DNA of 64,000 nucleotides. Origin: Pseudomonas linyingensis (lineage in GTDB: Bacteria > Pseudomonadota > Gammaproteobacteria > Pseudomonadales > Pseudomonadaceae). Within the stretch, counting starts at the first letter, position 1; every line of letters starts with the position of its first letter. Location: contig NZ_FNZE01000003.1 in NCBI RefSeq assembly GCF_900109175.1, positions 216,174-280,173 of the forward strand, in the 5' to 3' direction. The position numbers were made by a program, and so were the translations under genes. The notes beneath the pieces are model-generated. The model saw only the letters and a list, made by a program, of their open reading frames with translations. It had not been told where the DNA came from and made no database searches. Shown here one piece after another: positions 1 through 64,000 of the stretch.

Positions 1-669
1 GCCGCCTATCTGCTCGGCGAGGCCTGGTTCTGCGGCCAGCCGTACTGCGTCGACGAGCGCGTGCTGGTGCCGCGCTCGCCGATCGCCGAGCTGATCGAAC
101 GCCACTTCGCGCCCTGGCTCAAGGGCACGCCGGCGCGCATCCTCGACCTGTGTACCGGCTCCGGCTGCATCGGCATCGCCTGTGCCCATGCCTTCCCCGA
201 GGCTGAAGTGGTGCTCGCCGACCTGTCGTTCGACGCGCTGGAGGTGGCCAACCTCAACATCGAGCGTCACGAGGTGGAGGAGCGCGTGTATAGCGTGCAG
301 GGTGACGGCTTCGACGGCCTGCCGGGGCAGCGCTTCGACCTGATCGTCTCCAACCCGCCCTATGTCGATGCCGAGGACTTCGCCGACATGCCGGCCGAGT
401 TCCACCACGAGCCGGCCATGGGCCTGGCCTGCGGCGACGATGGCCTGGATCTGGTGCGGCGCATGCTCGCCGAGGCCGCCGACCACCTCACCGAGGATGG
501 CCTGCTGGTGATCGAGGTGGGCAACAGCCAGGTGCACGTCGAGGCCGCCTACCCGGAAGTGGAATTCACCTGGGTCGAGTTCGCTCGCGGCGGCCACGGC
601 GTGTTCGTGCTCAGCGCCGAGCAGTGCCGTCGGCACCAGGCGCTGTTCCGCTCGCGTCTGCAGGGCTGA
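1..669 (+). CDS. prmB: PrmB, ribosomal protein uL3 glutamine methyltransferase (5'-truncated by window edge)
   Basis: This is the C-terminal 222 residues of an SAM-dependent methyltransferase that modifies a glutamine of ribosomal protein L3. The frame is open from base 1, so the start lies outside the window. The visible part has the class I SAM-binding motif ([12 protein letters not shown]) and the NPPY glutamine-binding signature ([10 protein letters not shown]) of the HemK/PrmA-like N5-glutamine methyltransferases. The sequence [18 protein letters not shown] near the left edge is typical of PrmB rather than PrmC. In Pseudomonas prmB lies just upstream of aroC, as here, with one opposing gene between. 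The call is firm; only the N-terminus is missing. Confidence 0.93.
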
Positions 670-677
670 GCAAGCGC

Positions 678-1625
678 TCAGGGCAGGATGAAGCGCGCCA
701 GCCCGTCGAGCAGTTCGCCGGCCAGTGGCAGCTGCGGGTCGTTGTAGGACGCCAGTGGTGGCGCGTCGGCGGGCACGATGCGCAGCATGTGGTTCATGCC
801 CTCGATCACCAGCAGCTGGGCCTCCGGCTTGGCCTGCAGCAGCAGCTGCGCCTCTTCCACGTCGACCTGGAAGTCGTGGCTGCCCTGGATGATCAGCGCC
901 GGGATCGGCACCTGGGCGAAGGCCTCGGCCGGGCGCTGCCGCAGCAGCGAGATCAGGTAGGGCTGCACGCTCGGGCGCAGCAGTACCCGCAGCTTCGGCG
1001 CTACCTCGGCCACCGTGTGGCCCCGTTCGAGTTCGCGCAGGATCGTCTCGGTTTCCGCCGCCAGCAGTGGCGGCAGGCGGCCCTGCAGCTGCTCGCGGAG
1101 CACGGTGCCGAGCGGGTGGGCGATGCCGGATACGCTGACCAGCGCATCGGCACCGGCGTCCACCGCGGCCAGGGTGGCGATCAGCGCGCCTTCGCTGTGG
1201 CCGAGCAGGATCAGCTGGGAAAAGCGCGGATCGGTCTTGAGCAGCTGCCCCCAGGCCACCGCGTCGGCGACGTAGGCCTCGACGCTCAACTGCTCCTCGC
1301 GCGGTGCCACCGCCCGGCTGGCGGCCACCCCGCGCTTGTCGTAGCGCAGGCTGGCGATGCCGCGCTCGGCCAGGCCGAGGGCCAGGCGCTTGAGGCTGTC
1401 ATTGTTTCCGCCAGCGGGGTTGTTGCCGTCGCGGTCGGTCGGGCCGGAGCCGGCGATCAGCAGCACCACCGGCGCCGGCTGCGCGGTTGCGGGCAGCATC
1501 AGGCTGCCGTGCAGGGTGCCGCCGGGCACGACCAGATCGACCGGCCACTGCAGGATGCTCGGCAGGCCTGCCCGGGTCAGGCCTGAACACAGCAGGAGGG
1601 TCAGCAGCAGGAGCGCTCGGAACAT
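678..1625 (-). CDS. Secreted alpha/beta hydrolase (serine esterase/peptidase-like)
   Basis: The 315-residue protein begins with a cleavable signal peptide (about 20 residues, [15 protein letters not shown]) and is probably periplasmic. It has an oxyanion-hole region ([10 protein letters not shown]) and the nucleophile elbow GHSEGA. A probable acid lies in GSHDFQVD and the catalytic histidine in GMNHML, completing a Ser-Asp-His triad. The substrate cannot be told from sequence; relatives are annotated as dienelactone-hydrolase-like or acyl esterases. It is transcribed towards prmB, with stops 8 bp apart, and away from aroC. The two start codons are about 150 bp apart, so the promoters probably share that gap. 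Confidence 0.8.
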
Positions 1626-1775
1626 GCAGGGACGGCTCGCAAGGACGTGAGGGTTGACGGAACGGGGAGGGCGCCGGTGCGGGGGTGGCAGCTTGCCGGC
1701 GTTTCCCCAGCAGGCGGACGCTTGGGTATACTTTGCGGCTCTCTATTTTTCTTTTCCCGCCGCGGAGCATCCTGC

Positions 1776-2867
1776 ATGTCTGGCAATACTTACGGCAAGC
1801 TGTTCACCGTCACCACTGCCGGTGAAAGCCATGGTCCGGCGCTGGTCGCCATCGTCGACGGCTGCCCGCCGGGGCTGGACATCTCCCTGGAAGACCTGCA
1901 GCGCGACCTCGACCGCCGCAAGCCCGGCACCAGCCGCCACACCACCCAGCGCCAGGAAGCCGACGAGGTGGAAATCCTCTCCGGCGTGTTCGAGGGCAAG
2001 ACCACCGGCTGCGCCATCGGCCTTCTGATCCGCAACACCGACCAGAAGTCCAAGGACTACTCGGCGATCAAGGACCTGTTCCGCCCGGCCCACGCCGACT
2101 ACACCTACCATCACAAGTACGGCCTGCGCGACTACCGTGGCGGCGGCCGCAGCTCGGCGCGCGAGACCGCCATGCGCGTGGCGGCCGGCGCCATCGCCAA
2201 GAAGTACCTGGCCAGCCTCGGCATTCAGGTGCGCGGCTACATGAGCCAGCTCGGTCCGATCGAGATCCCGTTCAAGACCTGGGACTCGGTGGAGGAGAAC
2301 GCCTTCTTCAGCCCCGATCCGGACAAGGTGGCCGAGCTGGAGGCATACATGGACCAGCTGCGCCGCGACCAGGATTCGGTCGGCGCGAAGATCACCGTGG
2401 TTGCCGAAGGCGTGCCGCCGGGGCTGGGCGAGCCGATCTTCGACCGCCTCGACGCCGAACTGGCCCACGCGCTGATGAGCATCAACGCGGTCAAGGGCGT
2501 GGAGATCGGCGCCGGCTTCGCCTCGGTGGCCCAGCGCGGTACCGAGCACCGCGACGAGCTGACCCCGGACGGCTTCCTGTCCAACAATGCCGGCGGCATC
2601 CTCGGCGGGATTTCCTCCGGCCAGCCGATCGTCGCCCACCTGGCGCTCAAGCCGACCTCGAGCATCACCACTCCGGGCCGCTCCATCGACATCCACGGCA
2701 ACCCGGTGGAAGTGATCACCAAGGGTCGTCACGATCCGTGCGTCGGCATCCGCGCCACGCCGATCGCCGAGGCGATGATGGCCATCGTGCTGATGGACCA
2801 CCTGCTGCGCCACCGCGCGCAGAACGCCGACGTGCAGGTGATTACCCCGGTGCTGCCGCAGCTGTGA
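1776..2867 (+). CDS. aroC: Chorismate synthase
   Basis: AroC converts 5-enolpyruvylshikimate 3-phosphate to chorismate using reduced FMN, the last step of the shikimate pathway. At 363 residues it has the family's usual length. The signatures GESHG near the N-terminus, the FMN/phosphate-binding [11 protein letters not shown] and GGISSGQP are all present. The open frame continues upstream to 1647, but the ATG at 1776 gives the canonical start MSGNTYGK and follows a purine-rich GCGGAG. A TATACT hexamer at 1727-1732 is a plausible -10 box, although I see no convincing -35. A GTAGGTTGGGT-type inverted repeat follows the stop. Confidence 0.97.
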
Positions 2868-2875
2868 GTCGCCGC

Positions 2876-2912
2876 GTAGGTTGGGTGGAGGCCCTGGCCG
2901 CTACCCAACATG
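2876..2912. repeat. Imperfect inverted repeat of the GTAGGTTGGGT type
   Basis: Directly after the aroC stop, TTGGGT (2881-2886) is mirrored by ACCCAA (2903-2908) around a G/C-rich centre, giving a short hairpin without a T tract. GTAGGTTGGGT...ACCCAAC elements recur between genes in many Pseudomonas and related gamma-proteobacterial genomes. Only one copy is visible in this window. Membership of a repeat family is from general recollection, not from a search. Confidence 0.5.
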
Positions 2913-2958
2913 CGGACTGTCGGCTGTCGCTGCGCGCTAGCCAGCCGGCGGGGCGAGC

Positions 2959-4116
2959 ATGACTTTCGCGTTGCCCTACTGGCGCCTGTCCGGCTTCTAC
3001 TTCAGCTACTTCGCCCTGCTTGGGGCGACGGCGCCGTTTCTCGCCCTGTATTTCGATCACCTGGGCTTTTCCGCGGCGCGCATCGGCGAGCTGGTGGCGA
3101 TTCCCATGCTGATGCGCTGCGTGGCGCCCAACCTGTGGGGCTGGCTGGGCGATGTCACTGGCCGGCGCCTGTTGATCGTGCGCCTCGGCGCGCTCTGCAC
3201 CCTGGTCAGCTTCGCCAGCATCTTCTACCGCCAGGACTACGCCTGGCTGGCGCTGGTGATGGCCCTGCACGCGTTCTTCTGGCATGCGGTGTTGCCGCAG
3301 TTCGAGGTCATCACCCTGGCCCACCTGCGCGAGCAGGCGGCGCGCTACAGCCAGATCCGCCTGTGGGGCTCGATCGGCTTCATCTGCACGGTGGTCGGCC
3401 TCGGCGCGCTGTTCGAGCGGCTGAGTCTGGATGCCTACCCCTGGACGCTGATCGGCATCATGCTGGCCATCGTCCTCAGCAGCCTGTGGATTCCCAACGC
3501 CCAGCTGCAGGTACACGCCGGCGAAACCGGGCGCGGCGGCTTTTTGCAGCAGCTGCGCCGTCCCGGCGTGCCGGCGTTCTATGTCGCGGTGGCGCTGATG
3601 CTGCTCAGCCACGGGCCGTACTACACCTTCATCACCCTGCACCTGGAAAGCCTCGGCTACAGCCGCAGCCAGATCGGCTGGCTGTGGGCGCTCGGCGTGC
3701 TCGCGGAGATCGTCCTGTTCCTGGTGATGGCGCGCCTGCTGGCGCGCTTCTCGGTGCGCCAGGTGCTGCTCGCCAGCCTGCTGCTGGCCGCGCTGCGCTG
3801 GCTGCTGCTGGGCAACCTGGCCGAGCACTGGCCGGTGCTGCTGGTGGCGCAGGTCATGCATGCCGCCACCTTCGGCAGCTTCCATGCCGCTGCGATCCAC
3901 TTCGTGCGCCACAGCTTCGCCGCCCGCCAGCAAGGGCAGGGGCAGGCGCTGTATGCCGCGCTGTCCGGTGTCGGCGGCGCGCTCGGCGCCCTGTATGCCG
4001 GCTACAGCTGGAACAGCCTCGGCCCGGCCTGGACCTTCGCCCTCGCCAGCCTGGCGGCCCTGCTGGCTGCCGTGATCATCGCCCGCCGCCTGCGCGAGCC
4101 GGAGCTGGCACCCTGA
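2959..4116 (+). CDS. MFS transporter of the MFS_1-like / HcaT type
   Basis: This 385-residue integral membrane protein has about twelve hydrophobic segments and a short central loop around residues 185-200. It begins directly with a membrane helix (WRLSGFYFSYFALLGATAPF), and ARYSQIRLWGSIGF in the first half is characteristic of the HcaT/nucleoside:H+ symporter-like MFS branch. The substrate is unknown; the family name 3-phenylpropionate transporter should not be taken literally. It lies between aroC and mtnB in the same direction, and the gap to mtnB is only 38 bp. Co-transcription with the methionine-salvage genes is possible, so import of a sulfur compound is conceivable but unproven. Confidence 0.8.
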   Translation: MTFALPYWRLSGFYFSYFALLGATAPFLALYFDHLGFSAARIGELVAIPMLMRCVAPNLWGWLGDVTGRRLLIVRLGALCTLVSFASIFYRQDYAWLALVMALHAFFWHAVLPQFEVITLAHLREQAARYSQIRLWGSIGFICTVVGLGALFERLSLDAYPWTLIGIMLAIVLSSLWIPNAQLQVHAGETGRGGFLQQLRRPGVPAFYVAVALMLLSHGPYYTFITLHLESLGYSRSQIGWLWALGVLAEIVLFLVMARLLARFSVRQVLLASLLLAALRWLLLGNLAEHWPVLLVAQVMHAATFGSFHAAAIHFVRHSFAARQQGQGQALYAALSGVGGALGALYAGYSWNSLGPAWTFALASLAALLAAVIIARRLREPELAP

Positions 4117-4154
4117 ATCCGCTCTTCGCCACCCGAATATTCGAGATCCCCAAG

Positions 4155-4775
4155 ATGACCGATCAGCGCGAACTCCTCACCCGGCAGATCATCGAGGCCG
4201 GCCGCTTCCTCTACGGCCGCGGCTGGTCGCCGGCCACCAGCAGCAACTACTCGGCGCGCCTGGCCGCCGACCAGGCGTTGCTCACCGTGTCCGGCAAGCA
4301 CAAGGGCCAGCTGACCGAGAACGACGTGCTGGCCACCGACCTTGCCGGCAACAGCCTGGAGCCGGGCAAGAGGCCGTCGGCCGAGACCCTGCTGCACACC
4401 CAGCTGTACGCCTGGCGCGCCGACATCGGCGCGGTGTTGCACACCCACTCGGTCAACGCCACCGTGCTGTCGCGCCTCACTCCTGGCGACCAACTGCTGC
4501 TGGAAGACTACGAGCTGCAGAAGGCCTTCAGCGGGGTGACCACCCACGAGGGCCAGGTGCTGGTGCCGATCTTCGACAACGACCAGGACATCGCCCGCCT
4601 GGCCGGCAAGGTGCAGCAGTGGCTGGATACCCATCCCGACTGCGTGGGCTACCTGATCCGCGGCCACGGCCTTTACACTTGGGGTCCGCAGATGAGCGAT
4701 GCCCTGCGCCAGATCGAAGCCTTCGAATTCCTCTTCGAATGCGAACTGAAGACCCGCCAGGTGCTGGGTCGCTGA
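4155..4775 (+). CDS. mtnB: Methylthioribulose-1-phosphate dehydratase
   Basis: MtnB is a class II aldolase-fold zinc enzyme that dehydrates 5-methylthioribulose 1-phosphate in the methionine salvage pathway. The 206-residue protein carries the metal-binding HTHSVNA motif and the later GHGLYTWG motif of the family, with the probable catalytic acid between them. The open frame extends far upstream out of phase with the MFS gene, but the ATG at 4155 gives MTDQRELL, the expected N-terminus. mtnD follows 42 bp later and mtnC follows mtnD, forming an mtnBDC cluster. mtnA, mtnK and mtnP are not in this window. Confidence 0.93.
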   Translation: MTDQRELLTRQIIEAGRFLYGRGWSPATSSNYSARLAADQALLTVSGKHKGQLTENDVLATDLAGNSLEPGKRPSAETLLHTQLYAWRADIGAVLHTHSVNATVLSRLTPGDQLLLEDYELQKAFSGVTTHEGQVLVPIFDNDQDIARLAGKVQQWLDTHPDCVGYLIRGHGLYTWGPQMSDALRQIEAFEFLFECELKTRQVLGR

Positions 4776-4817
4776 GCCCTACTCGACCAGACAAGCCGAC
4801 TTAACAAGGAACCGCCC

Positions 4818-5363
4818 ATGAGCCGCCTGAGCGTCTACCACGAGTCCACCCCGCAGCTGCCGAACAAGGTGCTGACCCACGCCGAGGACATCGCCGCCAC
4901 CCTGGCCGAGGTTGGCGTGCGTTTCGAGCGCTGGCAGGCCAGCGCGCCCATCGCCCCCGGCGCCAGCCAGGAGGAGGTGATCGCCGCCTACCGCCACGAG
5001 ATCGACAAGCTGATGAGCGAGCAGGGCTACGTCACCGTCGACGTGATCAGCCTGGACCGCAGCCACCCGCAGAAGGCCGAGCTGCGCGCCAAGTTCCTCG
5101 ACGAGCACACCCACGGCGAGGATGAGGTGCGCTTCTTCGTCGCCGGCCGTGGCCTGTTCACCCTGCACGTCGGCGACCACGTCTACGCGGTGATGTGCGA
5201 GAAGAACGACCTGATCTCGGTGCCGGCCGGCACCCGCCACTGGTTCGACATGGGCGAGGAGCCGCACTTCGTAGCCATCCGTCTGTTCAACAACCCCGAG
5301 GGCTGGGTGGCCAACTTCACCGGCGACGCCATCGCCAAGAACTTCCCGCCGCTGGAGGACTGA
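4818..5363 (+). CDS. mtnD: Acireductone dioxygenase
   Basis: MtnD is a cupin enzyme that oxidises the acireductone of methionine salvage. With Fe it gives the 2-keto acid precursor of methionine; with Ni it gives an off-pathway product and CO. The 181-residue protein shows the metal ligands His97, His99 and Glu103 (HTHGEDE) and His141 (GTRHWFDMG). An AAGGA Shine-Dalgarno sits just before the ATG. It is the middle gene of mtnBDC, and mtnC begins 2 bp after its stop, implying translational coupling. Confidence 0.96.
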
Positions 5364-5365
5364 CG

Positions 5366-6049
5366 GTGCCGATCAAAGCCATCCTCACCGACATCGAAGG
5401 CACCACCAGCGCGGTCAGCTTCGTCTTCGACGTGCTGTTTCCCTACGCCCGCGAGCACCTGCCGGCATTCGTCCGTGAACATGCCGAAGAGCCGACCGTG
5501 GCCGAGCAGCTCGCCGCCGTGCGCGCCGAGAGCGGCGAGGGCGACGCCGACGTCGAGCGGGTCATCGCCATCCTTCTCGAGTGGATCGCCAGCGACCGCA
5601 AGGCCACCCCTCTCAAGGCACTGCAGGGCATGGTCTGGGAGCAGGGCTACCGCGCCGGCCAGCTCAAGGGCCACGTCTATGCGGACGCGGTGGACGCGCT
5701 CAAGGCCTGGAAAGCGGCCGGCTACGACCTGCATGTCTACTCCTCCGGCTCGATCCAGGCGCAGAAGCTGATCTTCGGCTGCTCCGAGGCCGGCGACCTG
5801 ACCCCGCTGTTCTCCGGCTACTTCGACACCACCAGCGGCGGCAAGCGCGAGGCCGAGTCCTACGCACGTATCGCCGCGGCCATCGGCCGCCCGGCTGGCG
5901 AGATCCTGTTCCTCTCCGATGTGGTCGAGGAGCTCGACGCCGCCCAGACTGCCGGCATGGCCACCTGCGGCCTGGCCCGCGACGGCGGCGAGCTGGCCGG
6001 ACACCGGACGGTGGCCAGCTTTGCCGCCATCGAGCCGGCCGTCTTCTGA
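5366..6049 (+). CDS. mtnC: Acireductone synthase (enolase-phosphatase E1)
   Basis: MtnC is a bifunctional HAD-superfamily enzyme that enolises and dephosphorylates 2,3-diketo-5-methylthiopentyl-1-phosphate to the acireductone used by MtnD. HAD motif I is LTDIEGTT with Asp9 and Glu11, the E1-specific variant; the motif II region is YSSGS and the acidic motif is [12 protein letters not shown] chose the GTG at 5366, 2 bp after mtnD, because it gives 227 residues starting just before motif I. An upstream start would run back through mtnD out of frame. It ends the methionine salvage cluster. Confidence 0.95.
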
Positions 6050-6178
6050 CCCCAACCCGACGGGGCTTGCGCAATTTGCCAGCCAGCCGCCCGGCGGCGG
6101 CTGGTCTGCCACGGGGCCGTCACACGGCGGTTCCAGACTGTCGCAAAGGCTGCTCGCTGCCTAAAATCCCGATTCTCT

Positions 6179-6203
6179 GCGAAACCCAGGTTTCGCTATA
6201 TTT
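6179..6203 (+). promoter_or_regulatory. Perfect 18-bp palindrome with T/A-rich tail between mtnC and speE
   Basis: GCGAAACC-CA-GGTTTCGC (6179-6196) is a perfect dyad followed at once by TATATTTT. It can be read as a short intrinsic terminator for mtnC, or as an operator overlapping a TATATT -10 box at 6197 for speE. The sequence alone does not decide between these. An imperfect G/C hairpin (CCAGCCGCC...GGCGGCTGG, about 6079-6101) lies upstream. Confidence 0.5.
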
Positions 6204-6230
6204 TCAATGACTTGCAAGGAAAATACGCCC

Positions 6231-7091
<861 letters not shown>

Positions 7092-7116
7092 TACCTGCAC
7101 GCAGCAGGCAGCAATA

Positions 7117-7150
7117 GCGAAGGGGCCCGATCAGGGCCCCTTCGCGTTTG
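7117..7150 (+). terminator. Intrinsic terminator of speE
   Basis: An 11-bp perfect stem, CGAAGGGGCCC / GGGCCCCTTCG (7118-7128 with 7134-7144), with a 5-nt loop is followed by GTTTG. It starts 26 bp after the speE stop. Confidence 0.85.
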
Positions 7151-7253
7151 AGACGGGATTGCTGCCGCCATCTGCAGTCTGTGCCTTGACCCTCCCTCGT
7201 ATTGCCGAGGGTACAGGTCCGGGTGAGCGGCTGGCTTCCCGGTTGGTTGATGG

Positions 7254-7460
7254 TCACACCGCCTGGTTGATGGGTGGCGTGCCTTCCTTCATCCCTTGCA
7301 TGATCTGATTGCGGAACTCCGGAGTGTCTTCGTAGCCGTGCACGCTACGTCCGTGCTCGACAACGGCTTCCAGCAGTTCCTCCTTGGTGTCGGCGGCCAG
7401 TGCCACTGTGCACTTCACGTCGCCCGGGTGGTCCCGGCAATCGATGTAGTACCTGGACAT
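7254..7460 (-). CDS. DUF1059 family small protein
   Basis: This 68-residue soluble protein starts MSRYYIDCRDHPGD, typical of the DUF1059 family, whose members are about 55-70 residues long. It continues with an alpha/beta stretch (CTVALAADTKEELLEAVVEHG) and a C-terminal helix. I used the ATG at 7460 rather than the upstream alternative because a GGAGGG ribosome site lies just before it. Function is unknown for the family; two cysteines are present (one in YYIDC, one in KCTV). It stands alone between speE and the nitronate monooxygenase gene, on the opposite strand to speE. Confidence 0.8.
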   Translation of the reverse strand: MSRYYIDCRDHPGDVKCTVALAADTKEELLEAVVEHGRSVHGYEDTPEFRNQIMQGMKEGTPPINQAV

Positions 7461-7654
7461 GATGGCGCCCTCCAGATCGCTAGGGCCCAACTGGCCTGAC
7501 CTCCCTCCCGCTATGGTGGGAGTCAGGGCCCTGAAGTCGACAGCTCCGAGCTTTTTGTTGTTGGCCTGGGGCTGTCTGGCTCTGTTTTAAGTATAGGTCG
7601 CCACGTTCATCCGCCACCTTGCGGCGGGAAATTCCGCCGAGCGGTCTGCGGGCT

Positions 7655-8719
7655 TCAGGGGCGGCAGGCGGCCATCTCCTCCATCAGTGTGCGGACCAGT
7701 TCGCCGGCCGGCAGCGTGCGGGCCATCCCGGCGGCCTGGCCGGCCCACAGCGACAGGTATTCGCTGCGCCCCTGGCGGACGGCGGCCTGGCGAATATCGC
7801 CAGTCAGCGCATTCTGCACCGGATAGGCGGGCACCTCGTCTTCCGCCGCCGCCAGGCGGCGCATGAAGTCGTTGGCGATGCCGCGCGCCAGGCGGCCGGA
7901 GAAGGCGCGGGTCAGGCGCGTGCTGTCGTCGCGGGCGGCGAGGATCGCCTCCTTCCAGATCGAGGGGATGCCCGACTCCGGGCAGCAGAGGAAGGCTGTG
8001 CCCAGTTGCGCGGCCTGGGCGCCGAGCAGCAAGGCCGCGGCGATGCCACGGCCATCCATGATCCCGCCGGCAGCGATCACCGGGATGTTCACCGCCGCCA
8101 CCACCTGCGGCAGCAGGGCCAGCAGGCCGAGGCAGGACTGCTGCGGATCGCCGAGGAAGGTGCCGCGATGGCCGCCGGCCTCGCTGCCCTGGGCGCAGAT
8201 CAGGTCGGCGCCGACCGCTTGCCACGCCAGGGCCTCTGCCACCGTGGTGGCGGTGCCGATCACCCGGCAGCCGGCGGCATGGAAGCGCGCGACGGTGGTC
8301 GCGTCGAGCAGGCCGAAGGTGAAACTGACCAGCGGCGGCGCCAGCTCCAGCAGGGTTTCGATCTGCGCGCGGTTGTCCTCGCAGAAGCGCGCCGGCCGGC
8401 TACCGGGTGGCAGGCCCAGTTCGGCGCGCAACGGATCGAGGCGTGCCTGGGCGCGGGCCACTTCCTCGTCGCTGGGATCGGGGTTCTCGAGAATGAACAG
8501 GTTGACGTTGAACGGGCGGTCGGTCAGCGCACGCACCCGTGCCACCCCCTCGCGCATCGCCGCCGGCGACAGCGTGGCCGCGGCGAAGGAGCCCAGGGCG
8601 CCGGCGTTGCATACGGCGGCGACCAGCTCCGGGGTGGTCGCGCCGCCGGCCATGGGTGCCTGGATCAGCGGATGGCGTACGCCGGTGAGGGTGGCGAACG
8701 GCGTGTTGGGTGCGGACAT
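7655..8719 (-). CDS. NAD(P)H-independent nitronate monooxygenase family protein
   Basis: The 354-residue FMN-binding TIM-barrel enzyme belongs to the nitronate monooxygenase / 2-nitropropane dioxygenase family, which oxidises alkyl nitronates such as propionate 3-nitronate. Signatures are QAPMAGGATTPE at the N-terminus, the FMN/substrate segment QGSEAGGHRG with its catalytic-type histidine, and the phosphate-binding AAGGIMDGRG. The ATG at 8719 has an excellent CCAGGAGGAAA ribosome site. The natural substrate is unknown and may be a host or plant nitro toxin. The GNAT gene just upstream, ending 40 bp before it, is on the same strand and may be co-transcribed. Confidence 0.88.
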   Translation of the reverse strand: MSAPNTPFATLTGVRHPLIQAPMAGGATTPELVAAVCNAGALGSFAAATLSPAAMREGVARVRALTDRPFNVNLFILENPDPSDEEVARAQARLDPLRAELGLPPGSRPARFCEDNRAQIETLLELAPPLVSFTFGLLDATTVARFHAAGCRVIGTATTVAEALAWQAVGADLICAQGSEAGGHRGTFLGDPQQSCLGLLALLPQVVAAVNIPVIAAGGIMDGRGIAAALLLGAQAAQLGTAFLCCPESGIPSIWKEAILAARDDSTRLTRAFSGRLARGIANDFMRRLAAAEDEVPAYPVQNALTGDIRQAAVRQGRSEYLSLWAGQAAGMARTLPAGELVRTLMEEMAACRP

Positions 8720-8759
8720 GGCGTTTCCTCCTGGAGCCTGGACAGTCCGTAGTCTGGCC

Positions 8760-9263
8760 TCAATGCAGCGGCTTGACCATGTACAACGCCGGCACCCGGT
8801 AGGAGGCCAGGTTGTGCTGCTGCACGGACTCCAGTTCGGTTTCGGCGACATAGCCCAGGCGTGCCCAGAAGTCCTCCGAACCTTGTACCGAAACCAGTGC
8901 GGAATATTTGATCTGTGGGCTGCGCCCGTGCTCCAGGTTGCGCCGCACCAGCGCCGGGCCGATGCCGCGTCCGGCGGCGCGGCGCGCCACGGCGAGGTCG
9001 TGCAGGTACAGGCAGTCCGGACTGTTCGGCGCGCTGAAGGCGCCGTCCAGTGGCGTGACCTTGCCGGCCAGGGAGCGGTAGCCAAACAGGTAGGCGCACA
9101 GGCCGTGCGCATCCTCGGCGACCCAGGCCAGTTCGGGAAAGCTGTGCAGGCGCTGGCGGATGATCGCGGCGCTTTCAAGCAGCTCGTGGGGGTAGGACTC
9201 TTCCTGGATTGCCAGAACGGCAGGGATGTCGTCCTCGCTCATCAGGCGCAGGTGGTAATTCAT
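8760..9263 (-). CDS. GNAT family N-acetyltransferase
   Basis: This 167-residue protein has the GCN5-related acetyltransferase fold. Beta strands near the start (YHLRLMSEDDIPAVLAIQEESYP) are followed by the acetyl-CoA pyrophosphate loop in VARRAAGRGIGPALVRRN (Q/R-x-x-G-x-G/A). The acceptor is unknown. I start at the ATG at 9263 because it places the first GNAT strand correctly. An upstream ATG adds 39 unconserved residues, and the Shine-Dalgarno here is weak. It is probably in one transcript with the downstream nitronate monooxygenase gene. Confidence 0.82.
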   Translation of the reverse strand: MNYHLRLMSEDDIPAVLAIQEESYPHELLESAAIIRQRLHSFPELAWVAEDAHGLCAYLFGYRSLAGKVTPLDGAFSAPNSPDCLYLHDLAVARRAAGRGIGPALVRRNLEHGRSPQIKYSALVSVQGSEDFWARLGYVAETELESVQQHNLASYRVPALYMVKPLH

Positions 9264-9443
9264 GGGCAGTTCGGCAGGGATCGATCGATGGGCTTTCGCG
9301 GGAGCAGGGAAGGGGCTGGCCAGTCGGTGGATAGTGGTGGCGACGCGCAAGGGCTGTCGCCCCACGACACGGCAGCGCAATTATTCCAGATTGGCGCCGG
9401 CAAGTATGCCCCGTGCGCTGGCGCAGGGATATGCGGTGCGCAA

Positions 9444-10067
9444 TCAGTAATCCAGACGCGCGCCCTGCAGTCGGCCGTGCACGGTAATCAGGTCATAGGT
9501 GCGCTCCTCATCCTTGAGCTGATTGACGATCCGGGAGGCGAGCTTGTTAGCGGCGCTGCTCAGTCGCTGGCAGTCCTTCATGGCGGGCATCGCCTGCAAC
9601 TGGCGGTTGACCTCGAGGGCTGCCTTGCGACCAATCTGATGATGACCGAGTTCATGCTGGTTCAGCGCCGTCAGATAACGCTGGAATCGTTCGCGCAGGA
9701 TATCGCTGCCGCCGACTAGGCGTGGCAGTTGAATCGTGGTGTTCAATCCGGTGGAAACCTCACTGATCCGGCAATCGCCATTGGCATCCGTAGCCCATTG
9801 ATAGCGCCAGTTCACCCGCCAGCTGGTGTAGGCATGGAAGGTTTGTCCGTCATGCCGGATCGGCGAAGTATTGTTCAGCGCCCGTGCCAGTGACCTGGAA
9901 TTGTTGGCCTGAACTTCATAGTCGCTATAGGTGAGTGATTCAGTGATTTCGGCGGAGGCAATTGGCGCTATCAGGGCGAGCGTCATGAGGAAAGTGGCCT
10001 GCTTGAGCCTGCGGGCAACGCCTGACGGGCTTGGCTGGCAAGCGCTGGTGCAGTTGAGGTTTCTCAT
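9444..10067 (-). CDS. Exported DUF922-type zinc metalloprotease-like protein
   Basis: The 207-residue protein has an N-terminal hydrophobic export signal (about residues 24-39, ending IASA) and a DUF922 body. The body includes SWRVNWRYQW and a zinc-peptidase HExxH motif, HELGHH, at residues 138-143. DUF922 proteins are predicted secreted metallopeptidases of unknown substrate. The second ATG (codon 28) would also keep the signal peptide, so the start is uncertain. Its sequence is less G+C-rich than its neighbours, and it borders the A+T-rich segment at 10.1-10.75 kb, which suggests an accessory origin. No partner gene is evident. Confidence 0.75.
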   Translation of the reverse strand: MRNLNCTSACQPSPSGVARRLKQATFLMTLALIAPIASAEITESLTYSDYEVQANNSRSLARALNNTSPIRHDGQTFHAYTSWRVNWRYQWATDANGDCRISEVSTGLNTTIQLPRLVGGSDILRERFQRYLTALNQHELGHHQIGRKAALEVNRQLQAMPAMKDCQRLSSAANKLASRIVNQLKDEERTYDLITVHGRLQGARLDY

Positions 10068-10750
10068 GGTGGTGTGCCCCTGCAGGCTACCCGCATCCTT
10101 ATTTCCGGGTGCGCAAATGCGCGCACAAGACTCGGTGCGGGATGGCGTTAATTGTTTTCTGATGTATTAATGTGCTTGCAATATTGAAGCTAGCAGGGGT
10201 TTTGGTGGCTTCTTGAAGTTCTCTATATGAAATTCGGCGATTGCAGGTTGGCAGGTTTATTTTGAATAATTAATTATGTGTTTAGTTGGCGGCAATAAGT
10301 TGTTGTCGGTGTTGTTGCTGGTTATGGTCGGAATTTTTTTGGCTACTTGCTGCGCGTCGAAGAGTCCGTACTCGCATGTGGCCGGGAACACCGGCGGCGG
10401 TTGGGTTTTCCTTGTTTATCAGCACTTACGGTGTCGGCGAGGTCAGTCTGATGACGCCTGGCAAGCCGGATGGTCGGCAGGATCTGCTGATCTGGCCGTT
10501 GTCTGCTTCGGTTGGGTTTATGAGATGAATATTGTTTTTTGACGTTTAGGTGCGATGTTTTTCTGTCGTCGACGGGGCTGGTCTTTCGTCCAGCGGCATT
10601 GGCTCTCGTCACGATCAAGGACGGTGCGCGCAGCCGTGCCTGCCAAAGGCTCGCCGGCAAGTGGGAGAGCGCTATACAGCAGCCATGTTTTGGGTCTAGG
10701 CTGAACTCGCTGTGGATTTTCAACTGATGAAAAACCAAGGAGTGCGGGCA
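10068..10750. other. A+T-richer region without a convincing gene
   Basis: Between the DUF922 start and the RraB-family start lie 683 bp that are visibly richer in A and T than the rest of the window, especially 10140-10350. One weak open frame (10276-10542, plus strand) begins like a lipoprotein or signal-anchored peptide (KLLSVLLLVMVGIFLATCCAS). It has no ribosome site, and its second half looks like an out-of-frame reading. The +1-shifted frame (about 10400-10525) reads more like protein (FSLFISTYGVGEVSLMTPG). It may be a decayed gene or part of an interspersed repeat. A promoter for the downstream gene is probably at its right end. Confidence 0.45.
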
Positions 10751-11089
10751 ATGGCTACGATCGCTCCAGACGATATCAGCAGCACCGTTTTGCGCCGGAT
10801 GAAGGAGGGTGGTTTCGACTTTGCCCGCGTTCATCCGATCGAGTTTTATGCGATTTTCACCGACGAGGAGAAAGCGCGGCAGGCGGCAAGGAGTTTCCGC
10901 GGCGAATCGCTGAATGCCCAGGTCAGTCAGCGTGAGGGGGGCTGGCACTTGCAGGTGAGCAAGGTGATGTACGCAACCCATGCCGGCATCGATGATTTCG
11001 AGCATGACCTACAGGAGCTGGTAGCTCCGTTGGGTGGCGTACTGGATGGCTGGGGCGTGACCCAGGAGGTGGTCGAAACGCGACCCTGA
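10751..11089 (+). CDS. RraB-family protein (ribonuclease E inhibitor RraB-like)
   Basis: The 112-residue soluble protein matches the RraB fold. It starts with DDISSTVLRRMKEGGFDFARVHPIEFYAIF, has a central two-strand unit (GWHLQVSKVMYATH) and ends with a GGVLDGWGV motif. In E. coli RraB binds RNase E and alters mRNA decay. Whether this divergent copy does so is inference. I prefer the ATG at 10751 because AAGGAG lies 8 bp upstream; the in-frame ATG at 10727 has no such site. It stands alone between the A+T-rich gap and the sigma-54 region. Confidence 0.72.
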   Translation: MATIAPDDISSTVLRRMKEGGFDFARVHPIEFYAIFTDEEKARQAARSFRGESLNAQVSQREGGWHLQVSKVMYATHAGIDDFEHDLQELVAPLGGVLDGWGVTQEVVETRP

Positions 11090-11163
11090 AGGCTTGCTGG
11101 AAGGTAATCCCGTTCGCCGTTGCAGGAGCAGCGGCGGAGGGAATTTCTATTGTTGCCCGACTT

Positions 11164-11179
11164 CCGGGCACGTGCCCGG
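11164..11179. repeat. Perfect 16-bp palindrome CCGGGCAC/GTGCCCGG
   Basis: CCGGGCACGTGCCCGG is a perfect dyad 75 bp after the RraB-family stop. No T run follows, so it is not a standard terminator. It could be part of the RraB mRNA 3' end or a protein-binding site upstream of the sigma-54 promoter. Confidence 0.45.
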
Positions 11180-11238
11180 TGAGTGATGGCCGGTCTGCGT
11201 TGTTTTGAGGCATGCACTTTGCCGGCGCAGGAACGCGG

Positions 11239-11255
11239 TGCGCCATTTTGGCGCG
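11239..11255 (+). promoter_or_regulatory. NtrC-like upstream activator site
   Basis: TGCGCC-ATTT-TGGCGCG matches the NtrC site consensus TGCACC-N4-TGGTGCA at all but three defined positions and contains the perfect dyad GCGCC-N5-GGCGC. Its centre lies about 86 bp upstream of the predicted start of transcription from the sigma-54 promoter at 11307-11322, a normal enhancer distance. Binding by NtrC rather than another enhancer-binding protein is inference. Confidence 0.5.
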
Positions 11256-11306
11256 CTGGTGCCTGTTTTTTTGTATAAGTATCTGATTTAAATGGAATTA
11301 TAAGAA

Positions 11307-11322
11307 TGGCGCGGCTCTTGCA
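11307..11322 (+). promoter_or_regulatory. Sigma-54 (RpoN) promoter
   Basis: TGGCGCG-GCTC-TTGCA differs from the consensus TGGCACG-N4-TTGCA at one base and keeps the diagnostic GG (11308-11309) and GC (11320-11321) with exactly 10 bp between them. Transcription should begin near 11333, 29 bp before the ATG at 11362. It would exclude the in-frame ATG at 11329, which supports the chosen gene start. Confidence 0.78.
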
Positions 11323-11361
11323 TTATCCATGGCAAGAGGCACAAACAGGGAGCCCGCGAGC

Positions 11362-12801
11362 ATGGTTCGCAGCACTTACGATGAGATGTACGACGTCCGG
11401 GGCGATTGCCGGGCACACTATCGAACCTTCGCCCGCTGGTTGGCCGCCACGCCGGCCGAGCAGCTGGAGCAGCGCCGACGCGAGGCGGACCTGTTGTTCC
11501 ATCGCGCGGGCATCACCTTCACCCTGTATGGCGACGATCAGGGTACCGAGCGCCTGATCCCCTTCGATACCATCCCGCGCAGCATCCCGGCGAGCGAATG
11601 GCGCAAGATCGAACAGGGCTGCATCCAGCGCGTACGTGCGCTGAACATGTTCCTCAGCGACCTCTATCACGACCAGCGCATCGTCAAGGCCGGGATCGTC
11701 CCGGCCGAGCAGGTGCTGGCCAACGAGGGCTACCAGCTGGCGATGCAGGGCATCGACCTGCCGCACAACCTCTATGCGCATATCGCCGGAGTTGATCTGG
11801 TGCGCGATGGCGACGGCACCTACTACGTGCTGGAAGACAACCTGCGTACGCCCAGCGGCGTTTCCTACATGCTGGAAAACCGCAAGATGATGATGCGCCT
11901 GTTCCCGGAGCTGTTCGCCGGGCAGCGCATCGCGCCGGTCAACCACTATCCTAACCTGCTGTTGGATACCCTGAAGAGTTCCAGCCTGGTGGACCACCCC
12001 AGCGTGGTGGTGCTGACCCCCGGTCGCTACAACAGCGCCTACTTCGAGCACGCCTTCCTGGCCCGCGAGATGGGCGTCGAGCTGGTGGAGGGGGCCGACC
12101 TGTTCGTGCGCGACGAGCGCGTGTACATGCGCACCACCGCCGGCCCGCAGCCGGTCGACGTGATCTACCGGCGCATCGACGACGCCTTCCTCGATCCGCT
12201 GGCCTTCAATCCCGACTCCATGCTCGGCGTGCCCGGCCTGCTGGCGGCCTACCGCAAGGGCAACGTGGTGCTGGCCAACGCCATCGGTACCGGAGTGGCC
12301 GACGACAAGTCGATCTATCCCTACGTCCCGGAGATGATCCGCTTCTATCTGGACGAGGAGCCCATCCTGCAGAACGTGCCGACCTGGCAGTGCCGCAAGC
12401 CGGCCGAGCTGTCCCACGTACTGGCCAACCTCGAGCAACTGGTGGTCAAGGAGACCCAGGGCTCCGGTGGCTACGGCATGCTGGTCGGCCCGGCCGCCAG
12501 CCAGGCGGAGATCGAGACCTTCCGCGCCCGCCTCAAGGCCAACCCGGCAGCCTACATCGCCCAGCCGACCCTCAGCCTGTCGACCTGTCCGACCTTCGTC
12601 GACAGCGGCATCGCGCCGCGGCACATCGACCTGCGGCCGTTCGTGCTGTCCGGTCGCGAGGTGCGCCTGGTCCCCGGTGGCCTGACCCGCGTGGCGCTGC
12701 GCGAGGGCTCCCTGGTGGTGAACTCGTCGCAGGGCGGCGGCACCAAGGACACCTGGGTGGTCGAGGAACCGACCGTCGCCGCTGAATCACGCGAAGTCTG
12801 A
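11362..12801 (+). CDS. Circularly permuted ATP-grasp protein (DUF404/DUF407 type)
   Basis: The 479-residue cytosolic protein belongs to the circularly permuted ATP-grasp family, predicted to form amide or peptide bonds using ATP through an acyl-phosphate. Visible features are YVLEDNLRTPSGVSYMLENR in the first third, the ATP-grasp lysine/glycine loop VVKETQGSGGYGMLVGP and a late nucleotide/metal segment (RPFVLSGREVRLVPGGLTRVAL). The ATG at 11362 follows AGGGAG and is downstream of the predicted sigma-54 start site. It is followed 12 bp later by an alpha-E gene and then a transglutaminase gene, the usual partners of this family. The product of the pathway is unknown. Confidence 0.88.
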   Translation: MVRSTYDEMYDVRGDCRAHYRTFARWLAATPAEQLEQRRREADLLFHRAGITFTLYGDDQGTERLIPFDTIPRSIPASEWRKIEQGCIQRVRALNMFLSDLYHDQRIVKAGIVPAEQVLANEGYQLAMQGIDLPHNLYAHIAGVDLVRDGDGTYYVLEDNLRTPSGVSYMLENRKMMMRLFPELFAGQRIAPVNHYPNLLLDTLKSSSLVDHPSVVVLTPGRYNSAYFEHAFLAREMGVELVEGADLFVRDERVYMRTTAGPQPVDVIYRRIDDAFLDPLAFNPDSMLGVPGLLAAYRKGNVVLANAIGTGVADDKSIYPYVPEMIRFYLDEEPILQNVPTWQCRKPAELSHVLANLEQLVVKETQGSGGYGMLVGPAASQAEIETFRARLKANPAAYIAQPTLSLSTCPTFVDSGIAPRHIDLRPFVLSGREVRLVPGGLTRVALREGSLVVNSSQGGGTKDTWVVEEPTVAAESREV

Positions 12802-12813
12802 GCGAGAACCGTC

Positions 12814-13758
12814 ATGCTGAGTCGTACTGCTGCCGATCTGTACTGGATGTCGCGCTATCTGGAGCGCGCGGAAAACATGGCGCGGATGCTGGATGTCAGC
12901 CATTCGCTGTCGCTGATGCCGCAGGGCGGTCGCGGCGATGGCTTGGAAGAGCTGGCCATGCCGCTGCTGATCACCGGCACCCTGGATGCCTATCTGGAGC
13001 GCCATGGCGAGCTGGACGCCGAGCGCATCCTGCACTTTTTCGCCCTCGATGCCGACAATCCGGCGAGCCTCTACAGTTGCCTGCGCGCGGCGCGGGCCAA
13101 CGCCCACGCGGTGCGCGGGCGGATCACCGCCGACGTCTGGGAGAACATCAATGCCACCTGGCTGGAGATGCGCCACATCGCCGCGCAGTCGCCGGCGAAT
13201 TTCGGTGCCAGCCATTTCTGCGAGTGGGTAAAGGAGCGCTCGCACCTGTTCCGCGGTGCCACCGAGGGCACCATCATGCGCGGCAATGCCTACCGCTTCA
13301 TCCGTCTCGGCACCTTCATCGAGCGCGCGGACAATACCCTGCGTCTGCTCGACGCCCGCAACCAGCTGATGGGCGACGAGCCGCCGGGCGACTCCTCAGC
13401 ACGCGACTACTTCCAGTGGAGTGCGCTGCTGCGCGCGCTGTCGGCCTACGAGGCGCATGCCGCCCTGTATCGCGGCTCGCCCAGGGTCGCCCAGGTGGCC
13501 GAGCTGCTGCTGCTGCGCCCCGAGGTGCCACGCTCGCTGCGCAGCTGCATCGGCGCCCTGAGCCAGATCCTCGCCGAGATTCCCGGCAACAATGGACGCC
13601 CTGCCCAGCGCATGGCCGCCGAGCTGGAGGCGCGCCTGCGCTTCACCGGCATCGAGGAGGTGCTGGAGGAGGGACTGCAGGCCTGGATTCACGACTACAT
13701 CCTGCTGGTGCGCCAGCTGGGTAGCGCCGTCCACAGTGCCTATCTGGAGGCCGTATGA
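12814..13758 (+). CDS. Alpha-E domain protein
   Basis: The 314-residue protein is almost entirely alpha-helical and starts MLSRTAADLYWMSRYLERAENMARMLD, the hallmark of the alpha-E family. These proteins are found beside, or fused to, circularly permuted ATP-grasp ligases and are thought to be functional partners of unknown activity. Internal helices repeat E/R-rich patterns (GTFIERADNTLRLLDAR resembles the N-terminal helix). Its stop overlaps the ATG of the transglutaminase gene by 4 bp, so the two are translationally coupled. Confidence 0.88.
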   Translation: MLSRTAADLYWMSRYLERAENMARMLDVSHSLSLMPQGGRGDGLEELAMPLLITGTLDAYLERHGELDAERILHFFALDADNPASLYSCLRAARANAHAVRGRITADVWENINATWLEMRHIAAQSPANFGASHFCEWVKERSHLFRGATEGTIMRGNAYRFIRLGTFIERADNTLRLLDARNQLMGDEPPGDSSARDYFQWSALLRALSAYEAHAALYRGSPRVAQVAELLLLRPEVPRSLRSCIGALSQILAEIPGNNGRPAQRMAAELEARLRFTGIEEVLEEGLQAWIHDYILLVRQLGSAVHSAYLEAV

Positions 13759-14558
13759 AGCTCGCCATCCATCACGGCACCACCTATCGCTACGCCGACC
13801 AGGTGCGTGCCAGCATTCAGTATCTGCGCCTGACGCCGCAGGACAGCCCGCGCCAGCGGGTACTCGACTGGGCGCTGGAGCTGCCGCAGTCGGCCCATGC
13901 ACAGCGCGACGGCCACGGCAACATTCTGCACGTGCTGACCCTCGACGAGCCGCATCAGGCCATCGTCATCAAGGCTCATGGCCATGTGGAGATCGACGAG
14001 AGCTGCGAGAGCGAGAGCGATCCGGGCTCGCCGCTACCCTACCTGTGCAGCACCGCCCTGACCGCGGCCGATGCCGCCCTGCGCACGTTTGCGCGCAGCG
14101 TGTGTGGCAAGTCGCGCGACCGCGCGGCACTGATCGGCTTGATGGAGCGCTTGTACCAGCACATGCCCTTCACCCCGGGCGCGACCCGCGTCGAGACCAC
14201 CGCTGCGCAGGCCTTCGCCCTGGGCGCCGGAGTCTGCCAGGACCACACCCATGTGTTCCTCGCCTGCGTGCGCAGTCTGGGCATTCCGGCGCGCTATGTG
14301 TCCGGCTACCTGTGCGCCGCGGGCAGCGACCAACTGGTCAGCCATGCCTGGGCCGAGGCCTGGCTCGAGGGCGCCTGGTACAGCTTCGACGTGACCAACC
14401 AACTGGCCCGTCCCGAGCGCCACCTCAAGCTCGCGGTCGGCCTCGACTATCTCGACGCCTGCCCGGTGCGCGGCATGTGCCGCGGCGGCGGTCAGGAGCA
14501 GATGCACGCCCAGTTGCAGGTGGTCCCCCAGCAGCAGGAACAAGCGCAGGAGCAGTGA
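13755..14558 (+). CDS. Transglutaminase-like cysteine protease family protein
   Basis: The 267-residue protein has a bacterial transglutaminase N-terminal domain (MKLAIHHGTTYRYADQV) and a transglutaminase-like core. The catalytic triad is Cys161 (GAGVCQDH), His197 (VSHAWAE) and Asp212 (SFDVTN). Such proteins are usually peptidases or amidases rather than cross-linkers. It has no signal peptide and is the third gene of the ATP-grasp/alpha-E operon, where it is predicted to process or release the ligated product. A C-terminal Gln/Glu-rich tail (QVVPQQQEQAQEQ) is unusual and probably disordered. Confidence 0.88.
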   Translation: MKLAIHHGTTYRYADQVRASIQYLRLTPQDSPRQRVLDWALELPQSAHAQRDGHGNILHVLTLDEPHQAIVIKAHGHVEIDESCESESDPGSPLPYLCSTALTAADAALRTFARSVCGKSRDRAALIGLMERLYQHMPFTPGATRVETTAAQAFALGAGVCQDHTHVFLACVRSLGIPARYVSGYLCAAGSDQLVSHAWAEAWLEGAWYSFDVTNQLARPERHLKLAVGLDYLDACPVRGMCRGGGQEQMHAQLQVVPQQQEQAQEQ

Positions 14559-14597
14559 TTGCCGCGGCCGCCGGCCGCACGGGTTGCGCGGCGGCCC

Positions 14598-14620
14598 GGC
14601 GCCCATGGCGAGTGGGCGCC
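14598..14620. terminator. Hairpin between convergent genes
   Basis: GGCGCCCA / TGGGCGCC forms an 8-bp stem in the 69 bp between the stops of the transglutaminase and P-type ATPase genes. There is no clear T tract on either side, so termination is plausible from position rather than from structure. Confidence 0.4.
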
Positions 14621-14627
14621 GCTTCGG

Positions 14628-17306
<2,679 letters not shown>

Positions 17307-17369
17307 GGGGGTTCTCCTGGTGGTAACCGATCAAGGGCGATTCGCGTCGCCAGCGGCAAGTATGGGGGC

Positions 17370-18131
17370 TCAGCCATCCGGGCGCTCGTAGACGTACGGC
17401 TCCATCAGGTCCTGCATGCTGTAGAAGCCCTTGTCCCGCGCCAGCAGGTTCTTCGCGGCGAACAGCACGCCATTGCCGAAGGCCTCACGGGCGATGGACT
17501 CGTGGCTGAGGCGCACGGTCTGGTAGGGAAAGCCGAAGAGGATCTCATGGCGGCCGACGATGCCGCCGGCGCGGATCGATTTGATGTCGTCGCTGCATTG
17601 ATCGAGGGTTTCCGCGATGACCCTGGCGGTGCCGGAGGTTTCCGGCTTGGCGGCAAAGTGCTCCTCGATGATCGCGATGTCGGCCTCGGGAGCGATCTGC
17701 TTGAGGATCTTCGCCGCCAGGATCAGGAAGTTGATGCCGATGGTGATGTTCGGCGACCAGAGCACCTGGGTGTGCTCGGCCAGTGCCCGCAGCTGCTCGA
17801 CGCGCTCCTCGGGATACTGGGATATGGCGCTGATAATGGCGATGCCGCGCTGGCCTGCTTCGCGGGCATACAGGTCGAGGCCGTCGGCGCTGGAGAAGTC
17901 GATGATCACATCGACCGGATGGCGGTCGAGCAGGCTGTCCATGGCGATCTCGTCTCTGCCGAAGATCAGCGCGGGGTTGTCCGAGGTCACGCCCAGGCAG
18001 TCAGCGGCCGACTTGCGCTCGGGATTGGCCGAGCCGCGGATGACCCACTGCAGTGCAGTGGCGTCGCTTTCAAGCAGAACGGAGGCGACAGATTTGCCTG
18101 TGCGTCCGAAACCAATCAATCCAACCTTCAA
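17370..18131 (-). CDS. DapB-like reductase (divergent dihydrodipicolinate reductase homologue)
   Basis: The 253-residue NAD(P)-binding protein has an N-terminal Rossmann motif (VGLIGFGRTG, residues 3-12), VIIDFSSADGLDLYAREA and SPNITIGINFLI, all arranged as in DapB. The catalytic motif is altered: canonical E-x-H-H-x-x-K-x-D-A-P-S-G-T-A is here EEHFAAKPETSGTA (156-169). It lacks the second His and the Asp-Ala-Pro and is one residue shorter. It is probably a reductase acting on a different imine or cyclic substrate. I chose the TTG at 18131, preceded by GAGG, because it starts right before the Rossmann strand; an ATG 18 codons upstream has a poorly spaced ribosome site. Confidence 0.75.
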   Translation of the reverse strand: MKVGLIGFGRTGKSVASVLLESDATALQWVIRGSANPERKSAADCLGVTSDNPALIFGRDEIAMDSLLDRHPVDVIIDFSSADGLDLYAREAGQRGIAIISAISQYPEERVEQLRALAEHTQVLWSPNITIGINFLILAAKILKQIAPEADIAIIEEHFAAKPETSGTARVIAETLDQCSDDIKSIRAGGIVGRHEILFGFPYQTVRLSHESIAREAFGNGVLFAAKNLLARDKGFYSMQDLMEPYVYERPDG

Positions 18132-18535
18132 TTTCCATGTCCTCGAGTGTCTGATTGTTGTTGTCCGAATACGCATACTCCCGGGGAAAATGACTGCGCG
18201 TTCAATGTGTTGTGGCTGGTCCGGGCGGACCGACCGTGTCCCGACCATAACCCATGCTGGCGCGATGGGTCCACGCGCCGGGCTGGCGCCAAGGCTGCGC
18301 GATGGATGTGACGATTGCGGGACACTGCGCCACAGCCCCCGGCTCACGGGGGCTGTGGCCTCGTAATATCCCGCAATAAAACCACGGTCTTTGCCGCCCG
18401 GCCGCGGCTGCTCGCCCTGCGGCGGGGGCCGCCGGTTGCGCCAAGCGTGGACGCGCCGGCAATTCGGCACCGATCCGCTTTGCCTCGTGCGGTTGGCCCA
18501 GTACGATCAGCGCTTTTCGCGAAGGGAGTACGCGC
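18132..18535. other. Divergent intergenic region with structured DNA
   Basis: These 404 bp separate the start of the DapB-like gene (minus) and moxR (plus), so they should hold both promoters. No good sigma-70 hexamer pair stands out. The segment 18240-18310 is rich in short GCGC/GGCGCC motifs, and a nested inverted repeat occupies 18314-18377. A GAAGGGAG ribosome site lies directly before moxR. I find no open frame with coding character. Confidence 0.55.
18314..18377. repeat. Nested inverted repeat (two stacked stems)
   Basis: An outer 9-bp stem, ATTGCGGGA (18314-18322) with TCCCGCAAT (18369-18377), encloses a perfect 12-bp inner stem, CCACAGCCCCCG (18330-18341) with CGGGGGCTGTGG (18347-18358), and a 5-nt loop. 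No T tract follows on either strand. It lies upstream of two divergent genes, so a simple gene-end terminator is unlikely. Confidence 0.7.
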
Positions 18536-19453
18536 ATGCGCACCCAATTGGACAGCTGCCTGGCCGCCGTCAATCAGGTTCTGCTCGGCAAGGACAGACA
18601 GGTGCGCCTGGCCCTGGCCTGCCTGCTGGCCCGCGGCCATCTGCTGCTGGAAGACCTGCCGGGGATGGGCAAGACCACCCTCAGCCATACCCTGGCCAGG
18701 GTGCTGGGCCTCAGTTACCAGCGCATCCAGTTCACCTCCGACCTGCTGCCCGGCGACATCCTCGGTACCTCGGTATTCAACCGCGAGAGTGGGCAGTTCA
18801 TCTTCCATCCGGGACCGATCTTCGCCGAGCTGGTACTGGCCGACGAGATCAACCGTGCCACCCCGAAGAGCCAGAGCGCCCTGCTCGAGGCGATGGAGGA
18901 GGGCCAGGTGACCATCGAGGGTGCCACCCGGCCGCTGCCCGAACCGTTCTTTGTCATCGCCACGCAGAACCCCAGTTGCCAGGGCGGCACCTTCGCCCTG
19001 CCCGAGTCGCAGCTCGATCGCTTTCTCATGCGCGTCTCGCTCGGCTATCCGGCGCGCAGTGCCGAGAAGGCGCTGCTGCAGGGCGAGGCGCGCCGCGACC
19101 TGCTGCCGCGTCTGGAGCCGATCCTCGACCACGCCGCGCTGGCACGGATCCAGGCCGAGGTGCCGGCCGTGCATGCCAGCGATGCGGTGATCGATTATGT
19201 CCTGCGCCTGGCCGAGGCGACCCGTACCCAGCCGGCCTTTGCCCTTGGCCTGTCGCCGCGCGGCAGCCTGGCGCTGCTCGCTGCGGCGCGGGCCTGGGCG
19301 ATGTTGGCCGGCCGCGACTATGTGATTCCCGAGGACGTGCAGGCGGTGCTGCCATCGGTGGCCGGCCATCGCCTGCGCGACCAGGCCGACCCGGCCGGGC
19401 ATGGCGGTGGCGCGCTGGTGCAGTGGCTGCTGCGCGAAGTGACGCCGTTCTGA
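18536..19453 (+). CDS. MoxR-type AAA+ ATPase
   Basis: The 305-residue MoxR-family ATPase acts as a chaperone-like remodeller, usually with a DUF58 partner. It has the Walker A motif GMGKTTLS, Walker B VLADEINR, sensor 1 ATQNP and an arginine-finger region ESQLDRF. MoxR-DUF58-transglutaminase loci are common, and in P. aeruginosa the homologous genes flank the essential tgpA. Its stop overlaps the ATG of the DUF58 gene, so translation is coupled. A role in assembling or activating a membrane complex is inferred from that context. Confidence 0.92.
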   Translation: MRTQLDSCLAAVNQVLLGKDRQVRLALACLLARGHLLLEDLPGMGKTTLSHTLARVLGLSYQRIQFTSDLLPGDILGTSVFNRESGQFIFHPGPIFAELVLADEINRATPKSQSALLEAMEEGQVTIEGATRPLPEPFFVIATQNPSCQGGTFALPESQLDRFLMRVSLGYPARSAEKALLQGEARRDLLPRLEPILDHAALARIQAEVPAVHASDAVIDYVLRLAEATRTQPAFALGLSPRGSLALLAAARAWAMLAGRDYVIPEDVQAVLPSVAGHRLRDQADPAGHGGGALVQWLLREVTPF

Positions 19454-20433
19454 TGCCCGCCCGCCTGTTTGCCGCGCGCTGGAGTCGCTGGCTGGAGAGA
19501 CGCATTCCGCCGGCCCGCCAGGTGCGCCTGGACCAGCGCCGGATCTTCATCCTGCCCACCCCTCAGGGACTGATGTTCGGCGTGGCGCTGCTGCTGATGC
19601 TGCTGGCGGCGATCAACTACCAGAACAGCCTGGCCTACGGGCTGACCTTCCTGCTGCTGTCGCTGGGCTTGGTCACCATCCTGCATACCTACCGCAACCT
19701 GGCCGGCCTGGTGCTGGCCGCAGGCGAGGCACCGCCGGTGTTCGCTGGCGAGCAGGCCGGCTTTCGCCTGCGCCTGCAGAGCAGCGGGCGGGCCCATCGT
19801 GGCATCGCCCTGGGTTGGCCGCCGGCGCCGTTGCAGCCAGTGGAGATCGAGGCCGACGGCAGCAGCGAAGTTGAGCTGTTCCTGCCCGCCCGCCAGCGCG
19901 GCTGGCTGCGTGCGCCGCGCCTGCGGGTCGAGAGCCGCTTCCCCCTCGGCCTGCTGGTGGCCTGGAGCTGGGTCGATCTGGACCTGGCGGCGCTGGTCTA
20001 TCCGCGCCCGCAGAGCGGCGAGCTGCCGCCCGCCGGTGGCGGCGTGGAGGACGACGAGGAGCCGGGCATGGCCAGCACGCGCAGCGGCGTCGACGATTTT
20101 CAGGGGCTGCGACCCTATCAGAGCGGCGATTCGCGACGCCGACTGCACTGGAAGGCCTGGTCGCGCGGTCAGGGGCTGCTGGTGAAGGACTTCGCCGAGC
20201 TGCAGGGCCATGACCTGTGGCTGGACTTCGACAGCCTCGGCGGCGATCGCGAAGCGCGCCTGTCGCTGCTCTGCCACTGGGTGGTGCAGTTGGCCGGCCA
20301 TGAGCAACCCTTCGGCTTGCGCCTGCCGAGGGTGACTCGTGCGCCCGGCAGCGGTGCGCTGCAGCGTGACCTGTGCCTGCGCGAGCTGGCGCTGTTCGGC
20401 CTGCCGGCCAACCCGGCGGAGGGGCGTCCATGA
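19453..20433 (+). CDS. DUF58 domain protein
   Basis: The 326-residue membrane-anchored protein has two hydrophobic helices (about residues 38-75: GLMFGVALLLMLLAAI, then LTFLLLSLGLVTIL). A soluble domain follows with the DUF58 core FQGLRPYQSGDSRRRLHWKAW, usually related to a von Willebrand A fold. It overlaps moxR at ATGA-like spacing, and tgpA overlaps its own stop by 4 bp. I chose the ATG at 19453 because it is at the coupling junction; the upstream open frame runs out of phase inside moxR. It is predicted to be the MoxR client or adaptor. Confidence 0.9.
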   Translation: MPARLFAARWSRWLERRIPPARQVRLDQRRIFILPTPQGLMFGVALLLMLLAAINYQNSLAYGLTFLLLSLGLVTILHTYRNLAGLVLAAGEAPPVFAGEQAGFRLRLQSSGRAHRGIALGWPPAPLQPVEIEADGSSEVELFLPARQRGWLRAPRLRVESRFPLGLLVAWSWVDLDLAALVYPRPQSGELPPAGGGVEDDEEPGMASTRSGVDDFQGLRPYQSGDSRRRLHWKAWSRGQGLLVKDFAELQGHDLWLDFDSLGGDREARLSLLCHWVVQLAGHEQPFGLRLPRVTRAPGSGALQRDLCLRELALFGLPANPAEGRP

Positions 20434-22466
20434 GTCACTGGACGAGAAAGGCTTCGCCGGCAATTCCGCGCATCAGCCTGCTCTGGCTGCTGGTGGCTCA
20501 GGCGCTGGTGATCCTGCCGCATCTGGCCCATCTGCCGGGCTGGATCAGCGGTCTGTGGCTGGTCTGTGCCACCTGGCGCATCCAGGTGTTCCGCATGCGC
20601 ACCAGCTACCCGGGTGGGCTGACCAAGGCCTTCATGCTGCTGGCGGCAGGGGTGGGCGTGTATGCCTCGCGCGGTTCGCTGATCGGCCTGGATGCCGGGG
20701 TGGCGCTGCTGATAGCCACCTTCCTGCTCAAGCTGGTGGAACTCAAGACCCGCCGCGACGCCCTGGTGCTGGTGTTCCTAGGCTTCTTCGTGGTGCTGAC
20801 CAGTTACCTGTTCGACGACAGTCTGCTGGCCGGGGTGTACAGCCTGCTGCCGGTGACCGCCCTGCTGGCGGCGCTGATCGGCCTGCAGCAGAGCGGTCTG
20901 AGCGAGAAGCCCTGGCCGACCCTGCGTCTGGCCGCCAGTCTGCTGCTGCAGGCGGTGCCGCTGATGCTGGTGCTGTTCCTTCTGTTCCCGCGGCTGGGAC
21001 CGCTGTGGTCGGTGCCCATGCCGGGCGAGCGCGGCACCACCGGGCTGGCCGAGAGCATGAGCCCGGGCGATATCGCCGAGCTCAGCCAGTCTTCCGCACT
21101 GGCCTTTCGCGCCAGTTTCGACGGTCCGGTTCCGCCGCGCCCCGAGCTCTACTGGCGTGCGCTGACCTTCGAGCAGTTCGACGGTCGGCGCTGGTCGCAG
21201 CTGCCCGAGCCGCCGCGCGCCGAACCGGCCTGGCAGGCCGAGGGGCCGGCGCTGTCCTACAGCATCGTCATGCAGCCGAGCGGCCAGCCCTGGCTGTTCG
21301 CCCTGGATACCGCGCGCACGGAGCTGGAGCAGACCCGGCAAATGGGCGACTTCCGTCTGCAGCGGCGCCGGCCGGTGGAGCAGAACCTGCTCTACAGCGT
21401 CACCTCCTGGCCGCAGGCGCGCCGCGAGCCGCAGGCCAGTCCGCGCCTGGGTGTCGCCCTGCAGCTGCCGGCGGACGGCAACCCGCGGGCGCGGCGCTGG
21501 GCGGCGCAGCTGGGCCAGCGCCATGACGGGAATCCGCAGGCGCTGGTCGACGATCTGCTCGGCCATTTTGCCCGCGAGGCGTACTTCTATACCCTCAAGC
21601 CGCCGCTGGCCGGTGACGATACGGTCGACCACTTCCTGTTCGACAGCCGCCGGGGCTTCTGCGCCCACTACGCCGGAGCGATGACCTTCGTCCTGCGCGC
21701 CGCCGGTATTCCGGCGCGGGTGGTGGCCGGCTATCAGGGCGGCGAGCTGAATCCGGCCGGCAACTACGTGCTGGTGCACCAGTTCGATGCCCACGCCTGG
21801 GTCGAATACTGGCTGCCCGGGCGCGGCTGGGTCAGTGTCGACCCGACCTTCCAGGTCGCCCCCGAGCGCATCGAACAGGGACTGGAGCAGGCGCTGCCGG
21901 CCGAGGATGCCTTCCGCGCCGGAACCGCCCTGTCGCCCATTCGTTACCGGCATGTCGCCTGGCTGAATTCGCTGCGCCTGAGCTGGGACAGCCTCAACTA
22001 CGCTTGGCAGCGCAAAGTGCTCGGCTACCAGGGCGAGGCGCAGCTCGAGCTGCTGAAGGGCTGGCTGGGCCAGGTGAATGCCACCCGGGTGGCGCTGATC
22101 CTGGTCGCGGCACTTGCGCTGCTGCTCGGCAGCCTGGCCTTGTTGCTGCTCAAGCCATGGAAGCGCGAGCATGATCCGCTGCTGCGGCTCTACCAGCGCT
22201 TCGAACGCCTGCTGGCGCACCACGGCCTGCGCCGCGAGCGTGGCGAAGGGCCGCTGGCATTCGCTGAACGGGCCGCCGCAGCGCTGCCGGCGCAGGCGCG
22301 GGAGATCAACGCCTTTGCCCAGCGTTTCGCCTGGCAGCGCTATGCCGGTACGGCCACCGATGCTGCGGCGCTGCGCCGGGTGCTGAAACAGCTGCGGCGC
22401 AAGCTGCCGCAGCGGCGCTGGTGGGGTGCAGGCGCGCTCGTCCGTGGCACCCGCCGCGAAGTCTGA
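20430..22466 (+). CDS. tgpA: TgpA-type membrane transglutaminase (DUF3488/transglutaminase core/DUF4129)
   Basis: The 678-residue protein has about six N-terminal membrane helices (DUF3488, residues about 20-200). A large periplasmic region carries a transglutaminase-like core with Cys in RRGFCAHYAG, His in FDAHAWVEYW and Asp in SVDPTFQ. A single helix near residue 560 and a C-terminal cytoplasmic DUF4129-like tail follow. In P. aeruginosa the homologue TgpA is essential and linked to cell-envelope functions. The ATG at 20430 overlaps the DUF58 stop. It forms an operon with moxR and DUF58. Substrate unknown. Confidence 0.93.
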   Translation: MSHWTRKASPAIPRISLLWLLVAQALVILPHLAHLPGWISGLWLVCATWRIQVFRMRTSYPGGLTKAFMLLAAGVGVYASRGSLIGLDAGVALLIATFLLKLVELKTRRDALVLVFLGFFVVLTSYLFDDSLLAGVYSLLPVTALLAALIGLQQSGLSEKPWPTLRLAASLLLQAVPLMLVLFLLFPRLGPLWSVPMPGERGTTGLAESMSPGDIAELSQSSALAFRASFDGPVPPRPELYWRALTFEQFDGRRWSQLPEPPRAEPAWQAEGPALSYSIVMQPSGQPWLFALDTARTELEQTRQMGDFRLQRRRPVEQNLLYSVTSWPQARREPQASPRLGVALQLPADGNPRARRWAAQLGQRHDGNPQALVDDLLGHFAREAYFYTLKPPLAGDDTVDHFLFDSRRGFCAHYAGAMTFVLRAAGIPARVVAGYQGGELNPAGNYVLVHQFDAHAWVEYWLPGRGWVSVDPTFQVAPERIEQGLEQALPAEDAFRAGTALSPIRYRHVAWLNSLRLSWDSLNYAWQRKVLGYQGEAQLELLKGWLGQVNATRVALILVAALALLLGSLALLLLKPWKREHDPLLRLYQRFERLLAHHGLRRERGEGPLAFAERAAAALPAQAREINAFAQRFAWQRYAGTATDAAALRRVLKQLRRKLPQRRWWGAGALVRGTRREV

Positions 22467-22559
22467 GCCGCGAGGTGCCTGGACTGCTCCGCGGTGGGGG
22501 CGGCAGGCGCCTGCTATGCTCGGCGCTGAAGCGGATCAACCCTTCGCGGAGGAAGCTCA

Positions 22560-23330
22560 ATGACGGCATTGGCCAATCGGCTTATTGCGCGCTTCATCAC
22601 CCTGGAAGTGGCCTTGCTGGCGGCCCAGGCGCGGCTGACGGCGGGTACCGACGCCGAAGCCTTGCACGACCTGCGCATCGTCGTGCGTCGTCTGCGCAGC
22701 CTGCTGCGCCCGCTGCGCGGCCTGCCGGGTGTCGATAGCCTGGAGGCGGCCACCGCCGAGGTGGGTGGGCTGAGCAGTCCGTTGCGCGACCTGGAGGTGC
22801 TCATCGGCGAGCTGGAGCGGCATGGCCTGGACAGGCCCGCCGTGGTGCGCCGCCGGATCCTCCAGCAGGGTTATCAGGACCTGCTCGCCGGTTCGGCGCT
22901 GACGCACCTGCGGCAGTGCCTCACGCAGTGGCCCGGGTTGCTGCGCGAGGTGGAGCGCGAGGGGTTGCTCAAGGGCATGGAGAAGAAACTGCACCGGCGC
23001 CTGTTGCGCCAGCAGCGGGCGCTGCAGGCCGCACTGGCCGACCCGGCCCACGACCGCCACCGCCTGCGCCTGCTGGTCAAGCGCGTGCGCTACGCCGCCG
23101 AGGTCTGGCCGCATCAGTTGTCCGTGCCGCCGGATGCCCTCAAGGCGGCGCAGTCAGCGCTGGGCGACTGGCACGACCATCTGCAATGGTGCCTGCGCGC
23201 CGGCACCGAAGCCGACCTGCAGCCCTGCCTGGTGCGCTGGCAGCGTGAGCTGGCCGCCGCCGAGGTCGAGGCGGACGCGGTGCTGCGGCAGTTGCAGGAG
23301 GCGCTGGAGGCAGCGGCCAGCGCCGACTGA
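22560..23330 (+). CDS. CHAD domain protein
   Basis: This 256-residue helical protein matches the CHAD domain (conserved histidine alpha-helical domain). It has the early ALHDLRIVVRRLRSLLRPLRG segment, repeated basic helices (LLVKRVRYAAEVWP) and the LGDWHDHLQ motif. CHAD proteins bind inorganic polyphosphate, often near polyphosphate kinase; no such gene is nearby here. It follows tgpA by 93 bp, with a GCGGAGGAAG ribosome site, and may belong to that operon or have its own promoter. No CYTH domain is fused. Confidence 0.88.
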   Translation: MTALANRLIARFITLEVALLAAQARLTAGTDAEALHDLRIVVRRLRSLLRPLRGLPGVDSLEAATAEVGGLSSPLRDLEVLIGELERHGLDRPAVVRRRILQQGYQDLLAGSALTHLRQCLTQWPGLLREVEREGLLKGMEKKLHRRLLRQQRALQAALADPAHDRHRLRLLVKRVRYAAEVWPHQLSVPPDALKAAQSALGDWHDHLQWCLRAGTEADLQPCLVRWQRELAAAEVEADAVLRQLQEALEAAASAD

Positions 23331-23353
23331 CCGCACGGCGCGGGCCGTCAGGC

Positions 23354-24160
23354 CTATGCCAGCTCCGGCAGGCCGAAGAACGCCCGGGCACAGGCCGTGC
23401 TGTGTGCCGCCAGGGTTTCCGGCGTCTCGTTGCGATGGCGCGCGACTTCGTTGAGTACCTCGCTCAGGAAGGCCGGCTCGTTGTGGCCGTGCTTGGGGCG
23501 CGGCCGCAGGGTGCGCGGCAGCAGGTAGGGGGCATCGCTTTCCAGCATCAGTCGGCCTGCCGGAATCTCGCGCACCAGCGGGTGCAGGTGACTGCCGCGT
23601 CGCTCGTCGCAGATCCAGCCGGTGATGCCGATGTGCAGGTCGAGGTCGAGGTAGGCGTAGAGCGCGCGCTTCTCGCCGGTGAAGCAGTGCACCACGGCGG
23701 CCGGCAGGCGGTCGCGGAACTCGCCGAGGATCGCCAGCAGCCGCTCGCTGGCCTCGCGTTCGTGGAGGAACACCGGGCGGCCCAGCTCGCAGGCCAGCGC
23801 CAGTTGCTCCTCCAGCGCCCGCTCCTGCTGGGGGCGCGGCGAGAAGTCGCGGTTGAAATCCAGTCCGCATTCCCCCACCGCGCGGACCTGCGGCTCGGCC
23901 AGCAGGTCGCGCAGCCGGCGCGCGCAGTCGCTGCTCCACTGGCTGGCTTCATGGGGGTGCAGGCCAGCGGTGGTGAACAGACGGCGGCCTTCGGGGTCGA
24001 ACTGCCGGCACAGTTCCAGCGCCGCCTCGCTGTCCTCCGGCGAAGTGCCGGTGAGCACCAACTGACACACGCCCGCGTCGTAGGCGCGTTGCAGGAAAGC
24101 CTCGCGCTCCTTGGCAAATGAGCCATGGGTCAGATTGACGCCGATGTCGATCAGTTGCAT
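23354..24160 (-). CDS. tatD: TatD family 3'-5' DNase
   Basis: The 268-residue metal-dependent hydrolase starts [19 protein letters not shown], the signature of TatD proper rather than YcfH or YjjV. Metal ligands appear in [12 protein letters not shown], in the VFLHEREA histidine segment, in HCFTGEKR and in the [10 protein letters not shown] motif. TatD is a TIM-barrel 3'-5' exonuclease active on single-stranded DNA, implicated in repair of peroxide damage. It is convergent with the CHAD gene (23-bp gap) and divergent from the lytic transglycosylase, so it is probably monocistronic. Confidence 0.93.
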
Positions 24161-24208
24161 GGTGCTGCACCCGTATTTTGGCCGAATGCCCGGGAAGGGA
24201 ATTCGATA

Positions 24209-25663
24209 TTGACGAAAAAGAGCTTATTTAACCGCAACCTGGCCAGCCGATGCAGCGGCTTTGTCGCGTGGTGTGCCGCGCGACTGCCCGCCCTGATGGT
24301 GCTGGTCTGCCTGCTGGTGGTGTTGCCACAGAGCGCCAGTGCGCGCCTGGCCGGCCCCCAGGAGGGCTGGACGCCGGGCGAGTCCACCCGCGACCTGGCC
24401 GCCGTGCGTGCCAGCGGTCAGCTGCGTGTGCTGGTCAACCAGAGCCGCCACAGTTCGGGCGAGGTGCGCGGAGAGTCGATCGGCGTCGAGTATCGGCGCC
24501 TGCGTGCCTTCGAGCAGTACCTCAATCGCACGGCACGCGACGGCCGCGAGGTGCGCCTGAAGCTGATCCCGTTGCCCAAGGAGCAGTTGCTGTCGGCGCT
24601 GCTGCGCGGCGAGGGCGATCTGGTCGCGCCGGGCGAGCTGCTGCCGGTGCGCCGCGGCATGGCAGTGCGCGCCAGCGCGCCGCTCCAGCGCGATGTGCCG
24701 CTGGTGGTGGTGGCGCGCCAGGGCAATCGCCGCTATCAGCGTCTCGAGCAGCTGGCCGGGCGCAGCCTGGCGCTGCCGGCGGGCAGTGCGGCGCGCGATG
24801 CGCTGCTGAGGATCAATGCCGGACTGAAGACGCCGATCGTGGCCGACTGGCAGGATCCGAGCCTGGCCGTGGAGGATGTGCTGGAGCTGGTGCACGCCGG
24901 CATCCTGCCGATGACTGCGGTCGAACTGCCGATCGCCGAGCGCTGGGCCAAGGTGCTGCCCAAGCTGCGCATCGATCGCCACCTGCAGCTGACCAAGAAG
25001 GGCGACATGAGCTGGTACGTGCAGCGCGCCGCGCCCAACCTGCGCGCCAGCGTCGACCGTTTCCTGCGCGACTACCGCGCCCCGGCCGATCAGGATGCGG
25101 CCTTCCTGCGCGTCTACCGGCGCCTGTACAAGGTTCACTATCCCCTTGGCCGCCTCGAGCGCCAGCGTCTGGAGCGGGTACGGCCGACGCTGATGCAGCA
25201 CGCCCGTGGCCAGTCGCTGGACTGGCTGCTGCTGGCGGCACTGGCGTTCAAGGAGTCGACCCTCAACCCCGCTGCCCGCGGGGCTGGCGGGGCGACGGGA
25301 CTACTGCAGATCACTCCGGCGGCGGCGCGCAGCGTGGGGGTGGCCAATGCCGCCACCCTCGAGGGCAACGTGCAGGCCGGCGCGAAGTACCTGGCGATGA
25401 TCCGTCGGCGCTACTTCGCCAGCGCGCAGTTCAACGAGCGCGAGCGCATGGCCTTCGTCCTGGCCGCCTACAACCTGGGCCCGCAGCGGGTGCAGCGCCT
25501 GCGGGCCGAGGCGCGCAGGCGCGGGCTCAACCCCAATCAGTGGTTCTTCCAGGTCGAGCGGTTGGCCGCCGAGCGCTTCGGCATGGGCGTGGTCAGCTAC
25601 GTCAGCAGCGTCAACAAGTACCATCTGGCCTTCGCCCGCGAGCGCTATCGCCTGGAGCCGTGA
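24209..25663 (+). CDS. mltF: MltF-like membrane-bound lytic transglycosylase
   Basis: The 484-residue envelope protein has an export/anchor segment (about residues 27-45, [17 protein letters not shown]) and a periplasmic SBP_bac_3-like regulatory domain (about 60-300). A C-terminal SLT lysozyme-like domain follows, with the catalytic Glu in FKESTLNP and the core [10 protein letters not shown] and YNLGPQRV. Architecture and length are those of MltF, which cleaves peptidoglycan to 1,6-anhydro sugars and is controlled by muropeptide binding. I chose the TTG at 24209 because GGAAGGGA lies 8 bp upstream and no in-frame ATG precedes the signal. It is a divergent homologue of E. coli MltF (KES in place of QES). 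Confidence 0.82.
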
Positions 25664-25762
25664 AACATCGAATCTGTCGATGGTTTCGCCGAGGATTTTG
25701 CCCGGCTGGATGCGATTTTTTCGGCTAGATTCTCAGCATCGTCCACTACCCGAGAATCTGCG

Positions 25763-26215
25763 ATGAATGCGTTCTGTGCCTCCCTGATGTCCACCCGCGG
25801 CGGCTACGGCCTGACCGTGCTGCGCGTGGTGATCGGCCTGTCCTTCATGGCTCACGGTGCCCAGAAGCTGTTCGGCTGGTTTGGCGGCCACGGCCTGGCC
25901 GGTGTCGGACAGTGGATGGAGTCGATCGGACTGGCCCCGGGCTACCTGATGGCGCTGCTGGCCGGCAGCGGGGAGTTCTTCGGCGGCCTGGCGCTGGTCA
26001 TCGGTCTGCTGGTGCGTCCGGCGGCTGTCGTGCTGGTCGTGGTCGCGTTGGTGGCGATCTTCAGCGTGCACTGGGTCAACGGCTTCTTCATGAGCAACAA
26101 CGGCTACGAATACGCCCTGGCGCTGCTGGCCGCCTGTGTGGCGCTGCTGCTGGAGGGCGCCGGCAAGCTGTCGCTGGATGAAGTGCTCGGTCGTGCCTGC
26201 TCCAGCCGGCACTGA
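25763..26215 (+). CDS. DoxX family inner-membrane protein
   Basis: The 150-residue protein has four predicted membrane helices and the DoxX N-terminal pattern VLRVVIGLSFMAHGAQKLFGWFGG, continuing with GSGEFFGGLALVIGLLVRPAA. DoxX-like proteins are associated with oxidoreductase or thiol-stress functions, but this clade is uncharacterised. It is monocistronic, downstream of mltF and convergent with greB, whose stop is 9 bp from its own. An upstream TCTGCGATG start lacks a strong ribosome site. Confidence 0.85.
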   Translation: MNAFCASLMSTRGGYGLTVLRVVIGLSFMAHGAQKLFGWFGGHGLAGVGQWMESIGLAPGYLMALLAGSGEFFGGLALVIGLLVRPAAVVLVVVALVAIFSVHWVNGFFMSNNGYEYALALLAACVALLLEGAGKLSLDEVLGRACSSRH

Positions 26216-26224
26216 GGCCGGCGC

Positions 26225-26722
26225 TCAGGGATAGTCGATCTCGACCACGTACCAGGTGCGCTCGCCAGTTGGCGTGTGCACCTGCACTTCGGCGTCCAGC
26301 GCCTTGCCTACCAGGGCTCGGGCCAGCGGCGAGTCGATGCTGATCAGGTTCAGTTTCAGGTCGAATTCGTCGGGCCCGACGATGCGATAGCGGGCGGTTT
26401 CGCCCTGCTCGTCCTCGATGGTGACCCAGGCGCCGAAGTAGACCTTGCCGGGGTCGCTCGGCCGTTCGCCGATCACCTTGAGGTTCTCCAGTCGCTTGCG
26501 CAGGAAGCGCACGCGGCTGTCGATCTCGCGCAGCATCTTCTTGCCATAGGTGTACTCGGCGTTCTCGGAACGGTCGCCCTGGGCGGCCGCCTCGCTGACC
26601 GCCTGGGTGACCTGCGGGCGGCGCACATTCCACAGTTCGTGCAGCTCTGCACGCATGCGCGCCTCGCCCTCGGGGGTGATCAGAGGGGTGCCGGCGGTGC
26701 GTGGCGGACGGTAACGGCTCAT
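26225..26722 (-). CDS. greB: Transcription elongation factor GreB
   Basis: GreB enters the RNA polymerase secondary channel and stimulates cleavage of backtracked RNA. The 165-residue protein has an N-terminal antiparallel coiled coil with the acidic tip SENAEYTYGKK (Asp/Glu residues that coordinate Mg2+) and a C-terminal FKBP-like domain (VTIEDEQGETARYRIVGPDEF). The long, basic coiled coil and the opening MSRYRPPRTAGTPLIT distinguish it from GreA. The next gene on the same strand (the permease) ends 36 bp upstream of its start, so it may end that operon. Confidence 0.95.
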   Translation of the reverse strand: MSRYRPPRTAGTPLITPEGEARMRAELHELWNVRRPQVTQAVSEAAAQGDRSENAEYTYGKKMLREIDSRVRFLRKRLENLKVIGERPSDPGKVYFGAWVTIEDEQGETARYRIVGPDEFDLKLNLISIDSPLARALVGKALDAEVQVHTPTGERTWYVVEIDYP

Positions 26723-26758
26723 CGGGCATTCATCCAGCAGGGCAGGTGGTAGACAGGC

Positions 26759-29263
26759 TCAGGCTTCGCGCAGCACGGCGAGCGGACTGGCATTCAGGGC
26801 GCGGCGGGTGCCGAGCAGGCCCGCACCGCCGACCAGCACGGCGCCGATCAGTGGCAGCAGGAGCAGCGACGGGTGCGGCTGCCAGGGCAGGTCGAACACC
26901 AGGCGGTAGAGCAGGGCGCTGGCCGCTTCGCAGCCGATGGCGGCGAGCAGGCCACTGCCGGCGCCGAGCACGGCGAACTCGTTGCGCCGGGCGCGTACCA
27001 GCAGTCGGCGTTCGGCGCCGAGGGCGCGCAGCAGGGCGCCCTGGCGGATGCGCTCGTCCAGCGTCGCCTGCAGGCCGGCGAACAGCACGGTGAGGCCGGC
27101 GGCGAGCACGAACAGCAGCACGTATTCGACGGCCAGGGTCACCTGGGCGAGGATGCTGCGCAGCTGGGCGAGCACCGCATCGACCTGCAGCAGGGTCACC
27201 GCGGGGAAGGCGCGGGCCAGCTCGACCAGCGGACGTTCGGAGCCTGGCGGCAGGTAGAAGCTGGTGAGGTAGGTGGTCGGCAGGCCGGCGAGGGTTTGTG
27301 GTTCGAAAACCATGAAGAAGTTCGGCTGAAAATTGTCCCAGTTGACGCTGCGCAGGCTGCTCACTCGCGCCTCGATGTCCTGTCCGGCGATGCTGAAACC
27401 GAGGCGGTCGCCGACGCCGACGCCGAGGCTTTCGGCCAGCTCGGCTTCCACGGAGACCGCCGGGCCGTGATCGGCCGGAAGACCGTCCCACCACTGGCCG
27501 GAGAGCAGCTGGTTGTCCTGCGGCAGGGTGGCCGACCAGGTCAGACTGAGGTCGCGGCGCACGGCGCGTTCGCCGCGCGACTCCTTGCTGACCTGGGTGC
27601 GCGCCGCTTCACCATTGATGCTGACCAGGCGCCCCGGGATGACCGGGTAGAGCGTGGCCGGCTGCGGCGACAGCTCGGCGATGCGCGCGGCGAAGGCCTG
27701 CTCTTCGGCCGGCAGGATGTTCAGGGCGAAGTGGTTGGGCGCCTGCTCCGGCAGTTGCGCGCGCCAGTTGTCCAACAGCTCGCTGCGCAGCAGCACGGCG
27801 AGGGCCATGGCCAGCAGGATCAGGCCGAAGGCCAGCGACTGCCCGGCGGCCGCCAGCGGGTGACGCAGCAGCTGGCCGAGACCCAGGCGCCAGGTCAGCC
27901 CGGCGTTGGCCAGCAGGCGGCGCAGGCCGCGCAAGGCCAGCAGCCACAGGCCGCCGAACAGCACGGCGGCGATCAGGCCACCGCCGAGCAGGGCGAGGGT
28001 CAGCAGGATGTCCAAGCTCAGCCACCACATGATCAGGGCCAGCGCCAGCAGGGCGCAGGCGTAGACCAGCCAGCTGGCCAGGGGCAGCGGCAGCAGGTCG
28101 CGGCGCAGCACGCGCAGCGGCGGCACCCGGCCCAGCGCCGCCAGCGGCGGCAGGGCGAAGCCGGCCAGCGCCACCAGGCCGGTGGCCATGCCGACCAGCG
28201 CCGGCAGCAGGCCGCCGGAGGGAATCTCGTCCGGCAGCAGTCCGCCGAGCAGGTGGAACAGGCCGAACTGCGCCAGCCAGCCGAGCAGGGCGCCGCTCAG
28301 GCTGGCGAGCAGGCCGAGCAGCAGCAGTTGTAGGCCGAACAGCAGCAGCGCCTCGCGGCGCGACAGGCCGAAGCAGCGCAGCATGGCACTCAGGTCGTAG
28401 CGCCGGCTGGCGAAGCGCGCGGCGGACAGGGCGACGGCGACCCCGGCGAGCAGCACGGCGACCAGGCTGGCCAGGCCCAGGTAGCGTCCGGCGCGGTCGA
28501 GGGCGCCGCCGACCTGGCGGTTGCCGTCGCGGGCATCCTGCAGGCGCTGGTGGGCGGCCAGGTCGGGTTCGATGGCGCGGCGATAGTCGGCGAGGGCGGC
28601 GGGCTCGCCGCGCCACAGTTCGCGATAGCTGACCCGGCTGCCGGGCTGGATCACGCCGGTGCTGTCGAGGTCGGCCAGGTTGATCAGCACCCGCGGGGTC
28701 AGGCTGTAGAAGTCGCCGGCACGGTCCGGCTCGTAGGTCAGTACCCGGGTCAGGCGCAGCGGCTGACGACCGATCTCGATCGAGTCGCCGATCGCCAGGT
28801 CCAGCGCCACCAGCAGGCGCGCCTCGACCCAGGCCTCGCCGGGCGCCGGCCGGCCACCGGGTGTCTCGGCAGCGAAGGGGCGCTCTGCGCTCTTCAGCTG
28901 GCCGCGCAGCGGGTAGGCGTCGTCCACCGCCTTGACGCTGGCCAGCTGGATGGCCTGGTCGGTGGCGATCACGCTGGAAAACTCGACGGCGCGGGCGTGG
29001 GCCAGGCCGCGCTGAAGGCCTGCGGCAATCTGCTCGGGGGCGGCTGCGGAGCTGCCGCGCAACACCAGGTCGGCGGCGAGGAATTCGCCAGCGCGCAGCA
29101 GCATGGCGCCATTCAGGCGGGCGCTGAAGTAGCCGATGGCGCTGCTGGCGGCGACGGCGATCAGCACGGCGAAGAACAGTACGCGCAGTTCGCCGCTGCG
29201 CGCCTCGCGCAGCAACTGGCGCAGGCTCAGCTGCAGCAGGCGAAAGAGCGGCAGGCTGCGCAT
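26759..29263 (-). CDS. YbbP-like ABC transporter permease (FtsX/MacB type)
   Basis: The 834-residue permease has two FtsX-type modules and about ten membrane helices. An N-terminal helix ([19 protein letters not shown]) is followed by a periplasmic loop, then helix clusters around residues 250-480 and a C-terminal three-helix FtsX block ending in [17 protein letters not shown]. This matches E. coli YbbP, the permease of the YbbAP exporter linked to lipid or lysophospholipid metabolism. I used the ATG at 29263, 1 bp after the ATPase stop; the upstream open frame overlaps the ATPase in another phase. Substrate is not established. Confidence 0.9.
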
Positions 29264-29264
29264 G

Positions 29265-29945
29265 TCAGGCCTCCGTGGCGACGAGGCGCCCGGCCTCCAT
29301 GCGGATCTGCTGCTGGCAGCGTGCGGCCAGGCGGGCATCGTGGGTGACCAGCACCAGGGTGGTGCCGCGCTCGCGGTTGAGTTCGAACAGCAGCTCGGTG
29401 ATGCGCTCGCCGGTGAGGCTATCGAGGTTGCCGGTGGGTTCGTCGGCAAACAGGATGTCCGGCTCGCCGGCGAAGGCGCGGGCAATCGCTACCCGCTGCT
29501 GCTCGCCACCGGACAGCTGGCGCGGGTAGTGGCCGAGGCGCTGGCCGAGACCGACCCTTTCCAGCAGGTTGTGCGCGCGCTCACGGGCATCGTTGCAGCC
29601 GGCCAGCTCCAGGGGCAGCATGACGTTTTCCAGCGCGGTGAGACTGTCGAGCAGCTGGAACGACTGGAACACGAAGCCGACGTGTTCGGCGCGCACGCGG
29701 GCGCGCTGGTCTTCATCGAGGCGGGTGAGGGCATGGCCGGCCAGCAGGACTTCGCCGGCGCTGGGCTGGTCGAGGCCGGCGAGCAGGCCGAGCAGGGTGG
29801 ATTTGCCCGAGCCGGAGCGGCCGACGATGGCCAGGCTGTCGCCGCGGCCGAGCTGCAGGGAAAGATCGTCGAGGATGGTCAGCTCGCCTTCCGCGCTGTC
29901 GACCACTTTGCTAAGGTTTTGCGCGGTTAGAATGCTGGCTTTCAT
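29265..29945 (-). CDS. YbbA-like ABC transporter ATP-binding protein
   Basis: The 226-residue ATPase of the LolD/MacB-type subfamily has Walker [10 protein letters not shown], signature [14 protein letters not shown], Walker [14 protein letters not shown] and H-loop VTHD. It pairs with the FtsX-like permease encoded 1 bp downstream. Its ATG at 29945 is only 10 bp from the tesA ATG on the other strand, so each promoter must lie within or next to the other gene. Linkage to tesA is as in E. coli ybbA-ybbP/tesA. Confidence 0.93.
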
Positions 29946-29955
29946 GGAGAATCCG

Positions 29956-30561
29956 ATGCGTACTTGGTTGTTGCGCGGCTGTCTGGGCCTGTTGTTGCTG
30001 GCCCAAAATGCGACGGCGGGGACCCTGCTGGTCGTCGGCGATAGTATCAGCGCGGCTTTCGGCCTGGAAACCCGCCATGGCTGGGTCAGTCTGCTGGCCG
30101 AGCGTCTGCAGCAGGAGGCTCCGCAGTGGCAGGTGGTGAACGCCTCGGTGAGCGGCGACACCAGTGCCGGCGGGCTCTCCCGCCTGCCTGCGCTGCTTGA
30201 GGAGCATGCCCCGCAGCTGGTGCTGATCGAGCTGGGTGGCAACGATGGACTGCGTGGCCAGCCGCCGCTGCAATTGCAACAGAATCTTGCGGCGATGATT
30301 GCGCAGAGCCGCGCCGCCGGGGCAGAGGTGCTGCTGCTGGGCATGAAGCTGCCGCCCAACTACGGCCCGCGCTACACCCGTGCCTTCGAACAGGTGTATG
30401 TCGAGCTGGCGGAACGCAAGCAGGTGCCGCTGGTGCCGTTCTTCCTCGAGGGGGTAGGTGGCGTCGACGGTATGGTGCAGGGCGACGGCATCCATCCAAC
30501 CGCTGCCGCTCAGCCGATTCTGCTGGAAAATCTCTGGCCGACGCTGCAACCGCTGCTCTGA
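29956..30561 (+). CDS. tesA: TesA, periplasmic arylesterase/thioesterase I/lysophospholipase L1
   Basis: This 201-residue SGNH hydrolase has a signal peptide (residues 1-21, LLRGCLGLLLLAQNATAG). The GDS nucleophile block is VVGDSISAAFGL with Ser30; LGGNDGLRG is block III and GDGIHPTAAAQ carries the catalytic Asp and His. It hydrolyses acyl esters, acyl-CoA and lysophospholipids in the periplasm. I start at the ATG at 29956, after GGAGA; the ATG at 29944 adds four residues. The gene is divergent from the ybbAP-like ABC genes with a 10-bp gap between starts. Confidence 0.93.
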   Translation: MRTWLLRGCLGLLLLAQNATAGTLLVVGDSISAAFGLETRHGWVSLLAERLQQEAPQWQVVNASVSGDTSAGGLSRLPALLEEHAPQLVLIELGGNDGLRGQPPLQLQQNLAAMIAQSRAAGAEVLLLGMKLPPNYGPRYTRAFEQVYVELAERKQVPLVPFFLEGVGGVDGMVQGDGIHPTAAAQPILLENLWPTLQPLL

Positions 30562-30621
30562 GGCTTTTCCCGCCCGAGGCTTTCGGCTAAGGTTGCGCGC
30601 CGCGCCGCCCCGGAGCCGTTG

Positions 30622-30903
30622 ATGTCGCGCCATTCCTGGTCCCTGTATGCCTACCGGCTGCTCGTTCCCGACGAGCAGCTGGACCTGTTCGCCTGTCAGG
30701 AGGCACGCATGCACCTGGTCGCCCGGCAGCTGGAGCTGGACGATCCGGGCGACCATACCCTGTGCGGCACTCTGCTGCCGGCGCATCCGCTGTGGCAGGC
30801 GCTGGACAAGGCCACGCTGAAGGATCGGCGCCTGTGCTCGGCCTGCCTGCAGCGTCTGCGTGCCGACCGCCACGGCTTGCCGCGCGACTGGCCGTTGCGC
30901 TGA
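30622..30903 (+). CDS. Small conserved hypothetical protein with two cysteines
   Basis: The 93-residue soluble protein has a C-terminal CSACLQRL motif (CxxC) and a central segment HTLCGTLLPAHPLWQALDKATLKDRRLCSAC. The cysteine spacing suggests a possible metal- or thiol-binding site. I do not recognise the family. The ATG at 30622 follows a GGAG. It sits between tesA and the L,D-transpeptidase gene, on the same strand as both. Codon usage looks native. Confidence 0.6.
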   Translation: MSRHSWSLYAYRLLVPDEQLDLFACQEARMHLVARQLELDDPGDHTLCGTLLPAHPLWQALDKATLKDRRLCSACLQRLRADRHGLPRDWPLR

Positions 30904-30967
30904 GGTTTCCTCCGCTTTGGGCTGGGGTGTACAATTAATGATCGCTAAAATTGCTCAGGTATCGCTG

Positions 30968-31924
30968 ATGTCAACCCGTGTTGTTGCCGTTCGCCCCTTG
31001 CTGGCCAGCATGGCCGCACTGCTGCTGGCTGCTCCGGCTAGCGCACTCGAACTGCCTCTGCCGCCGCCCGGCGAAGATGTCGTCGGTCAGGTGCAGGTGA
31101 TCAAGGCCAAGTACGAGGACACCTTCGCCGACATCGGTACGGCCAACGACCTTGGCTATCTGGAAATGGTCGCTGCCAATCCGGGCGTCGATCCCTGGCT
31201 GCCTGGTGAGGGGACCGATATCGTCCTGCCGACCCGCTTCGTGCTGCCTCCGGGACCGCGCGAAGGCATCGTGATCAACCTGGCCGAGTACCGCATGTAC
31301 TACTTCCCCAAGGGCCAGAACGTGGTGCACACCTTCCCGATGGGGATCGGGCGCGAGGGCTGGGGCTCGCCGATCGCCAACACCACCATCACTGCGAAGA
31401 CGCCGAATCCGACCTGGACGCCGCCGGCGTCGATTCGTGCCGAGCATGCCGCCGAGGGGGACATTCTGCCGGCGGTGTTCCCGCCGGGGCCGGACAACCC
31501 GTTGGGTCCGTTCAAGTTCACCCTGGGCACACCGGGCTACCTGATCCACGGTTCGAACAAGAAATTCGGCATCGGCATGCGCGTCAGCCACGGCTGCTTC
31601 CGCATGCTCAACCACAACGTGCTGGAGCTGGCGAAGATGGTACCGGTGGGCACGTCGGTGCGCATCATCAACGAGCCATACAAGTTCGGTGTGGCCGGCG
31701 GCAAGGTCTACCTCGAGGCGCACACGCCTCTGGACGATCACGGCGACCCCTCGGTGGTCGACAAGCACACCGAAGTGATCAATACACTGCTAAAGCACGA
31801 TGACCTGAAGGACAGCATGCGTCTGGACTGGGAGGTGGTGCGCGAAGTGGTCGCCGCCGAGGATGGTCTGCCGGTGGAGATCGCCCTGTCGCGAGAGGAG
31901 CTGGCCAGCGCGGTAGCGCCCTGA
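30968..31924 (+). CDS. L,D-transpeptidase (YbiS/ErfK family)
   Basis: The 318-residue periplasmic enzyme has a signal peptide (residues 1-26, VAVRPLLASMAALLLAAPASA), an N-terminal domain (VKAKYEDTFADIGTANDLGY) and a YkuD catalytic domain. That domain carries the HG...SHGC motif (IHGSNKKFGIGMRVSHGCFRM), Cys being the nucleophile. It forms 3-3 cross-links or attaches lipoproteins to peptidoglycan through an L,D bond. The ATG at 30968 gives the better signal peptide; the ATG at 30938 adds ten residues. It is convergent with oprI, whose terminal Lys is the type of site such enzymes use. Confidence 0.9.
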   Translation: MSTRVVAVRPLLASMAALLLAAPASALELPLPPPGEDVVGQVQVIKAKYEDTFADIGTANDLGYLEMVAANPGVDPWLPGEGTDIVLPTRFVLPPGPREGIVINLAEYRMYYFPKGQNVVHTFPMGIGREGWGSPIANTTITAKTPNPTWTPPASIRAEHAAEGDILPAVFPPGPDNPLGPFKFTLGTPGYLIHGSNKKFGIGMRVSHGCFRMLNHNVLELAKMVPVGTSVRIINEPYKFGVAGGKVYLEAHTPLDDHGDPSVVDKHTEVINTLLKHDDLKDSMRLDWEVVREVVAAEDGLPVEIALSREELASAVAP

Positions 31925-31937
31925 TCCGTGCTGGTCG

Positions 31938-31975
31938 GAAAAAACCGTTGCGGCTTGGTCGTAACGGGTTTTTTA
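31938..31975 (+). terminator. Intrinsic terminator of the L,D-transpeptidase gene
   Basis: AAAAAACCGTT...AACGGGTTTTTT forms an A/T-flanked stem with a T tract, 14 bp after the stop codon. Confidence 0.8.
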
Positions 31976-32022
31976 TCGCCTGTCCGCTCTGCCAGCTACT
32001 TGTGCTAGTTGTTGGCAGGCAA

Positions 32023-32051
32023 TAAAAAAGCCGACCCTCGCGGGTCGGCTT
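32023..32051 (-). terminator. Intrinsic terminator of oprI
   Basis: On the minus strand AGCCGACCC-GCGA-GGGTCGGCT (stem 32029-32037 with 32042-32050) runs into a T tract (AAAAAA on the plus strand, 32024-32029). It lies 27 bp beyond the oprI stop. Confidence 0.9.
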
Positions 32052-32077
32052 CTGCAAATGCCAGATCGTTAGACCTA

Positions 32078-32329
32078 TTACTTGCGGCTGGCTTTTTCCA
32101 GCATGCGCAGGGCGCGCTCGTTGGCTTCGTCAGCAGTCTGCTGAGCCTTCTGAGCGGCAACCAGAGCTTCGTCGGCTTTGCGGTAGGCTTCGTCAGCGCG
32201 AGCCTGAGCGCGGGCAGCGGCGTCTTCGGTAGCGGTCAGACGGGCTTCGGTTTCTTTGGACATGCTGCTGCAACCGGTAGCCAGGATGGCGGCCAGGGTC
32301 AGAGCGGAAATTTTCAGAACGTTGTTCAT
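32078..32329 (-). CDS. oprI: Major outer-membrane lipoprotein OprI (Lpp homologue)
   Basis: The 83-residue lipoprotein has a signal peptide with lipobox ATGC (acylated Cys20) and a long Ala-rich coiled coil (heptads of A/L/E/K, residues about 25-80). It ends in the C-terminal SRK, whose Lys is the expected site of covalent attachment to peptidoglycan. It is extremely abundant in Pseudomonas and anchors the outer membrane. The ATG follows AAGGGGAA. It has its own promoter (32394-32421) and a strong terminator. Adjacent, convergent, is a YbiS/ErfK-type L,D-transpeptidase that could attach it. Confidence 0.96.
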
Positions 32330-32700
32330 CGTGTTCCCCTTAAGGTGGACTTTCCATGATGCAATCTCCCTTACGGGAAATCGGCTGGGTTATATAGTAC
32401 GCATTACTTTTAGTAAGTAAACGTGTCGAGTGCAAGGTGCGTGAAATTTTTTATCTTTTGTTATGTACTTGATCGCGTCTCTGTTTAAAAAGTAATCAGT
32501 TATCTGCTGGAAGAGGGGCACTTCTCCGACTCGGGGTTGTCAAACCGGCGTTGTCCGCTCCGTTGACGAGGGATGATTTGGCAGAGAGACTTTGGACAGG
32601 GGCCGGCAGGCTTTGCTAGTGTTCCGAGTTCAGGCAGGCAGTTTTATGACCGTCGTCGCTTCACTGGACGGCGGTTGCGTAGTGCAAGGGGAGAAGCGTG
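32330..32700. other. Intergenic region between oprI and the next gene
   Basis: These 371 bp separate divergent genes. The left part holds the oprI promoter and 5' leader. The A+T-rich middle (32390-32500) probably carries an UP-type element. At the right, TTGGAC near 32592 and CTAGTG about 18 bp later form a weak candidate promoter for the GNAT gene. No open frame with coding character was found. Confidence 0.55.
32394..32421 (-). promoter_or_regulatory. oprI sigma-70 promoter
   Basis: On the minus strand TTTACT (32416-32421) is followed after 16 bp by TACTAT (32394-32399). The region is A+T-rich and lies about 60 bp before the oprI ATG. Such strong, A/T-flanked promoters fit the very high expression of this gene. 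Confidence 0.6.
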
Positions 32701-32985
32701 ATGAGCAAGTCACTGCCCATTCGGCATGATCAGGCTGGCAAGCAGTTCGAGGTGACGGTGGATGGTTGTCGTGCCTACCTGTCCTACATGGATTTGGGCA
32801 AGCAGACCATCGACATCTATCGCACCTTTGTGCCTGATGCCCTGCGCGGGCGCGGCGTGGCGGCAGCGTTGACCGAACAGGCGCTGCAGTTCGCCGAAGG
32901 CAAGGGGTACACCGTGATCCCGTCCTGCTCCTATGTGGAGCGCTACATGGAGCGTCGCCAGCGCAGCGTCGAGCGCCAGGAGTAA
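32701..32985 (+). CDS. Small GNAT-type N-acetyltransferase (YidJ/At2g-like, COG2388 type)
   Basis: The 94-residue protein is a minimal GCN5-like acetyltransferase (GNAT) of the short one-domain class. It has YMDLGKQTIDIYRTFVPDALRGRGVAAALTEQALQFAE, with the acetyl-CoA loop RGRGVA, and a C-terminal VIPSCSYVERYMERR. Substrate unknown. The ATG at 32701 and the GTG at 32698 are equally well placed after AGGGGAGA; I use the ATG. It has its own terminator and no operon partner. Confidence 0.82.
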   Translation: MSKSLPIRHDQAGKQFEVTVDGCRAYLSYMDLGKQTIDIYRTFVPDALRGRGVAAALTEQALQFAEGKGYTVIPSCSYVERYMERRQRSVERQE

Positions 32986-33000
32986 GAGGGATCAGGCAAC

Positions 33001-33030
33001 AAAAAGCCGGGCAGATGCCCGGCTTTTTGC
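33001..33030 (+). terminator. Bidirectional intrinsic terminator
   Basis: AAAAAGCCGGGC-AGAT-GCCCGGCTTTTT is a perfect hairpin with A and T tracts on both sides. It serves the GNAT gene and the convergent DAHP synthase gene. Confidence 0.92.
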
Positions 33031-33045
33031 GTTCTGCAGGTCCGC

Positions 33046-34122
33046 TCAGCCACGCTTGCGCTTGGGCAGAACGTCCTTGAGCTTGGCGTGCATGCTGCGC
33101 AGGGTCTTTTCCGTGCTGTCCCAGTCGATGCAGGCATCGGTGATGGACACGCCGTACTTGAGGTCGCAGAGGTTCTTCGGAATCGACTGGCTGCCCCAGC
33201 CCAGGTGGCTTTCCACCATCAGGCCGATGATCGAGTTGTTGCCCTCGAGGATCTGGTTGGCGACGTTTTCCATCACCAGCGGCTGCAGGGCCGGGTCCTT
33301 GTTGGAGTTGGCGTGGCTGCAATCGACCATGATGTTCGGGCGGATGCCGGCGCGGGTCAGTTCCTGCTCGCACAGGGCGACGCTGACCGAATCGTAGTTC
33401 GGCTTGCCGCTGCCGCCGCGCAGCACCACGTGTCCGTAGCGGTTGCCCTTGGTGGTGACGATCGACACCTGGCCCTGCTGGTTGAGGCCGAGGAAGCGGT
33501 GCGCGCTGGAAACCGACTGCAGGGCGTTGATCGCCACGGTCAGGCCGCCGTCGGTGCCGTTCTTGAAGCCGACCGCCGAGGACAGGCCGGAGGCCATTTC
33601 GCGGTGGGTCTGCGATTCGGTGGTGCGCGCGCCGATGGCCGACCAGCTGATCAGGTCCTGCAGGTACTGCGGGGAGATCGGGTCGAGGGCTTCGGTGGCG
33701 GTTGGCAGGCCCATCTCGGCCAGGTCGCAGAGCAGCTTGCGGCCGATGTGCAGGCCGTCCTGGATCTTGAACGAGTCGTCGAGGTAAGGGTCGTTGATCA
33801 GGCCCTTCCAGCCGACGGTGGTGCGCGGCTTCTCGAAGTACACGCGCATGATCAGGTACAGGCTGTCGGAGACCTCGGCAGCCAGCTTCTTGAGGCGCTC
33901 GGCATACTCGTGGGCGGCCTTGATGTCGTGGATCGAGCAGGGGCCGACCACCACGAACAGGCGGTGATCGTTGCCGTCGAGAATGTCGCGCACCACTTGG
34001 CGGCCGTGACTCACGGTCTGCCGGGCGGTTTCGGTGAGGGGCAGTTCGTGCTTGAGCTGTTCAGGGGTGATCAGCGCCTCGTTGGAGGCGATGTTAAGGT
34101 CGTCGATCGGTAAATCAGCCAT
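33046..34122 (-). CDS. 3-deoxy-7-phosphoheptulonate (DAHP) synthase, class I
   Basis: This 358-residue enzyme condenses erythrose 4-phosphate and phosphoenolpyruvate, the first step of the shikimate pathway. It has the AroFGH signature GPCSIHDIKAAHEYAERL, the metal-site segment VDCSHANSNKDP and GNRYGHVVLRGG. The start MADLPIDDLN is like the Pseudomonas tyrosine-regulated isozyme next to cysB, but allosteric type cannot be told from sequence alone. It is convergent with the GNAT gene and divergent from a panE-like gene. I chose the ATG at 34122; the open frame extends upstream without conserved sequence. Confidence 0.93.
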   Translation of the reverse strand: MADLPIDDLNIASNEALITPEQLKHELPLTETARQTVSHGRQVVRDILDGNDHRLFVVVGPCSIHDIKAAHEYAERLKKLAAEVSDSLYLIMRVYFEKPRTTVGWKGLINDPYLDDSFKIQDGLHIGRKLLCDLAEMGLPTATEALDPISPQYLQDLISWSAIGARTTESQTHREMASGLSSAVGFKNGTDGGLTVAINALQSVSSAHRFLGLNQQGQVSIVTTKGNRYGHVVLRGGSGKPNYDSVSVALCEQELTRAGIRPNIMVDCSHANSNKDPALQPLVMENVANQILEGNNSIIGLMVESHLGWGSQSIPKNLCDLKYGVSITDACIDWDSTEKTLRSMHAKLKDVLPKRKRG

Positions 34123-34395
34123 CGTGTTACTACTCGTCAGGTCACGGATGCCGTCCGCCAGCCAAGCCCGTGGCGGAGCGCAGCAATATGGGGCAACGGG
34201 ATGCTTGAACCTTAACGCTTTAGGCCGCCGCTTCACAATAAAGACTTGCAGTTTTTCCGGGGTTAGCGCAGCCGTCCGGCCGCTTTGTTGCACCATATCA
34301 GTGTGCGATCAGCGGTGCTTTTCTGTGCAGGCGTCTTGCCTGCGCCGGCGCTGGCCATGGATAGTGCGCGATTACCCTTGTTGAGGAACATTGTC

Positions 34396-35349
34396 ATGAG
34401 CGAATCCGCTCGTCCACGCATCGGCATCATCGGTACCGGCGCCATCGGTGGTTACTACGGGCTGATGCTGGCCCGCGCCGGTTTCGAGGTGCACTTCCTG
34501 CTGCGCAGCGAATATGCGGTGGTGGCCCGAGAGGGGCTGCGGGTGCGCCATGCCCAGCTTGGCGAGCTGCATCTGCCCAAGGTCAACGCCTGGCAGGATG
34601 CGGCGCAGATGCCGGCCTGTGACTGGCTGCTGGTCGGCGCCAAGACCACCAGCAATGGCGAGCTAGCGCCACTGCTCGCCCAGGTCGCCGCGCCGGGGGC
34701 GAAGGTGGTGCTCCTGCAGAACGGTTTGGGTGTGGAGGATGCGCTGCGCCCGTTGCTGCCCGACTCGCTGCACCTGCTCGGCGGCCTGTGCTTCATCTGC
34801 GCCCATCGCGAGGCGCCCGGGGTGGTGGTTCATCAGTCCCAGGGCGTGTGCAACCTGGGCTACCACAGCGGTCCGGCCCTGGACGACGAGCGCCAGGCGC
34901 TGCTCGAGCAGGGCGTGGCCTGGCTGCGTGAGGCGGGGATCGAGTCCAGCGTGATTGCCGACCTCAACCAGGCGCGCTGGCAGAAGCTGGTGTGGAACAT
35001 CCCCTACAACGGCGTTGCGGTGCTGCTCGGCAGCTCCACTCGGCCGCTGATGAGCAACGCCGACAGCCGCGCGCTGCTGCAGGCGCTGATGCAGGAAGTG
35101 GTCGATGCCGCGCTGGCCTGCGGTGGCAGTCTGCCGGATAACTATCCGCAGAAGCTGCTGGCCTACACCGAACGCATGCCCGACTACCTGCCGAGCATGT
35201 ATCACGACTTCGTCCAGCGGCGCGCCGCGGAGCTGCCGGCCATCTATGCTGCGCCGCTCGCCGCCGCCGAATTGGCAGGCGTCGACATGCCACGGGTGCG
35301 CATGCTGTATCAGGCGCTATCTTTCCTGCAGGCTGCAGGCCGGCAATAG
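34396..35349 (+). CDS. panE: 2-dehydropantoate 2-reductase family protein (PanE-like)
   Basis: The 317-residue NADPH-binding protein has GIIGTGAIGGYYG (Rossmann loop), GAKTTSNGELAPLLAQ and LLQNGLGVEDAL in the N-terminal domain. The C-terminal helical domain has a conserved Lys in RWQKLVWNIPYNG. PanE reduces ketopantoate to pantoate for pantothenate and CoA synthesis. Pseudomonads have more than one PanE/ApbA homologue, so this could be a paralogue on another substrate. The ATG at 34396 follows TGAGGAAC. It lies before usp and cysB on the same strand. Confidence 0.82.
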   Translation: MSESARPRIGIIGTGAIGGYYGLMLARAGFEVHFLLRSEYAVVAREGLRVRHAQLGELHLPKVNAWQDAAQMPACDWLLVGAKTTSNGELAPLLAQVAAPGAKVVLLQNGLGVEDALRPLLPDSLHLLGGLCFICAHREAPGVVVHQSQGVCNLGYHSGPALDDERQALLEQGVAWLREAGIESSVIADLNQARWQKLVWNIPYNGVAVLLGSSTRPLMSNADSRALLQALMQEVVDAALACGGSLPDNYPQKLLAYTERMPDYLPSMYHDFVQRRAAELPAIYAAPLAAAELAGVDMPRVRMLYQALSFLQAAGRQ

Positions 35350-35550
35350 GAAGGAAACCGGCCTTGCGGGCACGCTGGGCGGTGGGCCGTTCAGGCCGTT
35401 TCTCAAGGCTTGAGGGTCAGGCCACTCATTGCGAGCGCGCCCGCAGCATGAGCGGGGTTGCCACCGGCCACGTGCCCCAGGCGTGGCCAACGAGTGATCG
35501 GCCGCCTGCTACGCTGAGAAGGAAACACAGCCCCCGCCAACGGAGGCCTG

Positions 35551-36045
35551 ATGATCCGCTCGATTCTCTACGCCACCGATCTCGGTCTGTTCGCTCCTTA
35601 CGTGCTGCAGCATGCGCTGTTATTGGCGCGTGCCCATGGTGCCGATCTCTACGTCCTGCATGTGGTCGAACCTCTTGGGCTGTTCGCCGAGTCGGTGCTG
35701 CAGACCTATCTGGACGAGGCGACCCTTGCGGATCTGCAGGTGAACGGGCTGGACAGCGTGATGGTGAGCATCGAGCAGCGTGTGTTCAGCGGTTTCTGTG
35801 ACGAGTTGCAGGAAAGCGAAGGGGATTCGTTGCCGATCCGTGCCGTACGGGTTCTGCTTGGCGACCCGCCGCAGATGATTCTGCAGGAGGCGCAGGATCT
35901 GGGGGTCGAGCTGATCGTGATCGGCTCGCACAGCCAGAGCATGGGTGTCTGTTCGGCGCTGGGGCGCACCTGCATGCGGCTGCTGCAGCAGACAAAGGTT
36001 CCGGTGTATCTGGTGCCGATCATTCCGGAGGGGGGTGGCTGTTGA
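35551..36045 (+). CDS. Universal stress protein (UspA fold)
   Basis: The 164-residue protein shows the Usp fold: MIRSILYATDLG at the start and LIVIGSHSQSMG, the nucleotide-binding G-x2-G-x9-G(S/T)-like loop, near the C-terminus. Its role (ATP-binding stress factor) follows the family only. A GGAGG ribosome site precedes the ATG at 35551. It is between the panE-like gene (201-bp gap) and cysB (119-bp gap) and is probably a separate transcript. Confidence 0.85.
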   Translation: MIRSILYATDLGLFAPYVLQHALLLARAHGADLYVLHVVEPLGLFAESVLQTYLDEATLADLQVNGLDSVMVSIEQRVFSGFCDELQESEGDSLPIRAVRVLLGDPPQMILQEAQDLGVELIVIGSHSQSMGVCSALGRTCMRLLQQTKVPVYLVPIIPEGGGC

Positions 36046-36116
36046 GCGAAAGCATACAAAGAGGCCGTTTTGATCTAAGATAAAAAATAGACCATGGATA
36101 TGGTTATAAAAGATAA

Positions 36117-37139
<1,023 letters not shown>

Positions 37140-37152
37140 GCAGGTCGTCATT

Positions 37153-37191
37153 ACAAAAAAAGCCCGACCATCAGTGGTCGGGCTTTTTTGT
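37153..37191 (+). terminator. Bidirectional terminator of cysB and ppnP
   Basis: ACAAAAAAAGCCCGACCA-TCAG-TGGTCGGGCTTTTTTGT is a near-perfect stem (about 16 bp) with A/T tracts on both sides, between the convergent stops of cysB and ppnP. Confidence 0.95.
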
Positions 37192-37232
37192 CTGCGTCCG
37201 AGGCGGTTTGCACTGCAGGCGCAGGCCTGCGG

Positions 37233-37514
37233 TCAGCGGTATTCGCAGAGGTAGGCGGTGTCCTGGGCGACTTTCAGCTGGAACTTGCTGTCGGCCGGCA
37301 CGTTGAACTTGCTGCCGGCGGCAAAGGTTTCCCAGCTGTCGCTGCCAGGCAGCTTGACAGTCAGGGCGCCGGCCACCACATGCATGACTTCGGCTTTGGC
37401 GGTGCCGAACTCGTATTCGCCGGGAGCCATCACGCCGACAGTAGCCGGGCCTTCGCTCATCTCGAAGCCGATGGATTTGACGGTGCCGTTGAAGTACTCG
37501 TTGACCTTGAACAT
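37233..37514 (-). CDS. ppnP: Pyrimidine/purine nucleoside phosphorylase PpnP
   Basis: PpnP (formerly YaiE, DUF1255) is a small cupin enzyme that phosphorolyses several nucleosides. The 93-residue protein starts [19 protein letters not shown] and has the motifs [18 protein letters not shown] and [18 protein letters not shown]-like that mark the family (here PGSDSWETF). Length matches E. coli PpnP. It shares a terminator with cysB and is preceded by GCGAGGCCC. No operon partner. Confidence 0.94.
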
Positions 37515-37593
37515 GCGGGCCTCGCAGGAAGGGAAGAAAAGGGGCCCGCAGTATGCCGAAGACGCGCTTGCGCGTCATCTGTGCCGGTGGAGC

Positions 37594-38181
37594 TCAATGG
37601 GCTCGTTGTAGCTCGAGGCGTGCCGCGGCGAGCGTCGGCAGGGTCAGCGGCAGCAGGCGGGCGATGTTGCGCGCGTCGTCGATGCCGCGATGCTGGGTGC
37701 CGCGAAACTCCAGGCCGGCCTGCTCCAGGGCGCGGTTAAGGCCGACCTGCTTGCGTCCGGCGCTGTCCTTGAACTGGCGGTTGAACAGCTTCTTCAGGTT
37801 GAAATGCGCCAGGCCAGCCAGGCAACTGGCGATCTGTTGCCGGCGCCATTCGATCTCGAACTGCTGGCGGTCGTAGTTGCCCCAGCTGAGCCAGCCCTGC
37901 AGGCCGTCCAGGTGCTGCTGCAGCCAGGGCTCGAAGCGCGCCTGCAGCTGGTGCAGGGTAGGGGCATCGTCGACGTCGGCCTGGCGGATATGGGTGAGTT
38001 GCCGGCAGAAGGCGGTGAGCTGTGGGCGATGGGTGGGGCGGACGAAACTCTGGAAATGATCCTGCTCACGACCCTGCTCATCGACGACCACCGCGCCGAT
38101 CTCGATGATTTCCATGTCTTCGATCGGCCAGCCGCCGTCATCGGTGGTGGCTTCCAGGTCGATTACCAGCCAGTGCTTCAT
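37594..38181 (-). CDS. DnaQ-like 3'-5' exonuclease family protein
   Basis: The 195-residue protein is a DEDDh exonuclease: exo I WLVIDLEATTD (Asp, Glu), exo II SWGNYDRQQFE (Asp) and exo III HRGIDDARN (His, Asp) are all present. It resembles the inhibitor-of-KinA / KapD and Eri1-like group and probably acts on RNA or DNA 3' ends. The ATG at 38181 begins MKHWLVIDL; an upstream start adds 29 residues. It is divergent from the dehydrogenase gene (100-bp gap). Biological target unknown. Confidence 0.85.
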   Translation of the reverse strand: MKHWLVIDLEATTDDGGWPIEDMEIIEIGAVVVDEQGREQDHFQSFVRPTHRPQLTAFCRQLTHIRQADVDDAPTLHQLQARFEPWLQQHLDGLQGWLSWGNYDRQQFEIEWRRQQIASCLAGLAHFNLKKLFNRQFKDSAGRKQVGLNRALEQAGLEFRGTQHRGIDDARNIARLLPLTLPTLAAARLELQRAH

Positions 38182-38281
38182 GCGCCGCTCCTCAGTCCTT
38201 GTCCGTCGAGTATGGGGTCTGCCTACTGCGGCAGCAAACCCCTGTGCTAGGCTCGAGCGCTCACTCAATGGAGGTGGAAGG

Positions 38282-39160
38282 ATGGCAAAGGTCGCATTTC
38301 TGGGGCTGGGGGTGATGGGCTACCCGATGGCCGGGCATCTGGCGCGCAACGGCCATGAGGTGTGCGTGTACAACCGCACGGCGGAGAGGGCGCGGCAGTG
38401 GGGGGTCGAGCACGGCGGGCGCAATGCCGCGACGCCGCGCGAAGCCGCGCTGGGTGCCGAGTTCGTGATGAGCTGCGTGGGCAACGATGACGATCTGCGC
38501 GCGGTGGTGCTGGGTGCCGATGGCGCCTTCGCCGGCATGGCGCCGGGCAGCGTGCTGGTCGATCACACCACCGCGTCGGCCACGGTGGTGCGCGAGCTGG
38601 CGGTGCTGGCCGCCGAGCGCGAGCTGGAGTTTCTCGATGCGCCGGTATCCGGTGGTCAGGCCGGTGCGGAAAACGGCGTGCTGACGGTGATGGTGGGTGG
38701 CGAGCCGGCCGTGTTCGCCCGCGCCGAACCGGTGATCCAGAGCTATGCGCGCATGGTGCGCTTGATGGGGCATGCCGGCAGCGGCCAGTTGACCAAGATG
38801 GTCAACCAGATATGCATTGGCGGTCTGCTCCAGGGATTGTCCGAGGCATTGCATTTTGCCCAGTGCGCCGGCCTGGATGGCAAGGCGGCAATGGAGGTGA
38901 TCAGCAAGGGCGCGGCGCAATCCTGGCAGCTGGAAAATCGCCACGCCAGCATGCTCGAGGGGCGCTTCGAGTTCGGTTTCGCGGTGGACTGGATGCGCAA
39001 GGATCTCGGCATCCTGCTCGATGAGGCTCGCAGCAACGGCGCCCAGCTACCGGTCACCGCGCTGGTCGATCAGTTCTACGCCGACGTGCAGGCGGCAGGT
39101 GGCGGGCGCTGGGATACCTCTAGCCTGCTGACCCGGTTGAAGGCGCCGGCGAAATCCTGA
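38282..39160 (+). CDS. NAD(P)-dependent beta-hydroxyacid dehydrogenase (3-hydroxyisobutyrate dehydrogenase family)
   Basis: The 292-residue enzyme has an N-terminal Rossmann domain (VAFLGLGVMGYPMAGHLARNGH), the substrate-binding motif DAPVSGGQAGAENG and the catalytic-Lys segment GSGQLTKMVNQICIGG. These are characteristic of the family of 3-hydroxyisobutyrate, tartronate semialdehyde and succinic semialdehyde reductases. The exact substrate cannot be told; no valine catabolism genes are nearby. It has a GGAGGTGG ribosome site. Downstream is a decayed DUF486 gene on the other strand. Confidence 0.88.
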   Translation: MAKVAFLGLGVMGYPMAGHLARNGHEVCVYNRTAERARQWGVEHGGRNAATPREAALGAEFVMSCVGNDDDLRAVVLGADGAFAGMAPGSVLVDHTTASATVVRELAVLAAERELEFLDAPVSGGQAGAENGVLTVMVGGEPAVFARAEPVIQSYARMVRLMGHAGSGQLTKMVNQICIGGLLQGLSEALHFAQCAGLDGKAAMEVISKGAAQSWQLENRHASMLEGRFEFGFAVDWMRKDLGILLDEARSNGAQLPVTALVDQFYADVQAAGGGRWDTSSLLTRLKAPAKS

Positions 39161-39179
39161 GCGATCCGAGGCGGTGTGC

Positions 39180-39394
39180 TCAGGCGCTGCGGTAGATGAA
39201 ATACACCGCGCCGAACAGGCACAGTCCGGCCCGCAGGTAGTCGAGCCTCAGTGGTTGCTGAACAGGTGAAGGACGCTGGGTGACACGAAGATGGACAGGG
39301 TGATTGCCTTCTGCATGATCTTCAGTGGGACGACCGTCAGCTCGCTGCAGCCGATGCGCTTGGTCGGCACGATGATCGGGTGCTCGAACAGGGC
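39180..39394 (-). pseudogene. Frameshifted and truncated DUF486 (DMT-family) membrane protein remnant
   Basis: Reading the minus strand, one frame gives LFEHPIIVPTKRIG followed by LKIMQKAITLSIFV and then stops at 39248-39250. The next frame takes up QQPLRLDYLRAGLCLFG and AVYFIYRSA to a stop at 39180. Together they match the C-terminal half of DUF486 small multidrug-like proteins, where LFE..VPANRIG, LKI.QE.ITL and LRLDYLWAGLC..AVYF follow in order. One frameshift lies at about 39250-39275. The N-terminal half is missing. The family match is from pattern recognition, not alignment software. Confidence 0.72.
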
Positions 39395-39526
39395 GGGTCT
39401 CCGCGGAGTCGTCGTGAGGGGTACTTGGCGAGAGCAGGGGCGGCGGCTATCCTCGCCCGCGCGTGACTGCTGTCGCGCCTTGTTACCTTGTTACATGGGT
39501 CCAAAATTGTTCTGGTAGTGCTGATC

Positions 39527-39778
39527 ATGCAATGTCGAGCCGGTTGTGGTGCCTGCTGTATCGCCCCGTCGATTTCCTCGCCGATTCCCGGCATGCCTGA
39601 GGGCAAGCCGGCCGGTGTGCGCTGTGTGCAATTGGACGAGGGCAACCTCTGTCGTCTGTTCGGTCAGCCCGAGCGGCCGGCCGTGTGCGCGCAGTTCTCC
39701 GCCGATCCCGCCGTGTGCGGTGCGACGGACGAGCAGGCCATTCGCCTGCTGGGCGAGCTGGAGCGGCTGACGGCCTGA
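39527..39778 (+). CDS. YkgJ family cysteine-cluster protein
   Basis: The 83-residue protein has the N-terminal cysteine cluster CRAGCGACCIAPSIS (Cx3CxxCC) and more Cys in RCVQLDEGNLCRLFG, VCAQF and VCG. Such proteins are predicted to bind zinc or an iron-sulfur centre. Function is unknown. The ATG at 39527 starts just before the cluster; an upstream frame to 39488 has no ribosome site. The region before it contains the DUF486 remnant and the tandem CTTGTTAC. It is convergent with gltA. Confidence 0.85.
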   Translation: MQCRAGCGACCIAPSISSPIPGMPEGKPAGVRCVQLDEGNLCRLFGQPERPAVCAQFSADPAVCGATDEQAIRLLGELERLTA

Positions 39779-39868
39779 GCCGGGGTCCGCTCGGATGGGC
39801 GTAGTCAAGTACTCTCGCGACTTGCGGCTCGGGGTGTGGGTGGCAGGGGCGCGAGGGGGATGAGAAAC

Positions 39869-39898
39869 GCAAAAGGGCTGCCGAGGCAGCCCTTTTGC
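39869..39898 (-). terminator. Bidirectional terminator of gltA and the YkgJ gene
   Basis: GCAAAAGGGCTGCC-GA-GGCAGCCCTTTTGC is a 14-bp near-perfect hairpin with T-rich flanks, 15 bp beyond the gltA stop. Confidence 0.9.
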
Positions 39899-39912
39899 AG
39901 GTAGCGCTGAAC

Positions 39913-41199
39913 TTACTTGCGCTGATCCAGCGGCAGGTAGTCGCGCTGGGTGTAGCCGGTGTAGATCTGGCGCGGACGACCGATCTTGTAGCCTTCGGCG
40001 TACATTTCCTTCCACTGGGCGATCCAGCCGGCGGTGCGCGCCAGGGCGAAGATCACGGTGAACATGCTGGTCGGAATGCCGATGGCCTTCAGGATGATGC
40101 CCGAGTAGAAGTCTACGTTCGGGTACAGGTTGCGTTCCTTGAAGTACGGATCGTTGCGCGCGATCTCTTCCAGCTTCATGGCCAGCTCGAGCTTCGGATC
40201 GTTGATGCCCAGCTCGGACAGCACCTCGTCGCAGGTCTGCTTCATGACCTTGGCGCGCGGGTCGAAGTTCTTGTACACGCGGTGACCGAAGCCCATCAGC
40301 TTGAACGGGTCGTTCTTGTCCTTGGCCTTGGCGATGAACTTCTCGATGTTCTCGACGCTGCCGATCTCGTCGAGCATGGTCAGCACGGCCTCGTTGGCGC
40401 CACCGTGAGCCGGTCCCCACAGCGCGGCGATGCCGGCGGCGATACAGGCGAACGGGTTGGCACCGGTGGAGCCGGTCAGGCGCACGGTGGAGGTGGAGGC
40501 GTTCTGCTCATGGTCGGCGTGCAGGATGAAGATGCGGTCCATGGCCTTGGCCAGGATCGGGTTGATCTTCTTCTCTTCGCACGGGGTGTTGAACATCATG
40601 TGCAGGAAGTTTTCCGCGTAGCTCAGGTCGTTGCGCGGATACATGATCGGCTGGCCGGCCGAGTACTTGTAGCACATGGCAGCCATGGTCGGCATCTTGG
40701 CGATCAGGCGGATCGCGGAGATTTCGCGGTGCTGCGGATTGTTGTTGTCCAGCGAGTCGTGGTAGAACGCCGACAGGGCGCCGACCATGCCGCACATGAC
40801 CGCCATCGGGTGAGCGTCGCGACGGAAGCCGTTGAGGAACGACTTCATCTGCTCGTGAACCATGGTGTGGTTCTTCACCAGGCCGGTAAACTCGGCTTTC
40901 TGATCGGCAGTCGGCAGCTCGCCGTACAGCAGCGCGTAGCAGGTCTCGAGGTAGTCGGACTTCTCGGCCAGCTGCTCGATCGGGTAGCCGCGGTGCATCA
41001 GGATGCCCTTGTCGCCGTCGATGAAGGTGATCTTCGACTCGCAAGCGGCTGTCGACATGAAGCCAGGATCATAGGTGAAGACGCCCTGATTGGTCAGGGC
41101 CCGGACGTCAATGACGTCGGGACCGGCGGTCCCAGAGAGAATGGGCAGCTCGACGGGGGCTGCGCCCTCGATGATCAACTGTGCTTTCTTGTCAGCCAT
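39913..41199 (-). CDS. gltA: Citrate synthase (type II, hexameric)
   Basis: GltA condenses oxaloacetate and acetyl-CoA, the entry step of the TCA cycle. The 428-residue protein has the active-site segments [25 protein letters not shown] (His) and [15 protein letters not shown] (His, Arg), with the catalytic Asp in the C-terminal part. It is of the NADH-inhibited Gram-negative type. The ATG has an ideal TTTTAGGAGGCC ribosome site. It is transcribed away from sdhC with a TTGACT-16-TATAGT promoter at 41274-41301. Confidence 0.97.
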
Positions 41200-41273
41200 A
41201 ACCGGCCTCCTAAAATTTTGCTTGGCTTGAAATCATCTTTATGAAACACGGCCCCCCAGGCAGGGCCCGTGCC

Positions 41274-41301
41274 ACTATAGAGCCATAAAAGCGAAAGTCA
41301 A
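41274..41301 (-). promoter_or_regulatory. gltA sigma-70 promoter
   Basis: On the minus strand TTGACT (41296-41301), a 16-bp spacer and TATAGT (41274-41279) closely match consensus. They lie about 75 bp before the gltA start. Confidence 0.8.
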
Positions 41302-41416
41302 TTTGTCCGAAAGTCGGTTTGCGTCGCTTTCCGGCCGGCATGTTCGTGCCAATTAGACGGCTATTTACTCCTTTTGCAGGGGTGCGACAATCAGTCCTTT
41401 AGGCTAGGGGCGCGCG

Positions 41417-41445
41417 TTGTCATCGAAGGTCTAACTGTCTATACT
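41417..41445 (+). promoter_or_regulatory. sdhCDAB sigma-70 promoter
   Basis: TTGTCA (41417-41422), a 17-bp spacer and TATACT (41440-41445) make a strong promoter. It gives a leader of about 125 nt before the GTG of sdhC. Confidence 0.82.
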
Positions 41446-41578
41446 GCGTGGCCGACCGCCAGAGGCTATGCCAGGCCTAGGTTCTGGCTGTTGTCGTTCC
41501 CTGGTGATGGGTACCTGACAAGTGCACCTTCCCGACAACTTGCCCTGCTGGTTGGGGCTCTCAGTGTGAAAAGAAGCC

Positions 41579-41953
41579 GTGAATAGCAAACGACCCGTAA
41601 ACCTAGACCTTAGGACCATCCAACTCCCAATCACTGCTTACACGTCCATCGCTCACCGTATTTCCGGCGTCATTCTGTTTGTGGGCATCGCAGTGCTGTT
41701 GTATGCACTCGACCTGTCCCTGACGTCCGAGGAAGGCTTCGAGCAGGTGAAGGCGTGTCTGACCAGCCCTCTGGCCAAGTTCGTGATCTGGGGCCTGTTG
41801 TCCGCGCTGCTGTACCACATGGTAGCCGGTATTCGCCATCTGATTATGGATATGGGCATTGGTGAAACGCTGGAAGGCGGCAAGCTGGGCTCCAAAATCG
41901 TCATCGCCATCTCCGCGGTGCTGATCGTTCTTGCGGGGGTGTGGGTATGGTAA
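41579..41953 (+). CDS. sdhC: Succinate dehydrogenase cytochrome b556 subunit
   Basis: SdhC is a membrane anchor of succinate dehydrogenase (complex II) that binds haem b and ubiquinone. The 124-residue protein has three membrane helices and the family motif RPVNLDLRTIQLPITAYTSIAHRISG, with the quinone-site Ser/Arg in SIAHRISG and the haem-ligand His in the LYHMVAGIRH helix. It starts with GTG at 41579, matching the P. aeruginosa start. Its last 7 bases overlap the sdhD start, so the two are coupled. Confidence 0.95.
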   Translation: MNSKRPVNLDLRTIQLPITAYTSIAHRISGVILFVGIAVLLYALDLSLTSEEGFEQVKACLTSPLAKFVIWGLLSALLYHMVAGIRHLIMDMGIGETLEGGKLGSKIVIAISAVLIVLAGVWVW

Positions 41954-42315
41954 CCAACGTCACTAACTTCTCTCGGTCGGGTCTGTACGACTGGATGGCC
42001 CAGCGGGTTTCCGCTGTGGTTCTCGCGGCTTACTTCATCTTCCTGCTGGGCTACCTGGTAGCCAATCCGGGTCTGGGCTTTGCCGACTGGCATGGTCTGT
42101 TCTCCCAAAACTGGATGCGCATCTTCAGCCTGCTGGCCATCGTTGCCCTGAGTGCACACGCGTGGGTCGGTATGTGGACCATCTCCACTGACTACCTGAC
42201 GCCGATGGCGCTGGGCAAGTCGGCCACCGCTGTGCGTTTCCTTTTCCAGGCAGTCTGCGGCATCGCCATGTTCGCGTTCTTTGTCTGGGGTGTGCAGATT
42301 CTTTGGGGTATCTGA
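41947..42315 (+). CDS. sdhD: Succinate dehydrogenase membrane anchor subunit
   Basis: SdhD is the second membrane anchor of complex II. The 122-residue protein has three helices and the motifs SGLYDWMAQRVSAVVLA and HAWVGMWTISTDYL, the latter carrying the haem-ligand and quinone-site residues. The ATG at 41947 overlaps the sdhC stop; length equals that of P. aeruginosa SdhD. sdhA follows 3 bp later. Confidence 0.95.
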   Translation: MVTNVTNFSRSGLYDWMAQRVSAVVLAAYFIFLLGYLVANPGLGFADWHGLFSQNWMRIFSLLAIVALSAHAWVGMWTISTDYLTPMALGKSATAVRFLFQAVCGIAMFAFFVWGVQILWGI

Positions 42316-42318
42316 TCC

Positions 42319-44091
42319 ATGGCTAACATTCCTACTCTTTCCTTCGACGCCATCATCATCGGTGGTGGCGGCGCCGGCATGCGCGCCGCACTGCAGCTGT
42401 CCCAGTCGGGACACAAGACTGCCGTGGTGACCAAGGTCTTCCCGACCCGTTCGCACACCGTATCTGCTCAGGGTGGCATCACCTGCGCCATCGCTTCGGC
42501 CGACCCGAACGACGACTGGCGCTGGCACATGTACGACACCGTCAAGGGCTCCGACTACATCGGTGACCAGGACGCGATCGAATACATGTGCTCCGTAGGC
42601 CCGGAAGCCGTGTTCGAGCTCGAGCACATGGGTCTGCCGTTCTCCCGTACCGAACAGGGTCGCATCTACCAGCGTCCATTCGGCGGTCAGTCCAAGGGGC
42701 CGGATAACCCAACTCAGGCCGCGCGTACCTGTGCTGCAGCCGACCGTACTGGTCACGCCCTGCTGCACACCCTGTACCAGGCCAACCTGAAGAACGGCAC
42801 CACCTTCCTCAACGAGTGGTTCGCGGTCGATCTGGTGAAGAACCAGGACGGCGCCATCGTCGGCATCATCGCCATCTGCATCGAAACCGGCGAGACGGCC
42901 TACATCCGTTCCAAGGCCACCGTGCTGGCCACCGGCGGCGCCGGTCGCATCTACGCGTCCACCACCAACGCCCTGATCAACACCGGTGACGGCGTGGGCA
43001 TGGCTCTGCGTGCCGGCGTGCCGGTGCAGGACATCGAGATGTGGCAGTTCCACCCGACCGGCATCGCCGGTGCCGGCGTGCTGGTGACCGAAGGTTGCCG
43101 TGGCGAGGGTGGCTACCTGATCAACAAGCACGGCGAGCGTTTCATGGAGCGTTATGCGCCGAACGCCAAGGACCTGGCCGGTCGCGACGTGGTCGCCCGT
43201 TCCATGGTCAAGGAAATCATCGCCGGCAACGGCTGTGGTCCGGATGGCGATCACGTGCTGCTGAAGCTCGACCACCTGGGTGAGGAAGTGCTGCACAGCC
43301 GCCTGCCGGGTATCTGCGAACTGTCCAAGACCTTCGCGCACGTCGATCCGGTGACTGCTCCGGTTCCGGTAGTGCCGACCTGCCACTACATGATGGGCGG
43401 CGTGGCCACCAACATCCATGGTCAGGCCATCACCCAGGATGCCAACGGCAACGACAAGATCATCGACGGCCTGTTCGCGGTCGGCGAAGTGGCTTGCGTA
43501 TCCGTACACGGCGCCAACCGTCTGGGCGGCAACTCGCTGCTCGACCTGGTGGTGTTCGGTCGTGCTGCTGGCCTGCACCTGGAAAAAGCCCTCAAGGAAG
43601 GCATCGAGCACCGCGGTGCCACCGAGTCCGACCTCGAGGCTTCGCTCAAGCGTCTGGCGGGTGTCAACCAGCGTACCACTGGCGAAGACGTGGCTCCGCT
43701 GCGTAAAGAGCTGCAGAACTGCATGCAGAACTACTTCGGTGTATTCCGTACCGGCGAATACATGCAGAAGGGTATTGCCCAACTGGCCGACCTGCGGGAA
43801 CGCATCGCGAACGTCAAGATCGCGGACAAGAGCCAGGCTTTCAACACTGCGCGTACCGAAGCGCTGGAACTGCAAAACCTCCTCGAAGTGGCCGAAGCCA
43901 CTGCGATCGCTGCCGAGGCTCGCAAAGAGTCCCGCGGCGCGCATGCCCGCGAAGACTTCGAGGATCGCGACGACGAGAACTGGCTGTGCCACTCCCTGTA
44001 CTTCCCGGGTGAGAAGCGCGTGACCAAGCGTGGTGTCAATTTCTCGCCGAAGACCGTTCCGGCCTTTGAACCCAAGGTTCGTACTTATTAA
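42319..44091 (+). CDS. sdhA: Succinate dehydrogenase flavoprotein subunit
   Basis: SdhA oxidises succinate to fumarate with covalently bound FAD. The 590-residue protein has the FAD-binding loop [14 protein letters not shown], the flavinylated His in [13 protein letters not shown], the active-site segment [15 protein letters not shown] and [32 protein letters not shown] is near the end of the FAD domain. Codon use is highly biased, fitting high expression. It lies within sdhCDAB. Confidence 0.98.
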
Positions 44092-44102
44092 GGGTGATCG
44101 CC

Positions 44103-44807
44103 ATGTTGCAAGTGAGTGTTTATCGCTATAACCCGGAGAAAGACGCTGCTCCGTTCATGCAGGACTTCCAGGTCAATACCGATGGCAAGGACCTGATGGT
44201 GCTGGACGTGCTGGCGCTGATCAAGGAGCAGGACGTGACCTTCTCCTACCGTCGTTCCTGCCGCGAAGGCGTGTGCGGTTCCGACGGCATGAACATCAGC
44301 GGCAAGAACGGCCTGGCCTGCATCACCCCGCTGTCCGCGGTGGTGAAGAACGGTAAGCTGGTGGTTCGCCCGCTGCCCGGCCTGCCGGTCATTCGTGACC
44401 TGGTGGTCGATATGAGCATCTTCTACAAGCAGTACGAGAAGGTGCAGCCGTTCCTGCAGAACGATACTCCGGCCCCGGCCATCGAGCGTCTGCAATCCCC
44501 GGAACAGCGCGAGAAGCTGGACGGTCTGTACGAGTGCATCCTGTGCGCCTGCTGCTCGACCTCCTGCCCGTCGTTCTGGTGGAACCCCGACAAGTTCCTC
44601 GGTCCGGCTGCCCTGCTGCAGGCCTATCGCTTCCTGGCCGACAGCCGTGACACCAAGACCGAAGAGCGTTTGGCCTCGCTGGACGATCCGTTCAGTGTGT
44701 TCCGTTGCCGCGGGATCATGAACTGCGTGAACGTTTGCCCGAAGGGTCTCAACCCGACCAAGGCAATCGGCCACGTACGTAACATGCTGCTGCAAAGCGC
44801 TACCTGA
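44103..44807 (+). CDS. sdhB: Succinate dehydrogenase iron-sulfur subunit
   Basis: SdhB carries three Fe-S clusters that pass electrons from SdhA to quinone. The 234-residue protein has the [2Fe-2S] motif SCREGVCGSDGMN...CITPL and the ferredoxin-type CILCACCSTSCPSFWWN and CVNVCPKGLNP cysteines for the [4Fe-4S] and [3Fe-4S] clusters. I chose the ATG at 44103 (MLQVSVYRYNP), the conserved start, over the GTG three codons upstream. It ends sdhCDAB, and a 256-bp spacer precedes sucA. Confidence 0.97.
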   Translation: MLQVSVYRYNPEKDAAPFMQDFQVNTDGKDLMVLDVLALIKEQDVTFSYRRSCREGVCGSDGMNISGKNGLACITPLSAVVKNGKLVVRPLPGLPVIRDLVVDMSIFYKQYEKVQPFLQNDTPAPAIERLQSPEQREKLDGLYECILCACCSTSCPSFWWNPDKFLGPAALLQAYRFLADSRDTKTEERLASLDDPFSVFRCRGIMNCVNVCPKGLNPTKAIGHVRNMLLQSAT

Positions 44808-45063
44808 TGATCCGCCACTGGCGGTGATTCAACGAAGTCAGCACGGGGTGGCGGATGACCGCTGCTCCGTGCTGCTGCAGAACCAACCGTGGCTCACAAA
44901 GCTGCGGTTTTTTGATCAAAAAACGACCAGCAGGGGCAACCGGGCTGGAACCCGGACCATCTGCGGGATCCGTAGTGGCTTTACCGAAGTCGCTGCTTTG
45001 GACTTTCGAGCCATCCTGCGGTCTCCGCGCCAGGTGGTGTCCCCTTACCGAGGGTGACCTAGC
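44808..45063 (+). promoter_or_regulatory. Palindrome-rich spacer between sdhB and sucA
   Basis: This gap contains a CCGCC-ACT-GGCGG hairpin (44811-44824) and AGCACGG...CCGTGCT with an internal GGCGG/CCGCT stem (44840-44873). A perfect palindrome with centre GATC flanked by T6 and A6 follows (44907-44924), then CCGGG...CCCGG (44940-44955). The order hairpin, T run, further hairpin suggests a regulatory leader or attenuation of the sdh to suc transcript. I see no clear promoter hexamers. Confidence 0.5.
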
Positions 45064-47895
45064 ATGCATGAAAGCGTAATGCAGCGGATGTGGAACAGTG
45101 CCCACCTGTCCGGTGGAAACGCTGCCTACGTCGAAGAACTCTACGAGCTCTTCCTGCACGATCCCAACGCTGTGCCCGAAGAGTGGCGCACCTACTTCCA
45201 GAAGTTGCCGGCCGACGGCAGCCAGTCTCCCGACGTTTCCCATGCCACGGTCCGCGATCACTTCGTGCTGCTGGCCAAGAACCAGCGCCGCGCCCAGCCG
45301 GTATCCGCCGCTGCGGTGAGCAGCGAGCATGAGAAGAAGCAGGTCGAAGTGCTGCGTCTGATTCAGGCCTTCCGCATGCGTGGCCATCAGGCATCCCAGC
45401 TGGACCCGCTGGGTCTGTGGGAGCGCAAGGCGCCGGCCGATCTGTCGATCCATCACTACGGACTGACCGACGCCGATCTGGATACCGTCTACCATACCGG
45501 CGAGCTGTTCATCGGCAAGCAGGAAGCGACCCTGCGCGAAATCCGCGATGCCCTGCAGAGCACCTACTGCGGTACCATCGGTGCGGAGTTCACCCACATC
45601 GTCGATTCCGAGCAGCGCAAGTGGTTCCAGCAGCGTCTGGAAAGCGTGCGCGGCCGTCCGCAGTTCTCCGCCGAAGCCAAGAGCCACCTGCTCGAGCGCC
45701 TGACGGCTGCCGAAGGGCTGGAGAAGTACCTGGGCACCAAGTTCCCGGGCACCAAGCGCTTCGGTCTGGAGGGTGGCGAGAGCATGATCCCGATGGTCGA
45801 CGAGATCATCCAGCGCTCCGGCTCCTACGGCGCCAAGGAAGTCGTCATCGGCATGGCCCACCGCGGCCGTCTCAACCTGCTGGTCAACGCCTTGGGCAAG
45901 AACCCGCGCGACCTCTTCGACGAGTTCGAAGGCAAGAAGGTCGACGGCCTCAGCTCCGGTGACGTGAAGTACCACCAGGGCTTCTCCTCCAACGTCATGA
46001 CCCCGGGTGGCGAAGTGCACCTGGCGATGTCGTTCAACCCGTCGCACCTGGAGATCGTCTCCCCGGTGGTCGAGGGCTCCGTGCGTGCCCGTCAGGACCG
46101 TCGCGGCGATGTCACGGGTGAGAAGGTGGTGCCGGTTTCGATCCACGGTGACGCGGCGTTCGCCGGTCAGGGCGTGGTGATGGAAACCTTCCAGATGTCG
46201 CAGATCCGCGGCTTCAAGACCGGTGGCACGATCCACATCGTGATCAACAACCAGGTCGGTTTCACCATCAGCAACACCGAAGACTCGCGCTCCACCGAGT
46301 ACTGCACCGATCCGGCGAAGATGATTCAGGCGCCGATCCTGCACGTCAACGGCGATGATCCGGAAGCGGTGCTGTTCGTCACCCAGCTGGCCGTCGACTA
46401 TCGCATGCAGTTCAAGCGTGACGTGGTCATCGACCTGGTCTGCTACCGCCGTCGCGGTCACAACGAGGCCGACGAGCCGAGCGGCACCCAGCCGCTGATG
46501 TACCAGAAGATCGCCAAGCAGCGCACCACCCGCGAGCTGTATGCCGATGCGCTGGTGCAGTCCGGCACCCTGAGCGCCGAACAGGTCCAGGCCCGTGTCG
46601 ACGATTACCGCACCGCGCTGGACAACGGCCTGCACGTGGTCAAGAGCCTGGTCAAGGAGCCGAACCCGGAACTGTTCGTCGACTGGCGTCCGTATCTGGG
46701 CCATGCCTGGACCGCGCGTCACGACACCAGCTTCGACCTGAAGACCCTGCAGGAGCTGAACCAGAAGCTGCTGCAGATTCCGGAAGGTTTCGTGGTCCAG
46801 CGTCAGGTCGCCAAGATCCTCGAGGATCGCGGCCGCATGGGTGCCGGCGCCATGCCGATCAACTGGGGCTTCGCCGAGACCCTGGCCTACGCCACTCTGC
46901 TGGTCGAAGGCCATCCGGTGCGCATCACCGGCCAGGACGTCGGTCGCGGTACCTTCTCGCACCGTCATGCCGCGCTGCACAGCCAGAAGGATGCCAGCCG
47001 CTACATCGCGCTGCAGCACCTGTATGAAGGTCAGCCCAAGTTCGACCTATACGACTCCTTCCTCTCCGAGGAAGCGGTACTGGCCTTCGAATACGGCTAC
47101 GCCACTACCACGCCGAACGCGCTGGTGATCTGGGAAGCCCAGTTCGGCGACTTCGCCAACGGTGCCCAGGTGGTGATCGACCAGTTCATCACCAGCGGCG
47201 AGCACAAGTGGGGCCGCCTGTGCGGCCTGACCATGCTGTTGCCGCACGGCTACGAAGGCCAGGGTCCGGAGCACTCCTCCGCCCGCCTGGAGCGTTACCT
47301 GCAGCTGTGCGCCGAACAGAACATCCAGGTCTGCGTGCCGACCACCCCGGCTCAGGTCTACCACATGCTGCGCCGCCAGGTAATCCGTCCGCTGCGCAAG
47401 CCGCTGGTGGCCCTGACTCCGAAGTCGCTGCTGCGCCACAAGCTGGCCATCTCGACCCTGGAAGATCTGGCCCAAGGCTCGTTCCACCCGGTCCTGCCGG
47501 AAGTCGACAGTCTGGACCCGAAGAAGGTCGAGCGTCTGGTCCTGTGCAGCGGCAAGGTCTACTACGACCTGCTGGACAAGCGTCGCGCCGAGGGTCGCGA
47601 GGACACCGCCATCGTCCGTATCGAACAGCTCTATCCGTTCCCGGAAGAGGAGCTGGCCGAGGTCATGGCGCCCTACAAGAACCTCAAGCACGTGGTCTGG
47701 TGCCAGGAAGAGCCGATGAACCAGGGCGCCTGGTACTGCAGCCAGCATCACATGCGTCGCGTCATCAGCGCCCACAAGAAGACTCTCGGCCTGGCCTACG
47801 CCGGTCGCGATGCTTCCGCAGCGCCGGCTTGTGGCTACGCCTCGATGCATGCCGAACAGCAGGAAAAACTGCTGCAGGACGCTTTCACCGTTTAA
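45064..47895 (+). CDS. sucA: 2-oxoglutarate dehydrogenase E1 component
   Basis: SucA decarboxylates 2-oxoglutarate with thiamine diphosphate and transfers the succinyl group to SucB. The 943-residue protein has the N-terminal E2-binding segment (MWNSAHLSGGNAAYVEELYE) and the ThDP site GMAHRGRLNLL. YRRRGHNEADEP, QDVGRGTFSHRHA and the C-terminal HVVWCQEEPMNQGAW follow. Codon use is strongly biased. The ATG at 45064 follows GAGGGTGACC. sucB follows after 80 bp. Confidence 0.98.
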   Translation: MHESVMQRMWNSAHLSGGNAAYVEELYELFLHDPNAVPEEWRTYFQKLPADGSQSPDVSHATVRDHFVLLAKNQRRAQPVSAAAVSSEHEKKQVEVLRLIQAFRMRGHQASQLDPLGLWERKAPADLSIHHYGLTDADLDTVYHTGELFIGKQEATLREIRDALQSTYCGTIGAEFTHIVDSEQRKWFQQRLESVRGRPQFSAEAKSHLLERLTAAEGLEKYLGTKFPGTKRFGLEGGESMIPMVDEIIQRSGSYGAKEVVIGMAHRGRLNLLVNALGKNPRDLFDEFEGKKVDGLSSGDVKYHQGFSSNVMTPGGEVHLAMSFNPSHLEIVSPVVEGSVRARQDRRGDVTGEKVVPVSIHGDAAFAGQGVVMETFQMSQIRGFKTGGTIHIVINNQVGFTISNTEDSRSTEYCTDPAKMIQAPILHVNGDDPEAVLFVTQLAVDYRMQFKRDVVIDLVCYRRRGHNEADEPSGTQPLMYQKIAKQRTTRELYADALVQSGTLSAEQVQARVDDYRTALDNGLHVVKSLVKEPNPELFVDWRPYLGHAWTARHDTSFDLKTLQELNQKLLQIPEGFVVQRQVAKILEDRGRMGAGAMPINWGFAETLAYATLLVEGHPVRITGQDVGRGTFSHRHAALHSQKDASRYIALQHLYEGQPKFDLYDSFLSEEAVLAFEYGYATTTPNALVIWEAQFGDFANGAQVVIDQFITSGEHKWGRLCGLTMLLPHGYEGQGPEHSSARLERYLQLCAEQNIQVCVPTTPAQVYHMLRRQVIRPLRKPLVALTPKSLLRHKLAISTLEDLAQGSFHPVLPEVDSLDPKKVERLVLCSGKVYYDLLDKRRAEGREDTAIVRIEQLYPFPEEELAEVMAPYKNLKHVVWCQEEPMNQGAWYCSQHHMRRVISAHKKTLGLAYAGRDASAAPACGYASMHAEQQEKLLQDAFTV

Positions 47896-47975
47896 TGCCT
47901 TCACCAGTGCGCTGCCGGACCCCGGGTCCGGCAGTTGCACGTTTGAAGAACCCGAATCAATAGGAACCGCAGATA

Positions 47976-50702
<2,727 letters not shown>

Positions 50703-50750
50703 CCCGCGCCTGTTGCATGGATGAGGCCTGGCTTCATCCGTGCAGCCCCC

Positions 50751-50806
50751 AGCGGCCCTGGTCGAGGGAGTCTTGGACTTCCCGCGACCGGGGCCGTTGT
50801 TGTTTC
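50751..50806 (+). terminator. Intrinsic terminator after lpdG
   Basis: CGGCCCTGGTCGAGGGA and TCCCGCGACCGGGGCCG form a 17-bp stem with two mismatches and an approximately 10-nt loop, followed by TTGTTGTTT. It divides lpdG from sucC. Confidence 0.85.
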
Positions 50807-50945
50807 AGTCATTGGCTGTGCTGAATACCAGTCGCAACGATATGCCGATCGCGACTTGACTGGCTGCCCAAACAGGCTACCACTGCAGGCTTTTCCCGAT
50901 TAAGATCCGTGGTGCCAATACTTACAACTAAAGTGGTATGGAAAC

Positions 50946-52112
50946 ATGAATCTTCACGAATATCAGGGTAAGCAGTTGTTTGCCGAGTATGGGTTGCCGG
51001 TCTCCTTGGGTTACGCGGTCGATACTCCGAAAGAAGCAGCCGAGGCCTGCGACAAGATTGGCGGCAGTGCCTGGGTGGTCAAGGCCCAGGTGCATGCTGG
51101 CGGTCGTGGCAAGGCGGGCGGCGTCAAGCTGGTTCGTAGCAAGGAAGAAGCCAAGGCCTTTGCCCAACAGTGGCTCGATCAGCGTCTGGTGACCTACCAG
51201 ACCGACGCCAATGGGCAACCGGTCAGCAAGATTCTGGTCGAGTCCTGCACCGATATTGCCAAGGAGCTGTATCTGGGTGCGGTGGTCGACCGTTCCACCC
51301 GGCGCATCGTGTTCATGGCCTCCACCGAGGGCGGCGTGGACATCGAGAAGGTCGCCCACGAAACTCCCGAGAAGATCCTCAAGACCACCATCGACCCGCT
51401 GGTCGGTGCCCAGCCGTTCCAAGGTCGTGAGCTGGCCTTCAAGCTCGGCCTCAAGGGCGACCAGATCAAGCAGTTCGCACAGATCTTCGTCGGCCTGGCC
51501 AAGCTGTTCCAGGACTACGACCTGGCCCTGCTCGAGGTCAACCCGCTGGTGATCAAGGCCGATGGCAACCTGCACTGCCTGGATGCCAAGCTCAACATCG
51601 ACGGCAACGCCCTGTACCGCCAGCCGAAGCTGCGCGAGATGCAGGACCCGTCGCAAGACGACCCGCGCGAGGCCCATGCGGCCAAGTGGGAACTCAACTA
51701 CGTGGCGCTGGATGGCAACATCGGTTGCATGGTCAACGGCGCGGGCCTGGCCATGGGCACCATGGACATCGTCAACCTGCACGGTGGCAAGCCGGCCAAC
51801 TTCCTCGACGTCGGCGGTGGCGCGACCAAGGAGCGGGTGGTCGAGGCGTTCAAGATCATCCTCTCCGACAGCAACGTGAAGGCGGTGCTGATCAACATCT
51901 TCGGCGGCATCGTGCGCTGCGACATGATCGCCGAAGGCGTCATCGGTGCCGTTCGTGAGGTGGGCGTGCAGGTGCCGGTGGTCGTGCGCCTGGAAGGCAA
52001 CAACGCCGAGCTGGGTGCCGAAGTGCTGGCGGCCAGCGGTCTGAACATCATCGCGGCAACCAGTCTGACCGACGCCGCGCAGCAGGTCGTCAAGGCCGCG
52101 GAGGGCAAGTAA
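50946..52112 (+). CDS. sucC: Succinyl-CoA synthetase beta subunit
   Basis: SucC binds the nucleotide and succinate in the step succinyl-CoA plus ADP (or GDP) to succinate plus ATP (or GTP). The 388-residue protein has the ATP-grasp domain ([18 protein letters not shown]) and the CoA/active-site part [18 protein letters not shown] and [15 protein letters not shown]. The GTATGGAAAC leader before the ATG lacks a classic Shine-Dalgarno. It overlaps sucD by one base (TAATG). Confidence 0.97.
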
Positions 52113-52993
52113 TGAGCATCCTGATCGACAAGGACACCAAGGTCATCTGCCAGGGCTTCACCGGCAGTCAGGGTACCTTCCATTCGGAGCAGGCCCTGGA
52201 ATATGGCGCCCAGATGGTCGGCGGCGTGACTCCCGGCAAGGGCGGTACCACCCATCTCGGTCTGCCGGTGTTCGACACCGTAAAGGATGCCGTGGCCGCC
52301 ACCGGCGCCACCGCGTCGGTGATCTATGTGCCGGCGCCGTTCTGCAAGGATTCGATCCTCGAGGCGGCCTTCAGTGGTATCCAGCTGATCATCTGCATCA
52401 CCGAGGGCATCCCGACCCTGGACATGCTCGAGGTGAAGGTCAAGTGCGACGAGCTGGGCGTGCGCCTGATCGGGCCGAATTGCCCGGGCGTGATTACCCC
52501 GGGGCAGTGCAAGATCGGTATCATGCCCGGCCACATTCACCTGCCCGGCAAGGTCGGCATCGTGTCGCGTTCCGGCACCCTGACCTATGAGGCAGTGAAG
52601 CAGACCACCGACGCCGGCTTCGGCCAGTCCACCTGCGTGGGCATTGGTGGTGACCCGATCCCGGGTTCGAGCTTCATTGATATCCTGAAACTGTTCGAAC
52701 AGGACCCGCAGACCGAAGCCATCGTGATGATCGGCGAGATCGGCGGCAGTGCCGAGGAAGAGGCGGCGGCCTTCATCAAGGCCAACGTGACCAAGCCGGT
52801 GGTGTCCTACATCGCCGGCGTGACCGCGCCGCCCGGCAAGCGCATGGGCCACGCCGGCGCGATCATTTCCGGTGGCAAGGGCACTGCGGACGAGAAGTTC
52901 GCCGCGCTGCAGGATGCCGGGGTTAAGACCGTGCGCTCGCTGGCCGATATCGGCAAGGCTCTGGCCGAGGCGACTGGCTGGTCCATGAAATAA
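52112..52993 (+). CDS. sucD: Succinyl-CoA synthetase alpha subunit
   Basis: SucD binds CoA and carries the phosphohistidine intermediate. The 293-residue protein has the CoA-binding [14 protein letters not shown], the swivel loop and [15 protein letters not shown] containing the phosphorylated His. [13 protein letters not shown] helps bind the power helix. It is translated in coupling with sucC through the TAATG overlap. A terminator at 53021-53048 ends the unit. Confidence 0.97.
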
Positions 52994-53020
52994 GCTCCGG
53001 TGGAGCAGGCTTGACGGAAG

Positions 53021-53048
53021 GAGCCACCTGCGGGTGGCTCTTTTCGTT
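53021..53048 (+). terminator. Intrinsic terminator of sucCD
   Basis: GAGCCACC-TGCG-GGTGGCTC with a following TTTTCGTTT, 28 bp after the sucD stop. Confidence 0.9.
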
Positions 53049-53090
53049 TCGACTGTCGCCGGATTTCGACTCCACTGTCTGGTTGTATGC

Positions 53091-54401
53091 ATGAATCATT
53101 TGAGAACCGTCGATGTCCTCGGTCTGGGCTTCATGACCTTCGCGCTGTTTCTCGGTGCGGGTAACATCATCTTCCCACCGAGCGTCGGCCTGGCGGCCGG
53201 TGAGGCGGTGTGGAGCGCAGCGTTGGGCTTCCTGCTCACCGGCGTCGGTCTGCCCCTGCTCACCGTGGTGGCCCTGGCTCGGGTAGGCGGCGGCATGGCG
53301 CAGCTGACTGCGCCGTTGGGGCGGCGCGCCGGCCTGCTGTTTGCCGTGACGGTCTACCTGGCCATCGGTCCGCTGTTCGCCACGCCGCGTACGGCGGTGG
53401 TGTCGTTCGAGATGGGCATCGCACCGCTGCTCGGCAATACCGGCCCGCTGCTGGCCCTGTACACCCTGGCGTACTTCGCCCTCGTGCTGTTTCTCGCTCT
53501 CAACCCCGGACGCCTGCTCGAGCGCGTTGGCAAGCTGATCACTCCGGTGCTGATCGTCGGCCTGCTGGTGCTGGGGGGCGCCGCGATTTTTGCTCCGGCC
53601 GGTGAGCTTGGCGCCACCGCGGCGGACTATCAGGCCGCGCCGCTGATGCAGGGTTTCCTGCAGGGTTACCTGACCATGGATACCCTGGGCGCACTGGTGT
53701 TCGGTATCGTCATCGCCACGGCCATCCGTGACCATGGCGTGAACATGGCGCATCGAGTCACCCGCTACTCGATCCTCGCCGCGCTGATCGCCGCGATCGG
53801 TCTGGCGCTGGTCTACCTGGCGCTGTTCCGCCTCGGCGCCACCAGCCATGGCATCGCCGGCGAGGCGCAGAACGGGGTGCAGATTCTCACCGCCTATGTG
53901 CAGCACACCTTTGGCACCCCGGGCAGCCTGCTGCTGGCGCTGGTGATCACCCTGGCCTGCCTGACCACGGCGGTGGGTCTGGTCACCGCCTGTGGCGAAT
54001 TCTTCAGCAGCCAGTTCCCGGTGTCCTATCGCATGGTAGTGATTCTGGTCAGCCTGTTCAGCCTGCTGGTGGCCAACCTCGGCCTGACCCAGTTGATCGG
54101 CTTCTCGGTGCCGGTGCTGGTCGGCCTGTATCCGCTGGCCATCGTGCTGGTGCTGCTGAGCCTGGCCGATCACCTGTGGCTGCACGCACCGCGGGTGTTC
54201 CGCCCGGTGCTGGCGGTGACCCTGGTGTTCGGCGTGTTCGCCGGGCTGGCCACGGCCGGGCTGACTGCTCTGGTGCCGGCCTGGCTCGAGCATCTGCCGC
54301 TGGCCGAGCACAGCCTCGGCTGGCTGCTGCCGGTGGTCGTGACCCTGCTGATGGCGGTGGTCTACGATCGTCTGCGCGGCCGTCCGCAGGTCTTCGCGTA
54401 A
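53091..54401 (+). CDS. brnQ: Branched-chain amino acid:Na+ symporter, LIVCS family (BrnQ/BraB)
   Basis: The 436-residue inner-membrane protein has about twelve helices and the family motif DVLGLGFMTFALFLGAGNIIFPPSVGL at the N-terminus. GPLFATPRTAVVSFEMGIAP is a typical half-helix region. It imports leucine, isoleucine and valine with sodium. In P. aeruginosa braB occupies the same place after sucD. The ATG at 53091 gives the conserved start; the gene begins 43 bp after the sucD terminator. Confidence 0.94.
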   Translation: MNHLRTVDVLGLGFMTFALFLGAGNIIFPPSVGLAAGEAVWSAALGFLLTGVGLPLLTVVALARVGGGMAQLTAPLGRRAGLLFAVTVYLAIGPLFATPRTAVVSFEMGIAPLLGNTGPLLALYTLAYFALVLFLALNPGRLLERVGKLITPVLIVGLLVLGGAAIFAPAGELGATAADYQAAPLMQGFLQGYLTMDTLGALVFGIVIATAIRDHGVNMAHRVTRYSILAALIAAIGLALVYLALFRLGATSHGIAGEAQNGVQILTAYVQHTFGTPGSLLLALVITLACLTTAVGLVTACGEFFSSQFPVSYRMVVILVSLFSLLVANLGLTQLIGFSVPVLVGLYPLAIVLVLLSLADHLWLHAPRVFRPVLAVTLVFGVFAGLATAGLTALVPAWLEHLPLAEHSLGWLLPVVVTLLMAVVYDRLRGRPQVFA

Positions 54402-54471
54402 TCTGCTTGGCAGCCCCGGCGCGGCGTCGGGGCTGCGTATGAAAGTCGTCGGGATCCTACAAGGAGTTGTC

Positions 54472-55206
54472 ATGCCATTCGACGAGCAGTACCTGCCCCA
54501 TGTGCTCGCGCTCAGCTGGTTCGTCCTCTGCTGGCTGGGCTACACCCGCTACGCGATCTGGAAGGGCAAGGACACCCCCTGCCTGGCCAGCGTGCTGCAC
54601 CTGTACCGCGAGGACTGGATGCGCCGCCTGCTGATGCGCGACAACCGCATCGCCGATGCCAACGTGATCGGCAATCTGGAGCGCAACGCCTCGTTCTTCG
54701 CCTCCAGCACCCTGATCATCCTCGCCGGTATCCTCACCGTGCTGGGCTCCACCGAGCGCGCGGTGTCGGTACTGGCCGGACTGCCCTTCGTGCAGGAGGT
54801 CAGTCGCGAGATGTCCGAGATCAAGGTAATCAGCGTGGCGCTGGTGTTCATCTACTCCTTCTTCACCTTCAGCTGGTGCATGCGCCAGTACAACTTTTCC
54901 GCGATGCTGGTCGGTGCTGCGCCGATGATTTCCGAGCGCAATGTCACCGAGCAGGAGCGCAAGGCCTATGCCGAGCGCACGGCGCGGGTGATCTCGATGG
55001 CTGCCAACCAGTTCAACCTGGGGCTGCGCTCCTACTATTTCGGCCTGGCGACCCTGGCTTGGTTCATCAATCCCTGGTTCTACATGCTGGCCACCGCCGG
55101 GGTGGTGGTGGTGCTGTATCGCCGTGAGTTCCATTCGGATGTTCTTGAGGTGATGGTCTACAGTCCCACCCCGCTGGGCGAGCCGTCGAAGGAGAAAGGG
55201 GAGTAA
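54472..55206 (+). CDS. DUF599 family membrane protein
   Basis: The 244-residue protein has four or five membrane helices (about residues 12-28, 80-98, 126-146 and 195-220) and the conserved polar motif DNRIADANVIGNLERNASFFASSTL of the DUF599 family. No function is known. The ATG at 54472 has AAGGAG 7 bp upstream; upstream in-frame codons are not conserved. It lies after brnQ (70-bp gap) and before the convergent small lipoprotein gene. Confidence 0.82.
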   Translation: MPFDEQYLPHVLALSWFVLCWLGYTRYAIWKGKDTPCLASVLHLYREDWMRRLLMRDNRIADANVIGNLERNASFFASSTLIILAGILTVLGSTERAVSVLAGLPFVQEVSREMSEIKVISVALVFIYSFFTFSWCMRQYNFSAMLVGAAPMISERNVTEQERKAYAERTARVISMAANQFNLGLRSYYFGLATLAWFINPWFYMLATAGVVVVLYRREFHSDVLEVMVYSPTPLGEPSKEKGE

Positions 55207-55244
55207 GTGGGGGGAGGGCATGCGGACCACTGCCCGCTGGCGGG

Positions 55245-55301
55245 TAAAAAAACCGCCCTGCCCAGCAGCGCAGGTTGCGTGCCGGGCAGGGCGGGTTCGG
55301 T
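55245..55301 (-). terminator. Terminator of the small lipoprotein gene
   Basis: CCGCCCTGCCC and GGGCAGGGCGG form an 11-bp stem. On the minus strand it is followed by TTTTTTT (plus-strand A run 55247-55252). It also ends the DUF599 transcript region. Confidence 0.75.
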
Positions 55302-55312
55302 TGCTGGTGAAC

Positions 55313-55540
55313 CTACTGTTTCTGCTCTTCCATGGTCTCTCCCGCGGCCTTGCCGGCGTCCTGGGGTTGCTCGGCCGCTTTCTCTTCCATGGCTTCACCG
55401 GCCGGCTTGGTGGTGTCGCTCATAGGTTGCGTAGCGGGGGCGGCGGGGGCTGGGGGGGCTTTTTCTTCAGGCTTGTCACCGCAGGCCGCCAGGCCGAGAG
55501 TGGCCGCGAGCAGCAGGGCGTAAGTCAGCGGTTTTTGCAT
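55313..55540 (-). CDS. Small Glu/Ala/Pro-rich lipoprotein
   Basis: The 75-residue product has a signal peptide with a lipobox (TLGLAACGD, Cys20) and so is probably a lipoprotein. The mature part is low-complexity: a Pro/Ala segment and two Ala-Gly-Glu repeats (KPAGEAMEEKAAEQ and KAAGETMEEQKQ). Asp after Cys suggests inner-membrane retention by the +2 rule of enterics, although Pseudomonas differs. Function unknown. The start at 55540 follows AAGGAGCG; the frame extends upstream without conserved sequence. Confidence 0.75.
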   Translation of the reverse strand: MQKPLTYALLLAATLGLAACGDKPEEKAPPAPAAPATQPMSDTTKPAGEAMEEKAAEQPQDAGKAAGETMEEQKQ

Positions 55541-55905
55541 GTTGGCGCTCCTTGGGAATATCCATCCGGAGATGGGTTCAATAACCGAGTATAGGTAATG
55601 CAATCGTAGGGCCTCGTCGGTGGCCGTATTTTTTCCGGCCGTTTACCGAGACCGCTGCACAGGCCGATTCGCATCGGCCCAATCTTCCAAGTTGGAAGGG
55701 GAAAGTGCTGGAAAGTTCCGTGGACTCCGCGTTTTGGGAGTGTGCAACTTGGGCTGCCGGCAGGCTGCAGGTATCATCGGTCGCCTGCAAGGATGACTCG
55801 GCAACGGTGCTCCCATGTGGAAATGAGACCGAGCCTGCCCGGTCTTGCGCCGGTGCGATCCCCTTGGTCGTATTTACTCCCTCACAACCTGCGGAATTCT
55901 GTCGG
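55541..55905. other. Intergenic region with two dyads
   Basis: These 365 bp separate a minus-strand lipoprotein gene and a plus-strand membrane protein gene. They contain a perfect 7-bp stem with a TCGC loop (GGCCGAT/ATCGGCC, 55662-55679) and the odd palindrome CTTCCAAGTTGGAAG (55684-55698). An open frame running from 55705 has no coding character before 55906. Promoters for both sides are expected; TATACT on the minus strand near 55584 is a possible -10. Confidence 0.55.
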
Positions 55906-57153
55906 ATGGATGCTCTGCTGATCGTCGGTGGCCTGCTGCTGATCCTGTTCGGTCTGCTCTGGCTGGTGGCCCGGGCCTTCGCCACCAGCCTGTTGTGGGG
56001 CTGTGCCAGCCTGTTGCCGCCGCTGACCCTGCTGTTCATCGTGAGCCAGTGGCGACGCGCCCGCAGCGCGGTGATGCTGATGGGGCTGGGCAGCATTCCC
56101 CTGGTGGTCGGCCTGACCATGCTCGCCAGCCATGATGCCGACCGTCTCGCCGCCATCATCAGCCTGCGCTGGCTGGAGGAGGAGCCCCGGGTCGCCAGCG
56201 GGCTGGATATCCGTCTGCGTGCCGAGTTCAACGGCACAGACTTTGCTCCCCAGTCGGGCGAGTTGATCGACGGCACGTTGGTGTTGCGCGAGGGTGACGA
56301 CTTCTTTGCCCGCCGCGAGCTGAGCATCCGTCTGCCGGCATACACCGGTGGCGATCTGCGCCTCGACGTGCTGCCGGAAGACCGCGGTGACCTGCCGGAG
56401 ATCGAACTCAGCTGGCTGCTCCCCGATCAGGAGCTGCCCGAGGCGCGGCGGATCGCCAGTGGCTACACCCTGCACCTCGATCTCAAGGCCGTGCCGCCGA
56501 ACCGCTTGCGCGGCGACTTCCATCTGGTCCTGCCGCCCAGCTACCGGACTTCGCTGAGCGGCGATGTGGAGCTGTACAGCAGTCGCCTGCGCTATCGGGA
56601 TGGGCGGGTCGATACCCGCTACAACTCCCAGGAAACCGTCGCCTGGGTGATTGCCGATTATCTGCAGCGCAGCAGCCGTCGCCACGATGTCCGGTTGCAG
56701 CCGTTGCCGCTGCTCGACCTGAGCGCCGAGCGGCTCGATCTCGAGGTCGAGGCGCGTGTTGACGGCGTACCGCGGCGGACCCGTCTCAGCCTGAGCCGCA
56801 GCGAGATGCACGGCTGGCGGGTCGATGGTGACCGGGCGGCCCCCCTGCCTCCGCTTAGCGAAGAAGAGCTGCGGCGTACCGCGCCGGTGCCGACCACCAT
56901 CGTCCGCGGCGATGCGCGGCCGCTGGATCGGCGCATTGGCTTCTCCCTGGAGCGTCTGCTGGACGCGCCGAGCCGTTTTCTGGGCGCGCGCGTGCAGGTG
57001 CTCACCGAGCGCGGCCGCAGCGCCGAGGGGCGCTTTGCCGGCCTCAACGAGGAGGGGCGCCTGGTGATCCAGCACTCGCTGGGCGGGCAGGGCGAGGCCA
57101 GCTTCCTCCTGCGTCCGAGCGAGGTGGCGCAGATCGAGTTGTTGGAGCCCTGA
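55906..57153 (+). CDS. Membrane protein of unknown function (conserved in Pseudomonas before htpG)
   Basis: The 415-residue protein begins with three membrane helices (about residues 3-20, 25-45 and 50-68). A large soluble, beta-rich region follows (LRLRAEFNGTDFAPQSGEL...LSGDVELYSS), and a short Sm-like C-terminal segment (SRFLGARVQVLTERGRSAEG...VIQHSLGGQGEASFLL). Homologues are sometimes mis-annotated as MFS transporters, but I see no transporter fold. It lies directly upstream of htpG, as in P. aeruginosa. The GTG start upstream is rejected; the ATG at 55906 begins the first helix. Confidence 0.65.
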   Translation: MDALLIVGGLLLILFGLLWLVARAFATSLLWGCASLLPPLTLLFIVSQWRRARSAVMLMGLGSIPLVVGLTMLASHDADRLAAIISLRWLEEEPRVASGLDIRLRAEFNGTDFAPQSGELIDGTLVLREGDDFFARRELSIRLPAYTGGDLRLDVLPEDRGDLPEIELSWLLPDQELPEARRIASGYTLHLDLKAVPPNRLRGDFHLVLPPSYRTSLSGDVELYSSRLRYRDGRVDTRYNSQETVAWVIADYLQRSSRRHDVRLQPLPLLDLSAERLDLEVEARVDGVPRRTRLSLSRSEMHGWRVDGDRAAPLPPLSEEELRRTAPVPTTIVRGDARPLDRRIGFSLERLLDAPSRFLGARVQVLTERGRSAEGRFAGLNEEGRLVIQHSLGGQGEASFLLRPSEVAQIELLEP

Positions 57154-57184
57154 TCACCCGCTGCGCCGGATCTTCTGCCAAACC

Positions 57185-57212
57185 CTTGAAATTCCGGCTG
57201 AAGTCTCCATAT
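57185..57212 (+). promoter_or_regulatory. Sigma-32 (heat-shock) promoter of htpG
   Basis: CTTGAAA (57185-57191), a 13-bp spacer and CTCCATAT (57205-57212) closely match the heat-shock consensus CTTGAAA-N11-16-CCCCATNT. It lies about 50 bp before the htpG ATG. Confidence 0.85.
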
Positions 57213-57260
57213 CCATGACGTTCGCCGCCAAGCGGCTTTGTCATTGTGGAGTTCGCATTC

Positions 57261-59162
57261 ATGAGCGTGGAGACTCGCAAAGAGACCCTGGGTTTTCAGA
57301 CTGAAGTGAAGCAACTGCTTCAGCTGATGATCCATTCCCTGTATTCGAACAAGGAGATCTTCCTGCGCGAGCTGATCTCTAACGCCTCGGACGCTGCCGA
57401 CAAGCTGCGCTTCGAGGCGCTGGCCCGTCCCGAGCTGCTCGAGGGCGGCGACCCGCTGAAGATCCGCGTCAGCTTCGACCAGGACGCGCGCACCGTTACT
57501 CTCGAAGACAACGGCATCGGCATGAGCCGCGACGAGGTCATCAGCCATCTCGGCACCATCGCCAAGTCCGGCACCGCCGACTTCCTGCAGAACCTCTCCG
57601 GTGATCAGAAGAAGGATTCCCAGCTGATCGGCCAGTTCGGCGTCGGCTTCTACTCCGCGTTCATCGTCGCCGACCAGGTCGACGTCTACACTCGTCGCGC
57701 CGGCGCCTCGGCCAGCGAGGGCGTGCACTGGAGTTCGAAGGGCGAGGGCGAGTTCGACATCGCCGATATCGACAAGCCCGAGCGCGGTACCCGCATCGTC
57801 CTGCATCTCAAGGCCGAAGAGGCGGAGTTCGCCGACGGCTGGCGCCTGCGCAATATCGTCAAGAAATACTCCGACCACATTGGCCTGCCGATCGAACTGC
57901 CCAAGCAGCAGTTCGGTGAACAAGAGCAGGCTGCCGAGGTAGAGTGGGAGGTCGTCAACCGCGCCAGCGCGCTGTGGACCTGTCCGCGCAGCGAGATCAA
58001 GGACGAGGAATACCAGGAGTTCTACAAGCACGTCGCCCACGACTTCGAGAATCCCTTGGCCTGGAGCCACAACAAGGTCGAGGGCAAGCTTGAGTACACC
58101 TCGCTGCTCTACGTGCCGGGGCGTGCACCTTTCGATCTGTACCACCGCGAGGCGCCCAAGGGCCTCAAGCTCTACGTGCAGCGCGTGTTCATCATGGATC
58201 AGGCCGACCAGTTCCTGCCGCTGTACCTGCGCTTCATCAAGGGCGTGGTCGATTCCAACGATCTGTCGCTGAACGTATCCCGCGAAATCCTGCAGTCGGG
58301 GCCGGTGATCGACTCGATGAAGTCGGCGCTGACCAAGCGCGTGCTGGACATGCTGGAAAAGCTGGCCAAGAACGAGCCTGAACAGTACAAGGCGTTCTGG
58401 AAGGCGTTTGGCCAGGTGCTCAAGGAAGGTCCGGCGGAAGACTTCGCCAACAAGGAGAAGATCGCTGGGCTGTTGCGCTTTGCCTCCACCGGCGACGCCA
58501 GCGGCGAGCAGAGCGTGGCCCTGGCCGACTATGTCGGTCGCATGCAGGAAGGCCAGGACAAGGTCTACTTCCTCACCGGCGAGAGCTACGCCCAGGTGAA
58601 GAACAGCCCGCACCTGGAGATGTTCCGCAAGAAGGGCATCGAAGTGCTGCTGCTCACCGACCGCATCGACGAGTGGCTGATGAGCCACCTCACCGAGTTC
58701 GACGGCAAGCAACTGGTCGATATTGCCCGCGGCGACCTGGATCTGGGCAAGCTGGACTCGGAGGAGGATCGCAAGGCTCAGGAGGAGGTGGCCAAGAGCA
58801 AGCAAGGGCTGCTCGAGCGCCTCAAGGGTGCGCTGGGCGAGCAGGTCGCCGAGGTGCGCGTGTCCCATCGTCTGACCGAGTCGCCGGCCATTCTGGCCAT
58901 CGGCGAGCAGGATCTGGGCCTGCAGATGCGCCAGATCCTCGAGGCCAGCGGGCAGAAGGTGCCGGAAGCCAAGCCGATCTTCGAGATCAACCCGCAGCAC
59001 CCGCTGATCGAGAAGCTGGATGCCGAGGCCGACGAGGAGCGCTTCGCCGATCTGTCGCACATCCTCTTCGACCAGGCCGCGCTGGCCGCTGGCGACAGCC
59101 TCAAGGATCCGGCTGCCTACGTGCAGCGCCTGAACAAGCTGCTGGTGGAACTGTCCGCCTGA
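57261..59162 (+). CDS. htpG: Molecular chaperone HtpG (Hsp90)
   Basis: HtpG is the bacterial Hsp90, an ATP-driven dimeric chaperone. The 633-residue protein has the GHKL ATPase motifs [25 protein letters not shown] and [11 protein letters not shown], then the middle and C-terminal dimerisation domains. The ATG at 57261 (MSVETRKET) is the conserved start; a frame beginning at 57246 adds five residues. A sigma-32 promoter precedes it and an intrinsic terminator follows. Confidence 0.98.
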
Positions 59163-59186
59163 TCGACTGACAGTCGCTTCGCCGAG

Positions 59187-59225
59187 AATGCCGTTCCCCC
59201 CGCGAGGGGGAGCGGCATTGTTGTT
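59187..59225 (+). terminator. Intrinsic terminator of htpG
   Basis: AATGCCGTTCCCCC and GGGGGAGCGGCATT pair with one bulge around CGCGA and are followed by GTTGTTT. Confidence 0.85.
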
Positions 59226-59277
59226 TCTGACGCCGGCGTTGGCTCGGGGCTGGTGGGCGGTGCCGGCAGTCCTGCGA

Positions 59278-59306
59278 GTGTCATTGGTTCGTCATGGAAA
59301 AGTCAT
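59278..59306 (+). promoter_or_regulatory. PhoB-box-like triple direct repeat
   Basis: TCAT occurs at 59281, 59292 and 59303, an exact 11-bp period, each preceded by TG or GT-type bases (GTGTCAT, TCGTCAT, AAGTCAT). Two 11-bp-spaced CTGTCAT units are the pho box. The repeats end 33 bp before the DUF3859 gene ATG. This is a pattern match without known regulation. Confidence 0.4.
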
Positions 59307-59339
59307 AGGCTCGCGCCATCTCAACGAGGAGCGCGATAT

Positions 59340-59807
59340 ATGCAGTTGTTCAGGATGGCGGGTGTGCTGGCGGCACTGGGGCTGGCTTCCGGTCTGGCCG
59401 TGGCCGAGGTGCGGGTCGAGGGGCCGGTCGAGTACGGCGTTTTCGCGACCCCGCTGCGCGACGTGCAGCCGGGCGAGCGGGTGCTGCTGCGCAGCAACCA
59501 GCAGGTGCACACGACCACCACGATTCCCGCCCGGCTCGGTACCAAGTTCGGCCTGCGCCTGACCCTGAGCGACAAGCGGGTCGACGATACCCCGCTGACC
59601 CTGTTGTACCTCACGCCGGGGGTGGTCACGCCGGACGGCCAGCGTCACGATCGCTTCGAGGTGGTGCAGAAACTGGCCCCCGGTGCGCTGCAGGACGTGA
59701 TGGCTTTCGAGTTCACCGAGCACCACGAGGTGGTGCCTGGCGAGTGGCACTTCCTGGTGTTCCAGGGTGACCGCAAGCTGGCCGAGCAGCGCTTCGACGT
59801 GCGCTGA
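59340..59807 (+). CDS. DUF3859 family exported protein
   Basis: The 155-residue protein has a signal peptide (MQLFRMAGVLAALGLASGLAVAEV, cleavage near residue 22) and a beta-rich DUF3859 domain (YGVFATPLRDVQPGERVLL...HHEVVPGEWHFLVFQGDRKLAEQRFDV), probably periplasmic. Function unknown. The ATG at 59340 follows GAGGAGCG. It is convergent with the OsmC-like gene, sharing a terminator, and is preceded by a PhoB-box-like repeat. Confidence 0.82.
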   Translation: MQLFRMAGVLAALGLASGLAVAEVRVEGPVEYGVFATPLRDVQPGERVLLRSNQQVHTTTTIPARLGTKFGLRLTLSDKRVDDTPLTLLYLTPGVVTPDGQRHDRFEVVQKLAPGALQDVMAFEFTEHHEVVPGEWHFLVFQGDRKLAEQRFDVR

Positions 59808-59816
59808 TCGATGCCC

Positions 59817-59862
59817 GAAACGACAAGGCCCGAAGCGCTGTGCTGCGGGCCTTGTCGTTTCT
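59817..59862 (+). terminator. Bidirectional terminator of DUF3859 and OsmC genes
   Basis: GAAACGACAAGGCCCG and CGGGCCTTGTCGTTTC form a perfect 16-bp stem around a 13-nt loop, with T/A-rich flanks at both ends. Confidence 0.92.
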
Positions 59863-59872
59863 GCTGCCGGGG

Positions 59873-60307
59873 TCAGGCCAGCGAGCTTTCCAGACGGGTG
59901 CCGTTGACCAGGTTGTCGGCCAGCGGACAGCGCCGCTCGATTTCCGCCAGCACCGCCTGCTTCTCCTCGCGACTAAGGTCGGCGTCGATCTCTACCTTCA
60001 CCCGCAGCGCCTGGAAACCTGGGCGCACGTCATCGCGGCGACCGAGCAGGCCGTCCGGGTCGTAGTCGGCCTCGATCTCGAACTGCATACCGCGCAGCTC
60101 GAACTTGCGCTGGTGGGCGATGAAGCGGCCGATGGTGCCGAAACAGCCGGCCACCGCGGCGAGGATGATTTCCAGCGGGGTCGGGCCGAGATCCTGTCCT
60201 GCGGCGTTCTTCGGCTGGTCCATGCGGATCACGTGGTTGCCGGACTCCACGGTTATGGCGAAGGCATGGTCGAGGCTGCCGCTGGCGCGAATGGTCTTCA
60301 GAGTCAT
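59873..60307 (-). CDS. OsmC family peroxiredoxin-like protein
   Basis: The 144-residue protein has the OsmC/Ohr fold with its two redox cysteines (AAVAGCFGTIGRF and RRCPLADNL) and Arg/Glu nearby, as in thiol hydroperoxide reductases. The N-terminal QPKNAAGQDLGPTPLE is the usual dimer segment. It is not the classical Ohr (different spacing), so substrate is uncertain. The ATG at 60307 begins MTLKTIRASG; an upstream frame adds unconserved residues. Confidence 0.85.
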   Translation of the reverse strand: MTLKTIRASGSLDHAFAITVESGNHVIRMDQPKNAAGQDLGPTPLEIILAAVAGCFGTIGRFIAHQRKFELRGMQFEIEADYDPDGLLGRRDDVRPGFQALRVKVEIDADLSREEKQAVLAEIERRCPLADNLVNGTRLESSLA

Positions 60308-60431
60308 GTCACTGGTCCTTGCTGGGGATGGTGGCGGATGCCGGTTGGCGTCTGGGCGCCAGTACGTATCCGCCACCACTCTATACCCGGTGGGGTATCT
60401 GGGGCGAGAAGGCATGATATGTTCTGACGGG

Positions 60432-60465
60432 CAGAAACGACAACGGCACCCGAAGGTGCCGTTGT
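60432..60465 (-). terminator. Intrinsic terminator of fabAB
   Basis: ACAACGGCACC-CGAA-GGTGCCGTTGT is an 11-bp perfect stem. On the minus strand it is followed by CGTTTCT. It lies 19 bp past the fabB stop. Confidence 0.88.
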
Positions 60466-60483
60466 GCGTGGAGCGGGAGCGAC

Positions 60484-61704
60484 TTACTTGCCGGTCCAGC
60501 GCTTGAGAACCAGCGTGGCGTTGGTGCCGCCGAAGCCGAAGCTGTTGCTCATCACCGTGTTCAGGGTGACATTCTCACGGGTCTGGGTGACGATCGGCAG
60601 ATCGGCCACTTCCGGGTCCACTTCCTCGATGTTGGCCGAGCCGGCGATGAAGTTGCCTTCCATCATCAGCAGGGTGTAGATCGCTTCCTGCACGCCGGCG
60701 GCGCCCAGCGAGTGGCCGGACAGGCTCTTGGTCGAGCTGATGGCCGGAGCCTTGTCGCCGAACACGGTGCGCACGGCACGGGCTTCCGCCACGTCGCCGA
60801 CCGGGGTCGAGGTGCCGTGGGTGTTGAGGTAGTCGATCGGGGTGTCGACGGTGGCCAGCGCCTGCTGCATGCAGCGTATCGCGCCTTCGCCGCTCGGGGC
60901 GACCATGTCGTAGCCGTCGGAGGTGGCGCCGTAGCCGACGATTTCGGCGTAGATCTTGGCGCCGCGCTTGAGTGCGTGCTCCAGTTCTTCGACCACCACC
61001 ATGCCGCCGCCGCCGGCGATGACGAAGCCGTCACGCTTGGCGTCATAGGCGCGCGAGGCCTTTTCCGGGGTGTCGTTGTACTGGGTGGACAGGGCGCCCA
61101 TGGCATCGAACAGGAAGCTCTGACTCCAGTGCTCCTCTTCACCGCCGCCGGCGAAGACCACATCCTGCTTGCCCATCTGGATCTGCTCCATGGCGTTGCC
61201 GATGCAATGGGCACTGGTGGCGCAGGCGGAGGAGATTGAGTAGTTGACGCCCTTGATCTTGAACGGGGTGGCCAGGCAGGCGGACACGGTGCTGCCCATG
61301 GTACGCGGCACGCGGTACGGGCCGACGCGCTTGACACCCTTCTCGCGCAGGATGTCCATGGCTTCCATCTGGTTGAAGGTGGAAGCGCCACCGGAGCCGG
61401 CGATCAGGCCGACGCGGGGGTTGGAGATCTCTTCCTCGCTCAGGCCGGCATCCTTGATCGCCTGCTGCATGGACAGGTAGGCGAAGGCGGCGGCATCACC
61501 CATGAAGCGGTAGACCTTGCGGTCGATCAGCGCTTCGAGGTCGAGGTCGACGGAGCCGGAAACCTGGCTGCGCAGCCCCATGTCGGCATAGGACTGATTG
61601 AAGCGGATACCTGGGCGGCTGGCGCGCAGGCTGGCGGAAACGGTCTCTTTGTCATTGCCCAGGCAGGACACGATGCCCATCCCGGTGATCACGACGCGGC
61701 GCAT
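60484..61704 (-). CDS. fabB: Beta-ketoacyl-ACP synthase I
   Basis: FabB condenses malonyl-ACP with cis-unsaturated acyl-ACP, needed for unsaturated fatty acids. The 406-residue protein has the nucleophile Cys161 ([11 protein letters not shown]), the active-site His motifs [12 protein letters not shown] and [10 protein letters not shown], and the GFGGTNA near the C-terminus. It lies 11 bp after fabA on the same strand and so forms the fabAB operon. Confidence 0.97.
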
Positions 61705-61715
61705 GCGGGTAACCC

Positions 61716-62231
61716 TTAGAAGCTGTCAGTGGAAGTGAACAGGCCGACGCGCAGGCCTTCGGCACTGTAGATCTCGCGGCCATCCACGCTCACGGTGCCG
61801 TCGGCAATGGCCAGGATCAGCGAGCGGGTGATGGTGCGCTTGATATGGATGTTGTAGGTGACTTTCTTGGCAGTCGGCAAGACCTGACCGAAGAATTTCA
61901 CTTCGCCCGAGCCCAGGGCGCGGCCGCGGCCGGGGTTGCCCTGCCAGCCGAGGTAGAAGCCGACCAGCTGCCACATGGCATCCAGGCCCAGGCAGCCGGG
62001 CATCACCGGGTCGCCCTCGAAGTGGCAGGCGAAGAACCACAGGTCCGGGTTGATGTCGAGCTCGGCAACGATTTCGCCCTTGCCATACTTGCCGCCGGTC
62101 TCGCTGATGTGCGCGATGCGATCGATCATCAGCATGTTGGGGGCGGGCAGTTGCGCATTACCCGGGCCGAACAGTTCACCGCGACTGCAGCGCAGCAGTT
62201 CTTCCCGAGTGAAGGCGTTTTGTTTTGTCAT
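61716..62231 (-). CDS. fabA: 3-hydroxydecanoyl-ACP dehydratase/isomerase
   Basis: FabA dehydrates 3-hydroxydecanoyl-ACP and isomerises the product to cis-3-decenoyl-ACP, starting the unsaturated branch. The 171-residue protein has catalytic His70 and Asp84 ([15 protein letters not shown]) and the FabA-length hot-dog fold. The ribosome site GAGGAGCTCGC precedes the ATG. The 205-bp upstream region holds a weak minus-strand TTTCAT-15-TATAGC (62314-62340) and a CCTCC...GGAGG hairpin; a regulator site is expected but I cannot define it. Confidence 0.97.
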
Positions 62232-62436
62232 GCGAGCTCCTCGACGATCCCTGTACCACAGGGGGCAGATCTTTCTGGCCGCGCTCCTCCGGTGGAGGCG
62301 TGGCTATGGTCTGGCTATAGACTATGGCCAGTTGATGAAAGTCACAGCCGGAGTCTGGTCATTCTGCGACGAATGGTGCTGTCCAATACTGTGCGGGGTG
62401 CAAGCGTGCCGTATTTCAGTGTTTTTCGCCACCCGT

Positions 62437-64000
62437 CTATGGTCGGTTCTGCACCCAGCGCTGCAGGATGGCGCGCAGATCGGAGCGCTTGAACGGCTTG
62501 GCCAGATAGTCGTTCATGCCGGCGGCGAGACAGGTCTCGCGGTCGCCCTGCAGGGCGTTGGCGGTCAGGGCGATGATTGGCGTGTGCCGGTTGGGCCCCT
62601 CATGGCTGCGGATCTGCTGGGTGACACTGTAGCCGTCGAGATCGGGCAGGCGACAGTCCATGAGAATCGCCGCGTAGGGCTGCATGTCCGCGGCCTGCGT
62701 GGCCTTCCGGCCGGTGCTGACCAGGTCGACGTTGAAGCCCAGGCTGCGCAGGATGGCCTCGATCACCGTCTGGTTGACCGGGTTGTCCTCGACCAGCAGC
62801 ACCGACTGGCCGCCGCCTTGTTCCAGCTCGCCATCCAACAGGGCCTGCTCGCCCGACAGGCGGTGGCGCCAGGGCAGGGGCAGCTCGAGGGTGAAGGTCG
62901 AGCCGTGGCCAAGGGTGCTTTCGGCGTGCAGTCCGCCGCCCATGCGCTCGGCCAGGGTGCGGGCAATCGACAGGCCCAGGCCGGTGCCGCCGTAGCGTCG
63001 CGATGTGGAGGTATCGGCCTGTTCGAAGGCATCGAACATGTGCTGCAGGCGCTCGGTGGCAATGCCGATGCCGGTGTCCTTCACGGCGATGGTCAGCCAG
63101 AGCATCTGCTGCTGGTCGAGCATCTGCCAGCGCGTGGTGACGGTGATGCGGCCTTCCTCGGTGAACTTCAGCGCGTTGCCGATCAGGTTGACCAGCACCT
63201 GGCGCAGGCGCGTGGGGTCGCCGCGCACCTCTATGTTGTCCAGGCCCGGCTGCAGGTCCATGAGCAGCTGCAGTCCACGCTGCTGGGCGCTGGGGCGGAA
63301 TACCTGGACCGAGCTGGCGATCAGCTCGGGCAGCCTGAACGGGATGTTTTCCAGCTCCAGCGAGCCGCGTTCGATGCGCGAGAAATCGAGGATGTCGTTG
63401 ATCACCTTGAGCAGGTGTTCGGTCGATTCGGTGGCCAGGGCGGTGTATTCGCTCTGTTCGCTGTTCTGCTCGGTGGTTTCCAGCAGCTGCAGCATGCCCA
63501 GTACGCCGTTCATCGGCGTGCGCAGTTCGTGGCTCATCATCGCCAGGAAGTCCGACTTGGCCCGGTTGGCCTTCTCGGCCTCTTCGCGGGCACCGACCAG
63601 TTGGGCGATGCTGCGCTGCTGTTCGGTCTGCGCCTGCTCCAGGGCGGCGGCCAGATGGTTGATGTGGCGTGCCAGGTCGCCGATTTCGCCGCCGTCGGTT
63701 TCCGGCAGTTTGGTGTGGTAGTCACCGCCCTGGATCGCCTCCACCGCGCGGCCCATGGCGTCGATTGGCTGGATCAGACTGCGCGCCAGTCGATAGGCGA
63801 GCAACAGGGTGAGCGTCAGCGCCAGCAATGCCAGCACACTGGCACGCAGCAGGATCTGCTGCTGGCGCTGGCGGAAGGCTTCGTCGGTCATGCCGACCAC
63901 CACCCGGCCCAGCTGGTCTGCGTTGCTGTCGCCTTGCGGCAGGGGGGGGCTGAGCAGGAAGGGGTCGTCGAGCCTGATCTGCTGGCGGACAATCGCCGCC
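62437..64000 (-). CDS. Hybrid sensor histidine kinase/response regulator (PA1611-like; 5'-truncated by window edge)
   Basis: The frame is open to the right edge, so the N-terminus is outside the window; at least 520 residues are visible. They show part of a periplasmic sensor region, a membrane helix (VLALLALTLTLLLAYRLA) and a HAMP domain (ALGRAVEAIQGGDYHTKL-like). The kinase has the phosphoacceptor His in MSHELRTP, ATP-binding NLIGNALKF, DTGIGI and GTGLGLSI. A C-terminal receiver carries Asp in ILMDCRLPDLDGY and Lys in YLAKPF. It has no visible Hpt domain. In P. aeruginosa a similar kinase next to fabA interacts with RetS, but that role is inference here. Confidence 0.92.
   Translation of the reverse strand, partial: AAIVRQQIRLDDPFLLSPPLPQGDSNADQLGRVVVGMTDEAFRQRQQQILLRASVLALLALTLTLLLAYRLARSLIQPIDAMGRAVEAIQGGDYHTKLPETDGGEIGDLARHINHLAAALEQAQTEQQRSIAQLVGAREEAEKANRAKSDFLAMMSHELRTPMNGVLGMLQLLETTEQNSEQSEYTALATESTEHLLKVINDILDFSRIERGSLELENIPFRLPELIASSVQVFRPSAQQRGLQLLMDLQPGLDNIEVRGDPTRLRQVLVNLIGNALKFTEEGRITVTTRWQMLDQQQMLWLTIAVKDTGIGIATERLQHMFDAFEQADTSTSRRYGGTGLGLSIARTLAERMGGGLHAESTLGHGSTFTLELPLPWRHRLSGEQALLDGELEQGGGQSVLLVEDNPVNQTVIEAILRSLGFNVDLVSTGRKATQAADMQPYAAILMDCRLPDLDGYSVTQQIRSHEGPNRHTPIIALTANALQGDRETCLAAGMNDYLAKPFKRSDLRAILQRWVQNRP

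Follow-up and report, generated by a model that had tools for sequence, protein, structure and literature searches.

Why would a bacterium that carries a canonical dapB also maintain a second, DapB-like gene with an altered catalytic motif? The question is raised by a gene of Pseudomonas linyingensis, which lies in a stretch of 64,000 nucleotides (the window). We examined the protein and its relatives, the residues that set it apart from DapB, and the genes that surround it in several bacterial lineages.

A DapB-like paralogue and its canonical counterpart

The open reading frame that a first-pass annotation had called at this locus is exact (Table 1), and the DapB-like character noted there holds: Pfam matches the protein to DapB_N at 43.8 bits, over a cut-off of 25.6, and to DapB_C at 74 bits, over one of 27. 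A putative ribosome-binding site, gagg, lies immediately 5' of the TTG start. Orthologues in genomes G004, G001 and G007 have TTG at the same start point, and those in G002 and Thiothrix have ATG; because the orthologues begin at the same point, we regard the TTG start as sound. Pairwise dN/dS values of 0.13-0.40 within the genus reveal purifying selection, and the protein is conserved at 60% in Pseudomonas sp. 8AS and at 64% in Thiothrix. Given this selection and conservation, a DapB-like gene with a changed motif is not a product of chance.

Table 1 Features at the DapB-like locus, in window positions
Feature	Position	Strand	Remarks
P-type II cation ATPase, 892 aa	14628..17306	-	63 bp downstream of the DapB-like gene, co-directional
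DapB-like paralogue gene	17370..18131	-	253 aa; TTG start; stop codon within span
Altered catalytic/substrate loop E-E-H-F-A-A-K-P-E-T-S-G-T-A (residues 156-169)	17625..17666	-	alignment
S-A-I-S (residues 101-104)	17820..17831	-	A-I-S-Q (102-105) where DapB has G-T-T-G; alignment
Nucleotide-binding loop G-F-G-R-T-G (GxGxxG, residues 7-12)	18096..18113	-	alignments; codon count from TTG at 18131
Divergent intergenic region, DapB-like gene to moxR	18132..18535	.	no Rfam match up to E 0.5
MoxR-type ATPase, conserved-site marker	18536..19453	+	named by eye

The AlphaFold2 model of the protein is confident (pLDDT 91.5, pTM 0.88), and its top structural matches are DapBs. The likeness extends over nearly the full model (PDB 1arz, 4ywj, 5z2e), with a Z score of 25.7 and an rmsd of 2.8 over 241 residues for E. 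coli 1arz_C, with which several others are tied. The paralogue also shares with DapB the C-terminal-domain Arg, yet its identity to DapB is only about 20-31%, and against the DapB equivalog profile TIGR00036 it scores 104.2 bits, under the 122-bit cut-off. All nine scanned paralogues fall under this cut-off (87-118 bits), in sharp contrast to two canonical proteins at 343 and 224 bits. We also considered 2,4-diaminopentanoate dehydrogenase and the native amine dehydrogenases (PF19328), which have a related architecture and whose C-terminal domain, according to a published report, was formerly annotated as dihydrodipicolinate reductase (PMC11164908). The structural match to these enzymes reaches a Z of about 16, a clear drop from about 25 for DapB. 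The paralogue keeps the DapB-type C-terminal domain and has no PF19328 match among those listed up to E 1, and we rejected 2,4-diaminopentanoate dehydrogenase as an assignment.

The first-pass annotation had also supposed that the true DapB probably lies elsewhere, the usual place being near dnaJ and carA. A canonical dapB is indeed present in the source genome at G000:C28 (DapB_C 155 bits), between two genes that on visual inspection are dnaJ and carA, which excludes on copy number that the window gene is the only dapB. Each of the eight paralogue-bearing genomes counted (G000, G001, G908, G1124, G1150, G1199, G1207 and G1208) has a canonical DapB_C protein, a paralogue and no third; G006, G1229, G1285, G1326, G1370, G1387 and the Thiothrix chromosome lie outside this count. 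G002, G004, G005 and G007 likewise yielded canonical sequences; the second match in G006 was weak only. G003, of the same genus, has the canonical dapB and no paralogue.

The phylogeny against DapB that had been proposed as a check places the paralogues in a clade of their own: all 13 paralogue rows group together with support of 100/100, apart from the 13 canonical rows, in a tree whose root is arbitrary and in which three canonical rows sit on very long branches. The spread of the clade is patchy. Seven of the eight genomes of the genus carry the paralogue; among 290 genomes sampled from other genera of the family, no carrier was found at E 1e-20 (7/298 overall). A single-protein search of a 369-genome class sample yielded no paralogue-level match beyond the window's own genome; its 14 relatives, at 28-34% identity, all have the canonical HH motif. 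In the phylum sample, 2 of 398 genomes were positive, namely the source genome and G908, and in the order of G908 a first draw of 200 genomes gave five carriers and a second draw of 399 gave ten, the same five included. The alignment used as query for the phylum sample, the viral contig scan and the first order draw held 8 distinct rows of 9, with the window protein present twice. Named carriers, partly the same genomes as those in the sampled counts, are Pseudomonas (now Geopseudomonas) sagittaria (96%), two strains at 83-84%, Pseudomonas sp. 8AS and the plasmid pThsubDNT52_1 of Thiothrix subterranea, which bears the Thiothrix copy. A phage origin by direct match was rejected: the viral contig scan returned no relative and there was no PHROG match, and phage records gave DapB-level matches only, at no more than 30.6% identity among the best 20 of 21. 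Our searches of the open-licence literature found no paper on this branch.

Residues that distinguish the paralogues from DapB

We compared 19 paralogues with 24 canonical DapBs in the main residue alignment, in which both sets contain several near-identical sequences. The catalytic motif region of the window protein reads EEHFAAKPETSGTA. Both losses noted on first inspection were borne out. The second His of the HH pair is Phe in 19/19 paralogues and His in 24/24 canonical DapBs, and the D-A-P stretch is replaced by an acid plus one residue (E-T in the window protein) with the Pro deleted. Across the paralogues the Asp position is occupied by Glu (17) or Asp (2) and the Ala position by Thr, Val or Ile, so that the loop K-x-[ED]-[TVI]-S-G-T-A is one residue shorter than the K-x-D-A-P-S-G-T-A of DapB. 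The resulting signature, E-[EQ]-H-F-x-x-K-x-[ED]-x-S-G-T-A, fits all 19 sequences.

Three further changes came to light. The nucleotide-binding loop is GxGxxG in 13/13 aligned paralogue rows, one residue less than the GxxG[RK]MG of DapB (13 canonical rows); the paralogues thus depart from the GxxGxxG nucleotide motif, which the PaDHDPR study describes as conserved in DHDPRs (PMC5962572). Where DapB has GTTG, the paralogues have A[IVN]S followed by a variable residue, and where it has GERxEITHK they have QT[VI]R[LF]xH[ED]. At single positions, residue 104 is Ser in 19/19 paralogues versus Thr in 24/24 canonical proteins, residue 207 is Arg in 19/19 versus Glu in 20/24, and the residue after strand 2 is Arg, Lys or His in 19/19 versus Asp or Glu in 16/24. 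Conversely, H158, K162, S166, G167, T168 and R187 are unchanged in 19/19 paralogues, including the catalytic His (the first of HH) and Lys, as in DapB.

The structural meaning of these changes can be approached through the PaDHDPR-dipicolinate complex. There, His155 contacts one carboxylate of dipicolinate, Thr165 and the Pro125 carbonyl oxygen the other, and Lys158 the ring nitrogen, while Thr100 contacts both NADPH and dipicolinate and bonds Asp160 (PMC5962572). The same study suggests that a Lys or Arg in the region after strand 2 is important for NADPH, and reports Glu38 of E. coli DapB at the NADH ribose (PMC5962572). By our own matching of paralogue residues to PaDHDPR, made by alignment, the Lys, the Thr and the first-His side of the pocket are intact, the Thr-Asp pair is Ser-Glu/Asp, and the His155 site is gone. 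We infer an active reductase that would prefer NADPH and, with its changed pocket, would accept an imine differing at the second carboxylate. That the paralogue acts on another substrate, as the first-pass annotation had suggested, is plausible from the pocket changes. On the other side, the Thr100-Asp160 pair of DapB is retained as Ser plus an acid, so that the pocket is conserved in part.

Genomic neighbourhoods and ion transport

The neighbouring P-type ATPase that the first-pass annotation had named is real. It adjoins the paralogue in all seven carrier genomes of the genus and is the sole transporter class found at the locus there. In G003 (L064), a gap of 292 bp separates the ATPase (81%) from moxR (94%), and no remnant of the DapB-like gene was found in it. 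Both the single transporter class in the genus and the retention of the ATPase without the paralogue in G003 count against the role in ion homeostasis that we propose below. Rfam detected no riboswitch or other element over window positions 16800-19200.

Two side observations concern the region around the ATPase. Among the best 25 of 29 NCBIfam rows, the enzyme falls under every specific cation-ATPase equivalog cut-off, the best profile being TIGR01522 with 602 bits against a cut-off of 798, and its stretches PTSAGQ and NMITAI differ from the SERCA-type site motif. Beside it, at 11329-14558, a three-gene cluster on the + strand (presumably ATP-grasp-like, alpha-E-like and transglutaminase-like) is syntenic in 6/7 paralogue-bearing genomes of the genus; no copy was found within the 19 kb examined in G001.

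Outside the genus, the paralogue lies among varied transporters. On the Thiothrix plasmid, genes for SulP, Usp and the DapB-like protein face a P-type ATPase, with MBL, a Ca/Na antiporter and NhaD farther away. G908 and G1124 have the DapB-like gene between a citrate-transporter/NhaD-like gene (scanned in G1124, where it is under the Pfam cut-off) and a Na/H exchanger; the genes upstream encode Usp, a KefB-type antiporter and a P-type ATPase. Near the paralogue we found a P-type ATPase, a PF07399 Na/H antiporter and a sodium:alanine symporter in G1150; MscS, a Na/H exchanger, SulP, an NhaD-like protein and a P-type ATPase in G1229 and G1285; a Na/H exchanger and a citrate-transporter/ArsB-type carrier (PF03600, PF02040) in G1387, with SulP and an ATPase at the 20-kb edges; ClC and SulP in G1326; and two sodium:alanine-symporter relatives in Pseudomonas sp. 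8AS. The 8AS neighbours (L029 1-16750) otherwise resemble, by eye, amino-acid catabolism (glutaminase, asparaginase, aspartase). None of the tested transporter classes was found at the G1199 locus, nor at those of G1207 and G1370. In these last two low-GC genomes of one lineage (L075 8529-10357, L104 9666-11482), the paralogue directly follows the only DapA found, on the same strand and at gaps of 116 and 104 bp, respectively, and G1207 also has a canonical dapB. At 13 further paralogue loci, the Rfam matches over gathering threshold were limited to two tRNAs and one tandem glycine riboswitch, with no Na+ riboswitch among them; the glycine riboswitch is in G1285 (L102 18956-19214), at a distance of about 9 kb from the paralogue.

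The P-type ATPases at paralogue loci are about 41-56% identical between lineages. Because they are so diverse, a single recently inherited DapB-like/ATPase cassette is unlikely, and we rejected it; gene order and orientation also vary.

To quantify the association, we searched each locus with transporter queries that excluded its own lineage; the queries had been picked from the loci under test. At least one transporter class was found in 10/13 paralogue loci and at least two in 7/13. With one locus per genus, and the empty G1199 standing for its genus, the counts were 8/10 and 5/10 genus-level lineages. In sharp contrast, random 20-kb segments, 20 each from the carriers G908, G1229 and G001, contained at least one class in 3/60 cases (2, 1 and 0 by genome) and at least two in 0/60; some of these segments overlap each other, and one shares about 500 bases with a test locus. 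Canonical dapB loci contained a transporter class in 0/7 cases, one of the loci being only 13.9 kb long. A P-type ATPase was present in 6/10 genus-level lineages versus 1/60 random segments (Fisher 1e-5). From Cation_ATPase_C counts, 0.11 of 9 genomes would be expected by chance to have one within 10 kb of the paralogue, whereas 6/9 do, or 5/9 if G1199 represents its genus instead of G1285. Fisher values are optimistic here: the lineages are related and so not fully independent, and we chose the query classes with the loci already in view. The effect size therefore carries more weight than the p value. The enrichment of paralogue neighbourhoods in ion transporters is a new observation.

Proposed function and its alternatives

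How might a remodelled DapB serve a cell beside ion transporters? We propose, with a probability of about 0.5, that this paralogue of 4-hydroxy-tetrahydrodipicolinate (HTPA) reductase has taken on another job: it would be a cytosolic DapB-fold enzyme, probably an NADPH-preferring reductase of a related imine, serving ion, pH or osmotic homeostasis. DapB chemistry would be retained, with the first His as the acid, the Lys polarising the imine, and the SGT loop and a Pro carbonyl holding one carboxylate. In a pocket that anchors a single carboxylate, Lys162 would polarise the imine for hydride transfer from NADPH, giving a product of use to the cell when its ion balance shifts. Loss of the His for the second carboxylate makes a changed substrate likely, namely a related imine with one carboxylate or with a different second group. 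The product or the activity would probably contribute to homeostasis, for example as an osmolyte-type imino acid; this role is probable because the paralogue genes are maintained together with Na+ and cation transporters. The G1207, G1370 and G1199 loci, which have no transporter class, run counter to it, and the position of the paralogue beside the only DapA found in the first two points to the lysine pathway.

This DapA neighbour in one lineage keeps a small but real chance for an accessory HTPA reductase isoenzyme, which would carry out the same reaction with another cofactor or regulation and, expressed under salt or ion stress, would sustain diaminopimelate and lysine. The retained catalytic His and Lys, SGT, Ser/Thr hydroxyl and acid agree with such an enzyme. 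So does a published account of Na+ riboswitches that control dapB in some bacteria, a control interpreted there as an osmotic response (PMC9337991). The tie to sodium or osmotic stress would be common to both, although no Rfam element such as a Na+ riboswitch was found near the gene or at the other paralogue loci scanned. We nonetheless consider the isoenzyme unlikely: Phe replaces the carboxylate-binding second His throughout, the loop is shorter, every paralogue scanned scores below the TIGR00036 cut-off, and a canonical dapB is also present in all eight counted genomes.

A pseudo-enzyme is less probable still. Such a protein would bind NAD(P)H as a partner or sensor and regulate, or help to assemble, the neighbouring ion transporters, much as TrkA_N domains are NAD(P)H-binding partners or sensors of ion transporters, or as CRR1 might suggest. 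The chloroplast NDH complex, to which CRR1 is tied, pumps protons. CRR1 (AT5G52100), an Arabidopsis DapB homologue with a non-lysine role, failed to complement a dapB strain and has been linked to the chloroplast NAD(P)H dehydrogenase, according to a published account (PMC3390394); we set it beside the paralogue by description only, and it differs in being plastidial and having another partner. That the DapB-like protein is constant while the transporters vary would suit a regulator, but no transporter family is constant as its partner. Fixed catalytic residues make a non-catalytic regulator less likely, and the retention of these residues and the SGT loop in 19/19 paralogues would be unusual for a pure sensor. 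We give the lowest credence to an ordinary dapB duplicate, retained or transferred without special function, whose neighbours merely reflect plasmid or island ancestry. The patchy spread, the plasmid copy in Thiothrix and the clean absence in G003 fit this explanation; it is at odds with purifying selection, with a signature fixed across distant lineages, and with several unrelated transporter classes and diverged ATPases that do not form one recent block.

For the preferred reading of a reductase with another job, the Na+ riboswitches offer a precedent for a link between dapB and sodium or osmotic conditions, and CRR1 one for the recruitment of a DapB homologue to a different task. The paralogue is a new variant within the DapB family, uncharacterised in the literature searched, and its genomic association with ion-transport genes was tested against controls. 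More tentatively, and with less confidence than in the reading above, it may represent a new DapB branch that in Gammaproteobacteria acts outside lysine synthesis, in sodium/ion and osmotic homeostasis, either as an NADPH-dependent enzyme or as a redox sensor; it would travel on varied ion-transport islands and might, for example, make an unrecognised imino-acid osmolyte.

Lysine synthesis is the textbook role of DapB, and the annotation of the Thiothrix copy, made from its domain only, carries a lysine-biosynthesis term. The signature defined here could stop such genes from being named dapB. A coherent and conserved branch whose pocket is remodelled and whose genes associate with those for Na+/H+ antiporters, P-type ATPases, SulP, MscS and ClC suggests an unrecognised metabolic arm of ion or osmotic homeostasis.
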